Assembly: GCA_020846975.1 (NCBI GenBank)
Contig: JADLCX010000030.1
Coordinates: forward strand, 1 to 64,000
Direction: 5' to 3'
Source of the DNA: Phycisphaerales bacterium
Lineage (GTDB): Bacteria > Planctomycetota > Phycisphaerae > Phycisphaerales > UBA1924
Length of the DNA stretch: 64,000 nucleotides
A program made the translations under genes and the position numbers. The notes beneath the pieces are model-generated. The model did not search any database. It saw only the letters and a program-made list of their open reading frames with translations, and had not been told where the DNA came from. Positions 1 through 64,000 of this stretch are shown here, in pieces. Position 1 is the stretch's first letter, and each line of letters begins with the position of its first letter.

Positions 1-125
1 CGGCCTCAACCTGCTCCAACGCGACCGAACCCAGAAGATGGGCGTCAAGAACAAACGCCTCATGGCCGGCTGGAGCAGCGACTACCTCCTCCACCTTCTC
101 ACGAGCGGATAATGCGGTTGCCCTG
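1..125 (+). mobile_element. Right end of an ISAs1-family-like insertion sequence (left part outside window)
   Basis: The transposase 3' end runs to a stop at 110-112. It is followed at once by ATGCGGTTGCCCTG (112-125), which resembles the terminal inverted repeat expected at the end of an ISAs1-type element. The left terminus and any target duplication lie outside the window, so the boundary is inferred and not proven. Galactokinase begins about 40 bases further on. Confidence 0.45.
2..112 (+). CDS. C-terminal fragment of ISAs1-family (H-repeat-like) transposase, 5' part outside window
   Basis: Only the last 36 residues are visible. They contain a NLLQRD stretch, a basic KMGVKNKRLMAGW segment and a YLLHLL tail. 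From memory, this matches the characteristic C-terminus of ISAs1/H-repeat transposases (NLL...K-GIK-KR-x-AGW...YLL-x-L). These DDE enzymes move their element by cut-and-paste. Whether the copy is intact cannot be judged from this window. Confidence 0.6.
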   Translation, partial: GLNLLQRDRTQKMGVKNKRLMAGWSSDYLLHLLTSG

Positions 126-167
126 GGGGTCTCGGGCGCGGCAGGGCGCGTATGGTTTCGCCAGCCA

Positions 168-1352
168 TTGACCGCCGCCTCGCCCAAGCCTGAACTCCTG
201 CACAACGCGACCGAGATCTACCGGTCGGCGTTCGGTCGCGCTCCCGTGGTCTGCGGGTGGGCGCCGGGCCGAGTCAACCTGATCGGCGAGCACGTCGATT
301 ACTGCGGCGGGTTTGTCCTTCCCGTCGCGATTGACCGGCAGACGGTCGCGGTGAGTTCGGGTTTCGAGCCGGGCGGATCGGGAGAGGGTGGTGTCGTGCT
401 CGTGTCGGCCGCGCGCCCGGGCGAGCGTGTGGAGTGGAGACTCACCGAGTTTCCTCGCCTCACCAACCTCCCCGTCTGGTGTCGCTACATCGCGGCGGTC
501 ATCGGGGAAGCGCTCGACGGCGCCGACCCGCCTCCCGGCACCATCCATCTGGCGATCGCCGGCGATGTGCCCATCGGCGCCGGTCTCAGCAGTTCGGCCT
601 CGCTCGAGGTCGCGGTCGCGCTGTTGTTCGAGGCTGTCACCGGGCGGGCCCGTGCACGCGTCGATACCGCCCGCCTCTGCCGTCGCGCCGAGCACGCCGC
701 CGTCGGCGTGCCGTGCGGAATCATGGACCAGTACACCGCGGCGCTCGCGGAGCCCGGCCGCGCCGTGAGGATCGATTGCGAGATCGAAGCCCATAGGTCG
801 GTCCCGTTGCCGGAGTCGGTCCGGGTCGTCGTGGCCGACAGCGGGGTCAAGCACGCGCTCGCGGCGGGGGATTACGCCGCTTGCCGGGCCTCGTGCGAAC
901 GGGCGTTGGCCGCGATCGTTCAGGCGGTCGGTCCGCGGCCGAACCTGCGGCGGTGCAGCATGGCGGACCTCCTTCTCGCCTCGGGGGCAATGAAGCACGA
1001 GGACTTTGCCCGAGCACGCCATGTCATCCTCGAGTGCGGCCGCGTATCGCAGGCCGTCGAAGCCCTGCTGCGTGCGGACCTGGCCACGGTCGGCAGACTC
1101 ATGGCCGAATCCCACGCAAGTCTGCGGGACGACTTCAAGGTGAGTTGCAAGGAACTCGACGAGCTTGTGGAACGGGCTCTCGGTCAGCCGGGGGTCATCG
1201 GCGCCCGCATGACCGGCGGAGGCTTCGGCGGGTGCATCGTCGCGCTGGTGGAGGCTCCGCGGGCGAGCGAAGTGGTCGCCGCGCTGGGAGCCGATGGGCG
1301 GCTGGCGTTCCAGACCCCCGCGGCCGGGGCCGGAGGCGCTGCGTCGCTCTGA
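168..1352 (+). CDS. galK: Galactokinase
   Basis: This 394-residue cytoplasmic GHMP-family kinase phosphorylates galactose to galactose-1-phosphate, the entry step of the Leloir pathway. The galactokinase signature GRVNLIGEHVDY is at residues 34-45. The glycine/serine-rich ATP loop (PIGAGLSSSAS) lies near residue 135, followed by a CGIMDQ segment. The third GHMP motif GGGFGGC is at residues 350-356. Length is normal for the family. The start is a TTG without a clear ribosome-binding site. A TATGGT hexamer at 151-156 could be the -10 box of a nearly leaderless promoter. No other Leloir gene is adjacent; the next gene is aspartate kinase on the same strand. Confidence 0.9.
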   Translation: MTAASPKPELLHNATEIYRSAFGRAPVVCGWAPGRVNLIGEHVDYCGGFVLPVAIDRQTVAVSSGFEPGGSGEGGVVLVSAARPGERVEWRLTEFPRLTNLPVWCRYIAAVIGEALDGADPPPGTIHLAIAGDVPIGAGLSSSASLEVAVALLFEAVTGRARARVDTARLCRRAEHAAVGVPCGIMDQYTAALAEPGRAVRIDCEIEAHRSVPLPESVRVVVADSGVKHALAAGDYAACRASCERALAAIVQAVGPRPNLRRCSMADLLLASGAMKHEDFARARHVILECGRVSQAVEALLRADLATVGRLMAESHASLRDDFKVSCKELDELVERALGQPGVIGARMTGGGFGGCIVALVEAPRASEVVAALGADGRLAFQTPAAGAGGAASL

Positions 1353-1468
1353 GCCCGAAGCGTGGCGAGGCACGTCGCCGCGTCCGATTTCTCCCCCGGT
1401 TTGCGCCGTACGGTCGATACTGTCTGTGCGTTCGCCTACGCTCCGGGCCGCTCGCAGGGAGGCAAGCC

Positions 1469-2791
1469 GTGGCCGTCATCGTCCAGAAGTTCGGGGGTTC
1501 TTCCGTCGCCGATGCCGCCCGCATCCGGCACTGCGCCGGCCGTATCGCCGAGGCGAAGCGGCGAGGCGACAGCGTCGCCGTTGTCGTCAGCGCGCGGGGC
1601 GATACCACCGACGACCTGATCGCCCTCGCGGGTGAGCTTTCCGAGCAGCCTGACAAGCGGGAGATGGACCAGCTCCTGGCCTGCGGCGAGCAGATCTCGA
1701 TCTCGCTCATGAGCATGGCGCTCAAGGGGATGGGGCTCGAAGCCGTCAGCCTGACGGGGGCGCAGTGCGGCATCCGCACCGATGGTCAGCACACACGGGC
1801 CCGCATCCGATCGGTCGATCCGACCCGGCTCAAGAGCGAGTTCGCCGCCGGCCGCGTGCCCGTTGTCGCGGGTTTCCAAGGCGTCACCGATTCGGGCGAT
1901 GTCACCACGCTGGGAAGGGGCGGATCCGATACCACCGCCGTGGCTCTCGCTGCCGCCGTCGGCGCCGACGAGTGCGAGATCTATACCGATGTCGATGGGG
2001 TCTACACCGCCGACCCTCGCGTCGTGCCCCACGCGCGGCTGCTTGATACCATCCGGTACGACGAGATGATGGAGGCCGCCAGCCAGGGGGCCAGGGTCAT
2101 GCACCTGCGGGCGGTTGAGCTTGGCAAGAAGGCGGGTGTGCCCATCCGTGTGCTGCACAGCATGCGTCACGGCCGCGGAACCCTGATCACGGACACCGGG
2201 AACGGCATGGAAACGGCTCGTGCAGTATCGACGGCGGCGCTCAAGACCGATATCGGCCGGGTGACGCTCGCCGGGCTTCCCAACCGCCCCGGCCTGCAGC
2301 GGCTGTTCTTCGACCGCATCGCCGCGGCCGGGATCAGCGTCGATGACATCATCCAGACCGAGGCCCTGGGTCTTGGCGGCAAGGAAGGCGGCGAGGACTT
2401 CGCCCGGTCCCACGCCGACACGCCCACCAGCGGCCACTGCAACATCGTCTTCACGCTCGACAAGGCCGACTTGGCGGATGTCAAACCGCTCGTCGAGGCC
2501 GCGCTGACCGAGCTGGGCCATGGCCGCCTGCACATCGATCTGGGACTGGCGAAGGTCTCGGCCGTGGGTGTGGGGATGCAGAGCCAGCCGGGAGTCGCCG
2601 CGCGGATGTTCAAGGCCCTGGCCGATGCTGGCGTCCGCATCGCCAACATCACCACCAGCGAGATCAAGATCAGTTGCATCCTTGATGAGGCGGACGGAAA
2701 GAACGCCCTCAAGGTTGTGCACGATGCGTTCGAGCTGGGCTCTCCGGTGGTCACAAGCGCGGGCGCTGCGCGCGCGGGTTCGCGCCGCTGA
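1469..2791 (+). CDS. lysC: Aspartate kinase with two ACT domains
   Basis: This 440-residue enzyme makes aspartyl-4-phosphate for lysine, methionine, threonine and diaminopimelate synthesis. The kinase signature KFGGSS is at residues 7-12. The LGRGGSDTTA and TDVDGVYTADPR segments form the nucleotide and aspartate sites. Two C-terminal ACT domains follow (around LAGLPNRPGL and VGVGMQSQPGVAARM) and are expected to sense end products allosterically. The reading frame is open far upstream, but I choose the GTG at 1469: AGGGAGG at 1456-1462 sits 6 bases before it and the protein then starts just ahead of the kinase signature. The adenine phosphoribosyltransferase gene begins 18 bases downstream. 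Confidence 0.93.
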   Translation: MAVIVQKFGGSSVADAARIRHCAGRIAEAKRRGDSVAVVVSARGDTTDDLIALAGELSEQPDKREMDQLLACGEQISISLMSMALKGMGLEAVSLTGAQCGIRTDGQHTRARIRSVDPTRLKSEFAAGRVPVVAGFQGVTDSGDVTTLGRGGSDTTAVALAAAVGADECEIYTDVDGVYTADPRVVPHARLLDTIRYDEMMEAASQGARVMHLRAVELGKKAGVPIRVLHSMRHGRGTLITDTGNGMETARAVSTAALKTDIGRVTLAGLPNRPGLQRLFFDRIAAAGISVDDIIQTEALGLGGKEGGEDFARSHADTPTSGHCNIVFTLDKADLADVKPLVEAALTELGHGRLHIDLGLAKVSAVGVGMQSQPGVAARMFKALADAGVRIANITTSEIKISCILDEADGKNALKVVHDAFELGSPVVTSAGAARAGSRR

Positions 2792-2809
2792 ACCGCTGGA
2801 GCCTGACCG

Positions 2810-3337
2810 ATGGATCAACTCACGCGACTGCGATCGCTGATCCGCGATGTTCCCGACTTTCCCAAGAAGGGGATCGTCTTCAAGGATTTCACCCCGCTGA
2901 TCCGCGATGCCGCGGGGCTGGCGCTCGCGGTCGAGCTGATGGCCAACCCCTACCGCGGCAAGAACGTCGAACTGGTCATCGGCGCCGAGAGCCGCGGGTT
3001 CATCTTCGGCATGGCCCTGGCGCAGGCGCTCTCGGCGGGCTTTGTGCCCGTCCGCAAGCCCGGCAAACTCCCGTGGAGAAAAGCGAGCATCAGCTACGAA
3101 CTGGAGTACGGCAGGGACACGATCGAGATCCACGAGGATGCCGTCGAGCCCGGTCAGCGCGTGCTGCTGGTGGACGACTTGCTCGCCACCGGCGGCACGA
3201 TGAAGGCGTGCGCTCAACTCGTTTCGGGAATGAGGGCCAGCATCGTGGGCATCACCGTGCTGATCGAACTCGGCTTCCTGAACGGACGCTCGGCGCTGCG
3301 TGACTTTGGGGATGTGCACTCGGTCATCCGGTATTGA
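2810..3337 (+). CDS. apt: Adenine phosphoribosyltransferase
   Basis: This 175-residue purine-salvage enzyme joins adenine to PRPP to give AMP. The type I phosphoribosyltransferase PRPP-binding motif VLLVDDLLATGGT is at about residues 118-130. The flexible-loop segment YELEYGRD at 96-103 and the N-terminal DFPKKGIVFKDFTPL segment are typical of APRT. Length is typical. It follows aspartate kinase by 18 bases on the same strand, so co-transcription is likely although the two pathways are unrelated. Confidence 0.93.
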   Translation: MDQLTRLRSLIRDVPDFPKKGIVFKDFTPLIRDAAGLALAVELMANPYRGKNVELVIGAESRGFIFGMALAQALSAGFVPVRKPGKLPWRKASISYELEYGRDTIEIHEDAVEPGQRVLLVDDLLATGGTMKACAQLVSGMRASIVGITVLIELGFLNGRSALRDFGDVHSVIRY

Positions 3338-3461
3338 TGCCCAGCCCGCCGCTCCGGTTGCCCATCGGAAACGACGAGTCCAACTCGCGGCGAGGATCTG
3401 CGCCCTCCCGTGATCTTCACGCTGACGGATCGGCCCCCGTACAGCGTCTACGCTCGCACGC

Positions 3462-4880
3462 TTGAGCGATCTGCCCCCTCATTCTGAACCACCCACGACG
3501 CAGGTCGAAGAAGAATCGCCAGCCGAGCGATCGGCGGGCGTCAGGCACGATCCCTACGCCGCCCTCCGCCTTCCTGACTACCGCCGCTTCGCCGGCGGCT
3601 GGATCTTCGCCTCGATGGGCCTGCAGATGCAGGGCATGGCGCTCGGGTGGGAGGTCTACGAGCGCACCCATTCAGCATTTCAACTCGGATTGGTCGGCCT
3701 GCTCCGCGCCCTGCCCGTGATCGCCCTGGCGCTCCCCGCCGGGCATGTCGTGGACACGCTCAATCGCAAGAAGGTCCTCATCATCACGCAACTGGCCTTC
3801 GCACTGGTCTCGGCGGGCCTGGCCGCGGCCTCGTTCGTGCAGGCACCGATCGGCTGGATGTACCTGCTCGTCGTCCTCAGCGGGTGCGCCCGTGTCTTCA
3901 ACGGTCCTTCCCGCTCCAGCCTCCTGCCCCAGATCGTCCCGAGCGACCACAACGCGGGCGCGACCTTCCACAATGCCGTCACGTGGAACGCCGGGGTCTT
4001 CCACATCTCCGCGACGATCGGGCCGCTGCTCGCCGGTCAGGTCATCGCGATGATGTTCGAGGCCGCGGGACTCGCGTCTCTCCACAACCCAAGCGCGGCG
4101 TGGCCGGTCTACGCCTGTTCCGCCCTGGGCTGCCTGATCTTCGCCGCGAGCGCGGTGGGCATGCGCCCGCGCCCTAACAAGTCCGCGCCCCGCGGCATGG
4201 GGCTCCGATCGATGCTGGCCGGCATGGCCCACCTCTGGAACGAGAAGACCATCCTCGCCGCGATCTCGCTCGACCTCTTCGCCGTGCTCCTCGGGGGCGC
4301 AACCGCGCTCCTGCCCGTCTACGCCAAGGACATTCTGCACGTCGGCCCGCTCGGGCTTGGCGCGCTGCGAGCCGCAACGCCTATCGGCGCGCTGCTCATG
4401 ACGCTCATCCTCGCCCACCGTCCGCCCTTCAGTCGGGCGGGACCGGCGCTGCTCTGGTCGGTCGCCGGCTTCGGGCTGTGCATCATCGTCTTCGGCCTGT
4501 CGCGGTCGTTCATCCTCTCGATGGCCGCGCTTCTCCTTTCCGGCGCGCTCGACAACATCAGCGTCGTCATCCGTCACGTGCTGGTGCAGATGCGGACGCC
4601 CGAAGAACTCCGCGGCCGGGTCTCGGCCGTCAACAGCGTGTTCATCGAGTCCAGCAACGAACTCGGGGCCTTCGAGTCCGGGCTGGCCGCCAAAGCGTTC
4701 GCGCCGCTGTTCGGCTCGACCACGCTCGGCGCGGTCGCCTCGGTCGTGAGCGGGGGGATCGGCACGATCCTCGTGGTCATCGGCATCGGATGGTGGCTGC
4801 CGGAGATCAGGCGGCTGGGGCGACTGCGCGAGGAGGCCGGCCCGGCAGCCGCTGACGGCGCCGAGCAAGGCCAGAAGTAA
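3462..4880 (+). CDS. MFS transporter of the EntS/MFS_3 type
   Basis: This 472-residue inner-membrane protein has about twelve predicted hydrophobic helices after a polar 35-residue N-terminus. The LRLPDYRRF segment before helix 1, and the GHVVDTLNRKKVLI loop between helices 2 and 3 (the MFS A-motif region), fit the enterobactin-exporter-like MFS_3 group. Substrate is unknown; relatives export siderophores, drugs or metabolites. The start is a TTG with no Shine-Dalgarno sequence. A TACGCT hexamer at 3449-3454 lies 7 bases before it, so the transcript may be leaderless. A later start remains possible. The response regulator gene converges on it from the right. Confidence 0.8.
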   Translation: MSDLPPHSEPPTTQVEEESPAERSAGVRHDPYAALRLPDYRRFAGGWIFASMGLQMQGMALGWEVYERTHSAFQLGLVGLLRALPVIALALPAGHVVDTLNRKKVLIITQLAFALVSAGLAAASFVQAPIGWMYLLVVLSGCARVFNGPSRSSLLPQIVPSDHNAGATFHNAVTWNAGVFHISATIGPLLAGQVIAMMFEAAGLASLHNPSAAWPVYACSALGCLIFAASAVGMRPRPNKSAPRGMGLRSMLAGMAHLWNEKTILAAISLDLFAVLLGGATALLPVYAKDILHVGPLGLGALRAATPIGALLMTLILAHRPPFSRAGPALLWSVAGFGLCIIVFGLSRSFILSMAALLLSGALDNISVVIRHVLVQMRTPEELRGRVSAVNSVFIESSNELGAFESGLAAKAFAPLFGSTTLGAVASVVSGGIGTILVVIGIGWWLPEIRRLGRLREEAGPAAADGAEQGQK

Positions 4881-4957
4881 GCGTATGGGATTTCGAGCGA
4901 GATTTCGCGTGGGACTTCGCGACCGGGATTCGCACGCTGGTCGCTCTTGGCGCGTGC

Positions 4958-5584
4958 CTACGCCAGAAGGTCGCCGCTCTGGATCACCGCCTGGGCGATC
5001 TCGATAAGCGGGCGACGACGGTCGCGAGCGACCTTCTGCAGTTTCTCGTGCGCCTGCGGCTCGGTCATCCCGCTCTTCTGCACCAGCACCCACTTGGCCT
5101 GCTCGACAACACGCCGGTTCTGGAGGTTCTGCTCGAGCTGGCCGATCCGCGTGGAGTTGGCATCATCGACGCTGGCCCGTTGCTGCGCCACCCCGATCGT
5201 CACGCGCAGTTCGTCGCGGCTCACCGGCTTGAGCAGGTAGCCGTACACACCCGAACTCGGGCCGTAGCTCTGGATGCGGCTGATGTGCTCCTCATCCGAG
5301 TACGCCGAGATGATGATCGACGGGATACCCAGTTCCTGGTACAGCACCATCGCGGCCTCAACGCCGCTGGCCTTGGGCATGCGGATGTCCAGGAGCGCGA
5401 GCGTCGGGCTCTGCTCGCGCGCGAGAGCCACCGCGGCCTCGCCGTCGGCGGCGATGCCCACGACCTTGTGGCCCAGTTCCCGCACGTGCGCGGCGATCCC
5501 GGTCGCCACGAGGTGCTCATCGTCGGCGATCAGGACCCGGCACGGGGCGAACGTCGTGGCCGCTCCTTTGTCGTTCTTGGTCAT
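4958..5584 (-). CDS. Response regulator with REC and ANTAR domains (AmiR/NasT type)
   Basis: This 208-residue regulator has an N-terminal receiver domain: acidic pair D21-D22, phospho-acceptor D66 in LLDIRMP, S93 in IISAYS, and K119 in LLKP. A coiled linker leads to an ANTAR domain at about 148-202 (LQNRRVVEQAKWVLVQKSGM...A). ANTAR domains bind paired hairpins in nascent RNA and prevent termination. The cognate kinase is not in the window. The frame extends to an ATG at 5626, but AGGA just upstream of the ATG at 5584 and the normal domain spacing favour the shorter form. It is divergent from the gene at 5790, and two inverted repeats lie in the spacer. Confidence 0.85.
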   Translation of the reverse strand: MTKNDKGAATTFAPCRVLIADDEHLVATGIAAHVRELGHKVVGIAADGEAAVALAREQSPTLALLDIRMPKASGVEAAMVLYQELGIPSIIISAYSDEEHISRIQSYGPSSGVYGYLLKPVSRDELRVTIGVAQQRASVDDANSTRIGQLEQNLQNRRVVEQAKWVLVQKSGMTEPQAHEKLQKVARDRRRPLIEIAQAVIQSGDLLA

Positions 5585-5702
5585 GGTCCTGGGTCCGATT
5601 CCGAGGGAGATCATCCTGCGCTCCATCCATCAGCCGACCATCGCGGCCCGGCGTGGGTTGAGGCGATTCTATCCTCTACGAGCGTAATCCAAGGCACGGC
5701 GT

Positions 5703-5740
5703 CCCACAACTTCGGCGAACTTTGCGAAACAAATTGTGGG
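5703..5740. repeat. Inverted repeat CCCACAA...TTGTGGG between divergent genes
   Basis: The 7-base arms CCCACAA (5703-5709) and TTGTGGG (5734-5740) enclose a nested TTCG...CGAA pair. The element lies in the spacer between the REC-ANTAR gene and the PD-(D/E)XK-like gene. It could be an operator or an RNA hairpin; the function is unknown. Confidence 0.4.
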
Positions 5741-5760
5741 CACGTCGATGTGCTTGGCGA

Positions 5761-5775
5761 TCAGAATCATTCTGA
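5761..5775. promoter_or_regulatory. Palindrome TCAGAA-tca-TTCTGA upstream of gene at 5790
   Basis: A perfect 6-base inverted repeat with a 3-base centre ends 14 bases before the GTG start at 5790, just ahead of the ribosome-binding site GAGAGG (5779-5784). Its position suits a repressor operator or a small hairpin controlling that gene. This is inference from position only. Confidence 0.35.
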
Positions 5776-5789
5776 ACTGAGAGGGTGAT

Positions 5790-6563
5790 GTGGAAACCGA
5801 TGAGCATCGCCAACTCAAACTCGCCAGCCTCGCCGTTCTGAGGGCAGTCGGGTACGAATCGCTCGCGGTCGAGGTCGCCTGCCCGGGCTCTTCGTTCCGC
5901 GTGGATGTGGCCGGATACCGAGCCGCACCCGCAGCCCTCCCCGAAGGGGGCGGTGGTCCCCCGAGTCTCACAGACTCAGCCTTCGACCCGCTGCGAACCT
6001 GCCGGACGGTGATCGTCGAGTGCAAGCGTTCTCGCGGAGACTTTCTGCGCGATGGGCGCCACCTTCAGGATCTTATTGTCCGCAGATGCGCGCTCAACGC
6101 CTTTCGACGTGAACTCGAAGTGAGGATCCTTCGGGTTGCCGAGCCGCACCTTCGCGGTGCGGGGTCCATGCTCTTCGCCGAGCTGGAGGAGTGGGACTAC
6201 GCGGCGAGTCGGCTCCCATCCTACCACCGGGTGCTGCGCGAACTGCGGAGCATCGACAAGCAGGTGCACGGTCAGACCAAGTTCTGGGCCATGGCCCGCT
6301 ACGGCCTGGCCGATGCGCTCGTCATCGCCGCGCCCGCAGGGCTGATTGCGGCCGACGAAGTGCCTCCCGGGTGGGGCCTGCTTGAGTTCACCGGGCTTTC
6401 CGAGCGGCCCTCCGTGCGCCGGCTCCGGTGGGAGAGCGCGGAACTCGACCGTTCCAACGACCCGCGACGGGCTCGCCTGCTGCGCAACATCGCCATCGCC
6501 GCCACGCGCGAGGCCTGGCGGGATCGGCTTCCCGAACTCGATCTGGTTGCCGATGGGCCGTGA
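5790..6563 (+). CDS. PD-(D/E)XK-like (MmcB-like) nuclease-fold protein
   Basis: This 257-residue protein has an N-terminal helix followed by a pattern that fits the PD-(D/E)XK nuclease core. D39 lies in FRVDVAGY, and E77-C-K79 lies in VIVECKRSRGDF, with a further conserved-looking D84. The later segment ADALVIAAPAGLIAADEVPPGWGLLEF resembles the end of MmcB, an alphaproteobacterial DNA-repair-associated family with the same core. A role in DNA repair or processing is therefore plausible but inferred. The GTG start is supported by GAGAGG 6 bases upstream. It converges on the EF-Ts gene with a 3-base gap, and is divergent from the REC-ANTAR gene. Confidence 0.55.
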   Translation: METDEHRQLKLASLAVLRAVGYESLAVEVACPGSSFRVDVAGYRAAPAALPEGGGGPPSLTDSAFDPLRTCRTVIVECKRSRGDFLRDGRHLQDLIVRRCALNAFRRELEVRILRVAEPHLRGAGSMLFAELEEWDYAASRLPSYHRVLRELRSIDKQVHGQTKFWAMARYGLADALVIAAPAGLIAADEVPPGWGLLEFTGLSERPSVRRLRWESAELDRSNDPRRARLLRNIAIAATREAWRDRLPELDLVADGP

Positions 6564-6566
6564 GGC

Positions 6567-7373
6567 TCAGGCCCCGGCCGACTCGCCGACCGCGTAGCGG
6601 CTGAACGCGAGGATCTTCGCGCTGCCGACGATGTCCTTGACCTTCTTGGACTCGTCCATGACGTACGGCTGCTCGAGGAGGGCGACCTCCTCGTAGAACT
6701 TCCGCATGCCGCCCTCGACCATCTTCTCGGCGATCTCCTTGGGCTTGCCGCTCTCCATCGCCTGCTCGATGCGGAACTTCCGCTCGCGCTCGACGATCTC
6801 GGCGGGGATGTCGGTCGGCGATACGCCCTTTGGCGTAGGCACCTTGGCGACGATGTGCATGCAGATCTGCTTGAGGACATCGGCGGAGATGTCGCCCTCG
6901 GCCTGGATCAGCGCGCCGGTCTTGCCGTCGTGGTGCACGTAGGACCCGAAGACACCGCCCTGATACCTGCGGCCGCGGGCATACGAGCAGTTCTCGCCCG
7001 TCGAGATGCGGAGTTCATCGACGATCTTGGTCGCATCGGCGAACGCGGGAACCGCGCCTGCCGGCTGCTTGACGGCCAGTTCGGCGACCTTGTTGACCGC
7101 CGCGACGAACTTCTCGTTCATGGCGGTGAAGTCGGTCTCGGCGCGGACCTCGACGATGGCCGCGGCCCCGCCGCCGACGGACACCGCGACGCGCCCCGCG
7201 CCCGCGGGACGGTCGGTCTTGGCGTCCATCTTTCCCTTCATGCTCTTGCGCAGGATGTCCTCGGCCTTGGCGAAGTCGCCCCCGGCCTCGGCGAGCGCCT
7301 TCTTGCACTCCATCATCGACAGGCCGGTCTGGTTGCGGAGCTTCATCACATCGGATGCGGAAATCTCAGCCAC
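6567..7373 (-). CDS. tsf: Translation elongation factor Ts
   Basis: This 268-residue guanine-nucleotide exchange factor recycles EF-Tu-GDP to EF-Tu-GTP. The N-terminal UBA-like domain (residues 5-45, KLRNQTGLSMMECKKAL) and the TDF motif at 80-82, which contacts EF-Tu, are both present. The ATG start matches family N-termini. It lies 144 bases downstream of rpsB on the same strand, the standard bacterial rpsB-tsf order. The spacer contains a strong palindrome without a U-tract. Confidence 0.95.
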   Translation of the reverse strand: MAEISASDVMKLRNQTGLSMMECKKALAEAGGDFAKAEDILRKSMKGKMDAKTDRPAGAGRVAVSVGGGAAAIVEVRAETDFTAMNEKFVAAVNKVAELAVKQPAGAVPAFADATKIVDELRISTGENCSYARGRRYQGGVFGSYVHHDGKTGALIQAEGDISADVLKQICMHIVAKVPTPKGVSPTDIPAEIVERERKFRIEQAMESGKPKEIAEKMVEGGMRKFYEEVALLEQPYVMDESKKVKDIVGSAKILAFSRYAVGESAGA

Positions 7374-7390
7374 GTCATCGTCTCCGGGTA

Positions 7391-7411
7391 CCCCGCCTCT
7401 CCGAGGCGGGG
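7391..7411. repeat. Perfect palindrome CCCCGCCTC-tcc-GAGGCGGGG in the rpsB-tsf spacer
   Basis: The 9-bp arms with a 3-base centre lie 18 bases before the tsf start codon. On the rpsB-tsf transcript the hairpin is not followed by U residues, so it is not a plain intrinsic terminator. It may modulate the rpsB/tsf ratio or be a dispersed palindrome. A close relative with the same TCC centre lies at 9624-9642 inside the oxidoreductase gene. Confidence 0.6.
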
Positions 7412-7517
7412 GTCTTGTTTGATATGGGCTCGTGCCGGGGTGAGCCGGCCGGTGTCATCCGGTGGGAGACACGCGGCACGCGCTCAACGGGATCGCTCTC
7501 TGAAAAACACGCTCTGA

Positions 7518-8432
7518 TCAGGCCTTGGCCGGCTCGGTCGCGCCGCGGGTCACGACCTCGTCATCGCCCGCGGTGGCGCTGCCCGCATCGTCCGCGCGGA
7601 ACTTGGCCCGGCTGGACCGGCGGGGGCGATCGGCGTTCCCTCCACCCGCGCCGGCGTTCGTCGCGGCGTCGCGCGCGGGCTCGCCCTCCTTCGAGGCTCC
7701 GCGGGCCTGCTTGCCGTCGTTGACGGCCATGCACAGTTCACGGATGATGACATCGATGGATCGCATCGAGTCGTCGTTGCCGGGGATCGGGATGTCGGCC
7801 AGTTCGGGGTCGGCGTCGGTGTCGATCAAGCAGATCGTGGGGATGCCGAGCTTCTTGGCCTCGCGGAGGGCGTTGACCTCGCGGGTCACATCGATCACCA
7901 CCAGCGCGCCCGGGAGCTTGTCCATGCTGCGGATGCCGGAGAGGTTGCGGAAGATCTTGTCCTTCTCGCGGCGGAGCTGGCTCTCCATCTTCTTGGAGTA
8001 GCTGGCGAAGTTGTCGTTCTTCTCGATGGCCTCGAGCTCCTCGAGCCGGCGGAGCCTCGCACGGATCGTGCGGAAGTTGGTCAGCGTGCCGCCGAGCCAC
8101 CGCTCGGTGACGAAGTGCATCTTCACATCGCCGACGCGCTGCTCGATCACGCTGCGGGCCTGGCGCTTGGTGCCGACGAAGCACACATCCTTGCCGTCGG
8201 CGACGGTGCGGGAGATGAACTTCTTGGCGAGCAGGAGGCCCTTGACGGTCTCCTTGATGTCGATGATGTGGATCCCGTTGCGCTTGCCGTAGATGAACGG
8301 CTGCATCTTGGGGTTCCAGCCGGCCGAGCGCTGGCCGAAGTGGATGCCGGCCTCGACCAGGTCGTGGACCAGCGAGTTGCCGCTCGGGGAGGAGGGGTTG
8401 CTGTTGCTGTTGGTGCTCGTGACTCGGGACAT
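7518..8432 (-). CDS. rpsB: 30S ribosomal protein S2 with C-terminal extension
   Basis: This 304-residue S2 protein of the small ribosomal subunit carries the family core: VEAGIHFGQR, the NPKMQPFIYGKRNGIHIIDI segment, FVGTKRQA, and RWLGGTLTNF. The frame is open further upstream, but the ATG at 8432 has AGGAG 8 bases before it and gives a start a few residues ahead of the S2 core. The last 60 or so residues form an Ala/Gly/Arg/Glu-rich low-complexity tail beyond the usual end (E. coli S2 is 241 residues). EF-Ts follows. Confidence 0.94.
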   Translation of the reverse strand: MSRVTSTNSNSNPSSPSGNSLVHDLVEAGIHFGQRSAGWNPKMQPFIYGKRNGIHIIDIKETVKGLLLAKKFISRTVADGKDVCFVGTKRQARSVIEQRVGDVKMHFVTERWLGGTLTNFRTIRARLRRLEELEAIEKNDNFASYSKKMESQLRREKDKIFRNLSGIRSMDKLPGALVVIDVTREVNALREAKKLGIPTICLIDTDADPELADIPIPGNDDSMRSIDVIIRELCMAVNDGKQARGASKEGEPARDAATNAGAGGGNADRPRRSSRAKFRADDAGSATAGDDEVVTRGATEPAKA

Positions 8433-8773
8433 GCTCAGGACTCCTGTGCAGCGACACCGGCGGGCGAACGGCTCGGGGGTGATCGGGGTTCGGGCCGCGC
8501 GCCGTGGATGGGAGCGCGGGACCAGACCGACCACTCCATTCGCGCCGCAAGAAGGGCGCTTCATGGTGAGGGCATCGGCCGACCTTCCTGATCGACCAAG
8601 CCTCGGGGATGTACAAAGAGTGCCGCGGAGCTCTTCTTCAAAGCCCCATCCATGGTGGACTGGCACCGGCGGCCGAGCACCGCCTGCGAGGGGGAGTGTA
8701 GGCTCGCCGAAGGTGGGCGTCGGAAGTCGGAAGGCGGCGGTTGGCGGGGTCGACCGGTAATGCCCGGAATAGG

Positions 8774-8899
8774 GGCGCGGATGTTACCCCCGACGCGGCG
8801 GAGGTCATCGTGGGAGACCCGGAGGCGATCTCCGTTGGCACGGAGAGCATGTTCGCGGGCACGAAGATCATCTCCGCTGGCACGGAGATCATCTCCGCG
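8774..8899. repeat. 21-bp tandem repeat array, six degenerate units
   Basis: Six 21-base units start at 8774, 8795, 8816, 8837, 8858 and 8879; the last two are nearly identical (GGCACGRAGATCATCTCCGCK). The array fills part of the 625-base spacer between the oxidoreductase gene's 3' end and rpsB. Because 21 is a multiple of three, frames stay open on both strands (heptads such as ISVPAEM on minus), but nothing indicates a real protein. Confidence 0.8.
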
Positions 8900-9000
8900 A
8901 CCCTTATTGGACGCTCGCTTCTCCCTGAAAAGGGGATCAGCCTGCCGGAAAACCCGCGTGGCGGGCTTGCAGCAAGGCTTTGGGCTCCTAGCCACCTAAT

Positions 9001-9057
9001 CGGGGGGTGTTGGGGGAGGGGGTGGGGGGTGGGGGGTGGGGGGTGGGTGGGCGAGGC
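9001..9057. other. Very G-rich tract (+ strand) immediately 3' of the oxidoreductase gene
   Basis: Runs of five or six G are separated by single T or A bases and could fold as a G-quadruplex on the + strand. On the minus-strand transcript of the oxidoreductase the same stretch is C-rich and G-poor directly after the stop codon, the composition of a Rho-utilisation site. Both roles are inference. The rest of 8433-9057 shows only the 21-bp array and no supported gene. Confidence 0.5.
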
Positions 9058-11655
9058 TCACCTCAGCATGGGCAGGCTCCGGCTGGGTTCGACCGTGATG
9101 GCGATGTTCTTGAAGGCCGGGGTTTGGGATTCGGGGTCGGTGGCGGGGGGGACGAGGATGTTGGCCTCGGGGTAGTACATGGCCGCGTTGCCGGGGCGGA
9201 TGTCGGCGGGGCGGATGCGGATGCCGGTCATCTCACCGGTGCCGCTGCGGACGGTCACGCGGTCATCGACCCTCAGCCCGCGCGAGGCGATGTCGTCGGG
9301 GTGCATGAGGATCACCTCGCGCTGGTCCGTGCCGCGGTAGAGGTCGTGGTCCTCGTAGACGACGGTGTTGAACTGGCCTTCCGATCGAATCGTCATCAGG
9401 CGGAGAGGAAAGGCGGAACACAGAGGTCGCGGAGAAGGCACAGAGGGCACGGAGGAAATCCCTGAAAAAGCCTTCCTTGCGTTCTCTGTGTCCACCTCGG
9501 TGCTCTTTGCGTTCCTGTCTTGAATCGGAAGCGGAGGAACGGGGAAGAACCGCGCCCGGCCGGAGGGGGTCTTGAAGTGGGGAGTGTGGAACGTGCGGCC
9601 GGGAATCTGGAACTCCTGGGCAGCCCGCTTCTCCGAAGCGGGAGGCACATCGATCGTCGCGACGGGCTCGTAGCCGGGGATGATCCGCGAGATGGCTTCG
9701 CGGATCGTGGTGTGCCGCGTCATGCCGGCGAGGTCGAGGCCGCCCACTCTGTCGCCGAGCACCTTTCGGAAGATGCGGGTCATGACCTCCACTTCGCTGA
9801 GGGGCGGCCCCTGCTCGCCCGTGTACCGCGCGCGGCCGCCATCGCTGAGGCGGACGTAGTTGAACATCGACTCCTGCGTCGTGCTCTGCGGCTCCTCATC
9901 GCGTGCCAGGACGGGGAGGATGATCGAGGTCCTGCCGCGGCCGTGGATGTGGCCGGTGTTGAGCGTGGTGGAAAGGAAGACGGTGGTGTCGATGCTCCGC
10001 AGGGCGCGGGCGGCGTGCGCGGAATCGGGGCACGAGCCGAAGAGGTTGCCGCCGAGGTGCCAGGCGAAGCGGATCTCGCCTCTCGCGGCCGCGTCGATGC
10101 ACGCGAGCGTGTCCATCCCCGGTGAGGTCGGGAGCGTGATGCCGAACTTGTGCTGCATGGCGGTCAGGACTTCCCACTTCAGCTTCGGCTCGACGCCCAT
10201 CGACCCGACACCCTGCACGTTGGAGTGGCCGCGCAGCGGAAGCAGCCCCGCGCCCGGCCGGCCGAGCATGCCGCGGAGCATCGCGACGGCCGCGATCATG
10301 CGGACGTTGTCGACACCGTGGGTGTGGTGGGTGATGCCCATGGTCCAGGCGAAGACGGTCTTGTTCGAGTTCGCGTAGATCGCCGCAATTCTCTCGATCT
10401 CGGCGCGGGCGATGCCCGACGATGCCTCGATCTCATCCCACGACAGCGCCTCAATCCCCGCGCGGAACTCGTCGAAGTTCTCGGTGTGGTTGGCGAGGTA
10501 GGCTTCGTCGATCGGCAAAGGCGAAGACGGGAACACAGAGGGCACGGAGGGGGACACAGAGAGCACAGAGGAAGGCAAAGTCGAGGTTTGAGAAACTCCG
10601 TTCTTGCCTCTCTCGGTGCTCTCCGTGACTCCTCTGTGCTCTCTGTGTTCCTGCCTTTGGCCTTCGAGCAAGACCTTGGCGATTCCGGCAAACAAAGCCA
10701 GGTCGCCGCCGATGTGCGGCTGGATGTACTCATCCGCGATCTGCGAGCCCTTCGGCGAGAGCATGCTCCGGACATCGCTGGGCACCTTGAAGCGGACCAG
10801 GCCGAGTTCCTTGAGCGGGTTGATGACGATGACCTTGCCGCCGCGGCGGCGGATGTCGATGACCGTGCGCATCAGTCGCGGGTGATTGCTCGCGGGGTTG
10901 CCGCCGATGATGAAGAGCAGGTCACAGCCGTCCTCGCCGGTGAGGTCATCGAGGACGATCGAGGCCGTCCCGCTGCCGGTGATCCCCTTGAGCGCGACAC
11001 CGCTGGCCTGGTGGCAGAAGTACGAGCAGTTGTTGATGTTGTTGGTGCCGTAGACGCGGCCGAGCAGGTTGAGCAGGAACGCGGCCTCGTTGCTCGAGCG
11101 GCCTGAGAAGTAGAAGAAGACGGGCAGCGGACGCCGCGGAGGACGCAGAGTTGTCGCAGAGTTCGCGGAGGAAGACTCTGGTCTGGCGTTCTCCGCTGAC
11201 TCTGCGTTGCCATCCGTGATTTCTGTGCTGTCGGAAGTTCGGGCTTCCTTGAGCGCACCCGCGACGCGCTCGATCGCTTCTTCCCACGAGATCGCGCGGT
11301 AGCTCTTGTCCCCGGGCTCGGCGATCAGCGGCTCGACCAGCCGCCCCGAGTGCTCAAGCTCGCGCGGCGTGAATCGGGAGAGCCGATCGACGCCGAACTC
11401 GGCGAAGAACCCCTCGCGGATCCGCCCCTGCATATCGGCGGCCATCGCCTGCACGCTCTTCTTGCAGACCTCGGGGAACCTGCCGCGCTCGTTGACCATG
11501 CCGCCTAGCTGGCCGCCCATGCCCAGGGCGCAGGTCTTGCAGGCGTTCTTCGATCGCATCGCCCGCCACATGCGCAGAAAGCCGCCCGAGGCTCGGGCTT
11601 TCTTGAGTGTGTAGATGATCGCGGGCCAGCCGCCAGCGGCCCTGGGGGAAGTCAT
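9058..11655 (-). CDS. FdhF/YdeP-family molybdopterin oxidoreductase carrying three in-frame repeat insertions
   Basis: This 865-residue protein resembles the FdhF/YdeP group of molybdopterin oxidoreductases (formate-dehydrogenase-like). Visible family segments are RAMRSKNACKTCALGMGGQ near the N-terminus, FSGRSSNEAAFLLNLLGR, NNCSYFCHQASG, the LFIIGGNPASNHPR pterin-site segment, and the C-terminal LMTIRSEGQFNTVVYE. The substrate is not known. The reading frame contains three repeat-derived segments of about 40-50 residues, rich in Ser/Pro/Glu, at 11131-11242, 10519-10662 and 9405-9522; they interrupt otherwise recognisable blocks yet keep the frame. An ATG at 11655 is chosen over the GTG at 11676. 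A TACCAT hexamer 7 bases upstream may be a leaderless -10 box. No fdhD or electron-transfer partner is adjacent. Confidence 0.8.
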   Translation of the reverse strand: MTSPRAAGGWPAIIYTLKKARASGGFLRMWRAMRSKNACKTCALGMGGQLGGMVNERGRFPEVCKKSVQAMAADMQGRIREGFFAEFGVDRLSRFTPRELEHSGRLVEPLIAEPGDKSYRAISWEEAIERVAGALKEARTSDSTEITDGNAESAENARPESSSANSATTLRPPRRPLPVFFYFSGRSSNEAAFLLNLLGRVYGTNNINNCSYFCHQASGVALKGITGSGTASIVLDDLTGEDGCDLLFIIGGNPASNHPRLMRTVIDIRRRGGKVIVINPLKELGLVRFKVPSDVRSMLSPKGSQIADEYIQPHIGGDLALFAGIAKVLLEGQRQEHREHRGVTESTERGKNGVSQTSTLPSSVLSVSPSVPSVFPSSPLPIDEAYLANHTENFDEFRAGIEALSWDEIEASSGIARAEIERIAAIYANSNKTVFAWTMGITHHTHGVDNVRMIAAVAMLRGMLGRPGAGLLPLRGHSNVQGVGSMGVEPKLKWEVLTAMQHKFGITLPTSPGMDTLACIDAAARGEIRFAWHLGGNLFGSCPDSAHAARALRSIDTTVFLSTTLNTGHIHGRGRTSIILPVLARDEEPQSTTQESMFNYVRLSDGGRARYTGEQGPPLSEVEVMTRIFRKVLGDRVGGLDLAGMTRHTTIREAISRIIPGYEPVATIDVPPASEKRAAQEFQIPGRTFHTPHFKTPSGRARFFPVPPLPIQDRNAKSTEVDTENARKAFSGISSVPSVPSPRPLCSAFPLRLMTIRSEGQFNTVVYEDHDLYRGTDQREVILMHPDDIASRGLRVDDRVTVRSGTGEMTGIRIRPADIRPGNAAMYYPEANILVPPATDPESQTPAFKNIAITVEPSRSLPMLR
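9405..9522. repeat. 'CACAGAG' palindromic element, copy A, inside oxidoreductase gene
   Basis: On the + strand the left arm is rich in GGAACACAGAGG/GGCACAGAGGGCACGG and the right arm carries TTCTCTGTGTCC and GTGCTCTTTGCGTTCC, so the halves form an imperfect inverted repeat. In the protein it gives a Ser/Pro/Glu/Arg-rich insert between the family blocks TPSGRARFF and LMTIRSEGQF. Confidence 0.7.
9624..9642. repeat. Perfect palindrome CCCGCTTC-tcc-GAAGCGGG inside oxidoreductase gene
   Basis: The 8-bp arms with a TCC centre match the architecture of the palindrome at 7391-7411. It encodes a short Pro-Ala-Ser-Glu-Lys-Arg stretch just before the QEFQIPGRTFH family block. Confidence 0.5.
10519..10662. 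repeat. 'CACAGAG' palindromic element, copy B, inside oxidoreductase gene
   Basis: This is the clearest copy: GGGAACACAGAGGGCACGG on the left and CCTCTGTGCTCTCTGTGTTCC on the right form a long imperfect inverted repeat. The in-frame product is a His/Arg/Glu stretch followed by a Ser/Pro/Val stretch between FAGIAKVLLEG and IDEAYLANHTE. Confidence 0.75.
11131..11242. repeat. 'CACAGAG'-type palindromic element, copy C (diverged), inside oxidoreductase gene
   Basis: GCGGAGGACGCAGAG and CGCAGAGTTCGCGGAGG on the left, with CGTTCTCCGCTGACTCTGCGTT and TTTCTGTGCTGTC on the right, form a weaker inverted repeat. The product is an in-frame Ser/Asn/Ala/Glu-rich insert between VAGALKEAR and VFFYFSGRSSNEA. 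Confidence 0.65.
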
Positions 11656-11700
11656 GGACCGGATGGTACAGCGCACCGCCGGGCGGATCGAAACCCGGCG

Positions 11701-13185
11701 CTACTGACCCTGCGCCATCGAATAACCCTTCACCCCGTCGAACAGCCGCAGCAGTTCGTACCCGCACACCGTGAACTTCTCCGCGATCTTGTCCATGAGC
11801 GCGACGGTACGCGACTGGCCGATCGTACCGGCGGCGACCCCGTCCTTGAGCTCGAAACGCACGCGGTAATAGTCCACGCACTCGGTGTAGACACTGCCCG
11901 TCGGCCAGACCTGTGTGCCGCGGTTGCTGATGAGGGAGAGCTTGAAAGGGGTGTCGCCGGCGATGCGGGTCATCTCTTCCGCGAGCGCGATCGGCGAGAG
12001 GGGCGTGTCGAGGTAGAAGTCGGCGCCGACAACGCTTGTCACGATGCCCTTGAACGTGCGGATGACCTCCTGACCGTGGGGGCGCTCGTGCCTTTCGCGC
12101 GGCGGCTCGTTGGCGTCGGGCACGGGCACCGCGCCCGCGCGCGGCTTCTGGCCGAGCCGGTCGGCGATGGCGCGGCTGAACTCGAAGGTGTTGACGGCGG
12201 GCTTGGTCTTGTCGCCGAAATCGCTCGTGTGGATACCGCTCTCGAGCGTCACCAGAAGCGCGTTCTCGATGTTCGCGGCCTCCTTCACCAGCCCGAGGTG
12301 GCGCAGCATCATGATGCCGCTGAGCACGAGACTCGTGGGGTTGGCCAGGCCGCGGCCGGCGATGTCCGGCGCGGTGCCGTGCACCGCCTCAAAGATCGAG
12401 ATGTGCTTGCCGATGTTGGCGCTGGGCGCAAATCCCAGTCCGCCGACCAGGCCGGCGCACAGGTCGCTGACGATGTCTCCTTGCAGGTTGGGGAGCACGA
12501 TCATCTGGTACTGCTGGGGCTTGACGACCAGGTTCATGCACAGGGCATCGACGATGACATCGGCCGACTCGATCTCCGGGAAGTCCTTGGCGGTCGCTCG
12601 GAAGCGATCGAGGAACAGGCCGTCGGTCATCTTCATGATGTTGGCCTTGTGGCCGCAATGGACCTTCTTCAGGCCGAGTTTGCGCGCGGTCTGGAAGGCA
12701 AAGCGGTGGACCTCGTCGCACCCCGGCGCGGTGATGAGCCGCTTGCACTGGACGGTGTCGCTGCTGAGGCGGTGCTCGACGCCGCCGTAGGTGTCTTCGA
12801 CGTTCTCGCGGACGACGGAGAAGTCGACGGGCACGCCGGCGCGCGAGTAGACGGTCTCGACGCCGGGCAGGCTTCGGAACACGCGCAGGTTGGCGAAGGC
12901 GTTCCAGAGTTTGCGGGCGGTGACGTTGATCGACTTGCCCCCGCCGCCCTTGGGCGTCTCCATCGGCCCCTTGAACAGGACGCCGCACGACTCGACGGTC
13001 TTGATGGCGTCGTCGGTCATCCCTCGGGTGTTGCCGGTGGCGAAGACGCTCGCGCCCATCTCCACTGGGATGAACTCGACCTGCTCGAGCACGCCCGCGC
13101 ACTTCATCAGGTCGAGCGTGGCGTTCATGATCTCCGGGCCGATGCCGTCGCCGGCGGCCAGAGCGATGGAAGTCTTGGCAGGCAT
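11701..13185 (-). CDS. icd: NADP-dependent isocitrate dehydrogenase (long form with C-terminal domain)
   Basis: This 494-residue enzyme oxidatively decarboxylates isocitrate to 2-oxoglutarate in the TCA cycle. The N-terminal AAGDGIGPEI segment, the isocitrate-binding loop VFRSLPGV...RENVEDTYGG, the metal-binding DALCMNLVVKP/QGDIVSDLCAGLVGGLG region and the cofactor segment EAVHGTAPDIAG are visible. About 140 residues follow the catalytic core, as in the Thermus/Rickettsia-type enzymes. The ATG is preceded by AGGAG. Isopropylmalate dehydrogenase is the main alternative, but the length and the C-terminal domain favour isocitrate dehydrogenase. It ends 45 bases upstream of the oxidoreductase start on the same strand. 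Confidence 0.85.
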   Translation of the reverse strand: MPAKTSIALAAGDGIGPEIMNATLDLMKCAGVLEQVEFIPVEMGASVFATGNTRGMTDDAIKTVESCGVLFKGPMETPKGGGGKSINVTARKLWNAFANLRVFRSLPGVETVYSRAGVPVDFSVVRENVEDTYGGVEHRLSSDTVQCKRLITAPGCDEVHRFAFQTARKLGLKKVHCGHKANIMKMTDGLFLDRFRATAKDFPEIESADVIVDALCMNLVVKPQQYQMIVLPNLQGDIVSDLCAGLVGGLGFAPSANIGKHISIFEAVHGTAPDIAGRGLANPTSLVLSGIMMLRHLGLVKEAANIENALLVTLESGIHTSDFGDKTKPAVNTFEFSRAIADRLGQKPRAGAVPVPDANEPPRERHERPHGQEVIRTFKGIVTSVVGADFYLDTPLSPIALAEEMTRIAGDTPFKLSLISNRGTQVWPTGSVYTECVDYYRVRFELKDGVAAGTIGQSRTVALMDKIAEKFTVCGYELLRLFDGVKGYSMAQGQ

Positions 13186-13367
13186 CTCCGACTTTCTCCT
13201 GGGCGGCGTCCAATGTCCGCGGGTTGGTTCACCATGAGCGGTCTCGCGGCGGTTGGGACGTGAGCCCGCCGCGTCGCGGCAAGGATAGACTGCTCCTCCC
13301 GCACGTCCGGCTCGATCGGGCCTCCGCAGAGAACAGCCGATCGAGCATCAACGCTGGAGTTATCGGC

Positions 13368-13970
13368 ATGGCGAAGAAGAAGGTTCACGCCGCTCGCAGA
13401 CCCGCCGCAAGATCGGCCAAGAAGAAGCCGGCGTCGGCCGGCCGCTCACGTCCGAAGGCCAAGTCCGCTCCAAGCTCGCCCGCGGCGGTCAAACAGACCG
13501 CGGCGGCCCTTCTGAAGTGGGTCCACGGCACGACGGACGCGCTCATCGCGGGGATTCCCGCCGATCGGGCGACCTACCAGCCTTCGCCGCGGGACAACCA
13601 CCTGCTCTGGACGATCGGGCACCTCGCAACGGCCTACTCGTGGTTCGCGAGCCTGATCGACGGCAAGATGGCGGCCTTGCCCGAGAGTTACGACAAGCTG
13701 TTCGGCTACAAGTCCGCGCCCGTCGCGGATGCGGGGGTCTATCCGCTGCTGGCGGAGGTGAAGAAGCACTACGACGCGGCGTACGGTCGTCTTTACGAGG
13801 CGGTGGCCGCGCTCAAGCCCGCGGATCTGTACAAGCCGCCGGCGGCGGAATCGCACGGCTTTGCGAGTTCACGCCTGGATGTGATTCACAAGACCATCTG
13901 GCACGACGGCTGGCACAGCGGCCAACTCAGCTCGATCCGGCGCGCGCTGGGCCTGCCGCCGATGATGTGA
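13368..13970 (+). CDS. DinB-family protein
   Basis: This 200-residue protein has a Lys/Arg/Ala-rich N-terminal tail (about 45 residues) followed by a four-helix DinB/YfiT-like domain. Candidate metal-binding histidines are in NHLLWTIGHLA and in the C-terminal HDGWHSGQLSSIRRALGL, the usual DinB ending. DinB proteins are often thiol-dependent metalloenzymes, but the reaction here is unknown. The ATG at 13368 has GGAG upstream; a longer frame exists but looks non-coding. A TAGACT hexamer at 13286-13291 may be a promoter -10 box. It converges on the threonylcarbamoyl-AMP synthase gene with almost no spacer. Confidence 0.75.
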   Translation: MAKKKVHAARRPAARSAKKKPASAGRSRPKAKSAPSSPAAVKQTAAALLKWVHGTTDALIAGIPADRATYQPSPRDNHLLWTIGHLATAYSWFASLIDGKMAALPESYDKLFGYKSAPVADAGVYPLLAEVKKHYDAAYGRLYEAVAALKPADLYKPPAAESHGFASSRLDVIHKTIWHDGWHSGQLSSIRRALGLPPMM

Positions 13971-13971
13971 T

Positions 13972-14949
13972 TCAAGGCGAGGCGGCGCGGCGGAGGCGAT
14001 CGGCTACGGCGATCCAGATGGGATCGCCGGACGCGGGCGGCCGCTCGATCAGGATGATGTCCGCGTTCTGAGCATCCGCGGCGCGGAGCGCGGCGTAGAG
14101 CGCGGCGGCGTAAGCCCCGGGTTCGCGCGGCATGGCGGCCGCGTGATGGGGCGGAGCGATGGACGGTGCGGTCAGCGTCAGCAGGGCGGCGCGACGACCA
14201 GCCGCGAGCGACTTCCACTCGTCACCCGAGAACAGTTTCGCGGGTGTGCGAGGGGCGTAGTGCCGCTCGAGCAAGCCGGGCGAGACAAGGGATTCCGCGG
14301 GATCGCTTCGAGCGAGGCGTTGGCCCGCATCGGGCTCCCGGACCTCCACCCCCAGCAACTCAGAGATTTGTCGGGCGCCGACGAGACCGGGCCTGAGGAT
14401 GCGTGGGGGAGAAGAGGTGATGTCGATGACGGTGGATTCGATTCCGGCCGCGCACGGGCCGCCGTCGAGGACGAAGGCCTCGCGATCTGAGAACGTCTCG
14501 CGGACGTGGCTTGCGGTGGTGGGAGAGATCTGTCCCGACAGGTTGGCGCTCGGCCCGACAAGCGGGCCCTGGAACGCGAACAGCAGGGCCAGAGCCAGCG
14601 GGTGGTTGGGGCATCGCACGGCGACCAGATCGCCGCCCGCGGTGACCGCCTCGGGCAGATCGTGCCGCCGCGGAACGAGGATGGAGAGCGGGCCGGGCCA
14701 GAGTTCGGCCGCGAGCCGTTCCGCGGCGGGCGGCCACGAAGCGGCGACGGTCCGAGCCATGTCCGGTCCGCTGACGTGCACGATCAACGGGTTGTTGCGA
14801 GGGCGGCCCTTGAGCGTGAAGACGAGGTCGATGGCTTCGGGGTTTCGGGCATCGGCGCCGAGTCCGTAGACCGTCTCGGTGGGGAAGGCCACGACCTGCC
14901 CCTTGCGGAGGAGTTGAGCGGCGTGCGCGATCTCGGCGAGGTCGATCAT
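13972..14949 (-). CDS. L-threonylcarbamoyladenylate synthase (Sua5 type)
   Basis: This 325-residue enzyme makes threonylcarbamoyl-AMP from threonine, bicarbonate and ATP for the t6A37 modification of tRNAs reading ANN codons. The YrdC domain is clear: VVAFPTETVYGLGADARNPEAI, KGRPRNNPLIVHV, the VAVRCPNHPLA segment, GPSANLSGQISPTTA and ESTVIDI. A C-terminal domain after about residue 210 (SPGLLERHYAPRTP) makes it the longer Sua5 form and not short TsaC. The TolC-like gene lies downstream on the same strand. Confidence 0.9.
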   Translation of the reverse strand: MIDLAEIAHAAQLLRKGQVVAFPTETVYGLGADARNPEAIDLVFTLKGRPRNNPLIVHVSGPDMARTVAASWPPAAERLAAELWPGPLSILVPRRHDLPEAVTAGGDLVAVRCPNHPLALALLFAFQGPLVGPSANLSGQISPTTASHVRETFSDREAFVLDGGPCAAGIESTVIDITSSPPRILRPGLVGARQISELLGVEVREPDAGQRLARSDPAESLVSPGLLERHYAPRTPAKLFSGDEWKSLAAGRRAALLTLTAPSIAPPHHAAAMPREPGAYAAALYAALRAADAQNADIILIERPPASGDPIWIAVADRLRRAASP

Positions 14950-14979
14950 GCGGGCAGGCCGGCCACGCCCGGGGGTCGG

Positions 14980-16860
14980 CTACTTGCCGGTCGGACCGCC
15001 GGTGTAATCCGGAAACAGGTCCGATTCCCTGCTCTCGGGGCGGATGTGGGGCACGTCGAAGAGTATGCGGTTGCGCTCGAGCGCTGTGCCGGTCGCGAGG
15101 TGGAACCGGGCGAGCGAGATGTTGTAGTCGGCCAGGGCCTGGTTCTCCTGCTGCTCGGCCGCGGACAGGGATTGCTGCTGACGGAGTTTGAGATCGAGGA
15201 ACTCGGGGGTAAGGCCGGCGGTGTTCTCCTCATCGTTGAGCAGTTGCCGCAGTTCTTCCGCGGCGGCGAGCCTGGCGACCCGGGTGTCTTCGATGAGCGC
15301 GTAGTCCGTCGAGATGTTGCGGAGCTGGTTCTTGACCTCGCCGAATACGTTCTGGAGCGTGTTCTGGTACGCGATCACGGCCTGCATGCCCTCGAGCATC
15401 CGCTGGCGGTACGAGGCTTCCGCCGCGCGGTTGCCGATGGGCATCTCGAAGAGCATCTGCACCTGGTAGTCGATGAAGCGGCCCGAGGTGAGTTCCTCGT
15501 AGCTGTCGGCGGTGGAACCGGCGAGGCCGTTGAACCGCGTCAGGGCCCGGAGGTTGAGCTGCGGAAGCCGCTGGTTGTCGGCGGCCGCGCGCCGGATCGA
15601 AGTGTTGTCAACGGAGATGATCGCCCGCTGGATCTCGGGCCGGTTGGCGAGCGCGGTGTTGAGAGAATCCAGCAGGCTGAACTCGACCGGCTGATCGATC
15701 GCGGTATCGACAGGCAGCAGCAACGCCTCGCCGCCGATCGGGAAGTCGCGGTCGTTCATCGTGACCTTCAGCGTGTCGCTGGCGGTCCGCAGCACGCGCT
15801 GCGCGCGCCGGACATCCGCCCGGCGGCTCAGCACGGCCGAGGTCGCGTTGGCGAGGTTGCTTGGGCGTGCGTCCGAGCGTGTGCGAAGCTTGGCGACAAC
15901 CTCCTCGCCGCGCTCGAGAAGTCGCTGGAGGATGAGCAGATCGTCGCGGGCACGGACGAGGTTCCAGTACTGCTCCTCGGCGTCCGAGACCGTCCGGTCC
16001 AGCGTGCCCTTGAGTTCCTGGATGGAATCACGCTCCTGGTTGCGAGCCAGACGGACCTGGGCGAGCGTGAAGTCGGATCCGAAGTTGCGCAGCAGCGGCT
16101 GGTCGAGCTGCATGACGATGTTGGTCGCGCGGGCCGGGTCCGGAGTCAGGAACAGGTTCGGCGACGCATCGTCGGTGTATACGAACTGGTGCTGGACGGT
16201 GAGTTGGCCGCCGCTGATCAGCGGCTTTCGCACGCCGATGGCGTTGTCGAACGCGTTCTGGTTGTTGACCGAGACGCCGACGGTCGAGCCGTTGATCGAC
16301 GAGTTGGTGCGGGGCTGATCGGTCAGACTCCACGTGGCGTTGTTGAACAGCAGCCAGTCGAAGGCCGCTTCGGCCGCCGCAACCTGCGCCTGACCGATGG
16401 CCGGCGAGAGCCGCGCGAACGCCGCGTTGAGGTTGTTGTCCACAGACGTCTTGACGACGTGTTCGAGGGTGATCAGCGTCACGGATTGTTCGGTGCCGAA
16501 CAGGCTCTGGCCGAGATTGAGGCGGTCGTTCGCGTAAGAGTGCGGCCCGGCCATCCGGTTCAACTCCTCCAGCACTTCGGGGGCCAGGTTCAGATTCGCC
16601 GAGAGGTCCTCCCGCTTGGTCGTGACGGCCCGCGGCCGGCGCTGGGCCTCGGCCAGTTCTCGTGCCGAGGCCTCGCGTACGGCACGCCGGAGGTCGCGAT
16701 CGGGTTGATCGAACAGCGGAGAGGCACACCCGGAACTGGTGGCCATTGCCGCGGTCAGGGCCGCGACGACGCCCGTCGTCCGCGCCGGTCGGCCGCGGTT
16801 GAGGGAGGCGTGGAGGGCGTGCGGCGGGATCGGGCGTTGGTCTGAGCGGTCGGTCAACAT
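14980..16860 (-). CDS. TolC-family outer-membrane efflux protein (lipoprotein)
   Basis: This 626-residue protein has an N-terminal signal segment ending in a lipobox-like SSGC, so it is probably lipid-anchored. It is followed by long alpha-helical stretches with coiled-coil character in two TolC/OEP-type halves (AAFARLSPAIGQAQVAAAEAAFDW and RLAAAEELRQLLNDEENTAG regions). Such proteins form the outer-membrane channel of tripartite exporters. No inner-membrane partner is adjacent, so the cognate pump lies elsewhere. The ATG at 16860 is preferred over a TTG four codons upstream; neither has a clear ribosome-binding site. A large opposite-strand frame over this gene is a shadow. Confidence 0.75.
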   Translation of the reverse strand: MLTDRSDQRPIPPHALHASLNRGRPARTTGVVAALTAAMATSSGCASPLFDQPDRDLRRAVREASARELAEAQRRPRAVTTKREDLSANLNLAPEVLEELNRMAGPHSYANDRLNLGQSLFGTEQSVTLITLEHVVKTSVDNNLNAAFARLSPAIGQAQVAAAEAAFDWLLFNNATWSLTDQPRTNSSINGSTVGVSVNNQNAFDNAIGVRKPLISGGQLTVQHQFVYTDDASPNLFLTPDPARATNIVMQLDQPLLRNFGSDFTLAQVRLARNQERDSIQELKGTLDRTVSDAEEQYWNLVRARDDLLILQRLLERGEEVVAKLRTRSDARPSNLANATSAVLSRRADVRRAQRVLRTASDTLKVTMNDRDFPIGGEALLLPVDTAIDQPVEFSLLDSLNTALANRPEIQRAIISVDNTSIRRAAADNQRLPQLNLRALTRFNGLAGSTADSYEELTSGRFIDYQVQMLFEMPIGNRAAEASYRQRMLEGMQAVIAYQNTLQNVFGEVKNQLRNISTDYALIEDTRVARLAAAEELRQLLNDEENTAGLTPEFLDLKLRQQQSLSAAEQQENQALADYNISLARFHLATGTALERNRILFDVPHIRPESRESDLFPDYTGGPTGK

Positions 16861-17039
16861 GAGAGCGGGCAAAGGTTACGGCCGTTCGTGCCGGAATGAA
16901 AGCGGGTGGTCCCGGTTCGGCCCGCCGACCTGTCGGTTCCCGCGATCGGCTTGGGGGCTTGCCGGCGCGATGGGCGGTGATACCCACGCAGACAGCGGCA
17001 ATGTTGAGCACAGACTCAGCAGAGTGCCGATGCAGTTGC

Positions 17040-17048
17040 TGTGGATAA
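17040..17048 (-). other. Single consensus DnaA-box sequence (TTATCCACA)
   Basis: TGTGGATAA on + (TTATCCACA on -) matches the E. coli DnaA-box consensus exactly. It stands alone in the 320-base spacer between divergent genes, with no second box, AT-rich region or dnaA/dnaN gene nearby. It could be a DnaA-regulated promoter site or a chance match. Confidence 0.3.
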
Positions 17049-17129
17049 CTTGTCGGATGTCGTCGCGGTTTACCCGCGGCGGCTGTTGTTCAGATCGTTA
17101 CGGACATCAACGCGGTGCGTCGAGTCGGA

Positions 17130-17135
17130 TAGACT
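17130..17135 (+). promoter_or_regulatory. Candidate -10 hexamer TAGACT upstream of gene at 17181
   Basis: TAGACT lies 45 bases before the start of the SH3-like protein gene. The same hexamer occurs upstream of the DinB gene (13286) and the cystathionine beta-synthase gene (57377). No good -35 box is visible. Apart from this and the DnaA-box match I see nothing further in the 16861-17180 spacer. Confidence 0.3.
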
Positions 17136-17180
17136 AGCCGATTCGGACCGCACCGTTGGTTTGTTACGGAGAACTCCAAC

Positions 17181-18653
17181 ATGCACGGATGGATGAACGC
17201 AGTTTGGGCCGCGAGCATGACCGTGACCGTCGTGACTCCCGTGCTGGCCCAGTCGTCGGTCAAGGATGTTGAGCCCTACATCGCGGTCGTGACGACCGAC
17301 AAGGTCGCGATGCGCGGCGGTGATGCCGCGTTCATGTACCCGGTCCGAGAGTTGAAATCCGGTGAACTCGTCAGGATCACGGGCGAAGGACCGGGGTGGA
17401 TGCGGGCGGAGTACCTGCCCGGGATGAGGGCCTACGTCGCGGCGAGCGATGCGGAACTCGCGAAGGACGGCAGGACGGTCAAGCTCGTCCGGCAGTCGCA
17501 GTTGATGGCCTTCGATGCTTCGCCGAACCCTAAAGCTCCGTGGTGGCCGCTGGACCTGCCCAAGCCGCTGGATGCGGGCACGGTGCTGGATGTGCTCTCG
17601 ACGCAGAAGGCATCGGATGATGTGGTGCAGGGGTACGTGGTGCCCGCGCCAGCCAACGCTCGCGGGTATATCGGAAAGGATCACGTGCGCAAGGCGACCG
17701 CGGATGAGGCCGCTCGCTTCATCGGTGCTTCTCCGGCACAACCTGCGGAGGCCTCCAAGCCCGTCGAAACGCCCGTGAAACCGGTGGAGCCGGGCGTCAA
17801 GTCTGCGGAGGCGACGCCGAAACCCGCCGAGACTTCCGCGACGACGACCGGTGCACCGACGGGATTCGCGCCGGTCACGCCCGTGAGCACCACGCCCGCG
17901 ACTTCGGTCGGAACCGGCCCGGCCGCGACTTCGACAACCACGACGACCGCGATGCCGCAGCCGCGAGTTGTTCCGCCGCAGCCGCCAAAGCCGACGATCG
18001 ACGAGGAACTCGCGCAACTCCGCACGATGTTCGAGAAGACGATGGCCTCGAAGGATGACGGGGAACTACCCGTTGTAATCGGGATGTTCGAGAACAAGGT
18101 GGCCAAGCTCGGAGCCGCGCCGGCCGAGCAGAACATGAAGACCCAGCTCGGCCAGCGGTTGCAGGCCCTCAGGTTGCGACAGGAGATCATCGCCGAAGCA
18201 CAGCGGGCGAAGTCGGTCGCCGAGCAGAGCGCCAGCCGCGTGACGGAAGTTACGTTGACGGTGGAGCAGGCTCAGAGGCAGGCGATCTACACGGTCGTCG
18301 GTCGGATCGTGCCGAGCACGGTCTACGACGGAAAGCGAGGTCTGCCGCTCATGTACCGCGTTCAGTCGGCGGATGCGCTCGCGCCGCGCACGGTCGGCTA
18401 CATCCTGCCTCAGGAAACCCTGGACCTCACCGGCAAGCTCGGCCAGGTTTGCGGCGTCGTGGGTGAGACCCGATTCGATGACTCGCTCGGCCTTAACATC
18501 GTCGCGCCGCGCCGGATCGACGTGCTCGGCGTGAGCGCCTCGGCGACGACGCCGGGGAGCGCTCAGCAGCCCGTGACCGTGCCGACAACCACCACCGTCA
18601 CCGTGCCCACCGAGGGTGTCCCGGCGGGCACACCTTCCGCGCCGGAGAAGTAG
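17181..18653 (+). CDS. Secreted SH3-like protein with long Pro/Thr-rich linker
   Basis: This 490-residue exported protein starts with a signal peptide (cleavage expected after VLA at about residue 23). It has an SH3b-like stretch at about 30-95 (VTTDKVAMRGG...GPGWMRAEYLPGMRAYVAA) and a second similar segment to about 175. A Pro/Thr/Ala-rich linker follows (about 180-270), then a charged helical region (IDEELAQLRTMFEKTM...) and a C-terminal globular part. Bacterial SH3 domains often bind peptidoglycan, so a cell-envelope role is possible. GGAG lies 9 bases before the ATG and a strong intrinsic terminator follows. I do not recognise a specific family for the whole protein. Confidence 0.65.
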   Translation: MHGWMNAVWAASMTVTVVTPVLAQSSVKDVEPYIAVVTTDKVAMRGGDAAFMYPVRELKSGELVRITGEGPGWMRAEYLPGMRAYVAASDAELAKDGRTVKLVRQSQLMAFDASPNPKAPWWPLDLPKPLDAGTVLDVLSTQKASDDVVQGYVVPAPANARGYIGKDHVRKATADEAARFIGASPAQPAEASKPVETPVKPVEPGVKSAEATPKPAETSATTTGAPTGFAPVTPVSTTPATSVGTGPAATSTTTTTAMPQPRVVPPQPPKPTIDEELAQLRTMFEKTMASKDDGELPVVIGMFENKVAKLGAAPAEQNMKTQLGQRLQALRLRQEIIAEAQRAKSVAEQSASRVTEVTLTVEQAQRQAIYTVVGRIVPSTVYDGKRGLPLMYRVQSADALAPRTVGYILPQETLDLTGKLGQVCGVVGETRFDDSLGLNIVAPRRIDVLGVSASATTPGSAQQPVTVPTTTTVTVPTEGVPAGTPSAPEK

Positions 18654-18683
18654 CCCGGGTTCAGCGGCAACCACAAGTTCCCG

Positions 18684-18713
18684 AACGCGGCCTGAGTTCC
18701 GGCCGCGTTTTTC
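18684..18713 (+). terminator. Intrinsic terminator after the SH3-like protein gene
   Basis: A perfect 9-bp stem AACGCGGCC/GGCCGCGTT with an 8-base loop is followed by a T-run, 30 bases after the stop codon at 18653. The remaining 18714-19010 is non-coding leader for the large repeat protein; I see no further clear element in it. Confidence 0.8.
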
Positions 18714-19010
18714 ACTTGGGACTTCCACACCCCCTGGCTGCCAACGGTCCGCTGCGGCTGGAGCCCTGCTGTTCGGCCCGGGGCGCGGTGCGCCGGCATT
18801 CCTAACAGACGTCGATCATCGGCGAGTGGAGGGGCCTCAAGAACCCCTTGTTCTGGGGAACTTGCGGGAGGATTCGCCAGCTTCACGCAAATCCCTCGGC
18901 ATCGACCCCTCAAAAGGGCTTGCAATCCCATAACAGTTTTGGGAATCTAGTCTTACGTCAAAGGCGACTAGGGGTGCCGGGGGGATCCGGGTACCAAGAT
19001 CGAGGTTCCG

Positions 19011-22000
19011 ATGTGTAAGACCGTTTTGTTCGCTGGTATCGCCGCGCTATCTGTTGCCCTGCCCGCCTCGGCCCAGTCCACTCGGCTGGCGGTTCAGGTG
19101 TCGAGCGACAATGTCAACTGGTCCGACTCGATGTTCGCGCCGGCCGGGAGCGTGTACTTCGTTCGCGTGGTGGCGTCAACCAATGCGCCGAACGCGGTGG
19201 GGTTGCATTCGATCACATTCCAGCCGACGCTGACCGGGTGGACCTCCGCGGATCTTCGCCTGCCCTTCACCAGCACCTCGGGCGGATCGGTCCCGGTCAA
19301 TGCCGGGGTTCCGGCCAACACGGGGCGCATGGCTCCGTTTGGTTCGGCCTCGATGGCGAGCGGATCGACACCCGGCCTGCTCACGAGTTTTGTGGACGGC
19401 GGAAGCACGCTGCGGCTGGCCGGATCCCGCGCCACCACGATGACCTCGAACCTCGCGTACGGCGTGGTATCAAGCCAGAACTCCAACTCGGTCGCCGGCG
19501 GGTTCGGATACAACGCGTCCACCTCGGAAGCGGTTGTGCTGAAATACGCCGTGCAACTGAGCGGAAACCCAACGCTGCGCACGATGACGGCGTCGGTACC
19601 GCTGACGAGTATCCAGAGCGCCCGCGGCTCGTGGTTTACGAGCCTTGCGACCGGCACGGGCAACCCGCAGGTGTTCTCGATCACATCCGCGGACATCACG
19701 CCCGCGACGATCCATGTCGGCCCGCCGAACTTCCCGCCGGTCGCGGTGAATGACACGTTCTCGATGATCGAGGGCCAGACGCTGTTTGTCACCGCGTCGA
19801 GTATCCTCGACAACGACACCGACGCGGATGCCGGAGACACGAAGGTCGCGGAACTGGTTTCGACCACGGCCCGCGGCACGCTCACGCTGAACGCCAACGG
19901 CACGTTCTCCTACATCCCGCAGCCGTTCTTCAACGGCGCGGATACGTTCACCTATCGCGTCCGCGATCGGTTCGACGCGGCGTCGAACGTGGCGACGGTC
20001 ACGATCAACGTCGCCAACGTGAATCAGCCGCCCGATGTCGTGGCGAGCGATCCCACGGCCGTCAACGAGGATTCGGGCGCCCGGGTGATCCCCGGCTGGG
20101 CGACGATCTCGGCCGGACCGGACGAGAACTGGCAGAACATCGACATGATCGAGGTGGTCGACATCGAGCATCCCGAGAAGTTCGCGGTCCTGCCCACGGT
20201 CTCTCCCGACGGAACGCTGCGGTACACGCCCGCGGCGGACACGAACGGCGAGTCGGCGTTCCATGTCCGTGTCCGCGACAACGGCGGCACCGACAACGGC
20301 GGCTCGAACGAGGTCGAGTCGGCTTCGTTCACGATCTCGGTCGTCCCTGTCAACGATGCGCCGATCTTCTCGGCTGCGCCGGTCTCGGCGGTGCTCGAAG
20401 ACTCCGGCCAGCGCTCGATCGCGAACTGGGCGAGCTTCAATCCGGGCCCGAACGAGGGTGATCAGGCCCTCCTGGGCTACATCGTGAGCAACGTGACCAA
20501 TCCCTCGCTGTTCGCGGTTCAACCGACGATCGCGCCCGACGGCACGCTGGTCTACACACCCGCACCCAACGCCTCCGGTACGTCCAGTTTCACGGTTGCC
20601 GCGCGTGACAACGGCGGCACCGCCAACGGCGGCGCGGACACGTCTTCCGGCCAGACGTTCACGGTGACGATCAGCCCCGTGAACGACGCGCCCGCGGTCA
20701 CCGTCCACGGCTCGCCGACGGTCTTTGAGGATTCGTCGGTTCAGACCGTGAACGGTTTCGTTTCGTTCAATGCCGGCGGCGCGGGAACGGAGTCCGGCCA
20801 GGGCGTTTCCGCATACCTGATCAGCAACATCAGCAATCCCGCGTTCTTCGCATCGGGCCCGAGCATCTCGAACTCGGGCACGTTGACGTACACCCCCGCG
20901 GCGAATGCCTCCGGAACGGCGACGTTCGAGGTTCGTGTTCGTGACAACGGCGGGTCCGCCAACGGCGGGGTCGATACGTCGGGACCGGCCCAGGCGACGA
21001 TCACGGTCGCGGCCGTGAACGATGCACCCAGCTTCGTCGCGGCGATTCCGGCGGCCGTCAACGAGGACTCCGGGCCGGTCTCGGTTGGCGGCTGGGCCGC
21101 CTTCAACGCCGGCCCCGGCGAGTCCGAGCAGGCCGTCCTGGCGTACTCCGTCCTGGGTATCTCCAACTCCTCGCTGTTCAGCAGCCTGCCCGCGGTTTCG
21201 GCCGATGGCACGCTGACTTACACGCCGGCGCCGAACGCCTTCGGCAGTTCCAGTTTCCAGGTCCGCGTGCGCGACAACGGCGGCACGCTGAACGGCGGAG
21301 CGGACACATCGGGCACGCAGTCGTTCTCGATCACGGTCAATCCGGTCAACGACGCGCCGACCGTCACGCTCGGCTCGGCGCCGACGATCATCGAAGATGG
21401 CGGGCCGCAGACGGTCTTCGGCTACGCCTCGTTCAACGAGGGCGCGGCCAACGAGTCGAGCCAGTCGATCGTTCAGTACATCATCTCCGGCGTCAGCAAT
21501 CCGGCGATGTTCGCGAACGGTCCGAGCATCTCGAACACCGGCGTGCTGACCTACACACCCGCGCCCAACGCCAGCGGCGTCGCCACGTTCCAGGTTCAGG
21601 TCCGTGACAACGGCGGCACCGCGAACGCGGGCGTTGACACTTCGAGCTTCGTCCAGGCGACCATCACGATCACCGACATCAACGATCCTCCGACGTTCAC
21701 GGCGGTCAACCCCACCGGCGACGAGGACTCCGGCCCGGTGGTGATGGCCAACTGGGCCAACTTCAACCCCGGACCGTTCGAGTCCGCTCAGTCCGCGCTG
21801 GCGTACACCGTCTCGAACGTCTCAAACCCGGGCCTGTTCTCTTCGCCGCCGAGCGTCAGCCCGGACGGCACGCTCTCGTACACGACCGTGCTGAACGCTT
21901 CGGGCATCTCGACGTTCCAGGTTCGTGTCCGCGACAACGGCGGGACCGGCAGCGGCGGCATCGACGTCTCGGGCTACCAGACCTTTACGATCACTGTCGC

Positions 22001-23951
22001 TGCGGTGAACGACCCCCCGGTCGTCACGCTCAATCCGATCCCGATGGTCAACGAGGATGTCGGGATGCAGGTTGTGCCGAGCTTCGCGTCCGCCACTGGC
22101 GGCGCGCCCAACGAGTCCGGGCAGGCCATCACCGAGTACGTCATCACCGACGTCAGCAATCCGGCCGCGTTCGCGGCGGGGCCGGCGGTGAGCCCGGCGG
22201 GTGTGCTGTTCTACACGCCGGTGCGGGACGCCAGCGGTGTGCTGACGTTCAAGGTGCAGGCGCGTGACAACGGCGGCACCGACAACGGCGGGCGCGATCT
22301 CTCCGACCCGATCACCGCGACGCTGACTATCAATGGCACGAACGACGCGCCGGTGGCCCGTGCCCGTGACATCACGCTGGATGCCCGCGGGGGTTGCGTG
22401 CCGCTCGACCTGCCGGCGGCGGTTATCAACGACGGCTCGTTCGACGTTGACAACCCGCTGAGCGAACTCACCATCACCATCAACCACACCGGCGAGTTCC
22501 GCGTGGGCAGCACGCCGGTCCGGCTGACGGTGAGCGACGTCGGCGGTCTCTCGTCTTACGCCGACGCGGTCGTCACGGTGCTCGGCGCCGACTCGAACAG
22601 CAACGGCGTGCCCGATACGTGCGACCAGATCCGCGGCGGCGGCGGGCCGGACTGCGACGAGGACGGCGACTTTGATGAATCGCTTTGCCAGTGGGACAAC
22701 GGCAGCGCCTCGCCGCTCAACGGCCGCACCAACGGGCAGTTGTCGCAGTACGGCGGCAATCCCTCGGCCCGCGTCGCGGATGATTTCTACCTGCGCCCCG
22801 GCTTCCTCTACCACCTGACCAGTTTCCGGGCCCAGATCGTGACCAACTCCATCGAGCGAGGCGCCCGCATGAGCCTGTTCGAGGATTGCGACGGAGCGCC
22901 CGTCGGCGAGCCCTTCTTCACGCTCGACACCGTCGCGGTGGCCAGCGAGTCGCCCACCAGCGATCCCGCGTTCACGCTCGTCACCTACGTCTTCGAGCTC
23001 TGCGAGGACAAGCTGGTGCTCGATGGCGGCAAGACCTATTGGCTCAGCGTGCAGGGCAAGGTGAACTGCAACGAGACCGATCAGGCGTTCTGGGCCAGCG
23101 TCGGGATTACACCCAGCCCCCGTGACCTGCTCGCCTCGGTGCCCGTCAAGGCGTTCGGCGACGGGCCGTACCCGTGCGATCCGGCCGGCTACCAGCCGTG
23201 GGAGTCCATCGCGGACTGCTGCATCGGCTGCGTGAACATGGCCTACCTGATCACCGGCGAGGCGTGCCAGCTCCTGTGGGATAACGGTAAGGTCGATCTC
23301 GGCACGCAGACTCGCGGCGGCGATCCGTCCGGCATCAACCGCGGCATCTTTTCCCGCGCGGCCGACAACATCGCCATCAAGCCCTGCGGCAACGAAGAGG
23401 TCTGCTTCATCGAGGCCTACATCTGGACCAACTGCGATCCGGTGTTCGGCTTCCTTGAACTCTACGACAACCAGTGCGCCCTGCCGATCGGCCAGCCGAT
23501 CCGCACGGCGACGCCGACCGACGTGGTCCCGCTCGACGAGTACTACACGCTCGACGGCGTGGAGTACCGCGGGTACCTGCTCAAGTTCTGGGACATTCCG
23601 TGGCCGCTGGCCGCCAACAAGAACTACTGGGTCGCCATCGGCGCGGACGGGGCCGGCTCGTTCAACGCCCGCGCGTTCTTCGCCTGGGCCGACATCAACG
23701 ACCCGTGCGAGGGCTGCAACCGCCGCAACCTGACCTACGGCGCCAAGCTCGCCAACCGCCAGGCCAGCGAAGTCTGGCTCCGCGGCACCCGTGAGTACGC
23801 ATTCCGGATCGCGACACGCCCGATCGACGATGATCCGGAAGTCACCGGTCCGGCGATCAACCGCTGCCCGCCGGACTTCAACCGGGACGGTGTGGTCTCG
23901 ATCCAGGACATGTTCGACTACCTGACCTCGTTCTTCCAGGGCTGCCCGTGA
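19011..23951 (+). CDS. Giant secreted tandem-repeat protein with GC-type dockerin tail
   Basis: This 1646-residue extracellular protein has a signal peptide (about 1-22). An N-terminal beta-rich domain to about 240 is followed by a VCBS/cadherin-like segment (VAVNDTFS...DNDTDAD). Seven repeats of about 110 residues start near 338, 447, 558, 669, 779, 890 and 999, each with an NEDSG-like opening, a TLTYTPA centre and RVRDNGGTxNGG. A diverged Ig-like unit follows, then an Asp-rich putative calcium segment (DSNSNGVPDTCD) and two Cys-containing beta domains of about 200 residues. The C-terminus is a single dockerin-like module (DFNRDGVVSIQDMFDYL) ending GCP. The architecture suggests a surface adhesin or structural protein held by the dockerin tail; the ligand is unknown. 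The ATG has GAGG upstream. Confidence 0.85.
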   Translation: MCKTVLFAGIAALSVALPASAQSTRLAVQVSSDNVNWSDSMFAPAGSVYFVRVVASTNAPNAVGLHSITFQPTLTGWTSADLRLPFTSTSGGSVPVNAGVPANTGRMAPFGSASMASGSTPGLLTSFVDGGSTLRLAGSRATTMTSNLAYGVVSSQNSNSVAGGFGYNASTSEAVVLKYAVQLSGNPTLRTMTASVPLTSIQSARGSWFTSLATGTGNPQVFSITSADITPATIHVGPPNFPPVAVNDTFSMIEGQTLFVTASSILDNDTDADAGDTKVAELVSTTARGTLTLNANGTFSYIPQPFFNGADTFTYRVRDRFDAASNVATVTINVANVNQPPDVVASDPTAVNEDSGARVIPGWATISAGPDENWQNIDMIEVVDIEHPEKFAVLPTVSPDGTLRYTPAADTNGESAFHVRVRDNGGTDNGGSNEVESASFTISVVPVNDAPIFSAAPVSAVLEDSGQRSIANWASFNPGPNEGDQALLGYIVSNVTNPSLFAVQPTIAPDGTLVYTPAPNASGTSSFTVAARDNGGTANGGADTSSGQTFTVTISPVNDAPAVTVHGSPTVFEDSSVQTVNGFVSFNAGGAGTESGQGVSAYLISNISNPAFFASGPSISNSGTLTYTPAANASGTATFEVRVRDNGGSANGGVDTSGPAQATITVAAVNDAPSFVAAIPAAVNEDSGPVSVGGWAAFNAGPGESEQAVLAYSVLGISNSSLFSSLPAVSADGTLTYTPAPNAFGSSSFQVRVRDNGGTLNGGADTSGTQSFSITVNPVNDAPTVTLGSAPTIIEDGGPQTVFGYASFNEGAANESSQSIVQYIISGVSNPAMFANGPSISNTGVLTYTPAPNASGVATFQVQVRDNGGTANAGVDTSSFVQATITITDINDPPTFTAVNPTGDEDSGPVVMANWANFNPGPFESAQSALAYTVSNVSNPGLFSSPPSVSPDGTLSYTTVLNASGISTFQVRVRDNGGTGSGGIDVSGYQTFTITVAAVNDPPVVTLNPIPMVNEDVGMQVVPSFASATGGAPNESGQAITEYVITDVSNPAAFAAGPAVSPAGVLFYTPVRDASGVLTFKVQARDNGGTDNGGRDLSDPITATLTINGTNDAPVARARDITLDARGGCVPLDLPAAVINDGSFDVDNPLSELTITINHTGEFRVGSTPVRLTVSDVGGLSSYADAVVTVLGADSNSNGVPDTCDQIRGGGGPDCDEDGDFDESLCQWDNGSASPLNGRTNGQLSQYGGNPSARVADDFYLRPGFLYHLTSFRAQIVTNSIERGARMSLFEDCDGAPVGEPFFTLDTVAVASESPTSDPAFTLVTYVFELCEDKLVLDGGKTYWLSVQGKVNCNETDQAFWASVGITPSPRDLLASVPVKAFGDGPYPCDPAGYQPWESIADCCIGCVNMAYLITGEACQLLWDNGKVDLGTQTRGGDPSGINRGIFSRAADNIAIKPCGNEEVCFIEAYIWTNCDPVFGFLELYDNQCALPIGQPIRTATPTDVVPLDEYYTLDGVEYRGYLLKFWDIPWPLAANKNYWVAIGADGAGSFNARAFFAWADINDPCEGCNRRNLTYGAKLANRQASEVWLRGTREYAFRIATRPIDDDPEVTGPAINRCPPDFNRDGVVSIQDMFDYLTSFFQGCP
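20023..22341 (+). repeat. Seven tandem ~330-bp coding repeats (cadherin/Ig-like units)
   Basis: Seven units of about 110 codons within the 1646-residue protein share NEDSG, GTLxYTPAxNASG and VRDNGG motifs. They are diverged at the nucleotide level, which argues for old duplication followed by selection at the protein level. Confidence 0.85.
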
Positions 23952-23998
23952 GTGCTGGACAAGTCAGGCTTCTCCCGAACGTTGAGTAGATCCCTCAT

Positions 23999-24030
23999 GC
24001 GCCCCGGCACACTCGCCGGGGTGTTTTTTT
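23999..24030 (+). terminator. Intrinsic terminator after the giant repeat protein gene
   Basis: CCCCGGC (24002-24008) pairs with GCCGGGG (24015-24021) around a 6-base loop, and seven T follow at 24024-24030. It lies about 50 bases after the stop codon at 23951. Confidence 0.9.
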
Positions 24031-24087
24031 GCTCGGCGATTCGCATCCACGAAAAAGGCCGACGACCTCACGGTCATCGGCCCGAAG

Positions 24088-24158
24088 CAGGGGATCTAGG
24101 ATTCGAACCTAGACTAAGTGAGTCAGAGTCACTCGTGCTACCGTTACACCAATCCCCT
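24088..24158 (-). tRNA. tRNA-Gln (anticodon CUG)
   Basis: A 71-base cloverleaf on the minus strand has a 7-bp acceptor stem (AGGGGAT/ATCCCCT), a short D-arm containing AACGGTAG, an anticodon stem AGTGA/TCACT with loop CTCTGAC (anticodon CTG, reading CAG), a 4-base variable loop, and a perfect T-arm CTAGG/CCTAG with TTCGAAT. The discriminator is G. The CCA end is not encoded. It stands alone between two protein genes. Confidence 0.95.
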
Positions 24159-24237
24159 GTGCGATTGGCTCTGGGACCACCAATGCTAACGCTCCCCGCC
24201 CACAAGGCAAGTGCCGGGGTTCGTGCGGCTTTGCGTC

Positions 24238-24243
24238 TACGCT
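24238..24243 (+). promoter_or_regulatory. Candidate -10 hexamer TACGCT, 5 bases before the start at 24249
   Basis: TACGCT is placed where transcription would begin at or next to the ATG at 24249. The gene has no clear Shine-Dalgarno sequence, so a leaderless mRNA is the simplest reading. No strong -35 is visible. Confidence 0.35.
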
Positions 24244-24248
24244 GGGGC

Positions 24249-26186
24249 ATGAGCGCTCGACTTGGGCTTTGTGTTCGGGGCACCGTACTGGCCGGACTGA
24301 TCGTGGGGCAGGCGGCGGGCGCGCAGCCTGGCCGAACCGAGGACGCCAACGGTCGCGCCGACGCGGCCCTGCATGGCGCGTGGCGGGCCGGCCGCGCGGA
24401 AGCGCTGCTGGCGATCCTCGACGAGCACTACCTCTGGACGCTCCGCGAAGAACCGCTGACGGCGACCAGCCGCGGCGATCGCCGATTCAACGCTCGCCTG
24501 CGCGACGAGAGCCCCGCGGCAACCGCTCGGCGGTCCGCGGAGACCGCGGACCGGCTGGCGCGTCTCTCGGCCCTCGGCTCGCCGCGGCCGGACGGTTCGA
24601 TCGGCTGGCCTGACACCTGGACCGAGTCGGAACGCACCGACGCGGACCTGCTGAGGTTCGAGCTCTCGCTCGATGTTCGTGGCGCAGCGTTTCATTCCGA
24701 GCAGATGCCGATCTCCAAGCAGTCCGGGCCGCAGGTCTGGCTGCCGCAGATGGGCGATTCAATCGCGTTCGACTCGGCGCAGGACTACGCCGACTTTGCG
24801 GCGCGCGTCGACGCGGTTTCGACGGTCATCGAGCAGACCATGGCGCAGATGCGGCTCGGCCTCGCCGCGAAAAGGCTGCCCCCGCGCGTTGTGATGATCG
24901 GGACCGATGAACAAGCCGCGGTCCTGGCTTCGGAGACGGTTGCGGCATCGCCGACGCTGAGCCCCTTCTACAAGCCGTTCCGCTCGCTCGCGGCGGAGGA
25001 CCCCGCCGCGGCGAGGGCCTCGCGTGCGATCTCGGAGAAGGTCGTTCCCGCGTACGCCGCGCTCGCCGAGTTTCTTCGACGCGAGTACATCCCCGCGTGT
25101 CGAGAGAGTTTCGGTATCTCGCAGGGCATCGACGGTGCGGCCGCGTACGAGCACGCGCTCTCCTGGCACACGACCACGACGCTGAGCGCGCGGCAGGTGC
25201 ACGATCTGGGACTTTCCGAGGTCGCCAGGATTCGGGCCCAGATGATCAAGGTGATCCCGCGCACCGACTGGCCGGATCGGGATCGGTACGGCGGAGACGA
25301 AGGGTTCGCGAAGTTCGTGGAGTATCTTCGCGCCGACCCGCGGTTCTATCACAAGTCGTCGGATGACCTGCTCGCCGGCTATCGCGACATCGCCAAGCGG
25401 GTCGATGCCGCGCTTCCGCGCTTCTTCGGGACCCTGCCCCGGCTCTCCTACGGCGTGCGCGAGCTGCCGCCTCTGGCGGCCCCGACCTCGCCGACGGCGT
25501 ACTACTACCGCGGCTCGCTCGAACAGGGGCTGGCCGGCTTCTTTGTCGCCAACACGCACCGACTCGATCAGAGGCCGAGATACGAGATGACGGCTCTGAC
25601 GCTGCACGAAGCCTGTCCGGGGCACCATCTCCAGATCGCGTTGGCTCAGGAGATGCGGGACGTTCACCCTTTCCGAACACTGACCTCGCACACCGCGTTC
25701 ATCGAGGGCTGGGCTCTATACGCCGAGCGGCTCGGGCTCGAGATGGCCGCGGATGGGAGTGGGGAGCGCATCCCGGGGCCGGCAGGGCCGGACGGCCCGG
25801 GCACGGGGCTGTACGCCGATCCGTACGACGACTTCGGTCGATTGACCTACGAGATGTGGCGTGCGTGCCGATTGGTTGTAGACACCGGGATTCACGCGCA
25901 GGGATGGCCGCGGGAGCGAGCGGTCGAGTTCATGCTCCGCAACACCGCGCTCAGCCCCCTGAACATCGAGCGGGAGGTCGATCGGTACATCGCCTGGCCC
26001 GGGCAGGCGTGCGCGTACAAGATCGGGCAACTCAAGATCAGCGAACTGCGGGCGAGGGCCGAATCGCGGCTCGGTGCTCGGTTCGATATCCGCGCCTTCC
26101 ACGACGCGGTGCTCGGTGCAGGCGCAATCCCGCTGCCGACGCTCGAAGCGAGGATCGAACGGTGGATCGAGGCGCGGGCAAAGTGA
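24249..26186 (+). CDS. DUF885-family metallopeptidase-like protein (secreted)
   Basis: This 645-residue protein has an N-terminal signal peptide (about 1-24, cleavage after AGA). The DUF885 hallmark is the segment TLHEACPGHHLQ with H453, a presumed zinc site, followed by FIEGWALYAERLG. Upstream TAYYYRGSLE and downstream GQACAYKIGQLKISELR are also typical of the family. DUF885 proteins are thought to be zinc-dependent peptidases, but the substrate is unknown. The open frame begins at 23952 and runs across the terminator and the tRNA gene, so I use the ATG at 24249, which gives a proper signal peptide. Confidence 0.85.
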   Translation: MSARLGLCVRGTVLAGLIVGQAAGAQPGRTEDANGRADAALHGAWRAGRAEALLAILDEHYLWTLREEPLTATSRGDRRFNARLRDESPAATARRSAETADRLARLSALGSPRPDGSIGWPDTWTESERTDADLLRFELSLDVRGAAFHSEQMPISKQSGPQVWLPQMGDSIAFDSAQDYADFAARVDAVSTVIEQTMAQMRLGLAAKRLPPRVVMIGTDEQAAVLASETVAASPTLSPFYKPFRSLAAEDPAAARASRAISEKVVPAYAALAEFLRREYIPACRESFGISQGIDGAAAYEHALSWHTTTTLSARQVHDLGLSEVARIRAQMIKVIPRTDWPDRDRYGGDEGFAKFVEYLRADPRFYHKSSDDLLAGYRDIAKRVDAALPRFFGTLPRLSYGVRELPPLAAPTSPTAYYYRGSLEQGLAGFFVANTHRLDQRPRYEMTALTLHEACPGHHLQIALAQEMRDVHPFRTLTSHTAFIEGWALYAERLGLEMAADGSGERIPGPAGPDGPGTGLYADPYDDFGRLTYEMWRACRLVVDTGIHAQGWPRERAVEFMLRNTALSPLNIEREVDRYIAWPGQACAYKIGQLKISELRARAESRLGARFDIRAFHDAVLGAGAIPLPTLEARIERWIEARAK

Positions 26187-26247
26187 GTTTTCACCGCCAT
26201 GCGCAGAGTCGATGCAAACCGGATTCCCCGCCGCGGCGGCTGCGGGC

Positions 26248-27129
26248 TCATGCGGCGCGATAGTGGACAAAGCGCCGCGCGATCAACAACGCGGCGGTGG
26301 TCAGCGCGATGGCGACGAGGAACTGGATCCACGCCAGCGCGCTGGCGTAGCCCATGCGCCCGTACTCGAAAGCGTTCTTGAAGATGTACATCGAGTACAC
26401 AAGCGTTGAGTTCTGCGGACCGCCGCGGGTCATGATGAGCGGGGCTCCGAAAACCTGAAGACCCCAGATGCACGAGACGATCGCGTTGAAGAGGATCGTG
26501 GGCGAGATCATCGGCAGCGTGATGGTCCGGAACCGAGTCAGGGGGCCCATGCCGTCAAGATCGGCGGCTTCGTAGAGCGTCGTCGGCACTTCCCGCAGCG
26601 CGGCGGTGAGGATGACGACCGCCGAGCCGATGGTCCACAGGCTCATGATGATCAGCGAGGGCATCGCCCACGCCGGATCGCCGAGCCAGTTCGGACCCGA
26701 GAGGCCCACGAGCGAGAGAAGTCGGTTCAAGAGCCCGCGCTCGGCGTTGAACAGCCACAGCCAGCCGATGCTGGCCGCGACGAGCGGAACGAGGGTGGGA
26801 AGGAAGACGATCGCCCGCACGGCGCCCGCTCCGCGCAGGCGCTGTTCGAGCAGCACGGCCACGAGCACGGCGAGCAGCGTGCCGAGGATCGTGCTCGCGA
26901 GCATGTAGATGCCGGTGTTCCGGAGCGACATCCAGAACAGGGGATCGCGCGCCAGTTCGGAGTAGTTCTCGCCGCCGATGAAGGCCGGGCGGTCGAGGAG
27001 GGAGTAGTCGGTGAAACTGAACCCGATACTCATGGCCACGGGCACGACCAGGAACAGGAGCGTGCCGATGATCCACGGAGAGATCCAGAGCAGGCCGCGG
27101 CGGAGTTCGGCGCGCTCGGAAGCGTTCAT
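26248..27129 (-). CDS. Sugar ABC transporter permease (MalF/UgpA type)
   Basis: This 293-residue inner-membrane protein has six hydrophobic helices. The permease EAA loop is EAADLDGMGPLTRFRTITLPMISPTI near residue 195, where the ATPase would dock. It belongs to the carbohydrate-uptake (CUT1) group. The ATG overlaps the stop of the binding-protein gene (ATGA, 27126-27129), so translation is probably coupled. The frame is open further upstream, but that part overlaps the binding-protein gene and is a shadow. CUT1 systems normally need two permeases and an ATPase; neither the second permease nor an ATPase is present here. Confidence 0.85.
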   Translation of the reverse strand: MNASERAELRRGLLWISPWIIGTLLFLVVPVAMSIGFSFTDYSLLDRPAFIGGENYSELARDPLFWMSLRNTGIYMLASTILGTLLAVLVAVLLEQRLRGAGAVRAIVFLPTLVPLVAASIGWLWLFNAERGLLNRLLSLVGLSGPNWLGDPAWAMPSLIIMSLWTIGSAVVILTAALREVPTTLYEAADLDGMGPLTRFRTITLPMISPTILFNAIVSCIWGLQVFGAPLIMTRGGPQNSTLVYSMYIFKNAFEYGRMGYASALAWIQFLVAIALTTAALLIARRFVHYRAA

Positions 27130-28508
27130 GCCGGGGTCGCTCCTGCGCTGCGCGTACCGCGACGGCTGTTGAGCGTGTCGATCGCGGCTTGGGCGCGGAG
27201 CTGGACCTGTCGGAGTTGGGCGCCCGCGTCGGCGCCCGACCACACGGCGTCGAACGCGCTGCCCAGCATGTCGGCGTAGCTCTTCCACGCTCGCGTCCGA
27301 GGAAGAGTCTGCACCGCCGGGCTGCGGGCAATGGCCTCGTGCACGGCGAGGCCGCGGTTTGGATGGGCCGTTGCGAAGCCCGGGGACACGGACAGGAATG
27401 GACTGGGCTTGGCGTGGGCCAGCGCCAGTTCCTCCTGCACCTCGGGTTGCTGCATGAAAAGCAGGAAGCGGTAGGCCTCGTCCGGGTGGCGGCAGCCGCG
27501 CGGGATCATCAGCACATCGGCCTCGATCTGCCCGACGGGTGAGGCCGCGTGCGCGAGCGATTCGGGCACCGGCAAGGGCGCGACGAAATAGTCCAGGTCG
27601 GGCTTGAGTTCGCGGACGAAGTTGGCGATCCACGGGCCCTGCACGATCATCGCCTGACGGCCGGAGAAGAAGGGATCGTCGGCGGTGTGCATGCTGCGGC
27701 CGAAGCCCGCGGCGAAAGCGCGGGTGGCGCTCACGCCGAATCTGCCGGCGGTGCGGCCGCACCAGGAGAAGGCGTCGATGCAGGCGTCGGTCGCGCACGT
27801 CGCCCGGCTCGTGGCGGCGTCAAACAGGTTGCCGCCGAACATCGTGGGCCAGAAGTAGGGCCACCAGCCCGGAACGTTCTGCAGGAAGCCGGCGCGTTCG
27901 ATGCGCCCTTCGGCGCCCGTGACGGTCAGTTTCGCGGCCAGGCTGTCGAGCTCCGCGATCGTTCGCGGTGCGAGATCGGGATCCAGATCGGCCTCCATGA
28001 AGAGTGCACGGTTGCCGTAGAGGGCGAGGGTGTAGCAACTGTTCACGCCCGCCCACGCGCGGCCCTCATGCCAGAGCAGGTTCCTGATCGCCGGCAGGTA
28101 CGAGGGCCAGTCGATGGGGGGGAGGCCGCGCTGCGCGAATGTTTCGAGCGGGATCGCCGCCTCGGCTTCCGCGTAACCGGGAACGCTGTAGGAGAACAGG
28201 CCCACGACGTCGGGGGGATCGCCGCCGCCGATGGCGACCATGGCCTTGGAGGTGATGTCGCTGATGGGCACGAGGTGAACCCATGAGCTGTTCTGCGAGT
28301 GGTTGAAGCGATCCACGATGCGCTGGAGCGCAAGACGCTCGCGCCCGGTCCACTTCTCCCAGTAGGTGAGCTCGACTCGGCCGCGTGGGACGGCGACCCG
28401 ATCGCGTGATCCGCCGGGCCACAGGATGGCGCCCGCACCCACCGCGGCAAGCGCGCCGACGGCCGAGCGTCGAGAAATGCGGCCCAGCGATGACGGCTCG
28501 CGCTCCAT
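27126..28508 (-). CDS. Sugar ABC transporter solute-binding protein (family 1)
   Basis: This 460-residue periplasmic binding protein has an SRRSAVGALAAVGAG N-terminal segment that looks like a twin-arginine signal. The mature part starts with VELTYWEKWTGRERLALQRIVDRF, the usual opening of family 1 extracellular sugar-binding proteins, and later has GRQAMIVQGPWIANF and DEAYRFLLFM segments typical of that family. It lies 6 bases after the alpha-L-fucosidase stop-to-start order on the same strand and overlaps the permease start, so a fucosylated oligosaccharide is a reasonable but inferred ligand. Confidence 0.85.
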   Translation of the reverse strand: MEREPSSLGRISRRSAVGALAAVGAGAILWPGGSRDRVAVPRGRVELTYWEKWTGRERLALQRIVDRFNHSQNSSWVHLVPISDITSKAMVAIGGGDPPDVVGLFSYSVPGYAEAEAAIPLETFAQRGLPPIDWPSYLPAIRNLLWHEGRAWAGVNSCYTLALYGNRALFMEADLDPDLAPRTIAELDSLAAKLTVTGAEGRIERAGFLQNVPGWWPYFWPTMFGGNLFDAATSRATCATDACIDAFSWCGRTAGRFGVSATRAFAAGFGRSMHTADDPFFSGRQAMIVQGPWIANFVRELKPDLDYFVAPLPVPESLAHAASPVGQIEADVLMIPRGCRHPDEAYRFLLFMQQPEVQEELALAHAKPSPFLSVSPGFATAHPNRGLAVHEAIARSPAVQTLPRTRAWKSYADMLGSAFDAVWSGADAGAQLRQVQLRAQAAIDTLNSRRGTRSAGATPA

Positions 28509-28514
28509 GCGTGC

Positions 28515-30641
28515 CTACCACTCCTGGTCGGTCAGCAGGTCGGCCGGATCGATGCGCTTGTTTTCCTGGCCCGGCGCGGCCCACCACAGGTCCAGTTCAT
28601 GCCCGCCGCCCTGCTCGAAGAAGTCGATCATGATCGGATGCAGGCCCTCGGCCAGCGCGATGGGGGCCGACTTCTCGCCGAGGCTGTGCAGCCCGTCGTT
28701 GTCGACCAGAAGCCTGTTGTCGATGTAGAGGTTGCTCCCATCGTCGGAAGCGATCGAGAATCGATACACGCCGTCGGCCGGGACGCGGATGTAGCCCCAG
28801 TACCGGAAGCCGAACTGGGCTTCGCGTCGTCGTGGTTTGCGGTCGAGCCGGGTCGAGATGCCCTTGTCCAGCGGCGTCATGGCGCCGAAGTCGGGGAGCC
28901 TGCTCCAATCGCCCTCGTAGTACTGATAAGTGAGACCCGGGCGGGTCAGCCGCCTTGTCGTGGGCTTGGAAGGCTCGACAAGCGTCAGTGTCCTTCGCGC
29001 GATCGGGCTCACGGGCCGCTCGGCGCGAAAGGCGCGGGCGGCGATGGTGGAGGTCTGCCGGATCGAGATCGGCCCCGCGACCACCGGCGAGGCGGAGGTC
29101 GGATCGGAACCATCCAGCGTGTAGCGAATCTGGATGCGTTCCCGCGGCGATGAGATCTTCACGGCGGCCGAGCCCACGAAGATGTCGGCTTCGGTTTCGA
29201 TCTCGGGAGGGATGCCCACATCGGGGCGTCCGTCGATATCCATCGCGATCACGCTGTTATTCGCGTCCGGCGCCGAGGGTGGGATCGCGATCACGATGTC
29301 ATCTCCTGCACGAGAGAGGGTGAGTCGGTCGGCCGGGTCGGCGAGCAGGCGAGCCTCCCGGGGTTCATTGAACAGCGCGGGCACGACCAGCCGGCCATCC
29401 GCCGGCCAGTCGAACACGTGCAGGTACAGCCGGGTGCCGGCCTTACCCAGAGAACTCGCCATCGGCCTCTGCGTGCAGCGACCCCACGGCAATCTCACGG
29501 CCGCGCCGAAGGGACCGGCCTTTGTTCCGTGGATCGACTCGGCGTTGATGCTCATCCACGCGCCGATCTCGCGCAGCCGTTCGATGCTGGCCGGCGGGAT
29601 CTCTCCGTCGGCCGTCGGGCCGACGTTGAGCAGAAAGTTGCCGCCCTTGCTGGCGATGTCCGCGAGCTTGCGGATCAGGTCCTGGGTGCTCTTGAAGTCG
29701 TGGTCCCACTGATTGAAGCCCCAGTGCCGGTTCATGGTCATGCAGGTTTCCCAATCGACGCCCGGGACCCCCTCGGACGGGATTTCCTGCTCCGGTGTGC
29801 CGAAGTCGCCCGCGTATCCCGGGCGCGTCATGCCGTGCTCACCACCGCCCTTGTCAACGCGGTTGTTGATGACGCAGCCCGGTTGCAGCCTCCGCACGTG
29901 CGCCGCGAGGTCGAGCCCGCGTTCGTGCGTCCAGGTTCCTTCCCACTGGCCGTCGAACCACATCACGCCGATCGGACCGTAGTTGGTCAGCAGCTCCGTG
30001 ACCTGGTTCTTGAGGTAGGCGTTGAAGCGATCGAAATCGGCGCCGTTGGTCGGGCGATCTTCCCACGGTCGTCGCGGCAGGTAGTCGGGGTGGTGCCAGT
30101 CCATGATCGAGTGGTACCAGCACGGAACGACATCCTGGCGGCGACACGCCTCGGCGACCTGAGACAGGATGTCCCGCTGGTAGGGCGTGGACATGGTGTC
30201 CCAGTCGGTGTACTTCGAGTCGAAAAGGCAGAAGCCGTCGTGGTGCTTGGAGGTGATGACCAGATACTTCATGCCCGCCTGCCGCGCCAGCGCGGCCCAC
30301 GAGTCGGCATCGAACCTGGTGGGGTTGAATCGAAGCCGAAGCTGGTCGTACTCCTCCACGGGCACGCGCGCCGAGTCACGGATCCATTCTCCGTGCGTGG
30401 TCTTTCCGGCTCCGTTCCATTGACCCGCCGGGATCGCGTACAAGCCCCAGTGCACGAACATGCCGAAGCGGGCGTCTCGCCACCAGGCCATGCGCTCATC
30501 CTGGGTCATCGGCTTGTTCGCCGGGCGAGGTGCGTCGGTTGTGGGGCCGGACGTGGTGGCGGCTTGCTTCTGGCAGCCCGCGGGCAACACGGCGCCGGCG
30601 GCGACGATCGCAGCAGCAGCGAGGCGCGAAAGGTCCTTCAT
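28515..30641 (-). CDS. GH29 alpha-L-fucosidase lipoprotein with C-terminal PA14-like domain
   Basis: This 708-residue secreted lipoprotein (lipobox LPAGC at about residue 23) releases alpha-linked L-fucose. The GH29 core spans about 45-400, with FVHWGLYA, SKHHDGFCLF and the presumed catalytic nucleophile D230 in VMWFDGQWEGTW. A chitobiase C-terminal-like segment (RIQIRYTLDGSDPT) and a PA14-like sugar-binding module (about 580-690, GFRYWGYIRVPADGVYRFSIASDDGS) follow. AGGGAG precedes the ATG at 30641; a start ten codons upstream is less likely. It is the first gene of an operon with the sugar-binding protein and permease, which indicates uptake of the released sugars. Confidence 0.9.
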   Translation of the reverse strand: MKDLSRLAAAAIVAAGAVLPAGCQKQAATTSGPTTDAPRPANKPMTQDERMAWWRDARFGMFVHWGLYAIPAGQWNGAGKTTHGEWIRDSARVPVEEYDQLRLRFNPTRFDADSWAALARQAGMKYLVITSKHHDGFCLFDSKYTDWDTMSTPYQRDILSQVAEACRRQDVVPCWYHSIMDWHHPDYLPRRPWEDRPTNGADFDRFNAYLKNQVTELLTNYGPIGVMWFDGQWEGTWTHERGLDLAAHVRRLQPGCVINNRVDKGGGEHGMTRPGYAGDFGTPEQEIPSEGVPGVDWETCMTMNRHWGFNQWDHDFKSTQDLIRKLADIASKGGNFLLNVGPTADGEIPPASIERLREIGAWMSINAESIHGTKAGPFGAAVRLPWGRCTQRPMASSLGKAGTRLYLHVFDWPADGRLVVPALFNEPREARLLADPADRLTLSRAGDDIVIAIPPSAPDANNSVIAMDIDGRPDVGIPPEIETEADIFVGSAAVKISSPRERIQIRYTLDGSDPTSASPVVAGPISIRQTSTIAARAFRAERPVSPIARRTLTLVEPSKPTTRRLTRPGLTYQYYEGDWSRLPDFGAMTPLDKGISTRLDRKPRRREAQFGFRYWGYIRVPADGVYRFSIASDDGSNLYIDNRLLVDNDGLHSLGEKSAPIALAEGLHPIMIDFFEQGGGHELDLWWAAPGQENKRIDPADLLTDQEW

Positions 30642-30705
30642 GGTCGGCTCCCTGTCAAGAACCGACAGCATACCACGGGGAGAACAAGCGCGTTCGGGCC
30701 GAGCA

Positions 30706-33702
30706 CTACTGGCAGGCGAACCAGGCCGCGAGGAAGTCGAAGATGTCCTGCACCGAGATCATCCCGTCGCCGTTGAAGTCGGCGAGGTTGCTGAAATAGC
30801 CCGCGAGGAAGTCGAAGAGGTCCTGCACGCTGACGTTCAAGTCGCCGTTGTAATCGACGCTATGGACGGTGCCCGGACGGCTGGCGGCGTTGGCGGGGTC
30901 GGAGCAGACCTCGATCTCGTCGCGGTCGTAGAAGCCGTCCTGGTCTCGATCGATACCGATGCGGACCTGGGAGCCGAACGGTACGACCGTGAACGTGATC
31001 TCGCTGCCCGCCGAGGCCAAGCCCGTGAGTTGCGTGGTTGTCAACACCTCGGAGAGTTTGTCGGATTGCCAGTTGCCGCCGCCGACGTAAGCGAACCCTC
31101 GTTGCTGGCCGCCCACAAGGCCCTTGGCCGCCACACCGACCTTGTTCAGGTTTGCCTGCGCGACCATGCTGCTAATGAGCGCCGAATCCGCCGTCGCACC
31201 GGCGGTGGTCTGCACGCCGGTGGCCGCGTGCGAGTCGCGGCTCGGCGGGCCGGGCGGTTCGAGGAGATTGCCGACCGACCCGGCCGGAAGGTCCGAACCC
31301 GAGAACGAGAGCATGAACGCCACAAGGTTCGCGGTCATCAGATCGCTGTTGACCGTGAAGACGGGCTCGTTGACGAAGCGCTCGATCGAGTCCACGCTCC
31401 CGTCGTGCAGCACGCCGAAGCCCGCGGTGTTCCGCGTCTGCGTGAGGTTGAATCCCCGCTTCTCAAAGAGGTTGCGGAGGTGAGGGGTCTTCATCGTGAC
31501 ATTGGTGACGCCGTCTACCGAGACGAGCGAAAGGTGGTGCTCGCCGTTCGGGCCGATGGGGATCGCGACGTACGGCGGCGCGGTCAGGCCGCTGGCCCTC
31601 ATGTCCGTTCCCGCGCCGGTCGGGAGCGTGTGGCAGGTGACGCAGGCGAAGGCGTTGTTGTCGAGGCGCATCGAGGTGCTGCGGTAGGCGGTCAGACCCG
31701 CGACGGCGTTCCCGTTTGGCAGCGGAGTGCCCGCGGGCGAGGTGAACTCGCCCGTGGCGTAGTGCCCCGGCAGCGGCAGGTTGGTGGGGAGGGAGTTGTC
31801 GAAGTTGCGGAAGGGGTTGGGCGGGAAGGTGATCGTCGCCAGGAAGTTCTCGAACTCCTGCATCTCGGCGGGTGTCAGGTTCGCATCGTCGCCCTGAAGG
31901 CCGATGAACGCCGGGTTGAACTCCTCGATCCCCAGCCGGTCGCCGCGCCAGTGATGCGGCTCCTTGCCGATGATGTCCTGCAGCGTCTGCGTGGTCATCG
32001 GGCCCTTCATCGGGTGATAGGGCGCGAACGCCGGGCTGGTCGAGCCGGGCGCGAGACCGAGCAGGTTCTGGCCCAGGTTGCGGTTGGCGGTTGAGACCGC
32101 GGTTGGCGAGCCCGCCGGGTCGCCGAGGTCCCACGCGAGGCGGTCGAAGCGACCGTCGACGTGGCAGGATGCGCAGGCGATGTGGCCGAGCCCGGAGTTC
32201 TTGTGCGTGTCGTAGAGGTGCTTGCGTCCGACCTTGATCGCGCCGACGGTCGGGTCGAACATGGATGTCGTGGCGACAACCGCGCGGGTCGCGGTGTCCA
32301 CGGTCGAGATCGTCGCATCGAACTTGTTGAGGATGTGCAGCCGACCGCGGGCTTCGTCAAGAGCCAGCCCCGTCGGTCCCTGCCCGACCTCGATCCGATC
32401 GTTCGGGACCGAGCGTGCGCCGTTCCCATCGACCACGACGACGTTGTTCGATCCCATCCCCGAGATGTAGCCCAGGGTTCCCGCGCTGTTCCAGACAAGG
32501 CCGCGGGGGTCGCCGATCGACTGGTCTCGCGTGGGTTGCGTGACGGTCGAACTGGAGTAGTTGAGATGAGGGTTCAGATCGACGATCGACTTCCCTCCAC
32601 CCGTCGCGTCGGTGGACGCCAGTTCGACGCGGAGGAACTTGCCGTTGACCACGGGCTCGAAGCGGACCTCGTTGGTCGCATCCGTTCCGACGACCGTCAC
32701 CCGTCCGCTCGCCGGGTTGACCGCCAGGCTCATGCAGATGTTCATCAACCCGTCCGCGTAGGTCACACCGAGCGATGCCGCGCTGATGATCGCGACGTCG
32801 TGGTCGTACAGGTCCCACCCGGCCGGGCGGCCGGAAAGACCCGCCAGCGGCCCCGAAACCAGGTCGGTCCAGTCGTGCGCGTTGTCGTCCATCCATCGAC
32901 CCGCCGCGTTCTTCTTGACGATCAGCCCGACGGCGGGAGGGCTGGGGTTGGGCGCGCGGTTCGATGGCGCGATCGGTGGATTGAACGCCGCGCCCGAGTT
33001 CGGCGGTGGGTTCGTGCCGCCGTACGGGCCTTCCGGCCGGCTCGCGGCGTTGGGTGGAAACTGGATGTTCGAGCCGCCGCCGCCACCGATGATGGTCGAG
33101 TGGTTGCCCGACTCGAAGACCGCGACGTACACACGCGTCCGGTCAGGGCTGACGGCGATCGCGCGAGGCCGCTCCCCGACAATCGGGATGAGCATCGGCG
33201 GTGCCGCGAGGTTTGAGGTTTGGAAGATCACGACCGAGTTGGCCTGGGAGCACGAGACAAAGGCCAGTTCTCCCGATGAACCGTCCGCGAACCCGACATC
33301 GCACGGCTCGTTGAGCGTGTCGAGCGTGGCTCGCACGTTCATCGCGGCGAGATCGACGATGCTCACCGAGTCCGAAATGTGGTTGACGACCCAGGCCTCC
33401 GTGTTCGTGCGGGCCCGCACCGTGATCGGATCCAGGCCGACCGGGACCGACCCGATACGAATCGGTGTTCCGGAAGTGATCGAGAAGACCTCCAGCCGGT
33501 TGTCGGCGGTGTTCACCGCCAGCAGCTTTGAGCCATCCGGCGTGGTGCAGATCGGCGACACATGGGGGCTTTCCCAGTTGATGAACGGACCGGTCGCATC
33601 CCGAGGCGAGTAAGGCTGGGCGAAGACGGTGAGCGGAGCGAGAACGCCGGCCGCCACGGTGATCGCGAGATGCGGAGTCGTTGCTGGGGGATGCCGATTC
33701 AT
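30706..33702 (-). CDS. Secreted beta-propeller / di-heme cytochrome c / dockerin protein (paralogue 1)
   Basis: This 998-residue exported protein has a signal peptide (about 1-28). A YVTN-type beta-propeller follows (SPHVSPICTTPDGSKLLAVNTADNRLEVF and further DPxxVxxR/AWVVNHxSDSVSIVDL blades). Two c-type heme sites are present, C510-ASC-H514 and C687-VTC-H691. The tail has two dockerin-like repeats (DYNGDLNVSVQDLFDFL and DFNGDGMISVQDIFDFL) ending in CQ. The combination suggests a surface-anchored redox enzyme. GGAG precedes the ATG at 33702; the frame is open for 69 codons more but lacks a signal there. It is clearly paralogous to the protein at 37408-40107. Confidence 0.85.
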   Translation of the reverse strand: MNRHPPATTPHLAITVAAGVLAPLTVFAQPYSPRDATGPFINWESPHVSPICTTPDGSKLLAVNTADNRLEVFSITSGTPIRIGSVPVGLDPITVRARTNTEAWVVNHISDSVSIVDLAAMNVRATLDTLNEPCDVGFADGSSGELAFVSCSQANSVVIFQTSNLAAPPMLIPIVGERPRAIAVSPDRTRVYVAVFESGNHSTIIGGGGGSNIQFPPNAASRPEGPYGGTNPPPNSGAAFNPPIAPSNRAPNPSPPAVGLIVKKNAAGRWMDDNAHDWTDLVSGPLAGLSGRPAGWDLYDHDVAIISAASLGVTYADGLMNICMSLAVNPASGRVTVVGTDATNEVRFEPVVNGKFLRVELASTDATGGGKSIVDLNPHLNYSSSTVTQPTRDQSIGDPRGLVWNSAGTLGYISGMGSNNVVVVDGNGARSVPNDRIEVGQGPTGLALDEARGRLHILNKFDATISTVDTATRAVVATTSMFDPTVGAIKVGRKHLYDTHKNSGLGHIACASCHVDGRFDRLAWDLGDPAGSPTAVSTANRNLGQNLLGLAPGSTSPAFAPYHPMKGPMTTQTLQDIIGKEPHHWRGDRLGIEEFNPAFIGLQGDDANLTPAEMQEFENFLATITFPPNPFRNFDNSLPTNLPLPGHYATGEFTSPAGTPLPNGNAVAGLTAYRSTSMRLDNNAFACVTCHTLPTGAGTDMRASGLTAPPYVAIPIGPNGEHHLSLVSVDGVTNVTMKTPHLRNLFEKRGFNLTQTRNTAGFGVLHDGSVDSIERFVNEPVFTVNSDLMTANLVAFMLSFSGSDLPAGSVGNLLEPPGPPSRDSHAATGVQTTAGATADSALISSMVAQANLNKVGVAAKGLVGGQQRGFAYVGGGNWQSDKLSEVLTTTQLTGLASAGSEITFTVVPFGSQVRIGIDRDQDGFYDRDEIEVCSDPANAASRPGTVHSVDYNGDLNVSVQDLFDFLAGYFSNLADFNGDGMISVQDIFDFLAAWFACQ

Positions 33703-34014
33703 GAATGCGCTCCGTGGGTGTTTCGAGATACGGGCCGGGTTATCGGGAGTGGATGGAATCGGGCGGCGGACTGCCGCGGGTGAGCCTCGCTCGGCAGCCG
33801 CGTAACAAGGTACCACGAGTCCGCGGTTCGGGCCTTGTTGTTTGGATTCTTGGAGGATATGGCCGCCGCTGCTTGCAGATCGCCGCGCTCGGGCGGTTGG
33901 TCGACGCAATCAGGCTCATTGTGGCCGGTATTGTGTTCTCGTGGACGCATGATTGTCGTCAGGCCATCCCCCCAAGACCGCCCGACGGGTAGGTTGGTGG
34001 AAAAGGAATTGGAC

Positions 34015-35142
34015 TTGAGCACACACCTGTACGCGCCTGTTCTCGCCATCGTGCTGGCAAACGCCTCGTTGATGGCCGCGCCGACGGAACCGGAGCGCGA
34101 ACCTCTGACCCTCTGGGTTTCGAGCGATCAACTCGGTTGGAGGGTGCGGGACGCAACGGGTTTGCCTTCCGAGGGGTCCCAGCCCGAGGCTGTACTCCTG
34201 TCGAAGGCCACGCCCAGTCGTACAGGCCCGGATGCCGGAACGTTGATGCTCTACGTTTGGGACGACAATCGCTGGGTATGTGTGCGTTCGGTTGATCAAG
34301 GGCGCACGTGGACGGGGAAGTCGAGCGTGACCATCAACGGTCTTCCCGCCGAGTTTAAGGATGCAAAGCTCGGGGCACCCTCGGTAGTCCAACTCGATGA
34401 TGGCCGCGTGCGTGCGTACTTCGTGGGTCAGAGCCCGGAGTCCAACCCTGAGAATCCCTTCGTCAGGCCGCCTCGCGAACTCAAGCCCCTCGGTCCGGCG
34501 ATCCCTGATCTCCCCAAGACTCCTTCGGTGCCGCGCAAGCCTGTCCTGCGGGAGTCTGAAGCGGATTCCGCCGTCGCCGAGGCCGCTCGAATCTACAGCG
34601 CGATCTCGAACGATGGTGTGACCTTCGCGGTCGAGGATGGCATTCGGTTTGAGTTGGCCGATGCTCGTGATCCCGAGGTCGTCATGCTCCCCCCGCCCGC
34701 GGCCGGTGATCCCGACACTCGGCGGATTGGTCCCTGGCTCATGTTTCTGAACCGCGGTCAGGGCCTGCTGTTGGCTCACTCCAAAGACGGGCTCTCCTGG
34801 GCTCGTGATGAGTCGTTCGCGTGGGACCGCACCCAGTGGGCGACCGGATGTGTGTCCAAGGGCGGCACGAGCGAGCGGGTAGTGCGCCTCTTCGCCGGAC
34901 GGGAGCAGGCGGTCGTTTCCGGACTCTACGACCCTTCGACCGGCTCACTGGTCGAGGATTCGGGCTCCCGACTCCCTGATAAAGGGCAGGACGCGGCCGT
35001 GGTTCCGGCGGGGGATGGGACGTTCTTGCTGATCCGTCGCCAGGAAGCGGCCGATAAGAAATCGGTGCCGGGCCAAGGCCCTCCGACGCTGCCCGGCCGA
35101 CCAAGCCGACCTCCGGCGACGCCCAAGCCGCCCCCGAGTTGA
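34015..35142 (+). CDS. Secreted BNR/sialidase-like beta-propeller protein
   Basis: This 375-residue protein starts at a TTG preceded by AAAAGGAA and has a signal peptide ending near LMA-AP. Two Asp-box-like segments, SVDQGRTWTGKS and HSKDGLSWARDE, and the repeated 'SNDGVTF' pattern point to a five- or six-bladed sialidase-like propeller. No sialidase catalytic set is obvious, so enzymatic function is uncertain. The C-terminal 35 residues are Pro-rich. It is divergent from the propeller-cytochrome gene across a 312-base spacer (33703-34014) in which I see no clear element, and starts a short plus-strand run with two related envelope proteins. Confidence 0.55.
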   Translation: MSTHLYAPVLAIVLANASLMAAPTEPEREPLTLWVSSDQLGWRVRDATGLPSEGSQPEAVLLSKATPSRTGPDAGTLMLYVWDDNRWVCVRSVDQGRTWTGKSSVTINGLPAEFKDAKLGAPSVVQLDDGRVRAYFVGQSPESNPENPFVRPPRELKPLGPAIPDLPKTPSVPRKPVLRESEADSAVAEAARIYSAISNDGVTFAVEDGIRFELADARDPEVVMLPPPAAGDPDTRRIGPWLMFLNRGQGLLLAHSKDGLSWARDESFAWDRTQWATGCVSKGGTSERVVRLFAGREQAVVSGLYDPSTGSLVEDSGSRLPDKGQDAAVVPAGDGTFLLIRRQEAADKKSVPGQGPPTLPGRPSRPPATPKPPPS

Positions 35143-35223
35143 GTTGTCGGCTGTGCGATGTTGGACCCCAGAGTTCTCTGAAGCGATCTGTTTCACCCCG
35201 TTCCGTGCCGTTGGGAGACTGGA

Positions 35224-36147
35224 ATGCTGCTCGTGTCCGCCTCGATCCGTGTGTGTCTCGCCGCTGTGGCCGGGCTCGCCGCGCCGGACCCGCAATCGGT
35301 TGACCTCAAGCCCCGGTTCACCGCGGGGCGCGAAGATCGCTTCATCGTGGAGATGATCTCGAAGAGCGACGCGAAGTTTGTGGACTCGCCGGTCACGCGC
35401 CCGGAGTCGTACAAGCAGAAGTTCCGCATCAAGCGGCGGATCGCCGAGGCGGACGAGGGCGGGGCCAGAATCGAGCTCGTGTACGAAGCCGTCGAACTCG
35501 CGATCGCCGCGGGCGCCAAGTCGCTCGCGTACGACTCCGAGAGCGTGAACGACTCGGAGTCGGAGTTGACGCTCGGACCGATGGTCACGCCCGCGCTCAA
35601 CAAGCCGATCATCGTCGAGGTGGACAGCCTCGGACGCTTCAAGAAGGTCACGGGCAACCAGAACAAGCCGGGCACGCCGCCGTCGCTATCGCTTCTCGGC
35701 GATGAGATGTTCACGCAGTTGCTCACGCCGCTCTATGGGTCCGGGTGCACCGCGGAATCGGCCAAGGTCGGCGAGACCTGGACGGAACTGCGCCGTGCCC
35801 CTTCCTCCCAGACCGGCGTCATCACGACGACTCGGAACTACACGGTTGCCGAGGCGAAGGACGCGGCCGCCACCATCACGATCGCCGGAACGCTGGCGCT
35901 AGAGCCCAGCGAGAAGGCCGCGGCGGCCAGGATGCGCATCGATGAGCAATCGGTCTCGGGGCGTTTTTCGTGGGACACCCGCGCGGGCTCTTTGCGGGAC
36001 TATTCATACAACCAGCACATGAAGCTGCTCGCCGAGACCGACGGCAAGCAGCGTATGGCCGTGACAGACTACACCGTGACGATGAAGTGGCTGGAGGTCT
36101 GGCCACCGGCCGCGACGGATCCGAAGGAACAACCCGGGGCGAAGTAG
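35224..36147 (+). CDS. Secreted protein of unknown function, DUF6263-like (first of two relatives)
   Basis: This 307-residue protein has a hydrophobic N-terminal signal and an otherwise soluble beta-rich sequence. It shares with the next gene the plan 'LKPxF..G..xRxxI', an internal RxELxYExxE/FELTFE strand, 'KPIxxxVDxxGxxxxVxGN', 'VGxTWxxLRxAP', and a C-terminal 'TDYTVTMKWLEV'. I tentatively associate this with DUF6263. GGGAG lies 6 bases before the ATG. A short palindrome CCCGTGG-aa-CCACGGG (36149-36164) just after the stop may be a weak terminator. Confidence 0.6.
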   Translation: MLLVSASIRVCLAAVAGLAAPDPQSVDLKPRFTAGREDRFIVEMISKSDAKFVDSPVTRPESYKQKFRIKRRIAEADEGGARIELVYEAVELAIAAGAKSLAYDSESVNDSESELTLGPMVTPALNKPIIVEVDSLGRFKKVTGNQNKPGTPPSLSLLGDEMFTQLLTPLYGSGCTAESAKVGETWTELRRAPSSQTGVITTTRNYTVAEAKDAAATITIAGTLALEPSEKAAAARMRIDEQSVSGRFSWDTRAGSLRDYSYNQHMKLLAETDGKQRMAVTDYTVTMKWLEVWPPAATDPKEQPGAK

Positions 36148-36262
36148 CCCCGTGGAACCACGGGCCGGCCGCGGCATTTGTGCGTCGCGCCGCGGCCGCG
36201 CCCCCTTTCATACACTTGGCGGGACGGATCGTCCCGTTCTTCTGACCCCACGAGGTACGACC

Positions 36263-37393
36263 ATGAAGCCGCGCTCGTTGATGATGCCCATCTCGATCCT
36301 AACGCTTGTTCTGTGCTCCGGCGCGGCGGCCTCGGCCGCCATGGGCAGGGCTCAGCCGCCGGCGGCCGCCTCGGAGTCTGCCGTTACGCTCAAGCCCTCG
36401 TTCAAGGTCGGCGACACGATCCGGTACCGGATCGTGATCGACCGCACGGATGCCAACATCGTTCCCGCGGCGATGATGTCGCCCCCCGCCCCGGCCGCCC
36501 CCACGAAGCCCGACGCTCCTTCCGAACCCGCGCCGGCGGGGGATGCTCCAAAGTCGAACCCCGCGAACACGGACCACGCGCCGGACCCGTCGAAGCCGCC
36601 GGTGGAAGCGGCCAAGCCCGGGACCGCGGAGGCCCCGCCGCCCGCGAACGGCGAGACCACCATCACCGCCAGTTCACGCGCTTCGGTCGATTCGATTCAA
36701 GCGCTGAGCGTGAAGGAGGTCGGCGATGCCGGCATCAGGTTCGAGCTGACCTTCGAGTCGATCAAGGCCGACATCAAGATGCCCGAGCGTGCCGCGGCGT
36801 ACGACAGCAGCAAGCCCGAGGATGACAAGGACCGTGACAACGTCGCGCTGCAGACCTTCAAGCCCATCGTCGGGCTGGTGCTGCAACTCACGGCCGACAA
36901 GGACGGAAATATCACGGACGTGAAGGGGAACGAGCAGCACCTCAACGCGAGCTCGCCCGCCATGTCCGGCTTCCTGCAAGGGCTGACCGGTTCAGACAAC
37001 GTGCGGATCAACTGGAACATGCTCCTCCACGCCAAGCGGGGCGGAGGCACGTTCAAGGTCGGCGACACATGGATCAACGAAGACGCGTTCCCCGTCAAGC
37101 AGCTCGGCGCACGCTTCGAGATCACTCGAAACAGCACGCTCCGCGGTGTGTCCGGGGGGGTGGCGTCGATCGATTCGACCGGCGGCATGAAGCTCGTCCC
37201 GACGGAGGCCGACCGCAAGCCGCCGTTCGAGCTCAAGAACGGCAACCTGCTCCAGACCGCCACGTGGACGGTTGAGGACGGCCTGACGAAGAAATCGGAG
37301 TTCCAGCGCACGTTCCAGCTTGACGGCAGCGCGCAGGGCTTCCCGCTCAAGCGTCAGTCCGAGATCAAACTGACCGCGGAGCGCATCAAGTAG
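36263..37393 (+). CDS. Secreted protein of unknown function, DUF6263-like (second of two relatives)
   Basis: This 376-residue protein has a signal peptide (about 1-27), a 'VTLKPSFKVGDTIRYRIVIDR' opening, then an Ala/Pro-rich linker of about 60 residues absent from its neighbour. The body has RFELTFESIKADIKMPE, LQLTADKDGNITDVKGNE and FKVGDTWINEDAFPV blocks matching the gene at 35224. A carrier or lipid-binding role is conceivable but there is no evidence for it here. The ATG at 36263 has GAGG upstream. The convergent propeller-cytochrome gene ends 14 bases downstream. Confidence 0.6.
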   Translation: MKPRSLMMPISILTLVLCSGAAASAAMGRAQPPAAASESAVTLKPSFKVGDTIRYRIVIDRTDANIVPAAMMSPPAPAAPTKPDAPSEPAPAGDAPKSNPANTDHAPDPSKPPVEAAKPGTAEAPPPANGETTITASSRASVDSIQALSVKEVGDAGIRFELTFESIKADIKMPERAAAYDSSKPEDDKDRDNVALQTFKPIVGLVLQLTADKDGNITDVKGNEQHLNASSPAMSGFLQGLTGSDNVRINWNMLLHAKRGGGTFKVGDTWINEDAFPVKQLGARFEITRNSTLRGVSGGVASIDSTGGMKLVPTEADRKPPFELKNGNLLQTATWTVEDGLTKKSEFQRTFQLDGSAQGFPLKRQSEIKLTAERIK

Positions 37394-37407
37394 CGGGCAA
37401 CCGGCCG

Positions 37408-40107
37408 CTACAAGCCCGGGCAACCCGCGAAGTACGCGCCTAGGAAATCGAAGAGATCCTGCACGCTGTGCGTCTGGTCGCGGTTGAAGTCCCCGGCGGG
37501 CTCGCCGCCGAACCAGGCCGCCAGGAAGTCGAAAAGGTCCTGGATGCTGATCGTCAGGTCGCCGCTGACATCGACGCAGCCCGGCCCGGTCGGGAAGCTC
37601 GACGCATCGGCGGGATCGGCGCACACGGCTCGCTCGTCGCCGTCCGCCCAGCCGTCCGCGTCGCGATCGATGCCGATGCGTCGCTGCGTCCCGGCGGGCG
37701 TGAGCGTGAACGTGACCTCGAACCCCGGCGCGGCCGAGTTTCGCAGCGATGTCGGGGCGATGGTGGCGCCGGACCGGTCGCCGGTCAGTGTGTTGGTACC
37801 CGAGTAGTACCATCCCCGTTCGCGCCCGGTTGAGAGATCGCGGCTGCGCGCAACCAGGCCGACCGACCCCGCGTTCGCGAGCGCGACGAACGAGTTCAGC
37901 CGAGACACCAGCGTGGGGCTGGCGTTGTCCGGACCGGTGAAGGACACCTGCTGGCCCACGCCGGCGTGCGTGCCGGAATCAAAGCACATCAGGAACGCCT
38001 CGATGTCCCGCTTCTGCGTCGCGCCCGTCGATCCGGAGGCGAACGTGAAGCCGACGCTCAGCAAAGACCAGACGGAGTCGAACTCGCTGTTGTGGTTGAA
38101 GCCGAACCCGCGGATGGCCTGCTGGCTCGACTTGCTCCAACCCGTCCGTTCGTTGAGGCCACGCAGTTGGGCGATCTTGATCGGCTGGGGAAACAGCGCG
38201 AGGTTGGCCTGGTCGATCTCCCCGCTCGTGCCCACCCCGGGCAGGTCGCCGTGGCAGTTGCGGCAGGCCGCTCCGAAGAGTGCGCCGAGAGTGTTGTAGT
38301 TGTTGAACCCCGCGTTGGGGTTGCCAACGCGGGTATCGGTCGTCACCGATGTCGGCATGGTGTTGTCGAAGTTGCGGTTGGGATTGGGCGGGTAGTGGAT
38401 CGTCGCGATGAAGTCGGTGAACGCCTGCATCTGCATCGCCGTGGGCTCGGCATCATCGCCCTGAAGCCCGACGAACGCCGGGGCGAACGCCGCGAGATCT
38501 TCCCGGTCGCCGCGCCAGTGCAGCGGCTCGTTGCCGACGATCCCCTGGAGGGACTGGGTGATCATCGGGCCCTTCATCGGGTGCCAGTCGTCGCACGTCG
38601 GCGTGCTGCACACCTGGTTGAATGTCTTCATCTCGCCGGAGGGATCGCCGAGGTCCCATGCCAGAAAGTCAGAGCGCCCGTCGAGGTGGCAGGAGGCGCA
38701 CGAGGTCTGGCCGAGCCCGCTGCTCGCGTGCGTGTCGTAGAGGAACGGGCGTCCGAGGCGGATCGACGACGGCTCGGGGTTGAAAAAGCCGACGCGGGAG
38801 GTCTCGCTCTCGGTCGCCGTGCTGACCGTCGAGATCGTGGACTCGAACTTGTTGAGGACGAACAGCCGCGATCCGTCGGCGGAGAGAACCAGACCCGTCG
38901 GTCCCTGACCGACCTCGATGGTGTTCAGCCTCGCCCCGGCAGCAGAGACCGCGATCACGTTGTTCGAGCCCATGCCGGCGACATACGCCGTGCTCCCGTC
39001 GCCGGTCCACACCATTCCTCGCGGATCGCCGATCGACTGGTTGCGCTGCTCCTGCGGGATGCTCCGCACCGCGTAGGTCAGGTGCGGGTTCAGGTCGAAG
39101 ACCTGCGTGGTAGCGGGGGTCGTGGGGTTGAACAGACCCGACCGCACGCGGACAAAGGTGGCCTTGACGTTGGGCTCGAAGCGGATCTCGTTGGTCGCCT
39201 CGGTGCCGAAGGACGTGACCTGACCGTCGGGCCTGACCGCTACCCCCATGACGTGGGTCATCATGCCCTTGGCATAGGTGACGGCCAGCGTCTGAGCGTC
39301 GACAATCGCCACATCGTTGTCGGCGAGGTTCCAACTTACGAAGTTCGACCAGTTACGGTTGTTGTCGTCCATCCACTGACCGGCGGCGCTCCGTCGCACG
39401 ATGTGCGCAACGAGCGGGCCGCTCGGGTTGGCCGGGTTCATGGGTGGACTGAAGTTGTTGCCGAAGTTCTTCGGCGGATTGATGCCCGAGTAGGGCCCGT
39501 TCTGGTTCGAGACGGATTCCTTGGGGATGCAGGTGGTCGTGTTGCCGCTGGCGAAGATGGCCGCGTAGACCCGAGAGCCGTCCGGGCTTGCCGCGAGCAT
39601 CCGGGGTTCTGCGCCCGCGATGGAAACCAGCGCCGGCCCCGCGGCAACATTGGCGGGGTCGTAGACGGCGACCTGTCGCGGGAGGGAGAGCGTGACGAAC
39701 GCGCGAGCCGGCGAGCCGCCGAACACCACGTCGGCGGGCTCGTCGCCGGTCAGGATCGTGGCCCGAACCCGCCGCGTGGGCAGGTCGATGACGCTGATGG
39801 AATCGGAAAGGTGGTTGACGACCCACGCCTCGCTCGCGGAGCGGCAGCGCACGGAAACCGGATCGAGTCCCACGCCCACGGAGCCTGTCCACACGGGTGT
39901 TCCGCCGGAGACGTCGAAGAACTCCAGCCGGTTATCGGGCGTGTTGACGGCCAGAAGCGTCGAGCCGTCGGGTGTGAGCGCCAGCGGACTGACGTGCGGG
40001 TGCTCGAAGTTGACGAACTCGTTCTGTCCCCGCGCGGGTGCGCAGATCAGCGCGGCGGCGGTGGCCATGGACAGCGCTACGAGCGGTGATCGTCTGGTCT
40101 TGGGCAT
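37408..40107 (-). CDS. Secreted beta-propeller / di-heme cytochrome c / dockerin protein (paralogue 2)
   Basis: This 899-residue protein has the same plan as the protein at 30706-33702. It has a signal peptide (about 1-27), a YVTN propeller opening HPHVSPLALTPDGSTLLAVNTPDNRLEFF, heme sites C470-ASC-H474 and C615-RNC-H619, and two dockerin-like repeats (DVSGDLTISIQDLFDFL and DFNRDQTHSVQDLFDFL) ending GCPGL. HPMKGPMITQSLQGIVGNEPLHWRGDRE is shared almost word for word with paralogue 1. Related MauG/cytochrome c peroxidase-like proteins use paired hemes, but the substrate is unknown. The ATG at 40107 is the first start that gives a signal peptide. It is divergent from the MoxR gene. Confidence 0.85.
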   Translation of the reverse strand: MPKTRRSPLVALSMATAAALICAPARGQNEFVNFEHPHVSPLALTPDGSTLLAVNTPDNRLEFFDVSGGTPVWTGSVGVGLDPVSVRCRSASEAWVVNHLSDSISVIDLPTRRVRATILTGDEPADVVFGGSPARAFVTLSLPRQVAVYDPANVAAGPALVSIAGAEPRMLAASPDGSRVYAAIFASGNTTTCIPKESVSNQNGPYSGINPPKNFGNNFSPPMNPANPSGPLVAHIVRRSAAGQWMDDNNRNWSNFVSWNLADNDVAIVDAQTLAVTYAKGMMTHVMGVAVRPDGQVTSFGTEATNEIRFEPNVKATFVRVRSGLFNPTTPATTQVFDLNPHLTYAVRSIPQEQRNQSIGDPRGMVWTGDGSTAYVAGMGSNNVIAVSAAGARLNTIEVGQGPTGLVLSADGSRLFVLNKFESTISTVSTATESETSRVGFFNPEPSSIRLGRPFLYDTHASSGLGQTSCASCHLDGRSDFLAWDLGDPSGEMKTFNQVCSTPTCDDWHPMKGPMITQSLQGIVGNEPLHWRGDREDLAAFAPAFVGLQGDDAEPTAMQMQAFTDFIATIHYPPNPNRNFDNTMPTSVTTDTRVGNPNAGFNNYNTLGALFGAACRNCHGDLPGVGTSGEIDQANLALFPQPIKIAQLRGLNERTGWSKSSQQAIRGFGFNHNSEFDSVWSLLSVGFTFASGSTGATQKRDIEAFLMCFDSGTHAGVGQQVSFTGPDNASPTLVSRLNSFVALANAGSVGLVARSRDLSTGRERGWYYSGTNTLTGDRSGATIAPTSLRNSAAPGFEVTFTLTPAGTQRRIGIDRDADGWADGDERAVCADPADASSFPTGPGCVDVSGDLTISIQDLFDFLAAWFGGEPAGDFNRDQTHSVQDLFDFLGAYFAGCPGL

Positions 40108-40373
40108 GTCGAGCAACCTGAGAGGGGAATCCGCGCGCGAACTGGTTCCCGCGGAATGCGCTAATCTACCTGCGCGGACGCTTGATGCCATCATCGCATA
40201 AAGTTGTCTGGAATACAAGGGTGTTATCGGGGTCGGCTCGTGCTTTGCAGGCGGTTTGAGAGGACGGATCGACGCGGTGATCGGGCGGTGCACCCTGACG
40301 CCCTGCTGACGCGGCGAGTACCATGCGGCCCTGCGCGGCGCCCCCGTCGCTCAGCCCCTGGAGCATCGCCCTC

Positions 40374-41429
40374 ATGTCGGTCCCGATCGACTCTCCTGAG
40401 CAGGCCACGGCGGCCATTGATCGGTTCCGTTCCGACTATCTCGCGGTGCGGAACGAGGTCGCCAAGGCGATCGTGGGACATGCCGAGGTTGTCGATGGCG
40501 TGCTGACCTGCCTGTTTACCAGCGGCCACGTGCTGCTCGAGGGTGTTCCGGGGCTGGGCAAGACGCTGCTCATCCGTTCGCTCGCGCGTGCGCTGAGCCT
40601 GTCGTTCTCGCGGGTCCAGTTCACCCCCGACCTCATGCCCGCGGACATCACGGGCACGACGGTTGTCGTGGAAGTCGATGGCTCCGCGGGCGCTCGTACT
40701 CGAGAGTTCCGCTTTCAGCCCGGGCCGGTGTTCGCCCAGATCGTGCTGGCCGACGAGATCAATCGCGCCACGCCCAAGACCCAGTCGGCCCTGCTCGAAG
40801 CGATGCAGGAGCGCAGCGTGACCGTGGGCGGCGTCTCGCACGCGCTTCCGCGGCCGTTCCTGGTCATGGCCACGCAGAACCCGCTCGAGCAGGAAGGAAC
40901 GTACCCGCTGCCGGAAGCCCAACTCGACCGCTTCTTCTTCAAGTTGCTGGTCGGCTACTCCAGCCGCTCGGAGATGTCCGAGATTGTCAACCGCACCACC
41001 TCCGGGGCCGACATCCGTATCGAACCGGTGCTGAGCGCCGACTCGATCGTGGCCCATCAACAGCTCGTGCAGCGGGCGGTCATCGCGCCGCACATCCAGG
41101 ACTACGCCGTGCGCGTCGTTCTCGCGACGCACCCGAAGTCGGAGGCCGGCACCGCGGCGCATGGGGGGGAGTTCGCAACGCCGATGGTCAACCGCTTTGT
41201 CCGTGTCGGCGCTTCGCCGCGTGCCGCACAAGCCCTCGTGCTCGGCGCCAAGTGCCGCGCGCTGCTCGATGGACGTGCCGCGGCGAGCGTGGCCGACATC
41301 CAGGCCATCGCCAAGCCCGCGCTGCGGCACCGCCTCATCCTGAACTTCGAGGCTCAGGCCGAGGGTGTGACGCCGGACGCGATCGTTGAGAACATCGTGA
41401 CGACCCTGCCCGTCCGCGCAGAAAGCTGA
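40374..41429 (+). CDS. MoxR-family AAA+ ATPase
   Basis: This 351-residue cytoplasmic ATPase has Walker A GVPGLGKT, Walker B VLADEINRA, the sensor MATQNPLEQEGTYPLPEAQLDRF segment, and a C-terminal helical lid. MoxR proteins act as chaperones that help assemble or activate partner complexes, usually encoded next to DUF58 and VWA-domain genes. None of these partners is adjacent; the next gene is a secreted dockerin protein. GGAG lies upstream of the ATG at 40374; an earlier ATG at 40323 is possible but adds an unlikely Pro/Ser-rich tail. The spacer before the next gene (41430-41667) shows no clear element. Confidence 0.88.
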   Translation: MSVPIDSPEQATAAIDRFRSDYLAVRNEVAKAIVGHAEVVDGVLTCLFTSGHVLLEGVPGLGKTLLIRSLARALSLSFSRVQFTPDLMPADITGTTVVVEVDGSAGARTREFRFQPGPVFAQIVLADEINRATPKTQSALLEAMQERSVTVGGVSHALPRPFLVMATQNPLEQEGTYPLPEAQLDRFFFKLLVGYSSRSEMSEIVNRTTSGADIRIEPVLSADSIVAHQQLVQRAVIAPHIQDYAVRVVLATHPKSEAGTAAHGGEFATPMVNRFVRVGASPRAAQALVLGAKCRALLDGRAAASVADIQAIAKPALRHRLILNFEAQAEGVTPDAIVENIVTTLPVRAES

Positions 41430-41667
41430 GACGCCTTCCCGAAACTGGTTGGGCGGGAGCCGCGTGCGGCAACCGCCAACCCGCGTGCCTCATCTGCTCC
41501 TCGTGAGTTTGGTGGTCCCCGAAACAGGTGCTGGATGATCGCGCGCGGATCGTCGGTGCGAGTGTTCTTTGTCCGCGCCCGCAGTGCCGTCCGCATGGGC
41601 TTCTGAGCACGCACCAGAACCCACCTGATCCACCAAACCCACCCGATCGTGCTCAAAGGAGACTTCC

Positions 41668-43344
41668 ATGTTTCGATCGACCAGCCAGATCCTGACCCGT
41701 GCGGCCCTCTGCTCGGCGACGCTCGTGCTCGCCGGCGCGGCCTACGGCTCGGCCATGCCGCCGAACTCGACACTCGACCCGGTTCCGGGCGCATCGCTGC
41801 CCTTGGGAACGGTGCTCGAGCAGACCATCAGCAAGCCGTTCACGTTCAACAAGACCGAGTACATCCAGGGGCCGGGCGGCGTGGTCCTTCCGATCCTTCG
41901 CACGGTCGAAGGAACGCTCACGCAGCGTGTGTACCGCGAGCCCGACAACTCCGTCACGTTCGCGTTCACGTGCTCAACGGCCTCGACCTCCGGAGCCGAG
42001 GTGACGGAGTTCTCCGCCCGAGACTACTCGGAGTACACGACCGACGTGTCGCAGTTCGGGGGCCTCGCGGCCAACCAGAACAGCGTCAGCAGCGCGACCC
42101 GCAGCAGCGACGGCGGAACCCTGACGTTCAACTTTGATTCCGGCATCACGACGGGTTGGTCGAGCCGCGCGGCGTACATCGATACCAACGCGACCTCCTA
42201 CCTCGTTCCCGGTCGCTTCCAGACGATCTCCAGCCGGGCGACCGTTGGCTCGGGGAGCGCGTACCTCAATATCTACGGCTTCGCGTACCCGGTCGAAGAC
42301 TCCTCGCCCCCGATCGTCTCGCTCGCCACGCCCGCCGCGCTCACGAGCGTGTGCACGCCCGCCCAGATCACCGGCCGCGCGTACGACCCGAACGGATTCG
42401 ACAGTTATGCGCTGGAATACTCCGCCAACCCCAACGGCCCCTGGACGCAGATCCTCGAGTCGAGCACGGCGGTCTCGAGCACCGGGCCGCTCGGCTCGTG
42501 GAACACCAACTCGCCGGTGAACGTGGCGCAGGGGTACTACTTCCTGCGGCTGACCGCGTTCAACGCCGCAGGGATGACTTCGAGCGTCACCAACATAGTC
42601 TGGGTTGACAAGCAGTTCGACACGGTGGATGTGCGGTCCCCGCAGGACGGCAACATCCTGGGCGGCTACGTCTGCTTCGACGGCACCGTCAGCGACAACA
42701 ACGGCACGCAGCCTATCCAGCAGTACGCGATCCAGTACGCGCCGCTCCCGGCCGCGTCGCCGTTCCAGCATGTCAACCCGGCCACCCCGGCCTACACGCA
42801 GGGCGTCGTCAACGACGGGCTCGGCTCGTGGTTGACCAGTTCCGGCCCGGCGGCCGTCGCCGACGGAAGCTACCGCGTCCGCGTCACGGGCACCGATCTG
42901 TGCGGCAACACCCGTACCGTCAGTCGCGACATCATCATCGACAACACCGCCCCCATCGCGACCATCACTTCTCCGACGAGTTGCGACGCCGTCGGCGGCC
43001 AGGTCTCGATCACGGGCTCGGTGAGCGATACCCACTTGGCGGGCTGGGTTGTTCAATACAGCGGCGGCAACAGCCACGGCTGGGTGACGATCGCCAGCGG
43101 CAACAACTCGATCAACAACGGCACGCTGGGTGTGTGGAACACCACCGGGCTTCCCCCCTGTGCCTACACCCTTCGAGTCGTCGCCAGCGACAGCGCGGGC
43201 ATCTCGTGCTCGGGCAACACCAACCAGACCGAGTATCACACCTCGGTGATCGTCGGCTGCCCCGGAGACTTCAACCGCTCCGGCACCGTGAGCGTGCAGG
43301 ATGTGTTCGACTTCCTGACCGCGTACTTCGCCGGCTGCCCGTGA
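41668..43344 (+). CDS. Secreted Ig-like-domain protein with GC-type dockerin tail
   Basis: This 558-residue protein has a signal peptide (about 1-28) and an N-terminal beta-rich domain of about 180 residues. Three Ig/CARDB-like repeats follow, each starting near 'SPxxxxxxxG' (PPIVSLATPAALTSVCTPAQITGRAYD, VDVRSPQDGNILGGYVCFDGTVSD, APIATITSPTSCDAVGGQVSITGSVSD), each with paired cysteines. It ends with a single dockerin-like module, DFNRSGTVSVQDVFDFL, and GCP. AAAGGAG lies 8 bases before the ATG, and a strong intrinsic terminator follows. It is likely a surface structural or binding protein; the ligand is unknown. Confidence 0.8.
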   Translation: MFRSTSQILTRAALCSATLVLAGAAYGSAMPPNSTLDPVPGASLPLGTVLEQTISKPFTFNKTEYIQGPGGVVLPILRTVEGTLTQRVYREPDNSVTFAFTCSTASTSGAEVTEFSARDYSEYTTDVSQFGGLAANQNSVSSATRSSDGGTLTFNFDSGITTGWSSRAAYIDTNATSYLVPGRFQTISSRATVGSGSAYLNIYGFAYPVEDSSPPIVSLATPAALTSVCTPAQITGRAYDPNGFDSYALEYSANPNGPWTQILESSTAVSSTGPLGSWNTNSPVNVAQGYYFLRLTAFNAAGMTSSVTNIVWVDKQFDTVDVRSPQDGNILGGYVCFDGTVSDNNGTQPIQQYAIQYAPLPAASPFQHVNPATPAYTQGVVNDGLGSWLTSSGPAAVADGSYRVRVTGTDLCGNTRTVSRDIIIDNTAPIATITSPTSCDAVGGQVSITGSVSDTHLAGWVVQYSGGNSHGWVTIASGNNSINNGTLGVWNTTGLPPCAYTLRVVASDSAGISCSGNTNQTEYHTSVIVGCPGDFNRSGTVSVQDVFDFLTAYFAGCP

Positions 43345-43370
43345 GCCGTTGAGCGGATTCGTTCCCCCGC

Positions 43371-43405
43371 GGGCGTCGCCGGAGAAGTCCGGCGTCGCCC
43401 TTTTT
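43371..43405 (+). terminator. Intrinsic terminator after the Ig-like dockerin gene
   Basis: The 13-base arms GGGCGTCGCCGGA (43371-43383) and TCCGGCGTCGCCC (43388-43400) pair with one mismatch around a GAAG tetraloop and are followed by five T (43401-43405). Confidence 0.9.
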
Positions 43406-43428
43406 CGCGCTACGAGCGGCGGGCCACC

Positions 43429-43434
43429 TATGAT
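43429..43434 (+). promoter_or_regulatory. Candidate -10 box TATGAT, 6 bases before the start at 43441
   Basis: TATGAT matches the sigma-70 -10 consensus at five of six positions and lies 6 bases before an ATG with no Shine-Dalgarno sequence, so the mRNA is probably leaderless. It follows directly after the terminator at 43371-43405. Confidence 0.45.
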
Positions 43435-43440
43435 CTGGTC

Positions 43441-44190
43441 ATGTCGCAGCACACGACCATCCGCGTCAACTTCGGCCGTCCGATGCCGGTGTTTCCGCTG
43501 CACGTGGCGGTCCTCATGCCGCACGCGATAGCGCCGCTCGAGATCTTCGAGCCTCGGTACCGTCAGATGGTCTCGGATGCGCTCGACGGGGCGGGGTTGA
43601 TCGCCATGGCGGTCTTCTCCGGGCCGGAGCAGGAGTGGAAGAAGGAGTACCAGGGGCGGCCCGCGCTCCGGCCGGCCGTTTGCATCGGGCACATCGCCGA
43701 GCATTTCCGCTATCCCGACGGACGCTACGCGATCGTGCTGCAGGGCATCTGTCGCGGGCGGATCGTGCGTGAGCTCCCGCCCGGCGGGGTCGGCGGGGTC
43801 CACGAGAACAAACTCTACCGTGAGGCGATGATCGAGCCCCTGGGCGTGGAGAGCGAGGACGAGACCGAGTTGGGGACTTCGGCCGAGCTGCGCGACAAGA
43901 TCACGCACGCCCTCGATCACGGCCCGCTCGCCGACCTTCGCCTGTCCAAAGAAGCGCTGCGGCACCTGAAGAACCCGGAAATCCCAACGTCGGTCATTGT
44001 TGAGTTTCTGGGCGCAAACCTGCCCGAGCGCCACACCGATGTGGAGGCCCGTTACCAGTGGTTGGCCGCCGCCGATCCCGGCGAACGGGCCAAGATCGTG
44101 ACCAAGCGACTGAACGGCCTGGAGTCGCTTCTCCGCCGGGCCGCGCCGCAGAGGGCGGTCGACTCGCCCAAGGGATGCTGCTGGAACTGA
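43441..44190 (+). CDS. LON substrate-binding-domain protein
   Basis: This 249-residue protein consists of the N-terminal substrate-binding domain of Lon protease without ATPase or peptidase parts: MPVFPLHVAVLMPHAIAPLEIFEPRYRQMV, then GxIxxHFRYPDGRYAIVLQGICRGRIV, and a C-terminal helical bundle. Such stand-alone proteins are widespread and their role is unclear; relatives in the LON/CRBN fold recognise peptides or small ligands. It ends in an unusual Cys-Cys-Trp-Asn. A glycine-zipper lipoprotein follows 41 bases downstream. Confidence 0.85.
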   Translation: MSQHTTIRVNFGRPMPVFPLHVAVLMPHAIAPLEIFEPRYRQMVSDALDGAGLIAMAVFSGPEQEWKKEYQGRPALRPAVCIGHIAEHFRYPDGRYAIVLQGICRGRIVRELPPGGVGGVHENKLYREAMIEPLGVESEDETELGTSAELRDKITHALDHGPLADLRLSKEALRHLKNPEIPTSVIVEFLGANLPERHTDVEARYQWLAAADPGERAKIVTKRLNGLESLLRRAAPQRAVDSPKGCCWN

Positions 44191-44231
44191 ACGGCCGTCG
44201 GCCGGTAGAAAGTGGTCGAAGGAACCTCACG

Positions 44232-44528
44232 ATGAAACACCGCAAGTCCGTCCCCGCTCTCGCCCTTGCGGCCCTCGCGCTGCTCGGCATGGGTGGCTGC
44301 AACAACGCGGGAGAGGGGGCGCTTTCCGGCGCGGCGCTGGGCGCGGGGCTTGGGGCGATCATCGGCAGTTACACCGGCAGCGCGGGGGCGGGCGCGGCGA
44401 TCGGCGCCGCCGGCGGAGCCCTCGGCGGCGCGCTCGTCGGTGATCAGAACGAACGAAACGAGCAGTGGCACCGGGCCTCGGTCGAGACCTCGACCCGGCC
44501 GGCGCCGGGGCCGTACTGCGATCGCTGA
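44232..44528 (+). CDS. Small glycine-zipper lipoprotein
   Basis: This 98-residue protein has a basic n-region, a hydrophobic h-region and a lipobox LGMGGC (about residue 24), then a glycine-zipper segment (GALSGAALGAGLGAIIGSYTGSAGAGAAIGAAGGALGGALVG) and a short polar tail. Glycine-zipper lipoproteins sit in the outer membrane or span the envelope, and some respond to envelope stress. AAGGA precedes the ATG at 44232; the longer open frame overlaps the LON-domain gene and is not used. Confidence 0.7.
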   Translation: MKHRKSVPALALAALALLGMGGCNNAGEGALSGAALGAGLGAIIGSYTGSAGAGAAIGAAGGALGGALVGDQNERNEQWHRASVETSTRPAPGPYCDR

Positions 44529-44548
44529 TCGCGGCCACTCGCAGCCGC

Positions 44549-45412
44549 TCACGCGGCGTCCTCTTCCTCTTCTTCGTCCTCGAACCGCGCTTGCGCCGCG
44601 GTGATCCTGCGTGCGCTGACGGGCTCCCGAGCGGCTCGACGGGCCGCATCCTCCAGGGCCTGGTGCAGTTTCTCGTGGTCGGGATGCGCCGCCAGGTGGT
44701 CGAGCAGCGACTCGACCTGCGAATACGCCGTCGGCCGCAACATGCACGCGGCGATCGCGGCATCGCCGAGCGATTCGCCCGCGGTGATGAACCACTCGGG
44801 TGAGGGAAGGGGGGTCGGCGAGGGTTCGCCCGCCGCGGCCGGTGCGGCCGCGGCCTTCCCGCGGCCAGGCCGCTTCTTCGCGGCAGCCGGCTTGGCCTCG
44901 GGTGGGGGAGGAATCGGAACCTTGGTGCGCACCGTCACCGGCCCGACGGCCACGATGGGCCAGAGTCCATCGCGGGACTGCGGCTCGCGGACCACGACGA
45001 TGATCGGCGTGCGCTTGGCATCGGCGTTCTCGCGGAGCACGCGCCCGTCCACGCCGACGCGCGGTGGTTCGACCAGGTAGCAGCCCGGCACCAGGGCCTT
45101 GCCCGCGGGCGGTTCACCGTCGACGCGGAAGACCGCGCCCTTTTCCATCGCGGCGTCGTACGCCAGGTCTCGCTTCTGGCGGCGGGCTTCCTGGAGCGGG
45201 AGCGCGATCCTGGCGATACGATCAAAGTCGGCGATGCCCCGGGCGCGTCGCAGGGCCTCGATGCAGAGTTCCTCGGTCTCGAAATACTTCCCTTCGGTCA
45301 GCGCGACACTGGCCTGCTCCATGAGCGCGTCGATGCGGGCCTGATGCTGTGCTTGGTTGGTCGCCACGGGTACGCGGGAACTCGGCCTCGGAGGGCGATC
45401 GGCCGCCGACAA
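44549..45412 (-). CDS. Unrecognised protein with N-terminal TPR-like helices
   Basis: This 287-residue protein has no family I recognise. Residues 25-85 (QARIDALMEQASVALTEGKYFETEELCIEALRRARGIADFDRIARIALPLQEARRQ) look like one or two TPR-like helical pairs. The middle has VDGEPPAGKALVPGCYLVEPPRVGVDGR and PIIVVVREPQSRDGLWPIVAVGPVTVRTKV, a beta-rich part. A Pro/Ala/Lys linker and an acidic C-terminus (EDEEEEEDAA) complete it. The TTG start is uncertain; a TATGCT hexamer at 45425-45430 (minus) lies 12 bases upstream. It follows the 201-residue gene by 24 bases. Confidence 0.55.
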   Translation of the reverse strand: MSAADRPPRPSSRVPVATNQAQHQARIDALMEQASVALTEGKYFETEELCIEALRRARGIADFDRIARIALPLQEARRQKRDLAYDAAMEKGAVFRVDGEPPAGKALVPGCYLVEPPRVGVDGRVLRENADAKRTPIIVVVREPQSRDGLWPIVAVGPVTVRTKVPIPPPPEAKPAAAKKRPGRGKAAAAPAAAGEPSPTPLPSPEWFITAGESLGDAAIAACMLRPTAYSQVESLLDHLAAHPDHEKLHQALEDAARRAAREPVSARRITAAQARFEDEEEEEDAA

Positions 45413-45436
45413 AGCGAGGCGGCAAGCATATCGGGA

Positions 45437-46042
45437 TCAGCGGCCCGCCGCGATGCGGTCGGACAGCGTGTGCAGGAGCAACTCCCAGTGTGAGGCCTGT
45501 TCGGGCAGGTCATAGCCGATCGAGTCGGCAAGGCCCGACCAGTCCTGCGCGGTGAGGGCGCGCTTGAGCTCGGCGAGCCTCCCGGCGAGGTCCTGCACCG
45601 ACTGCGAGAGCGGGCGACCGCCGACCTCGCTGCCCAGCCCGATGCCCGTCAGCGCTGCGCCATCGACCACCACGCGGTAGACCTGCGACCAGATCGTCAT
45701 CGTCTCTGAGAGCAGCGGCATGGCGGCCTCCAGCCGCCCCGTCTGGATCGCCTCGGCGGCCCGGGTGTGCACCGGGCGCGAGGCCGCCAGTTCACCGGCG
45801 GCGTGCCGCATCGACTCGGCCACCAGCGAGCGGGGATCGGCCGTGGCGCAGCGGACTTCGGACTCGGGCTCTTCGGCATCGGTCGGCTGCTCCAGCAGGT
45901 GCTGCGGGACCGGCTGGCCGTCGCGGAGAACCTCGACCACCACGCGGCCGTTTTTTTCCGCCGATTCCCGCACCGCGGCGAGCGCGGCGGCGAGGGTCGG
46001 CGTGGCGATGGAGACGGGTTCGTTGTCGAGGTAGACGCGCAT
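45437..46042 (-). CDS. Unrecognised 201-residue protein
   Basis: This soluble, mostly helical 201-residue protein opens MRVYLDNEPVSIATPTLAAALAAVRESAEKNGRVVVEVLRDGQPVP, resembling a small beta-grasp or regulator-like N-terminus. The rest is helical (SLVAESMRHAAGELAASRPVHTRAAEAIQTGRLEAAMPLLSETMTIWSQVYRVV). I do not recognise a family. It has no Shine-Dalgarno sequence; a TACCCT hexamer (minus strand, 46055-46050) lies 7 bases before the ATG, so it may have its own leaderless promoter although it sits in a minus-strand run with the LpxB-N and GT2 genes. Confidence 0.55.
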   Translation of the reverse strand: MRVYLDNEPVSIATPTLAAALAAVRESAEKNGRVVVEVLRDGQPVPQHLLEQPTDAEEPESEVRCATADPRSLVAESMRHAAGELAASRPVHTRAAEAIQTGRLEAAMPLLSETMTIWSQVYRVVVDGAALTGIGLGSEVGGRPLSQSVQDLAGRLAELKRALTAQDWSGLADSIGYDLPEQASHWELLLHTLSDRIAAGR

Positions 46043-46090
46043 CGGCTTGAGGGTACTCCGCCCTTGCGGGCCGGGAGCCGCGCCGCGCGG

Positions 46091-46765
46091 CTAGTCCTGG
46101 ACGGCGCTGTCCGCGGCGGCCTTGCGTGTGTTCCGCCGCTTCTGCTTGTAGATCAGCCGCAGGTTCCGGGCGTAGATCACCAGCCCCGAGGCCTGGCCGA
46201 GGATGCCGACGGGGTCCTGCCGCCAGACGAAGTAACTGAACAGCGTCACGGCCCCGAAGAGGCTGAACCACCAGAAGCTCTCGGTGATGACGCTCTGCCG
46301 CTTCTTCTCGCTGACGATCCACTGCAGCACCATGCGGCCGCTGAAGGCGAGCTGGCCCAGCACGCCGATGCCGACCCACACGATGCTGACCCAGCTGGTG
46401 ATGTTGAGCGCGCGGAACACGGGGTTGCCGTCGGCGTTGACGGTCTGCTCGACGAACCGCTCGCCGAAGAGTTCCCGAGCCTCGGCGAGGGCGAGTTCGC
46501 GCGGGGTGGCGGGGCCGTCCTTGATCCAGAGGCGGAACCGCGGCTGAGGGTGCGAGACGTCGGGAACGTGGCACTCCAGCAGGCCGCGGGTGTTCCCGAT
46601 CCGCACGGTCTGGGTGAGCGCGCCGGGCCGGGTCGGGAACCGCGGCCGGCCGTTGGGCCCGAACGCGATCCACAGCCCCAGCGCGAGCACGATGACCATC
46701 AGCGCGGCGGGCTCCCACTTGATCTTCTTCTTCCCGGCCTGTTCGCCGGCGCGGGCGGCGTTCAT
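46091..46765 (-). CDS. Membrane protein with lipid-A-disaccharide-synthase N-terminal (LAB_N) domain
   Basis: This 224-residue protein has an N-terminal hydrophobic helix, a periplasm-like segment of about 80 residues, and then three closely spaced membrane helices of the LAB_N type: SIVWVGIGVLGQLAFSGRMVLQWIVSEKKRQSVITESFWWFSLFG...GILGQASGLVIYARNLRLI. This domain, also found fused to LpxB, resembles small SWEET-like membrane proteins and often accompanies dolichol-phosphate-mannose-like glycosyltransferases. Its start overlaps the GT2 stop (ATGA, 46765-46762), so the two are translationally coupled and probably work together on a glycolipid. Confidence 0.8.
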   Translation of the reverse strand: MNAARAGEQAGKKKIKWEPAALMVIVLALGLWIAFGPNGRPRFPTRPGALTQTVRIGNTRGLLECHVPDVSHPQPRFRLWIKDGPATPRELALAEARELFGERFVEQTVNADGNPVFRALNITSWVSIVWVGIGVLGQLAFSGRMVLQWIVSEKKRQSVITESFWWFSLFGAVTLFSYFVWRQDPVGILGQASGLVIYARNLRLIYKQKRRNTRKAAADSAVQD

Positions 46766-47646
46766 GGGCGGCTTCCCGCCACGGTCTCGGCCTCGCTCCG
46801 CGCCCTCGGCGATCCCTCCGCGAACTCCGCGTTGTCCGGCCCCGCGTGCTCGATCGCCCGTCGCGGGCCGACCTCGGTGTGCTCCACCGGCCGCCGCCGG
46901 TTCCGCATGTACCGCACCGCGAACAGATCGACCAGGCCGGGGATCGCCCGCTTGACGATCCCCATCCCGTACTTGGTCGTGCCCGCGACCCGTGGCCGGT
47001 GGTTCACGGGCATCTCGACCACCGTGCACCCCATGTGCCGCGCGGTGGCGGGGATGAACCGGTGCATGCCCTTGAACGTCAGCGGCAGCCGCACCGCGAC
47101 CTCTCGCTTCATCACGCGGAGCGAGCAGCCGGTGTCGCGGATTGTGTCGCCCAGCAGCCGGCGACGGAATGCCCGGCCGATCGCCGAGGTTCGCCGCCGC
47201 ACCCAACTGTCCTTGCGCGCGTGCGAGCGGTCGCCCTGCACCATGTCCGCGTTCTTCTCGCGGAGCAGCGCGAGCATCTTCGGCAGGTCCGCGGGGTCGT
47301 TCTGCAGGTCGGCATCCAACGTCGCGATCAGCCGCCCGCGGGCCGCGGCGAAGCCGGCGAAGAAGGCGGCCGATTGCCCGTTGCCCTTGCCCGGCGGCGT
47401 GTTCCGCATGGCGATCGCCCGCAGGTGCGGGCGCGAGGGCATCATCTCGACCAGCCTCGCGCGGGTGGCATCGGTCGAGCCGTCATCGACGATCAGGACC
47501 TCGTACGCGATGCCCAGCGGCCCGACCGCCCCTTCGATCTGCCGGACCAGTTCCTGAATGTTCTCCTCCTCGTTGTGGGCCGGGGCCATGACGGTGAGGT
47601 CGATGGTCGGGACCTGTGGGGGAGAGGTCGGAGCGGTCGCGGGCAT
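46762..47646 (-). CDS. GT2 glycosyltransferase (dolichol-phosphate mannose synthase/ArnC-like)
   Basis: This 294-residue enzyme has a GT2 fold: LTVMAPAHNEEENIQELVRQIE, EVLIVDDGSTDATRARL, the GKGNGQSAAFFAGFAAARGRLIATLDADLQNDP segment with the DAD metal site, and a RDTGCSLRVMKREV acceptor region. It lacks the usual C-terminal membrane helices, which the coupled LAB_N protein may supply. The likely role is sugar transfer to a polyprenyl phosphate for outer-membrane glycolipid synthesis. The open frame runs back to 48039 through a 21-bp repeat array; I use the ATG at 47646, which has a TATCAT hexamer 5 bases upstream and starts just before the conserved domain. Confidence 0.85.
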   Translation of the reverse strand: MPATAPTSPPQVPTIDLTVMAPAHNEEENIQELVRQIEGAVGPLGIAYEVLIVDDGSTDATRARLVEMMPSRPHLRAIAMRNTPPGKGNGQSAAFFAGFAAARGRLIATLDADLQNDPADLPKMLALLREKNADMVQGDRSHARKDSWVRRRTSAIGRAFRRRLLGDTIRDTGCSLRVMKREVAVRLPLTFKGMHRFIPATARHMGCTVVEMPVNHRPRVAGTTKYGMGIVKRAIPGLVDLFAVRYMRNRRRPVEHTEVGPRRAIEHAGPDNAEFAEGSPRARSEAETVAGSRP

Positions 47647-47651
47647 CGCTG

Positions 47652-47657
47652 ATGATA
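47652..47657 (-). promoter_or_regulatory. Candidate -10 box TATCAT, 5 bases before the GT2 start
   Basis: TATCAT on the minus strand matches TATAAT at five of six positions, and the start codon follows after 5 bases with no Shine-Dalgarno sequence. This suggests a leaderless transcript. It also argues against translation starting further upstream in the repeat array. Confidence 0.4.
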
Positions 47658-47726
47658 CGGTGGTGGCGGGGTGAGACGCTCGGGTGGAAAAGGGGATGTG
47701 GACGACGGAACGTCCAATAAGGGTCG

Positions 47727-47894
47727 GAATCGCTCTGATTCGGGCCGGAATCAGGGCTGCTCCGGCCCGAATCAGGGCTGCTCCGGCCCGAATCGGGGCT
47801 GCTCCGGCCCGAATCGGGGCTGCTCCGGCCCGAATCAGGGCTGCTCCGGCCCGAATCGGGGCTGCTCCGGCCCGAATCAGGGCGGTTCGGCCCG
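47727..47894. repeat. 21-bp tandem repeat array, eight units, strongly conserved
   Basis: GAATC anchors occur exactly every 21 bases at 47727, 47748, 47769, 47790, 47811, 47832, 47853 and 47874. The consensus unit is GAATCRGGGCTGCTCCGGCCC. The array sits in the 462-base spacer between the divergent GT2 and ferredoxin genes. It leaves frames open on both strands, but neither extension has a sensible start. No spacers or cas genes are present, so it is not a CRISPR array. Confidence 0.9.
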
Positions 47895-47919
47895 TCGCCG
47901 GAATCTGTGTGACCGTCGC

Positions 47920-48030
47920 GGGGGGGGGGGAGGGGGGGCTGAAGGCCGTTTCCGGCCCGTTGAGGCCGCTTCCCCATCGCCGCGGCCTCATTTGAGGTCC
48001 GGTCCGACGCGGCGCCCCCCCTCCCCCCCC
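47920..48030. other. Inverted poly-G / poly-C tracts in the GT2-fdx spacer
   Basis: An 11-G run, A and 7 G (47920-47938) face CCCCCCC-T-CCCCCCCC (48014-48030) about 80 bases away. They could pair into a long hairpin, or form G-quadruplex/i-motif structures. Otherwise the region shows no gene. Confidence 0.55.
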
Positions 48031-48108
48031 AATCACCAAAGGGCGCCCCGGAACCTACCATCCAATCGCCCTTATTCATCCGCCCTCCGACACCTTCCTC
48101 CACCGCCC

Positions 48109-48507
48109 ATGCACACCCACGGCGTCAAAGTCAACGCGGGCACCGCGACCAACACGATCAGGTACATCTGCGAGGACCCGCGGGCCGTGACCGGCACCGA
48201 CCAGCGCGAGCACATTGTCGATGGCGAGAAGGGGCACAACCTGCTCGAACTGGCGCTCGGCGCGGACATCAACATCGAGCACGCCTGCGGGGGCGTGTGC
48301 GCGTGCTCGACCTGCCACGTCTACGTCGAGGAGGGGCTTGACCTGCTGGCCGAATCGACCGAGGCCGAGGATGACCGCGTCGAGGAGGCCCCCGACATCC
48401 GCCGCAACTCGCGCCTGGCCTGCCAGTGCGAGATTCTCAGGCCCGGGAAGATCGTCGTCCGCGTGCCGGCGTGGAACCGCAACGCGGTGAAGGAAGTGCC
48501 GCACTAG
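48109..48507 (+). CDS. fdx: ISC-type [2Fe-2S] ferredoxin
   Basis: This 132-residue ferredoxin has the adrenodoxin/Isc-type cluster ligands: HACGGVCACSTCHVYV (C-x5-C-x2-C) and a later LACQC cysteine. The EEGLDLLAESTEAEDDRV segment also matches the family. Its role is electron supply to iron-sulfur cluster assembly or related reductions. The iscX gene follows 9 bases downstream, as in the E. coli isc operon, but iscRSUA-hscBA are absent. The ATG at 48109 gives a normal start; the longer open frame passes through the 21-bp repeat array and is not used. No clear ribosome-binding site is seen. Confidence 0.85.
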   Translation: MHTHGVKVNAGTATNTIRYICEDPRAVTGTDQREHIVDGEKGHNLLELALGADINIEHACGGVCACSTCHVYVEEGLDLLAESTEAEDDRVEEAPDIRRNSRLACQCEILRPGKIVVRVPAWNRNAVKEVPH

Positions 48508-48516
48508 GCGCCATTC

Positions 48517-48753
48517 ATGGGATTGAGCAGGACATTCGGCTGGCTGGAGGTTGACCGCATCGCCGAGGCGCTCGCCGATGCCCATCCGGGCATCGACCCG
48601 CTCACGGTCCGGTTCGTCGAACTCAGGAACCTGGTGCGGTCGCTCCCCGGGTTCGCCGAGGAGCCGGGCCACCCCGTCAACGAGAAGATCCTCGAGGCGA
48701 TCCAGTCATCGTGGCGAGGCGAGAGGCTCGACCGCGAGGATGACGAGGGCTGA
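48517..48753 (+). CDS. iscX: Fe-S cluster assembly protein IscX
   Basis: This 78-residue acidic protein matches IscX: FGWLEVDRIAEALADAHPGIDPLTVRFVELRNLV and a C-terminal NEKILEAIQSSW. IscX binds IscS and iron and modulates cluster assembly. It follows fdx by 9 bases on the same strand, the arrangement known from isc operons. Length is slightly above the E. coli protein. Confidence 0.9.
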   Translation: MGLSRTFGWLEVDRIAEALADAHPGIDPLTVRFVELRNLVRSLPGFAEEPGHPVNEKILEAIQSSWRGERLDREDDEG

Positions 48754-48772
48754 GCCCGCAACGGGGCCGCGG

Positions 48773-48801
48773 TTGATTCTTTCAAACAGACGTTTTATAC
48801 T
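48773..48801 (+). promoter_or_regulatory. Sigma-70-like promoter TTGATT-17-TATACT for the first TetR gene
   Basis: TTGATT (48773-48778), a 17-base spacer and TATACT (48796-48801) form the best consensus promoter in the window. Transcription would start at about the TTG start codon at 48807, so the mRNA is leaderless. The spacer holds AAAC-agac-GTTT (48784-48795), a possible operator for autoregulation. Confidence 0.6.
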
Positions 48802-48806
48802 CGTGC

Positions 48807-49499
48807 TTGAACCGTGCCGCTCCAGCCAGGCCGGCCGCGCCCGATGACACCGGCGCCACGCGCCTGAAGCTGCTCGAATCCGCGGGCGAGGTGTTCAGCA
48901 GGAAGGGCTTTCGCGACGCCACCATCCGCGAGATCTGCGGTCTCGCGGGGGCGAACATCGCGTCGGTGAACTACCACTTCCGCGACAAGCACGGTCTGTA
49001 CACCGAGGTGCTGCGCTACGCCGACCGGTGCGCTGTGCACATCGAGGCTTCCGAGCCCGTCGCGGGCGATGCGCGGCGCCGCCTGAGGCAGTTCATCAAG
49101 GCCTACATCGCGGCCATGCTCGATGTCGGCCGGCCCTCCTGGCACGGGCGGCTGATCGCCCGCGAGATGATGGAGCCTTCCCCGGCGCTCGACGCGATCG
49201 TGGCCCAGATCATCAGGCCGCGCAGCCGCGTGCTGTCGGACCTGGTGGAGGAACTGCTCGGTCCGGCGGCGACCGAGCGGCGGGTGATCCGGTGCAAGTT
49301 CAGCATCATCGGCCAGTGCCTGGCGTACCACTCCGGCCGGCACATCCACAAGCGTCTGCACCCGGGGTTCGAGCTGAGCTCCAAAGCCGCCGACGAGATC
49401 GCCGATCACATCGCCGACTTCTCGCTCGCGGCCATCGACGCTCTCCGCGCCGGCCACAAGCCGGCCCGACGGGCCGCCCGCGGGAGGCCCGGATCGTGA
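48807..49499 (+). CDS. TetR/AcrR-family regulator (CecR-like), first of two
   Basis: This 230-residue repressor has an N-terminal helix-turn-helix (LKLLESAGEVFSRKGFRDATIREICGLAGANIASVNYHFRDKHGLYTEVLR). The C-terminal ligand-binding domain opens with YIAAMLD...WHGRLIAREMMEPSPALD, as in CecR (YbiH)-type regulators of ABC exporters. The TTG start coincides with the expected transcription start of the promoter at 48773-48801. Its stop overlaps the GTG of the ABC permease gene (GTGA), so regulator and permease are coupled. Confidence 0.85.
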   Translation: MNRAAPARPAAPDDTGATRLKLLESAGEVFSRKGFRDATIREICGLAGANIASVNYHFRDKHGLYTEVLRYADRCAVHIEASEPVAGDARRRLRQFIKAYIAAMLDVGRPSWHGRLIAREMMEPSPALDAIVAQIIRPRSRVLSDLVEELLGPAATERRVIRCKFSIIGQCLAYHSGRHIHKRLHPGFELSSKAADEIADHIADFSLAAIDALRAGHKPARRAARGRPGS

Positions 49500-50671
49500 A
49501 CGCGCTCGCGCTCCGCATGCTGCTCGGCGACAGGGCCAAGTTCCTGGGCATCGTGTTCGGGATCGGCTTTGCCGCGTTCCTGATCACCCAGCAGGTCTCG
49601 ATCTTCGTCGGCCTGATGGCGCGGACGTTCGGGTTTCTCACCGATGCTTCTCTGCCGCAGGTCTGGGTGATGGACCCCAAGGTCCAGTTCATCGACGACC
49701 TCAAGCCGCTGCAGGACACGCAGCTCTACCGCGTGCGCGGGGTTGAGGGCGTGGCGTGGGCGATGCCGCTGTACAAGGGGCTGCTCCGCGCCCGGCTCGC
49801 GAACGGGGCGTTCCAGACGTGCAACGTGATCGGGATCGACGATTCGACACTGATCGGCGGACCGCCCGAGATGCTGCACGGGCGCATCGAGGACCTCCGC
49901 CGCGCCGACGGTGTTGTCGTGGACGATGTCGGCGCATCGGGAAAGCTCGCCAGGCCGGCCCCGGTCGATCCGTCCACGGGCAAGCCGATCGGCAAGCCGA
50001 CGCCGCTGAGGGTCGGAGACTTCCTCGAACTCAACGACCACCGCGCCGTCGTGGTCGGTATCTGCCGCGTGTCGCGGACATTCCAGAGCCAGCCGGTGGT
50101 CTACACGACCTACACGCGCGCCGTGACGTTCGCGCCGCGCGAGCGCAAACTGCTCAGTTTCGTCGTCGCGTCGGTCTCCCCGGGACGGGATGTCGAGTCG
50201 GTCGCGGCCCGGATCCGCGCGCAGACCGGGCTGGCCGCGTACACGTCCGGCGAGTTCAAGCGCATGACGGTCCTGTACTTCATGAGGTACACCGGCATCC
50301 CGCTCAACTTCGGCATCGCGGTCGTGCTCGGTTTTCTCGTGGGCACGGCCATCGCGGGCCAGACGTTCTACAACTTCACGCTGGACAACCTCAGGCAGTT
50401 CGGGGCCCTGAAGGCCATGGGCACGGGCAACCTGCGGCTGCTCCGGATGATCCTGCTGCAGGCGCTCCTGGTCGGGTTCATCGGCTACGGGCTGGGCGTC
50501 GGGTCCGCTTCGCTCTTCGCCTTCGTGCCCCTCGGCGAGCTGGCGTTCATGCTCCTGCCCCAGACGCTCGCGATCACCGGTGCGGCGATCGTGCTGATCT
50601 GTCTGGCCGCCTCGCTGCTGAGCATCCAGAAGGTCATGCGGCTCGAACCGGCGATCGTGTTCAAGGGGTGA
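49496..50671 (+). CDS. ABC exporter permease (DevC/MacB-like, FtsX domain)
   Basis: This 391-residue inner-membrane protein has one N-terminal helix (FLGIVFGIGFAAFLITQQVSIFV), a large periplasmic domain (about 45-255) and three C-terminal helices with an FtsX-type core (LNFGIAVVLGFLVGTAIAGQTFYNFTLDNLRQFGALKAMGTG). It resembles DevC, the permease of the DevBCA-TolC glycolipid exporter. The GTG at 49496 has GGGAGG 8 bases upstream and overlaps the TetR stop. The matching ATPase, fusion protein and outer-membrane channel follow after a second TetR gene. Confidence 0.85.
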   Translation: MNALALRMLLGDRAKFLGIVFGIGFAAFLITQQVSIFVGLMARTFGFLTDASLPQVWVMDPKVQFIDDLKPLQDTQLYRVRGVEGVAWAMPLYKGLLRARLANGAFQTCNVIGIDDSTLIGGPPEMLHGRIEDLRRADGVVVDDVGASGKLARPAPVDPSTGKPIGKPTPLRVGDFLELNDHRAVVVGICRVSRTFQSQPVVYTTYTRAVTFAPRERKLLSFVVASVSPGRDVESVAARIRAQTGLAAYTSGEFKRMTVLYFMRYTGIPLNFGIAVVLGFLVGTAIAGQTFYNFTLDNLRQFGALKAMGTGNLRLLRMILLQALLVGFIGYGLGVGSASLFAFVPLGELAFMLLPQTLAITGAAIVLICLAASLLSIQKVMRLEPAIVFKG

Positions 50672-50679
50672 GGGGTGGC

Positions 50680-50717
50680 TTGACTCGTGAACGGCGCAAG
50701 ATACGCTAACACTGTTA
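50680..50717 (+). promoter_or_regulatory. Promoter TTGACT-16-TACGCT overlapped by palindrome TAACA-C-TGTTA
   Basis: TTGACT (50680-50685) and TACGCT (50702-50707) form a plausible sigma-70-type promoter. The perfect palindrome TAACACTGTTA (50707-50717) covers the end of the -10 box and the expected start point, a typical TetR-type operator position for autorepression. The ATG at 50723 follows 5 bases later. Confidence 0.55.
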
Positions 50718-50722
50718 AGACG

Positions 50723-51475
50723 ATGAACACCGTATCGACCAGAAATCCCGCCCGGCCTGCCCGCCCGACCGGCGCCGACGCCGCGGCCACGCCCGCCGCC
50801 CGCCGCGCCCGCGAGCAGGCGGCCCTCCGCGAGAAGATCCTCGCGGCCGCGAGGGACCTGTTCGTTCGGCAGGGCTACGAGGCGGTCTCGATGCGACGGA
50901 TCGCCGAGGCGATCGAGTACACCCCGCCGGCGATCTACACCCATTTCCGGGACAAGTCCGAACTCATGCGGGAGCTCTGCCGCCGCGATTTCGAGACGCT
51001 CGCGGCCCGGTTTCTCAGGCTGCGTCGCGTGCACGACCCGGTCGAGCGGATCCTGCGCGCAGGCCTCGCGTACATCGCGTTCGCGGTCGAGCATCCGAAC
51101 CACTACCGCCTCATGTTCATGTCGCCGCCGCCGTGCGAGGCCGAGCCCGACAGCGAGTGCCTGCGTGGCATCGGTGATCCCGAGCAGGACGGATACGCCT
51201 TCCTGAACTTCAGTGTCGCGGACGCGATCACGCAGGGTCGATTCCGGCCCGAGTTCCGCGATGCCGAGTTCGTCAGCCAGGTGCTCTGGGCGGGTGTTCA
51301 CGGTCTGGCCTCGCTGCTGATCACCCACCGGGACGACCCGCTGATCAACTGGCACGGTGTGGAGAAACTCTCGCGGGGCATGTGCGAGTCGCTCCTGAGG
51401 GGCATGCTCACCGATCCCAGGAGTCTCGATCCCCGCACCCGGAAGGCCCCGAAGCCGAAAGGGGCGGCATCATGA
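50723..51475 (+). CDS. TetR/AcrR-family regulator, second of two
   Basis: This 250-residue regulator has an Ala/Arg/Pro-rich N-terminal tail, then a helix-turn-helix (KILAAARDLFVRQGYEAVSMRRIAEAIEYTPPAIYTHFRDKSELMRELCRRDF) and a TetR ligand-binding domain with FAVEHPNHYRLMFMSPPP. The ATG at 50723 is chosen because the promoter/operator at 50680-50717 lies directly upstream; a GTG at 50687 would place that operator inside the gene. The stop overlaps the ATPase start (ATGA, 51472-51475). Confidence 0.85.
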   Translation: MNTVSTRNPARPARPTGADAAATPAARRAREQAALREKILAAARDLFVRQGYEAVSMRRIAEAIEYTPPAIYTHFRDKSELMRELCRRDFETLAARFLRLRRVHDPVERILRAGLAYIAFAVEHPNHYRLMFMSPPPCEAEPDSECLRGIGDPEQDGYAFLNFSVADAITQGRFRPEFRDAEFVSQVLWAGVHGLASLLITHRDDPLINWHGVEKLSRGMCESLLRGMLTDPRSLDPRTRKAPKPKGAAS

Positions 51476-52248
51476 GCCTGCGCGGCAGCGCCTCCGCCAC
51501 ACTTCCGCCGCCGGCAGCCCAACCCGCTGATGCGGGTGTGGCCGTCCACTGCAAGGGTGTGGTCAAGGGCTACAACACCGCCAGCACGCGCGTCATGGCC
51601 CTCCGCGGGGTTGATCTCCAGATCCGCGCCGGCGAACTGATGATGCTCGTCGGTCCGTCGGGCTGCGGCAAGACCACCCTCATCTCCGTCATCGCCGGGA
51701 TTCTCGACCGCGATGAGGGCGAGTGCAGCGTGTTCGGGCACGACTTCGCCGCCATGTCGAGCGGTCAGCGCACCCGCTTCCGCGGCGAGAACGTCGGCTT
51801 TGTCTTCCAGGCGTTCAACCTCCTCCCCGCGCTCACCGCGGCCCAGAACGTCGCCGTCCCGCTGCTCATCAACGGCCTGCCGCAGCGAGAGGCCATCAAG
51901 GCCGGCCGCGAGATGCTCGCCCGCGTCGGGCTTGGCGACCGTACCGACTCGCTTCCCCGCGAACTCTCCGGCGGCCAGCAGCAGAGGGTCGCCATCGCCC
52001 GCGCGCTGGTCCACAAACCCCGGCTGATCGTCTGCGATGAGCCGACCAGCGCACTCGACCACGACACCGGGCACGTGATCATGCGCCTGCTCAAGAGTGT
52101 CGCGCTCGACAAGGACCGTGCCCTGGTCATCGTCACGCACGATGCACGCATCTTCGGCTTCGCCGATCGCATCGCGCTCATGGACGACGGGCACATCACC
52201 GGCATCTCGCGGCCGGAAACTCCCACCGCCACCCCCGCCGCCAACTGA
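51472..52248 (+). CDS. ABC exporter ATPase (DevA/MacB-N type)
   Basis: This 258-residue ATPase has Walker [10 protein letters not shown], a FQAFNLLPALTAAQNV Q-loop region, the signature [15 protein letters not shown], Walker [13 protein letters not shown] and a VIVTHDARIF H-loop. The short 'YNTASTRVMALRGVDLQI' opening is typical of the LolD/MacB/DevA group that pairs with FtsX-type permeases. It should power the permease at 49496-50671. The start overlaps the TetR stop and the fusion-protein gene follows 13 bases downstream. Confidence 0.9.
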   Translation: MSLRGSASATLPPPAAQPADAGVAVHCKGVVKGYNTASTRVMALRGVDLQIRAGELMMLVGPSGCGKTTLISVIAGILDRDEGECSVFGHDFAAMSSGQRTRFRGENVGFVFQAFNLLPALTAAQNVAVPLLINGLPQREAIKAGREMLARVGLGDRTDSLPRELSGGQQQRVAIARALVHKPRLIVCDEPTSALDHDTGHVIMRLLKSVALDKDRALVIVTHDARIFGFADRIALMDDGHITGISRPETPTATPAAN

Positions 52249-52261
52249 CAGGAGCCCGCCC

Positions 52262-53425
52262 GTGGTCATCAAGTACCTGCTCCCCGTGCTCGCCGCCGCC
52301 GGTGTCGGTCTGGCCGTGTACACCGTCGCGACTGAGAACAAGCCCAGGCCCGTAGTCCCGCCCGTCGTCGAACCGGCCGCGGCGCCCTTCGCCACCTACG
52401 TCGCCGGCGCCGGGCTCATCGAGGCGAGCACGGAGAACATCTCCGTCGGCTCGCCGGTCGGCGGCATCGTCCGGGAGGTCCGGGTCAAGGCCGGCCAGCG
52501 GGTCAACGCGGGCGATCCGCTGTTCACGATCGACGACCGCACCGTCCGGGCCGAACTGGCCTACCGCAAGGCCGCGCTCGAAGTCGCCAACTCGGAACTG
52601 GCCCGGCTGCGCGCCCAGCCCCGTCCGGAAGATCTGCCCCCGCTCCAGGCCCGGGTCGATGCGGCCAGGTCGATCCTCGATGATCTCGAAGCCCAGCTCG
52701 CCATGTGGGAGCGAGCCGATCGGCGGGCCGTCGCGGATGAGGAACTCAGCAAGCGCCGCTTCGCGGTCGTGGAGGCTCGGGCCAACCTGAGCGAGGCCCA
52801 GGCCGCGTTCGATCGGCTCAAGGTCGGGGCGTGGTCCCAGGATGTGCGGATCGCGCAGGCGCAGGTCGAGCAGGCCCAGGCCCAGGTCGATGCGGCACAG
52901 GTCGAGGTCGATCGGCACACGATCGCCGCGCCCGTCCCCGGCGAGATCCTCAAGGTCAACATCCGCACGGGCGAGTACGTCGCTACGGGCGGTGCCGGCG
53001 GTGGGGGGGGAGGGGGGGGCGGGGCGATGTCGGAGACCAGGGCCGACGGGCTGGTGGTCATGGGCGGGACCGACACCCTGCACGTCCGTGTCGATGTCGA
53101 TGAGAACGACGCCTGGCGCGTGCGGGAGGGCAGAGCGGGCAAGGCCTTCATCCGCGGCAACCCGGCCCTGCACGCCGACCTCGCGTTCGTGCGGTTCGAG
53201 CCCTACGTCATCCCCAAGAAGTCGCTCACCGGCGCGAGCACCGAGCGGGTCGATACCCGCGTGCTCCAGGTCATCTACAGGTTCGCCCGCGCCGACCTGC
53301 CCGTGTTCGTCGGTCAGCAGATGGATGTGTTCATCGACGCCGGAGAAGGAGCGGGCGGCGACGATGCCGGCCGCCCATCGTCCGCACCGACCGCGAGCCC
53401 CAGACCGGCCCCTCGCGCCAACTGA
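52262..53425 (+). CDS. HlyD/DevB-type membrane fusion protein
   Basis: This 387-residue periplasmic adaptor has an N-terminal membrane anchor (VIKYLLPVLAAAGVGLAVYTV) and a first lipoyl half (ISVGSPVGGIVREVRVKAGQRVNAGDPLFTIDDR). A coiled-coil hairpin follows (about 100-215, AELAYRKAALEVANSELARL...AQAQVEQAQAQVDAAQVEVD), then the second lipoyl half (IAAPVPGEILKVNIRTGEYV) and a beta barrel. It links the ABC permease to the outer-membrane channel encoded next. AGGAG lies 7-8 bases before the GTG start. A G8-A-G8 tract at 53003-53019 encodes a poly-glycine linker in the middle of the gene. Confidence 0.88.
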   Translation: MVIKYLLPVLAAAGVGLAVYTVATENKPRPVVPPVVEPAAAPFATYVAGAGLIEASTENISVGSPVGGIVREVRVKAGQRVNAGDPLFTIDDRTVRAELAYRKAALEVANSELARLRAQPRPEDLPPLQARVDAARSILDDLEAQLAMWERADRRAVADEELSKRRFAVVEARANLSEAQAAFDRLKVGAWSQDVRIAQAQVEQAQAQVDAAQVEVDRHTIAAPVPGEILKVNIRTGEYVATGGAGGGGGGGGGAMSETRADGLVVMGGTDTLHVRVDVDENDAWRVREGRAGKAFIRGNPALHADLAFVRFEPYVIPKKSLTGASTERVDTRVLQVIYRFARADLPVFVGQQMDVFIDAGEGAGGDDAGRPSSAPTASPRPAPRAN

Positions 53426-53491
53426 CCCCACACCCTTCATTCACACCCTCTCCCGCCTCTCCTCCCTCCCCAGCCGCATCGGAGCACCGCG

Positions 53492-55033
53492 TTGAACCCC
53501 GTCTCCACAAGCCCCTCGATCCCTCGCCGAACCCTCGCCTCCTCTTCTGCGCCCGCGCTGATCGCCGCGGCCGGGTTCTGGCTCGCCGCGTGCACGGTCG
53601 GCCCCGACTACAAGGCCCCGGAACTCGACAACCCGCTGCCCGATTCGTTCCAGTCCACCGCAACCGGCGAGCAACCGGCGGCCGCCGCGCCGCTCGACAG
53701 CGCGTGGTGGGCGACGCTCAACGACGCGATGCTCACCTCGCTGATCGACCGGGCGCTCGCCGCCAACTACGACCTGCGCATCGCCGAGTCGCGCATCCGG
53801 CAGGCCCGCGCATCGCGGGGGATCGCCGAATCCGCCGGCCTCCCGCAGGTGGGGTCGAACGCGACCTACGAACGCCGCCGCGACAGCGAGAACCTGCCGC
53901 AGGGCTCGTTCGGCAACGACTCCGGCAACGGCTACGACGACTACAACGCGGGGATCGACGCGAGCTGGGAGCTGGACTTCTTCGGCGGCATCCGCCGCTC
54001 GGTCGAGGCGGCCGCGGCCGATGTGCAGGGCGCGGTGGAGGCCCGGCGCGATGTGCTGATCACGCTGACCTCGGAGGTGGCCCGCAACTACGTGGACCTG
54101 CGCGGGCTCCAGCGCCGGATCGCGGTGACGCGGGGCAACATCGCGGTGCAGGCCGAGACTGTCGAGCTGGTCGAGTCGCGGTTCAGCGCGGGGCTGGTGA
54201 GCGAGCTGGATGTGGCGCAGGCCAAGGCGCAGCTCGCGACCACCACGGCCGCGCTGCCGCAGCTCGAGATCGGCCTGCGGATGGCGGTGCACCGGATCGG
54301 CGTGCTGTGCGGGAAGCCGCCGGGCGCGCTCAAGGACACCCTGATGGTCGATGCGCCCATCCCCGTGGTGCCGCCGGAGATCCCCGTCGGCCTGCCCTCG
54401 GACCTCCTGCGTCGGCGGCCGGACATCCGCCGCGCCGAGCGCGCGGTCGCCGCGGCGACCGCGCGCATCGGCGAGGCGACGGCCGACCTCTACCCGCGGT
54501 TCAGCATCACGGGCGCGTTCGGGCTGCGGTCCGACCAGGTCGGCAGCTTCTTCGAGGGCGACAGCCGGTTCTGGTCGATCGGCCCCGCGCTGCGCTGGCC
54601 GATCTTCCAGGGCGGACGGATCCGCTCCAACATCCGCCTGCAGGAAGCCCTCACCGAGGAGCAGCTCGCGGCCTACCAGGGCGCGGTCCTCACCGCGCTG
54701 GAGGATGTCGAGAACGCGCTGGTCGGTTTCAACCGCGAGCAGGAGACGCGGCGGTCGCTGGCCGAGGCCGTGGTCGCCAACCAGCGGGCGGTCGAGCTCT
54801 CCCAGCAGCTGTACCGCGCGGGGCTGGCCGACTTCCAGCGCGTGCTGGACTCGCAGCGGAACCAGGCGCTGGCCGAGGAATCGCTGGCCGCGCGGGAGGC
54901 GCTGGTGGTGCAGGCGCTCATCAGGCTGTACAAGGCTCTTGGCGGCGGGTGGGAGCCGCACGAACCCCGGCCGCAGCCGTCGCAACCGGCCGAGCCCGGC
55001 AAGGCCGAGGCCCAGACCGCCTCGAACCCGTAG
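53492..55033 (+). CDS. Outer-membrane efflux lipoprotein (NodT family)
   Basis: This 513-residue protein has a signal peptide with lipobox LAAC followed by TVGPDYKAPE, the NodT/OprM-type mature N-terminus. Two TolC-type repeats follow, with WWATLNDAMLTSLIDRALAANYDLRIAESRIRQARA and DLLRRRPDIRRAERAVAAATARIGEATADLYPRFSITGAFG as family blocks. It forms the outer-membrane channel for the adjacent ABC exporter. The TTG start has GGAG 7 bases upstream. The C-terminal 35 residues are Pro/Glu-rich. Confidence 0.92.
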   Translation: MNPVSTSPSIPRRTLASSSAPALIAAAGFWLAACTVGPDYKAPELDNPLPDSFQSTATGEQPAAAAPLDSAWWATLNDAMLTSLIDRALAANYDLRIAESRIRQARASRGIAESAGLPQVGSNATYERRRDSENLPQGSFGNDSGNGYDDYNAGIDASWELDFFGGIRRSVEAAAADVQGAVEARRDVLITLTSEVARNYVDLRGLQRRIAVTRGNIAVQAETVELVESRFSAGLVSELDVAQAKAQLATTTAALPQLEIGLRMAVHRIGVLCGKPPGALKDTLMVDAPIPVVPPEIPVGLPSDLLRRRPDIRRAERAVAAATARIGEATADLYPRFSITGAFGLRSDQVGSFFEGDSRFWSIGPALRWPIFQGGRIRSNIRLQEALTEEQLAAYQGAVLTALEDVENALVGFNREQETRRSLAEAVVANQRAVELSQQLYRAGLADFQRVLDSQRNQALAEESLAAREALVVQALIRLYKALGGGWEPHEPRPQPSQPAEPGKAEAQTASNP

Positions 55034-55047
55034 CGGCGGCCTTCCTC

Positions 55048-55090
55048 AAAAAGCACCGCGGCCCCGGTCGCGTACGCCGGGGCCGACGGT
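55048..55090 (-). terminator. Intrinsic terminator for the fibronectin-III protein gene
   Basis: On the minus strand a 13-bp stem (+ strand ACCG-CGGCCCCGG and CCGGGGCCG-a-CGGT, 55055-55090, one bulged base) is followed by a U-run (AAAAA at 55048-55052 on +). It lies 21 bases beyond the stop of the gene at 55112. It may also end the + strand exporter operon, though no T-run is present in that direction. Confidence 0.75.
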
Positions 55091-55111
55091 GAACCAAGGA
55101 GTCGCGTTCGT

Positions 55112-55816
55112 CTACGCCGCCATCTTCACCGCGCCCACCGGCGCGTTCTCGACGACCGTGAACCCGCCGCCGCCGCCACCCCCGGCCGCGCCGAAGCGGA
55201 TGGTGACGCTCGCCATCGCGCCGGTCATCGCGCCGCGCTGGCAGGTGACGAAGTACGAGACCGGCAGCGATGCGCCGGTGATGTTCGGGAGCGAGGTGTC
55301 GGTGAAGGTCTTGACACCCACCGCGCCCAGGAAGATGGGCGAGGGGTCGTTGGCGAACCGACGCTTGACGATGTACACCGCCGTGCCATCGCCGACGCAC
55401 TTCCACCCGAGGGTGAGCTCGCCGCTGGCGGGGTTGATCGTGACCCTGAAGTTGTCGGGGGTGCCGGGGATCGGCGCGGGGCCGGGGGGCGCGGGCGGAT
55501 CGACCTGCGCCAGCGTGTACACCGTGAGCGGGTTGGGCTGCGAGTCCGCGAAGGCCTTGATGATGCGGATGTCATCGCGGCCGGCGGCGTTCATCAGGGC
55601 GCACTGGTCGTACCAGTTGAGCGTGGCGTTCTTCGCCGCAGCGCGGGCGGTGAGCATGTCGTCGTACGACTTGCGGGCGTTGGTGACGAGCGTGCCCAGC
55701 AGGGTGGTCGCGCCGGCGGTCAGGCCCACGGCCGCGGCAGGGGCCGCCGCCCAGACGGGCTGGTGAACCTCAAAGTACTCCAACTGGCCGAGCTTGGTAT
55801 CGGGCAGGACAGGCAT
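55112..55816 (-). CDS. Fibronectin type III domain protein of a planctomycete-type family
   Basis: This 234-residue protein has no classical signal peptide. Residues about 1-100 are helical (LEYFEVHQPVWAAAPAAAVGLTAGATTLLGTLVTNARKSYDDMLTARAAAKNATLNWYDQCALMNAAGRDDIRIIKAFADSQPNPLTVYTLAQ). Residues about 110-210 form a fibronectin III-like beta sandwich (PGTPDNFRVTINPASGELTLGWKC...YIVKRRF...). A poly-glycine stretch lies near the C-terminus. I recall similar two-part proteins in planctomycete genomes, but the function is unknown. GGAG precedes the ATG at 55816. It is convergent with the exporter operon. Confidence 0.6.
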   Translation of the reverse strand: MPVLPDTKLGQLEYFEVHQPVWAAAPAAAVGLTAGATTLLGTLVTNARKSYDDMLTARAAAKNATLNWYDQCALMNAAGRDDIRIIKAFADSQPNPLTVYTLAQVDPPAPPGPAPIPGTPDNFRVTINPASGELTLGWKCVGDGTAVYIVKRRFANDPSPIFLGAVGVKTFTDTSLPNITGASLPVSYFVTCQRGAMTGAMASVTIRFGAAGGGGGGGFTVVENAPVGAVKMAA

Positions 55817-55962
55817 GGTCGAGTCTCCGTGCGCCTTGGATGTGGCTGATCGCACACGCGACCTCCACGAAACAAAGGCAGCCGGCGCGGGCTGTCAACC
55901 CTGAAGTTCGACCGGCTCGGATCGCTTCTTCAGCACAACAGGAAAACTCGATACAGAAAGTC

Positions 55963-55995
55963 AGGAACGCAGAGGACACAGAGAAGGCGCAGAGG
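55963..55995. repeat. Half copy of the 'CACAGAG' dispersed element
   Basis: AGGAACGCAGAGGACACAGAGAAGGCGCAGAGG repeats the arm sequence of the elements found inside the oxidoreductase gene at 9405-11242. The opposite arm is missing. It lies in the 878-base spacer upstream of the fibronectin-III gene, next to a G-rich tract (56003-56029). Confidence 0.6.
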
Positions 55996-56096
55996 GGGAA
56001 GCGGGGCGGGGGGGGGGGGAGGTAAGGGGGAAGAACGGGAAGGTGCGATAAGAACGCTCGCTCCGCACGCGCACCGATGCCCGCGCAAAGCCCGAG

Positions 56097-56327
56097 ATCG
56101 AGCGACAACAACATTTCGGGTCCAGACAGGAATATTTCGGCCCCGAACTGCGGGTGTTCGGCCCCGAACGACCGCTGTCCGGAGCCGCGCAGCTCTTGTC
56201 TGGAGCCGAACGGCCGCTGTCCGGAGCCGAACGTGCGTTGTCCGGAGACGGGTTGTTCCTGTCGCGCCCCGAATGGCTGTTGACCGGAGCCGGGCAGCGG
56301 CTGTCTGGAGCCGAACTGCTGTTGTTC
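56097..56327. repeat. 21-bp tandem repeat array, about eleven degenerate units
   Basis: Units start every 21 bases from 56097 to 56307. The best are at 56160, 56202, 56223 and 56286, with consensus close to GGAGCCGAACGGCCGCTGTCC. The unit is similar to the 47727 array when rotated (TCCGG...CCGAA...GCTG). The rest of the spacer 55817-56694 holds the half element, a G-rich tract and no supported gene. Confidence 0.8.
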
Positions 56328-56694
56328 CGCTGGGCCAGAGCCCCCCCAAGGGGAAGCCCCTTCCTCCGGCACCTCCTTCCCCCGGAAAGACCAAGATGCG
56401 TCGGCCGTCCCGCCTTTCGCGGGCCGGTTGCGCTCTTACCTGCCGGCCCAGGGGTGCCTGTGCGCTCCAGCCACGGAACGTAAGGCAGGTTATCAGAAAA
56501 GGACTTTGGCCTTGAGCATTCGGCCGAGCACGATCACTCCACCCCCCATTCCCACTCCAGGACCGCACGGACTGCTACCCGAAACAAGTCTGTGCCGCCC
56601 GCCGGCCGGTCCATCGCACGCCTCGGCCGAAGTGGAGTATGCTGACCGCGTAAGTGCGTGATTCAAGCACCCGAACCGCCGAGGAGGCCACGAA

Positions 56695-57003
56695 ATGACT
56701 CGCTACGACCCGGCTGTCCTACAAAAGTTTGCTAACCGGCTCTATTCAAGAGCGAACACGATCATCGCGCTATGCACGCTTGTTGGACTGGCTCTTGGCG
56801 CTGTCGGTGGCTTCGTGTTGGAGAGCTCGATCAAGACGGGAAGCTCCGCCGGGGTAGCTGGCGCATGTGCGTTTGTCACCGCTGCTGTTGGGTACCTCGT
56901 CGGTGCTCAACGAGCGTTTATGCTCAAGTTCAGAGCGCAAGAAGCCCTTTGTCAGCGGCAGATCGAACTGAACACCCGCCAGGGGGGTTCGGTCGCTGGA
57001 TAG
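56695..57003 (+). CDS. Small two-helix membrane protein of unknown function
   Basis: This 102-residue protein has two predicted membrane helices (about 23-44, TIIALCTLVGLALGAVGGFVL, and about 52-72, GVAGACAFVTAAVGYLVGAQ), and a polar C-terminus with 'RAFMLKFRAQEALCQRQIE'. A strong GAGGAGG 8 bases before the ATG supports it as a real gene. Its codon usage looks less GC-rich than its neighbours, which may indicate a different history. I do not recognise a family. Confidence 0.65.
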   Translation: MTRYDPAVLQKFANRLYSRANTIIALCTLVGLALGAVGGFVLESSIKTGSSAGVAGACAFVTAAVGYLVGAQRAFMLKFRAQEALCQRQIELNTRQGGSVAG

Positions 57004-57071
57004 TGGTGGTCGGTGGGCGGGTGTCCCAACCGCTCCTCCACTCCGGCGGGTGGCATCGGTTCGAAACGTGC

Positions 57072-57105
57072 CACGGGCTTCGGCCGCTTTGGGCCGATGC
57101 CCGTG
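57072..57105. repeat. Hairpin 1 of the CAAAG-loop family
   Basis: A 14-bp stem with one mismatch (CACGGGCTTCGGCC/GGCCGATGCCCGTG) encloses the loop GCTTTG, which reads CAAAGC on the minus strand. It is the first of four such hairpins in the 385-base spacer 57004-57388, which holds no supported gene. Confidence 0.7.
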
Positions 57106-57126
57106 CGGATGTCGCGCGATGCCCGG

Positions 57127-57160
57127 CACAGGCAGCCGCTCAAAGCCGCGGCAGCCTGTG
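57127..57160. repeat. Hairpin 2 of the CAAAG-loop family
   Basis: CACAGGC-a-GCCGC pairs with GCGGC-a-GCCTGTG across the loop TCAAAGCC. The stem starts CAC and ends GTG like its neighbours. A CACCCGG-CACCCGG-CACCCGG short tandem repeat follows directly. Confidence 0.65.
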
Positions 57161-57193
57161 GCACCCGGCACCCGGCACCCGGCAAACCGGTCG

Positions 57194-57231
57194 TGGCACG
57201 GGGTGGACAACCCTTTGCCCCACCCCCCGTG
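57194..57231. repeat. Hairpin 3 of the CAAAG-loop family (imperfect)
   Basis: CACGGGGTGG pairs with CCACC-cc-CCGTG, with two bulged C, around a loop containing CCCTTTGCC. The boundaries are approximate. On the minus strand the loop reads GGCAAAGGG. Confidence 0.5.
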
Positions 57232-57330
57232 GGTCCGGCCCGTGGTGCGTGCCGTGTCGTTGGACCTCCGTGGCCCGACCCCTTCTCAAGAAGAAGCAAA
57301 CTCCCGAGCACCGATGGTCGCTCGAAGGCA

Positions 57331-57360
57331 CACGACCACGCCCAAAGCGGCGTGGTCGTG
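57331..57360. repeat. Hairpin 4 of the CAAAG-loop family (perfect 12-bp stem)
   Basis: CACGACCACGCC (57331-57342), loop CAAAGC, GGCGTGGTCGTG (57349-57360) form a perfect stem. It ends 28 bases before the start of the cystathionine beta-synthase-like gene and covers the position where a -35 element for TAGACT (57377) would lie, so it could be an operator as well as an RNA hairpin. Confidence 0.75.
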
Positions 57361-57376
57361 GCACGGAGATTGGCGA

Positions 57377-57382
57377 TAGACT
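57377..57382 (+). promoter_or_regulatory. Candidate -10 hexamer TAGACT, 6 bases before the start at 57389
   Basis: TAGACT lies 6 bases before an ATG that has no Shine-Dalgarno sequence, consistent with a leaderless transcript. The region 17 bases upstream has no -35 consensus but is the right arm of hairpin 4. Confidence 0.4.
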
Positions 57383-57388
57383 CTGCCA

Positions 57389-58861
57389 ATGCCCGCCAAC
57401 ACCCACGGACCTTCTTCCCCCGATCAGCCGTATGCCAATGTCCTGGACATGATCGGCAACACGCCGATGCTCGAGTTCAAGCGGCTCGATCTGGGGGCGG
57501 GCGCACAGAGGGGCATCAGGCTCTTCGGCAAGATGGAGCTGATGAACCCGGCGGGGTCGATCAAGGACCGCATCGGGCTGTCGATGATCACCGCGGCGGA
57601 GAAGGATGGGCGGCTGAACCCCAAGGGGAGCCCGCCGCCGACGATCATCGAGGCGACGGCGGGGAACACCGGGCTGGGGCTCGCGCTGGTCGCGGGGCAG
57701 AAGGGGTACAGGCTCAAGGTCGTCGTGCCCGACAAGATGTCGCAGGAGAAGATCCAGCACCTCAAGGCGATGGGCGCGGAGGTGGTCCTGACGCGGAGCG
57801 ATGTGCCCAAGGGCCACCCCGAGTATTACCAGGAGCTGGCCGCCTCGATCGCCGGGCGCACGCCCAACTCGCTGTACGTGAACCAGTTCGGCAACGCCGA
57901 CAACCCGCGGGCCCATTTCGAGACGACCGCGCCGGAGATCGAGCGGCAGCTGGCGGCGGTGGGGGGCGTTGACGCGATCGTGTGCGGTGTGGGCTCGGGC
58001 GGGACGCTCTCGGGGTGCGGGAACTACTTCAAGAAGCTCGCCGCCGAAGGCCGGCACAAGCCGGTGAAGATGATCCTCGCCGACCCGACCGGCTCGATCC
58101 TCGCGCCGCTGGTCAACGACGGGCGGAAGGTCGAGCCGGGGAGCTGGCTGGTGGAGGGGATGGGCGAGGATTTCGTGCCCGACATCTGCGACCTCTCGCT
58201 GGTGAGCGAGGCGTTCGAGATCTCCGATGCCGAGTCGTTCTTCGCGGCCCGCGAGCTGCTGGCCAGGGAGGGCGTGCTGGCGGGCTCGAGCACCGGGTGC
58301 ATCCTCGCGGCCGCGCTGAAGTTCTGCCGGAAGCAGACCGGGGAGGGGGGGGGGGGGCCCTGCAACGTCGTGACGCTGATCTGCGACAGCGGGGCCAAGG
58401 ACCTCTCGAAGATGTTCAACGACTTCTGGATGATGGACAACGGGTTCATCAGGCGCACCAGGACGGGCGACCTGCGGGACCTGATCGCGCGGCGGCACGA
58501 CCTGGGCGAGGACTACACGCTCCAGGAGAAGCACCCCGTGCGGCAGGCGATCCGCTGGATGTCGCTCTACGGCGTGTCGCAGATGGTGGTCATGGACGAG
58601 TCGGGCAGGGTCGCGGGGATCATCGACGAGGGCGACATCCTGCTGGGCATCGCGACCGACCCCGCGGCGTTCGACCGGCCGGTGTCGGACTTCATGACGC
58701 GGCGGCTGGAGACCGTCTCGCCCGAGGCGCCCATCGCCTCGCTCATGCCGATCTTCCGGGCCGACCGCGTGGCGATCGTCGCGGACCAGCGCGGCGCGTT
58801 CCACGGGCTGATCACCAAGCTCGACATGATCCACTACCTGCGGGCGCAGCTCTCGCGGTAG
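57389..58861 (+). CDS. Cystathionine beta-synthase-like PLP enzyme with C-terminal CBS domains
   Basis: This 490-residue enzyme belongs to the cysteine synthase/cystathionine beta-synthase family. The PLP lysine is K59 in NPAGSIKDRI. EATAGNTGLGLALVAG binds the cofactor phosphate and substrate, and VCGVGSGGTLSGCGNYFK completes the site. Two CBS-domain motifs follow after about residue 350 (WMSLYGVSQMVVMDESGRVAGIIDEGDILLG and FRADRVAIVADQRGAFHGLITKLDMI). The reaction is probably serine (or O-acetylserine) plus homocysteine (or sulfide) condensation; the exact substrate cannot be fixed here. A run of 13 G (58345-58357) encodes GGGG between the two parts. It converges on pstB. Confidence 0.88.
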   Translation: MPANTHGPSSPDQPYANVLDMIGNTPMLEFKRLDLGAGAQRGIRLFGKMELMNPAGSIKDRIGLSMITAAEKDGRLNPKGSPPPTIIEATAGNTGLGLALVAGQKGYRLKVVVPDKMSQEKIQHLKAMGAEVVLTRSDVPKGHPEYYQELAASIAGRTPNSLYVNQFGNADNPRAHFETTAPEIERQLAAVGGVDAIVCGVGSGGTLSGCGNYFKKLAAEGRHKPVKMILADPTGSILAPLVNDGRKVEPGSWLVEGMGEDFVPDICDLSLVSEAFEISDAESFFAARELLAREGVLAGSSTGCILAAALKFCRKQTGEGGGGPCNVVTLICDSGAKDLSKMFNDFWMMDNGFIRRTRTGDLRDLIARRHDLGEDYTLQEKHPVRQAIRWMSLYGVSQMVVMDESGRVAGIIDEGDILLGIATDPAAFDRPVSDFMTRRLETVSPEAPIASLMPIFRADRVAIVADQRGAFHGLITKLDMIHYLRAQLSR

Positions 58862-58870
58862 CGTGCGTTC

Positions 58871-58914
58871 GGAGGGGAAGGGGGCGGGGCGGGGGGGGAG
58901 GGGGGAAGGGGGGG
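58871..58914. other. G-rich convergent spacer between CBS-like gene and pstB
   Basis: The whole spacer is built of G-runs (up to 8) on the + strand. It could form a G-quadruplex at the 3' end of the CBS-like transcript. On the pstB transcript it is a C-rich, G-poor tail directly after the stop, like the tail of the oxidoreductase gene, and may serve Rho-dependent termination. Confidence 0.45.
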
Positions 58915-59856
58915 TCAGCCGAAGCGGCCGGAGATGTACTGCTCGGTCAGCGGCCTGGCCGGGTTCTGGAACATCATGTCCGTGCGGCCGACCTCGACCA
59001 TCTCGCCGAGGTACATGAACGCGGTGAAGTCGCTGACGCGCGCGGCCTGCTGCATGTTGTGCGTCACGATGATGATGGTCACGCGCGAGCGGAGCTCGTG
59101 GATCAGTTCCTCGATCTTGCTGGTCGCGATCGGGTCCAGCGCGCTGGTCGGCTCATCAAAGAGCACGATCTCGGGCTCGACGGCCAGGGCGCGGGCGATG
59201 CACAGCCGCTGCTGCTGCCCGCCCGAGAGCGCGAACGCCGGCTTCCGCAGCCGGTCGGAGACCTCGCCCCACAGCGCGGCGCCCTTGAGCGCGGTCTCGA
59301 CGCGGTCGGCGAGCTCCCGCCTGCTCCGCACGCCCCGGAGGCGAAGCCCGTAGGCCACGTTCTCGAAGATGCTCTTGGGGAATGGGTTGGGCTTCTGGAA
59401 CACCATGCTGATGCGCATCCGCATCTCGATCGGGCTGATGCGGCGATCAACGATGTTGATCCCGCTGGGGTTGAGCACGATCTTCCCCTCGTAGCGCGTG
59501 TCGGGATAGAGGTCGTGCATGCGGTTGAAGCACCGCAGGAGCGTGGTCTTGCCGCACCCGGACGGGCCGATCAGGGCCGTGACGGCGCGCTCGGCGAACC
59601 CGATCGAGACGTTCTTCACGGCCTGGAACGGGCCGTAGTAGAACGAGAAGTCCTGCACACGGGCCTTGATCCCGGCGGCCGGCGCGGCGGCGGTCGCTTC
59701 CTGGTTGGCGGGGGTCGTGGTCGGCAAGGGTTCTCGTGGACGGCCGGCAGCGCCGCCCGTCGCGGCGGCGTCAACGCTCACGGGCGCGGCGAGCGCCGGG
59801 CCCCGGGCGATGGTATCTCGCGGATGCGCCGGCCGCGAACCGGGCGGGCTCACCAC
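58915..59856 (-). CDS. pstB: Phosphate ABC transporter ATPase PstB
   Basis: This 313-residue ATPase powers high-affinity phosphate uptake. Walker [10 protein letters not shown], the [18 protein letters not shown]-loop region, the signature [15 protein letters not shown], Walker [12 protein letters not shown] and the [14 protein letters not shown]-loop are all PstB-specific. About 60 Ala/Pro-rich residues precede the family core, so the GTG start at 59856 may be too early, although it overlaps the pstA stop and fits tight operon packing. It is the last gene of pstSCAB; no phoU is present. Confidence 0.93.
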
Positions 59857-60779
59857 TTGATCCTCCTCCGCATCCGCGCCCGGAACCAGATCGCCCCGGC
59901 GTTGAGCGTCAGCGTGACGGCCAGCAGCACCACGCCCGTCGCCGCGGCGTTCTCAAGGAACCTGTCCCCCGGGCGAGAGACCCAGTTGAACATCTGGATG
60001 GGCAGCACCGTGAACGGCGACCACACCCAGTCCAGCGGCCCCGCGTGCCGGATCACACCCTCGGCCGACTCCACGATCTGGCCGGGATAGGGCGGGAGGA
60101 AGCGGATGTACGTGAGCGCGCCGATCGTGACCAGCGGCGCGGTCTCGCCGATGGCCCGGGAGATGCCGATGATCACGCCCGTCGAGATCCCGCCGGCCGA
60201 GTACGGCAGCAGGTGGTGCCGCACAACCTGCCACCGCGTCGCGCCCAGCGCGTACGCGGCCTCGCGCATGTTCTGCGGGATCGCCCGCAGCGATTCCCGC
60301 GTCGCGACGATCACGATGGGGAGGATCAGGAAGGCGAGCGTCAGGCCGCCGGAGAGGACGCTCCGCTCGAAGCGGAACGTGTAGACGAACAGCCCGAGGG
60401 CCATCAGCCCGTACACGATCGAGGGAACGCCCGCGAGGTTGGTGATGTTGATCTCGATCAGGCCCGTCAGCCGGTTCTTCTTCGCGTACTCCTCGAGGTA
60501 GATGCCCGCGGCGACGCCCAGCGGGATCGCCGTCAGCGAGGTGACGAGCATCACCAGCAGCGAGCCGACCAGCGGCGAGAGGATCCCCGACTTGTCGGCG
60601 TGCCGCGAGGGAAACGAGGTGAGGAACGCCCAGTCGATCCGCGACAGGCCCTGCACCGCCAGCCGGCCCAGGAGCGCGGCCAGCACACCCAGCACGATGC
60701 AGATGCAAACCACCCCGACGACCGCGAACACGCGGTCTTCGAGTTTGGCCTTGCGAACCATGCGGGCGGTGTCGAGCAT
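59850..60779 (-). CDS. pstA: Phosphate ABC transporter permease PstA
   Basis: This 309-residue inner-membrane protein has six helices. The [31 protein letters not shown] opening, the [15 protein letters not shown] segment and [22 protein letters not shown] are typical PstA blocks. The EAA-like loop is [27 protein letters not shown]. The ATG at 60779 gives a normal N-terminus; an ATG six codons on is also possible. Its stop overlaps the pstB start. It starts 42 bases after the pstC stop. Confidence 0.93.
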
Positions 60780-60820
60780 TCCGGGGAAGGGATCGGGGAC
60801 TAGAGAACAGGGAGAATAAG

Positions 60821-61780
60821 TCAGTAGGCCTGACGGAAGCGACGCCGGAGCCACGCCCCGACGAGGTTGAACCCGAGCGTGAGCACGAAGAGCGTGAACC
60901 CCGCGGCGAAGATCGACTTGTACCCGATCGTGCCGTGCGGAAGGTCACCCAGCGACACCTGCACGATGAACGCCGTGATCGTCGCCGCCGAGTCGAGCGG
61001 ATTGACCGTCAGGCTCGGCTGCTGCCCCGCGGCGATCGCGACGATCATGGTCTCGCCGACCGCGCGGGCCACCGCGAGCGTGTACGCGGCGCCGATGCCC
61101 GAGAGCGCGGCCGGAAAGACCACCCGGATCGCGGTCTTGAGCCTCCCCGCGCCCATCGCGTACGAGCCCTCGCGGAGCAGCATGGGCACCGACCGCATCG
61201 CGTCCTCGCTCAGCGAGCTGATGTACGGCACGATCATCACGCCCATCACCAGCCCCGCGCTCAGCATGTTGAACGCCGGGATGTCGCTGTCAATCTTCTG
61301 CAGCAGCGGTGTCACCGACATCACCGCGAAGTAGCCGAACACGACCGTCGGCACCGCGCTCAGCATCTCCAGCACCGGCTTGACGATCTCCCGCACCCTC
61401 GCCGGCGCGAACTCGCTCAGCCAGATCGCCAGGATCGTCCCCACGGGCATCGCCACCGCCAGCGCGATGCCGGTTGTCATCAGCGTGCCCGCCAGGAGCG
61501 GCATGATCCCGTACCGCGGCTCGGCGAACAGAGGAGTCCACAGCCGCGCGGTCAGGAACTCCCCGATCGGGACGGTCCGGAAGAACGGAGCCGCCTCGGA
61601 GACCAGCACGAACACGATGCCCGCCGTGATCGCCACCGAGAACAGCGCCGCGAGCAGCAGCCCGAACTCGATCAGTTTCTCCATCGCACCCGCGATGGCC
61701 GACCGCTGCCGGACCGGCGCGGCGCTCGCACGCACAGCGGCGTTCGACGCGATGCCGGGCTGCTGCGAGATCGCGTTCAT
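60821..61780 (-). CDS. pstC: Phosphate ABC transporter permease PstC
   Basis: This 319-residue inner-membrane protein has six helices and an EAA-like loop REGSYAMGAGRLKTAIRVVFPAALSGI. The FGLLLAALFSVAITAGIVFVLVSEAAPFF first helix, GTLMTTGIALAVAMPVGTILAIWLSEFAP and LSAVPTVVFGYFAVMSVTP blocks are characteristic of PstC. The ATG at 61780 is preceded by AGAAGG, slightly too close for an ideal ribosome-binding site. The open frame extends upstream into the pstS-pstC spacer but is not coding there. Confidence 0.93.
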   Translation of the reverse strand: MNAISQQPGIASNAAVRASAAPVRQRSAIAGAMEKLIEFGLLLAALFSVAITAGIVFVLVSEAAPFFRTVPIGEFLTARLWTPLFAEPRYGIMPLLAGTLMTTGIALAVAMPVGTILAIWLSEFAPARVREIVKPVLEMLSAVPTVVFGYFAVMSVTPLLQKIDSDIPAFNMLSAGLVMGVMIVPYISSLSEDAMRSVPMLLREGSYAMGAGRLKTAIRVVFPAALSGIGAAYTLAVARAVGETMIVAIAAGQQPSLTVNPLDSAATITAFIVQVSLGDLPHGTIGYKSIFAAGFTLFVLTLGFNLVGAWLRRRFRQAY

Positions 61781-61866
61781 GCCTTCTTTCGTTTCGGATC
61801 GGCCGAGAGTGAAGGGGAGATGAGGGGGAGGCGAGAGCCAAAGGGGGGCAACCCAAACCCAGGAGC

Positions 61867-61892
61867 CCGGCCCGCTGAATCCCGCGGGCCGG
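61867..61892 (-). repeat. Intercistronic hairpin between pstS and pstC
   Basis: A perfect 9-bp stem CCGGCCCGC/GCGGGCCGG with an 8-base loop lies 19 bases after the pstS stop, with no U-run. Its position suits an mRNA-stabilising or attenuating element that raises binding protein over permease expression. This is inferred from position. Confidence 0.5.
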
Positions 61893-61910
61893 AGTTGAGA
61901 GCATACCCGA

Positions 61911-62960
61911 TTACTTCTTCTCTTCCGGCTTCGCGGCATCCTTCACCGCGTCAACCGTCTCGCGTGTCAGCAGTTGCTCGATGGTGAGCCCAACCTCGGG
62001 CTTGCCGCCGAAGACCGTGCCCGTGTCCAACTTGTTCCACCGCTCGCGAGCCATCTTGTAGGCGGCCTGCGGCAGGGCGACGTACTTCACCTCTTCCGCC
62101 AGGCTCGCGGCGTTCTCGAGGTAATACTCGACAAACTTCTTGACCTCAGGCCGCGACTCCGCGGCCTTCTTGTTCACGTAGATGAACAGCGGGCGCGAGA
62201 GTGGGTTGTACTTGCCCTTGATCACGCTCTCCGGGTTCGGCTCGACCGCCCCGCCGCCCTTGCCGTCGTCGATCTTCACCGCCTTGAGCTTGTCCTTGTG
62301 CTCGGCGAAGTACGCGTACCCGAAATAACCGATCGCGTTCTTGTCGCCGTCCACGCCGCGAACCAGCACGTTGTCGTCTTCGCTGGCGGTGTAATCGCCG
62401 CGGCTGGCCTTGGCCTTGCCGCAGACCGCCTCCGTGAAGTAGTCAAACGTGCCCGAGTCCGACCCCGCGCCGTAGAGCGTCAGCGGCGCATCGGGCCACC
62501 TGGGGTTGATCTGGTTCCACCTGGTCACCTTCCCTTGCGCGCCCGGCTCCCACATCTTCTTGAGTTCGGCGACCGTGATCGTCTCCGCCCACGTGTTGGT
62601 CTTGTTCACGACCACCGTCAGCGCATCAAAGCAGATCGGCAGTTCGATGTACTCGACTCCGTTCGCTTTGGCGGCCTTCATTTCCTCGGCCATGATCGGC
62701 CGCGAAGCGTTCGCGATGTCGATCTCACCCCGGCAGAACTTCTTGAAACCGCCGCCCGTGCCCGAAACACCCACCGTGACCCTCATCCCCTGGTTGGCGT
62801 CCTGGAACTCTTCCGCGACGGCCTCGGTCACGGGGTACACCGTGCTCGAACCGTCGATCCTGATCAGCCTGCCCTGCCCTGACGCCGGTGAGACGCCCAC
62901 GCCGAGGACCAGCGACGCCGCCAGGCCCATCATGCTCGCCATCCACGCACGTCTCCGCAC
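61911..62960 (-). CDS. pstS: Phosphate-binding protein PstS
   Basis: This 349-residue periplasmic protein binds phosphate for the Pst transporter. The signal peptide is MRRRAWMASMMGLAASLVLG up to about residue 29. The mature protein opens IRIDGSSTVYPVTEAVAEEF, and the TVGVSGTGGGFKKFCRGEIDIANASRPI segment contains phosphate-contacting residues. GAGSDSGTFDYFTEAV is also a PstS block. I choose the GTG at 62960 since AAGGAG lies 7 bases upstream and the n-region is then basic; an ATG at 62942 lacks both. It is the first gene of pstSCAB. Confidence 0.93.
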   Translation of the reverse strand: MRRRAWMASMMGLAASLVLGVGVSPASGQGRLIRIDGSSTVYPVTEAVAEEFQDANQGMRVTVGVSGTGGGFKKFCRGEIDIANASRPIMAEEMKAAKANGVEYIELPICFDALTVVVNKTNTWAETITVAELKKMWEPGAQGKVTRWNQINPRWPDAPLTLYGAGSDSGTFDYFTEAVCGKAKASRGDYTASEDDNVLVRGVDGDKNAIGYFGYAYFAEHKDKLKAVKIDDGKGGGAVEPNPESVIKGKYNPLSRPLFIYVNKKAAESRPEVKKFVEYYLENAASLAEEVKYVALPQAAYKMARERWNKLDTGTVFGGKPEVGLTIEQLLTRETVDAVKDAAKPEEKK

Positions 62961-63119
62961 GACCGTTCTCCTTGCCCGGTGATTTCCGCGATCACGATCT
63001 GGCCGGCCCGGCCGATCAGAACGCACGATGCTAGGAAAAACCGGTCGGAAATGGGCCCTCGGACTGTTCAGATTGCGTCAAGATCGTCCTCGCTGGCGAG
63101 GGACGAGCGGGGTTGTCGG

Positions 63120-64000
63120 TCAAAGTTCGGTCTTGTCCCCCCAGCACGGGAGTTCGGCGTGAATCCCGGTCGTCCGGTGAATCCGCTCCGCGAGCGCCCT
63201 CCGCGGCCCGTCTTCGCCGTGCGTCAACACCAGCCGCGGTCGAGTTGAGCTCCCATCACGCAAGGCGTGCGACCCCCACGCCACCAGCTCGGCCTGGCCC
63301 GCGTGTGCCGAGAATCCGCCCAGAGTGTGAACCTTTGCGCGAACCTCGACCGGCTGATTGAAGATCCGAACCGACGGCGCGCCCTCAACCAATCGGCGCC
63401 CCAGCGTGCCTTTTCCCTGGTACCCAACGATCACCACGTGCGTTGACGGGTTCGCCAGTGAGTTGCGCAGGTGGTGCACGATCCGGCCGCCGGTGCACAT
63501 CCCGCTCCCCGCGATCACCACCCCGCCGCCGCGGAGTGAGTTGAGAGCGCGAGACTCATCGCGCGATGCCGTGTGCCGAAGCCCGGCAAAGTTCAGCGGA
63601 TCAATCCCCCGCAGTTTGAGCGCCGCGGCCTCCGCGTCGTACAACTCGGGATGCTCGGTGTAGAGCGCGGATGTGGCCGTGGCCATCGGGCTGTCGATGT
63701 ACACGCTCGTCGGCGGGATGCGGTCCTCCCGGCGCAGGCATCCCATATGGTAAATCAGGTCCTGCGTCCGGCCGACCGCGAACGCGGGAATCAGCACCTT
63801 GCCATCCTCCGCCCTCGCGGTGTCCAGCACGCCCACCAGTTCCTCGATCGTCTGATCCAGCGGCCGGTGGTTCCGGTCTCCGTAGGTGGATTCGAGCACC
63901 ACCAGGTCCGGCGTGCCCGTGAGCTCGGCGGAGGGAACCACCGGGTCGCGGAGGATCGGCGCGCCGGTCACGCCGACATCGCCCGAAAACAGGATCCGCC
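63120..64000 (-). CDS. MBL-fold metallo-hydrolase with beta-CASP and RMMBL parts (5' part outside window)
   Basis: The visible 293 residues are the C-terminal part of a metallo-beta-lactamase/beta-CASP protein. ILFSGDVGV is at the window edge, then LVVLESTYGDRNH (the STYGxxxH motif), PAFAVGRTQDLIYHM, SPMATATSALY (beta-CASP), VVIAGSGMCTGGRIVHHL, and an RMMBL ending (VHTLGGFSAHAGQAELVAW and LVLTHGEDGPRRALAERI). This set matches the CPSF/RNase J-like exonuclease group (YSH1-type), so an RNA-processing role is likely. The catalytic HxHxDH lies beyond position 64000. Confidence 0.85.
   Translation of the reverse strand, partial: RILFSGDVGVTGAPILRDPVVPSAELTGTPDLVVLESTYGDRNHRPLDQTIEELVGVLDTARAEDGKVLIPAFAVGRTQDLIYHMGCLRREDRIPPTSVYIDSPMATATSALYTEHPELYDAEAAALKLRGIDPLNFAGLRHTASRDESRALNSLRGGGVVIAGSGMCTGGRIVHHLRNSLANPSTHVVIVGYQGKGTLGRRLVEGAPSVRIFNQPVEVRAKVHTLGGFSAHAGQAELVAWGSHALRDGSSTRPRLVLTHGEDGPRRALAERIHRTTGIHAELPCWGDKTEL

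Follow-up and report, generated by a model that had tools for sequence, protein, structure and literature searches.

Palindromic repeats within genes are known from other bacteria. Nearly half of the RPEs of Rickettsia conorii, and 11 out of 12 in other species, are found within ORFs (PMC10969869), while intragenic REPs occur in several species, where a single uvrA or uvrB gene can contain two of them (PMC3733652). The intervening sequence of 23S rRNA is a hairpin whose loop encloses a small ORF, and is regarded as selfish (PMC4990558). A palindrome lying in frame in a gene is thus an outcome of a known kind, from both RPEs and intragenic REPs, and we here describe three of them in a single enzyme gene of a planctomycete. 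The window analyzed, i.e. the whole stretch of 64,000 nucleotides, is part of a genome of 4.2 Mb. The literature searched, which included few subscription papers, held no description of three palindromes in one gene or of this element family, and searches for the letters of the repeat and for in-frame planctomycete palindromes returned nothing on the element. Taken together, the data presented below are probably explained by three separate events in which ORF-less hairpin elements, MITE-like and apparently of the GxxExxY type, were inserted into loops of one insertion-tolerant enzyme.

The host enzyme and its three inserts

All three inserts, here called A, B and C in the order in which they are translated, are situated in one FdhF/YdeP-family gene (fdhF), and the arms of two of them could be matched to those of a GxxExxY element elsewhere in the genome, the C36 copy. 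The features are as follows.

9058-11676, minus strand: FdhF/YdeP-family molybdopterin oxidoreductase gene, 872 aa, intact, hosting all three inserts
11131-11242, no strand: insert A, a decayed palindrome of the CGCGGAG/ACAACGC subfamily, adding 36 aa (aa 147-182), with pLDDT <50 at aa 151-175
10519-10662, no strand: insert B, a near-perfect hairpin of CACAGAG type, adding 47 aa (aa 340-386), with pLDDT <50 at aa 355-384
10520-10574, plus strand: left arm of insert B, identical to an arm of the C36 GxxExxY element at 45/48 positions
10607-10660, minus strand: right arm of insert B, identical to an arm of the C36 GxxExxY element at 41/47 positions
9405-9522, no strand: insert C, a palindrome of CACAGAG type in intermediate decay, adding ~32 aa (low-occupancy aa 721-751), with pLDDT <50 at aa 722-754
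9409-9460, plus strand: left arm of insert C, identical to an arm of the C36 GxxExxY element at 44/47 positions
9471-9522, minus strand: right arm of insert C, identical to an arm of the C36 GxxExxY element at 39/48 positions

The 872 aa ORF scored 659.7 bits against TIGR01701 (FdhF/YdeP), above the cut-off of 582.15, and contains neither stops nor frameshifts. In the comparison with homologues, all 131 family-invariant residues and 223 out of 227 near-invariant ones were found to be kept, and GC at third codon positions is of the coding type (86-93%) on either side of every insert. Three insertions within one gene might suggest that fdhF is degenerating and that insertions into it have become inconsequential. 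This is made very improbable by the open frame and the coding-type composition on all sides of the inserts, and the conservation of every invariant residue led us to reject decay as an explanation. An AlphaFold2 model of the enzyme reached a pTM of 0.84, and the solved structures nearest to it are mostly formate dehydrogenases. The residues with pLDDT below 50 fall within the three inserts, at the positions listed above, with a few further short low-pLDDT stretches outside them. Judging from this model, the inserts are most readily interpreted as disordered loops of an otherwise sound enzyme. Directly 3' of the fdhF stop codon lies a G-rich tract (GGGGGGTGGGGGGTGGGG, 9005-9050 in the window), and a short tandem array of ~21-nt units (CACGGAGATCATCTCCGCTGG), which are partly palindromic, is found on the same side of the gene at 8820-8900.

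The insert sites were compared with 14 relatives and then with 84 homologues, the majority of them planctomycete and taken from named genomes. Alignment gaps in the homologues are located at query residues 147-182, 340-386 and 721-751, i.e. at the three palindromic DNA segments. Site A is 15 aa long in 80 of the 84 homologues, compared to 51 in the query, while the corresponding lengths are 15 aa (79 homologues) versus 62 for site B and 33-34 aa (74 homologues) versus 66 for site C. At each site the extra residues are hence absent in roughly nine out of ten homologues. The original prediction had placed three in-frame palindromic segments in this gene, and the gaps agree with them within a few bases; its expectation that the sites would be empty in homologues, and that the gene is not decaying, was likewise borne out. 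Of the ~40-50 residues that it proposed per insert, the figure is right for B (47), with A (36) and C (~32) slightly lower. CACAGAG-type arms, which it ascribed to all three, are found only in B and C, as A turned out to be a decayed member of the CGCGGAG/ACAACGC sister subfamily.

Paired arms of the CACAGAG type were found at none of 80 fdhF homologue loci. One homologue (L217, JAIOPX010000164.1) carries an unrelated palindromic repeat (CCCCTCTCCCCTTTGGGGAGAGG type), in frame in the loop of insert C, where it adds ~41 aa. In the window the element is read in different frames, i.e. as CAC-AGA in B and as ACA-GAA/GAG-like codons in A and C, and with two element frames in use no particular peptide appears to be favored. 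We ascribe the retention of the three inserts to net lengths divisible by three, to the required frame being open and to their position in loops.

Build, age and distribution of the repeat family

Each arm consists of about four 10-nt units (ACACAGAGGG, CACGGAGAAG and similar, i.e. CACAGAG/CGCGGAG), and the second arm is the inverse of the first. When up to two mismatches were allowed, the unit CACAGAGNNCACNGAG was matched 12 times in the window, compared to 2.0 expected, and none of 100 shuffles gave as high a number. A lone half arm of the CACAGAG-type repeat (AACGCAGAGGACACAGAGAAGGCGCAGAGG), with its partner absent, is found at 55965-55992 of the window. Fold z-scores were about -10 for B, about -4 for C and only -1.8 to -2.2 for A, and the predicted RNA hairpin of B amounts to about -84 to -94 kcal/mol. 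A hairpin of this strength could conceivably be excised from, or cut in, the transcript, as RNase III cuts the hairpins of rRNA intervening sequences (PMC4990558), so that the protein would lack the inserts. We find this scarcely credible, given that all three inserts are in frame and free of stops, which would be needless if they were removed, and that A is a weak hairpin. Moreover, rejoining of a cut mRNA is not known from bacteria. An Rfam search with the elements returned only generic long-hairpin miRNA models, all of them below gathering.

With the copies in the window excluded, the best match elsewhere in the genome scored 60.5 for B, 47.5 for C and 29.0 for A (at C89:61802), compared to dinucleotide-shuffle maxima of 25, 20 and 19, respectively. 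In the genome-wide ranking of matches, A, B and C were not one another's closest relatives. We rejected the possibility that one insert had been duplicated locally to give three, as each has good matches elsewhere in the genome. Their unequal decay, together with their likeness to copies elsewhere, indicates that the inserts came singly and without duplication within the gene, and it is simplest to assume that each arrived separately and at its own time. Close relatives of the species were sought and none were found, so that ages are judged only by the decay of the palindromes; by this measure B is young, C intermediate and A old.

A covariance model showed the family to be dispersed through the genome, with subfamilies, although the model scores of A, B and C are non-independent, as all three were included when it was built. 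Copies with near-identical loops (93-95%) are found on separate contigs, C22 and C68. Upstream of the elements on these two contigs (L062 on C68 and L063 on C22) a dispersed repeat of 564 bp, with 91% identity between the two, links an array of ~21-nt units (TCCGAGCGTCCGGATAAGTTG) to the CACAGAG hairpin. A search for target duplication at the copies, whose ends are approximate, was negative, with flank words averaging 4.39 versus 4.16 when permuted and 24 of 200 permutations being as high. On average 3.68 of the six frames are open per copy, as compared to 2.45 +/- 0.18 in dinucleotide shuffles. Having few stops in any frame should make it easier for the repeat to survive inside coding sequence, so that a loop insert of the right length is survivable.

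Copies were counted by pattern and covariance-model searches together with fetched stretches, weaker matches and lone arms being read in part, and the gene context of 31 copies was judged with a codon-usage gene model. The genome-wide count of arms within versus between genes, which the original prediction had put forward as a check, came out as 4 versus 27 of the 31 copies read in this genome. Besides A, B and C, the fourth intragenic copy lies in an ABC exporter; compared with 11 homologues, this protein has ~40 additional residues at the element, between its membrane domain and its ATPase domain. Among 39 copies examined in three further genomes of the order, none is intragenic. One in-gene call (L308) was rejected as a spurious antisense ORF, the element being located between two minus-strand genes. 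Over the four genomes, 66 of the 70 examined copies are consequently intergenic and four are intragenic, three of the latter in fdhF. Random placement would put most of them in genes, with at least 83.5% of the window being coding (P about 1e-17 for the 31 copies). The elements thus have no preference for genes, rather the reverse, and fdhF is the exception.

These numbers bear on the possibility of selfish DNA of the RPE kind that relies on open frames in genes for its spread. In-frame insertion, a palindrome and a stop-poor sequence would all agree with it, as would an outcome that is the same as in Rickettsia (PMC10969869), but with only 4 of 70 copies in genes, three of them in one gene, and with two different element frames in use, it appears improbable. 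It had originally been proposed that insertion tolerates or selects open frames: tolerance fits the excess of open frames over shuffles, while selection finds no support, given the intergenic majority and the differing frames that are read.

That three of the four in-gene copies should share one gene is about a one-in-a-million event, according to a hand estimate with ~3,500 genes and copies spread by gene length. Either the enzyme is unusually tolerant of loop insertions, or something nearby attracts insertion. Since some homologues, including L217, carry extra residues at the same loops, we favor loop tolerance as the cause of the three copies.

GxxExxY genes between inverted arms

A fuller form of the element is found in the same genome. 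In the C36 copy (L132:3104-3751) a GxxExxY gene lies between arms of the same repeat, and its ORF scored 126.1 bits against TIGR04256 (GxxExxY), above the cut-off of 35. The left arms of B and C are 92-94% identical to the C36 arms (45/48 and 44/47 positions, respectively), whereas insert A is too decayed for linking to GxxExxY arms. The C36 unit also has two successive right arms (L132:3620-3751), with the ORF extending into the first of these. Inverted arms flank 29 of the 30 GxxExxY loci of the order, 24 of them with at least two CRCNGAG units, and 20 out of 22 loci in a wider sample of the phylum. The CRCNGAG unit itself is present at only 10 of these 22 loci outside the order, other arms in the phylum having units related to it, e.g. 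CACGAAG and CATGAAG, and CACAGAG-type arms recur at a GxxExxY locus on a Bacteroides plasmid. Among control gene flanks, two out of 22 had such arms. GxxExxY genes were found in 63 of 101 genomes of the order. By association with these flanking arms, which are of the same type, the inserts resemble an empty, i.e. ORF-less, version of the GxxExxY hairpin element.

The genome harbors three GxxExxY genes in total, not all of which agree with this picture, as one has CACAGAG arms, one has arms of another sequence and one (C20) has none. Apart from the C36 gene, one of them near a contig end (L053, C22:124218-124553) was seen by eye to adjoin inverted repeats of a second type (CACAGATGACCCAGATGGACACAGA).

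No function for the GxxExxY family (TIGR04256, Pfam PF13366) was given in the literature searched, with few subscription papers covered. Invariant in 25 GxxExxY sequences are E44, Y47, D83, E93-x-K95, Q107 and Y111, which we take to be the residues that should be present if the protein is a PD-(D/E)XK nuclease carrying the QxxxY motif of Cas4/RecB-type enzymes. When its fold was predicted (pLDDT 91.5), the best match was SSO0001 (Z 9.5), and restriction endonucleases, Hjc resolvase, Cas4 and AddAB were matched with lower Z. Motif and model together point to GxxExxY as a predicted PD-(D/E)XK nuclease with a Cas4/lambda-exonuclease/resolvase-like fold and intact motif residues. Ten nucleotides being about one helical turn, the spacing of units in the long inverted arms would suit a nuclease that acts on hairpins or cruciforms. 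As regards the mobility of the GxxExxY hairpin element, we infer that the predicted nuclease would recognize the hairpin or cruciform formed by the arms and drive arm copying or insertion, in cis as well as, for ORF-less copies, in trans. Insertion would leave no detectable target duplication, and selection would afterwards purge nearly all of the gene-breaking copies.

A serious rival, if an unlikely one, is that a homing-type GxxExxY gene has settled in pre-existing palindromes. The palindromes would then be older intergenic hairpins of the host, terminator-like or connected to RNA processing, that were spread by recombination or template switching, and the in-gene copies would be strays. 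Consistent with this, copies fill intergenic gaps right beside genes, some GxxExxY genes have arms of other sequences, and the ORF-less copies in this genome (at least 31) far outnumber the single GxxExxY copy with these arms. On the other hand, the near-identical loops on C22 and C68, which are different contigs, and the entry into protein genes on at least four occasions argue that the hairpins themselves move.

Separate insertion of mobile, ORF-less hairpins hence remains the preferred reading, and it may be extended to a more tentative scheme for the group as a whole. Here, CACAGAG hairpins and GxxExxY genes would possibly constitute one bacterial mobile-element class, in which a single small Cas4-like PD-(D/E)XK nuclease, acting on the long inverted arms of 10-nt units, copies hairpins and inserts them without target duplication, and ORF-less copies moved in trans sometimes become translated loops, with the IVP hairpins as a sister class having another protein and private arms. 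GxxExxY is a common small-protein family whose genes are almost always found inside inverted arms, mostly of one repeat type in this order, and with arm-only copies in the same genomes this suggests a testable role for it, i.e. as a nuclease acting on hairpins and moving them. From their sequence, the three retained inserts suggest that hairpins of this kind can be turned into part of a protein. As its inserts are visibly of three different ages, fdhF would constitute a natural case, outside Rickettsia and the REPs, in which mobile DNA has lengthened a protein step by step.

Comparison with described repeat systems

The RPEs of Rickettsia, 100-150 bp in length, are palindromic repeats that have entered protein genes in frame and are tolerated by the proteins, and the inserts are likewise in-frame palindromes that are absent from homologues. 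A large share of the RPEs is found in genes, whereas here 66 of 70 copies are intergenic (with 4/31 and 0/39 in genes) and two frames are used. The likeness to RPEs that was originally drawn is therefore valid for the outcome but does not extend to how the copies are distributed over the genome. Intragenic REPs (GTAG/CGTC repeats; PMC3733652) are also short palindromes, mostly intergenic and at times in frame in genes, but the window elements have another sequence and a larger unit, and a search of the text of that paper gave neither CACAGAG nor CTCTGTG. REPs furthermore go with RAYT transposases, whereas the RAYT genes here are without arms. A RAYT (HUH) transposase as mover was rejected, as none of the seven Y1_Tnp matches in the genome is located beside paired arms.

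With MITEs the elements share inverted ends, the lack of an ORF, short length and dispersed copies, as well as a fuller form with the same ends. The candidate autonomous relative would be the C36 GxxExxY copy, which has the same arms and an activity that is only predicted. Unlike in MITEs, target duplication was sought and not seen, and the gene of the fuller form encodes a predicted PD-(D/E)XK nuclease rather than a known transposase. The 23S rRNA intervening sequence with S23/IVP offers another parallel, as IVP-family genes of the order are also situated in inverted arms (25 out of 33), but the window elements differ in lying in a protein gene, in their ORF-less loop and in their GxxExxY-type arms. 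At the loci of IVP (PF05635, a four-helix bundle; L256-L284 and L056-L060), the inverted arms are made up of short tandem units with a sequence private to each locus, and a small ORF in a repeat-armed hairpin is, as these PF05635 loci of the order indicate, a general architecture.

Lastly, the GxxExxY family (TIGR04256/PF13366) has its genes between arms of the same repeat, both in this genome and in the order, the difference being that the window inserts are without an ORF. The closer kinship of the inserts is with these hairpins carrying GxxExxY genes, rather than with the RPEs.
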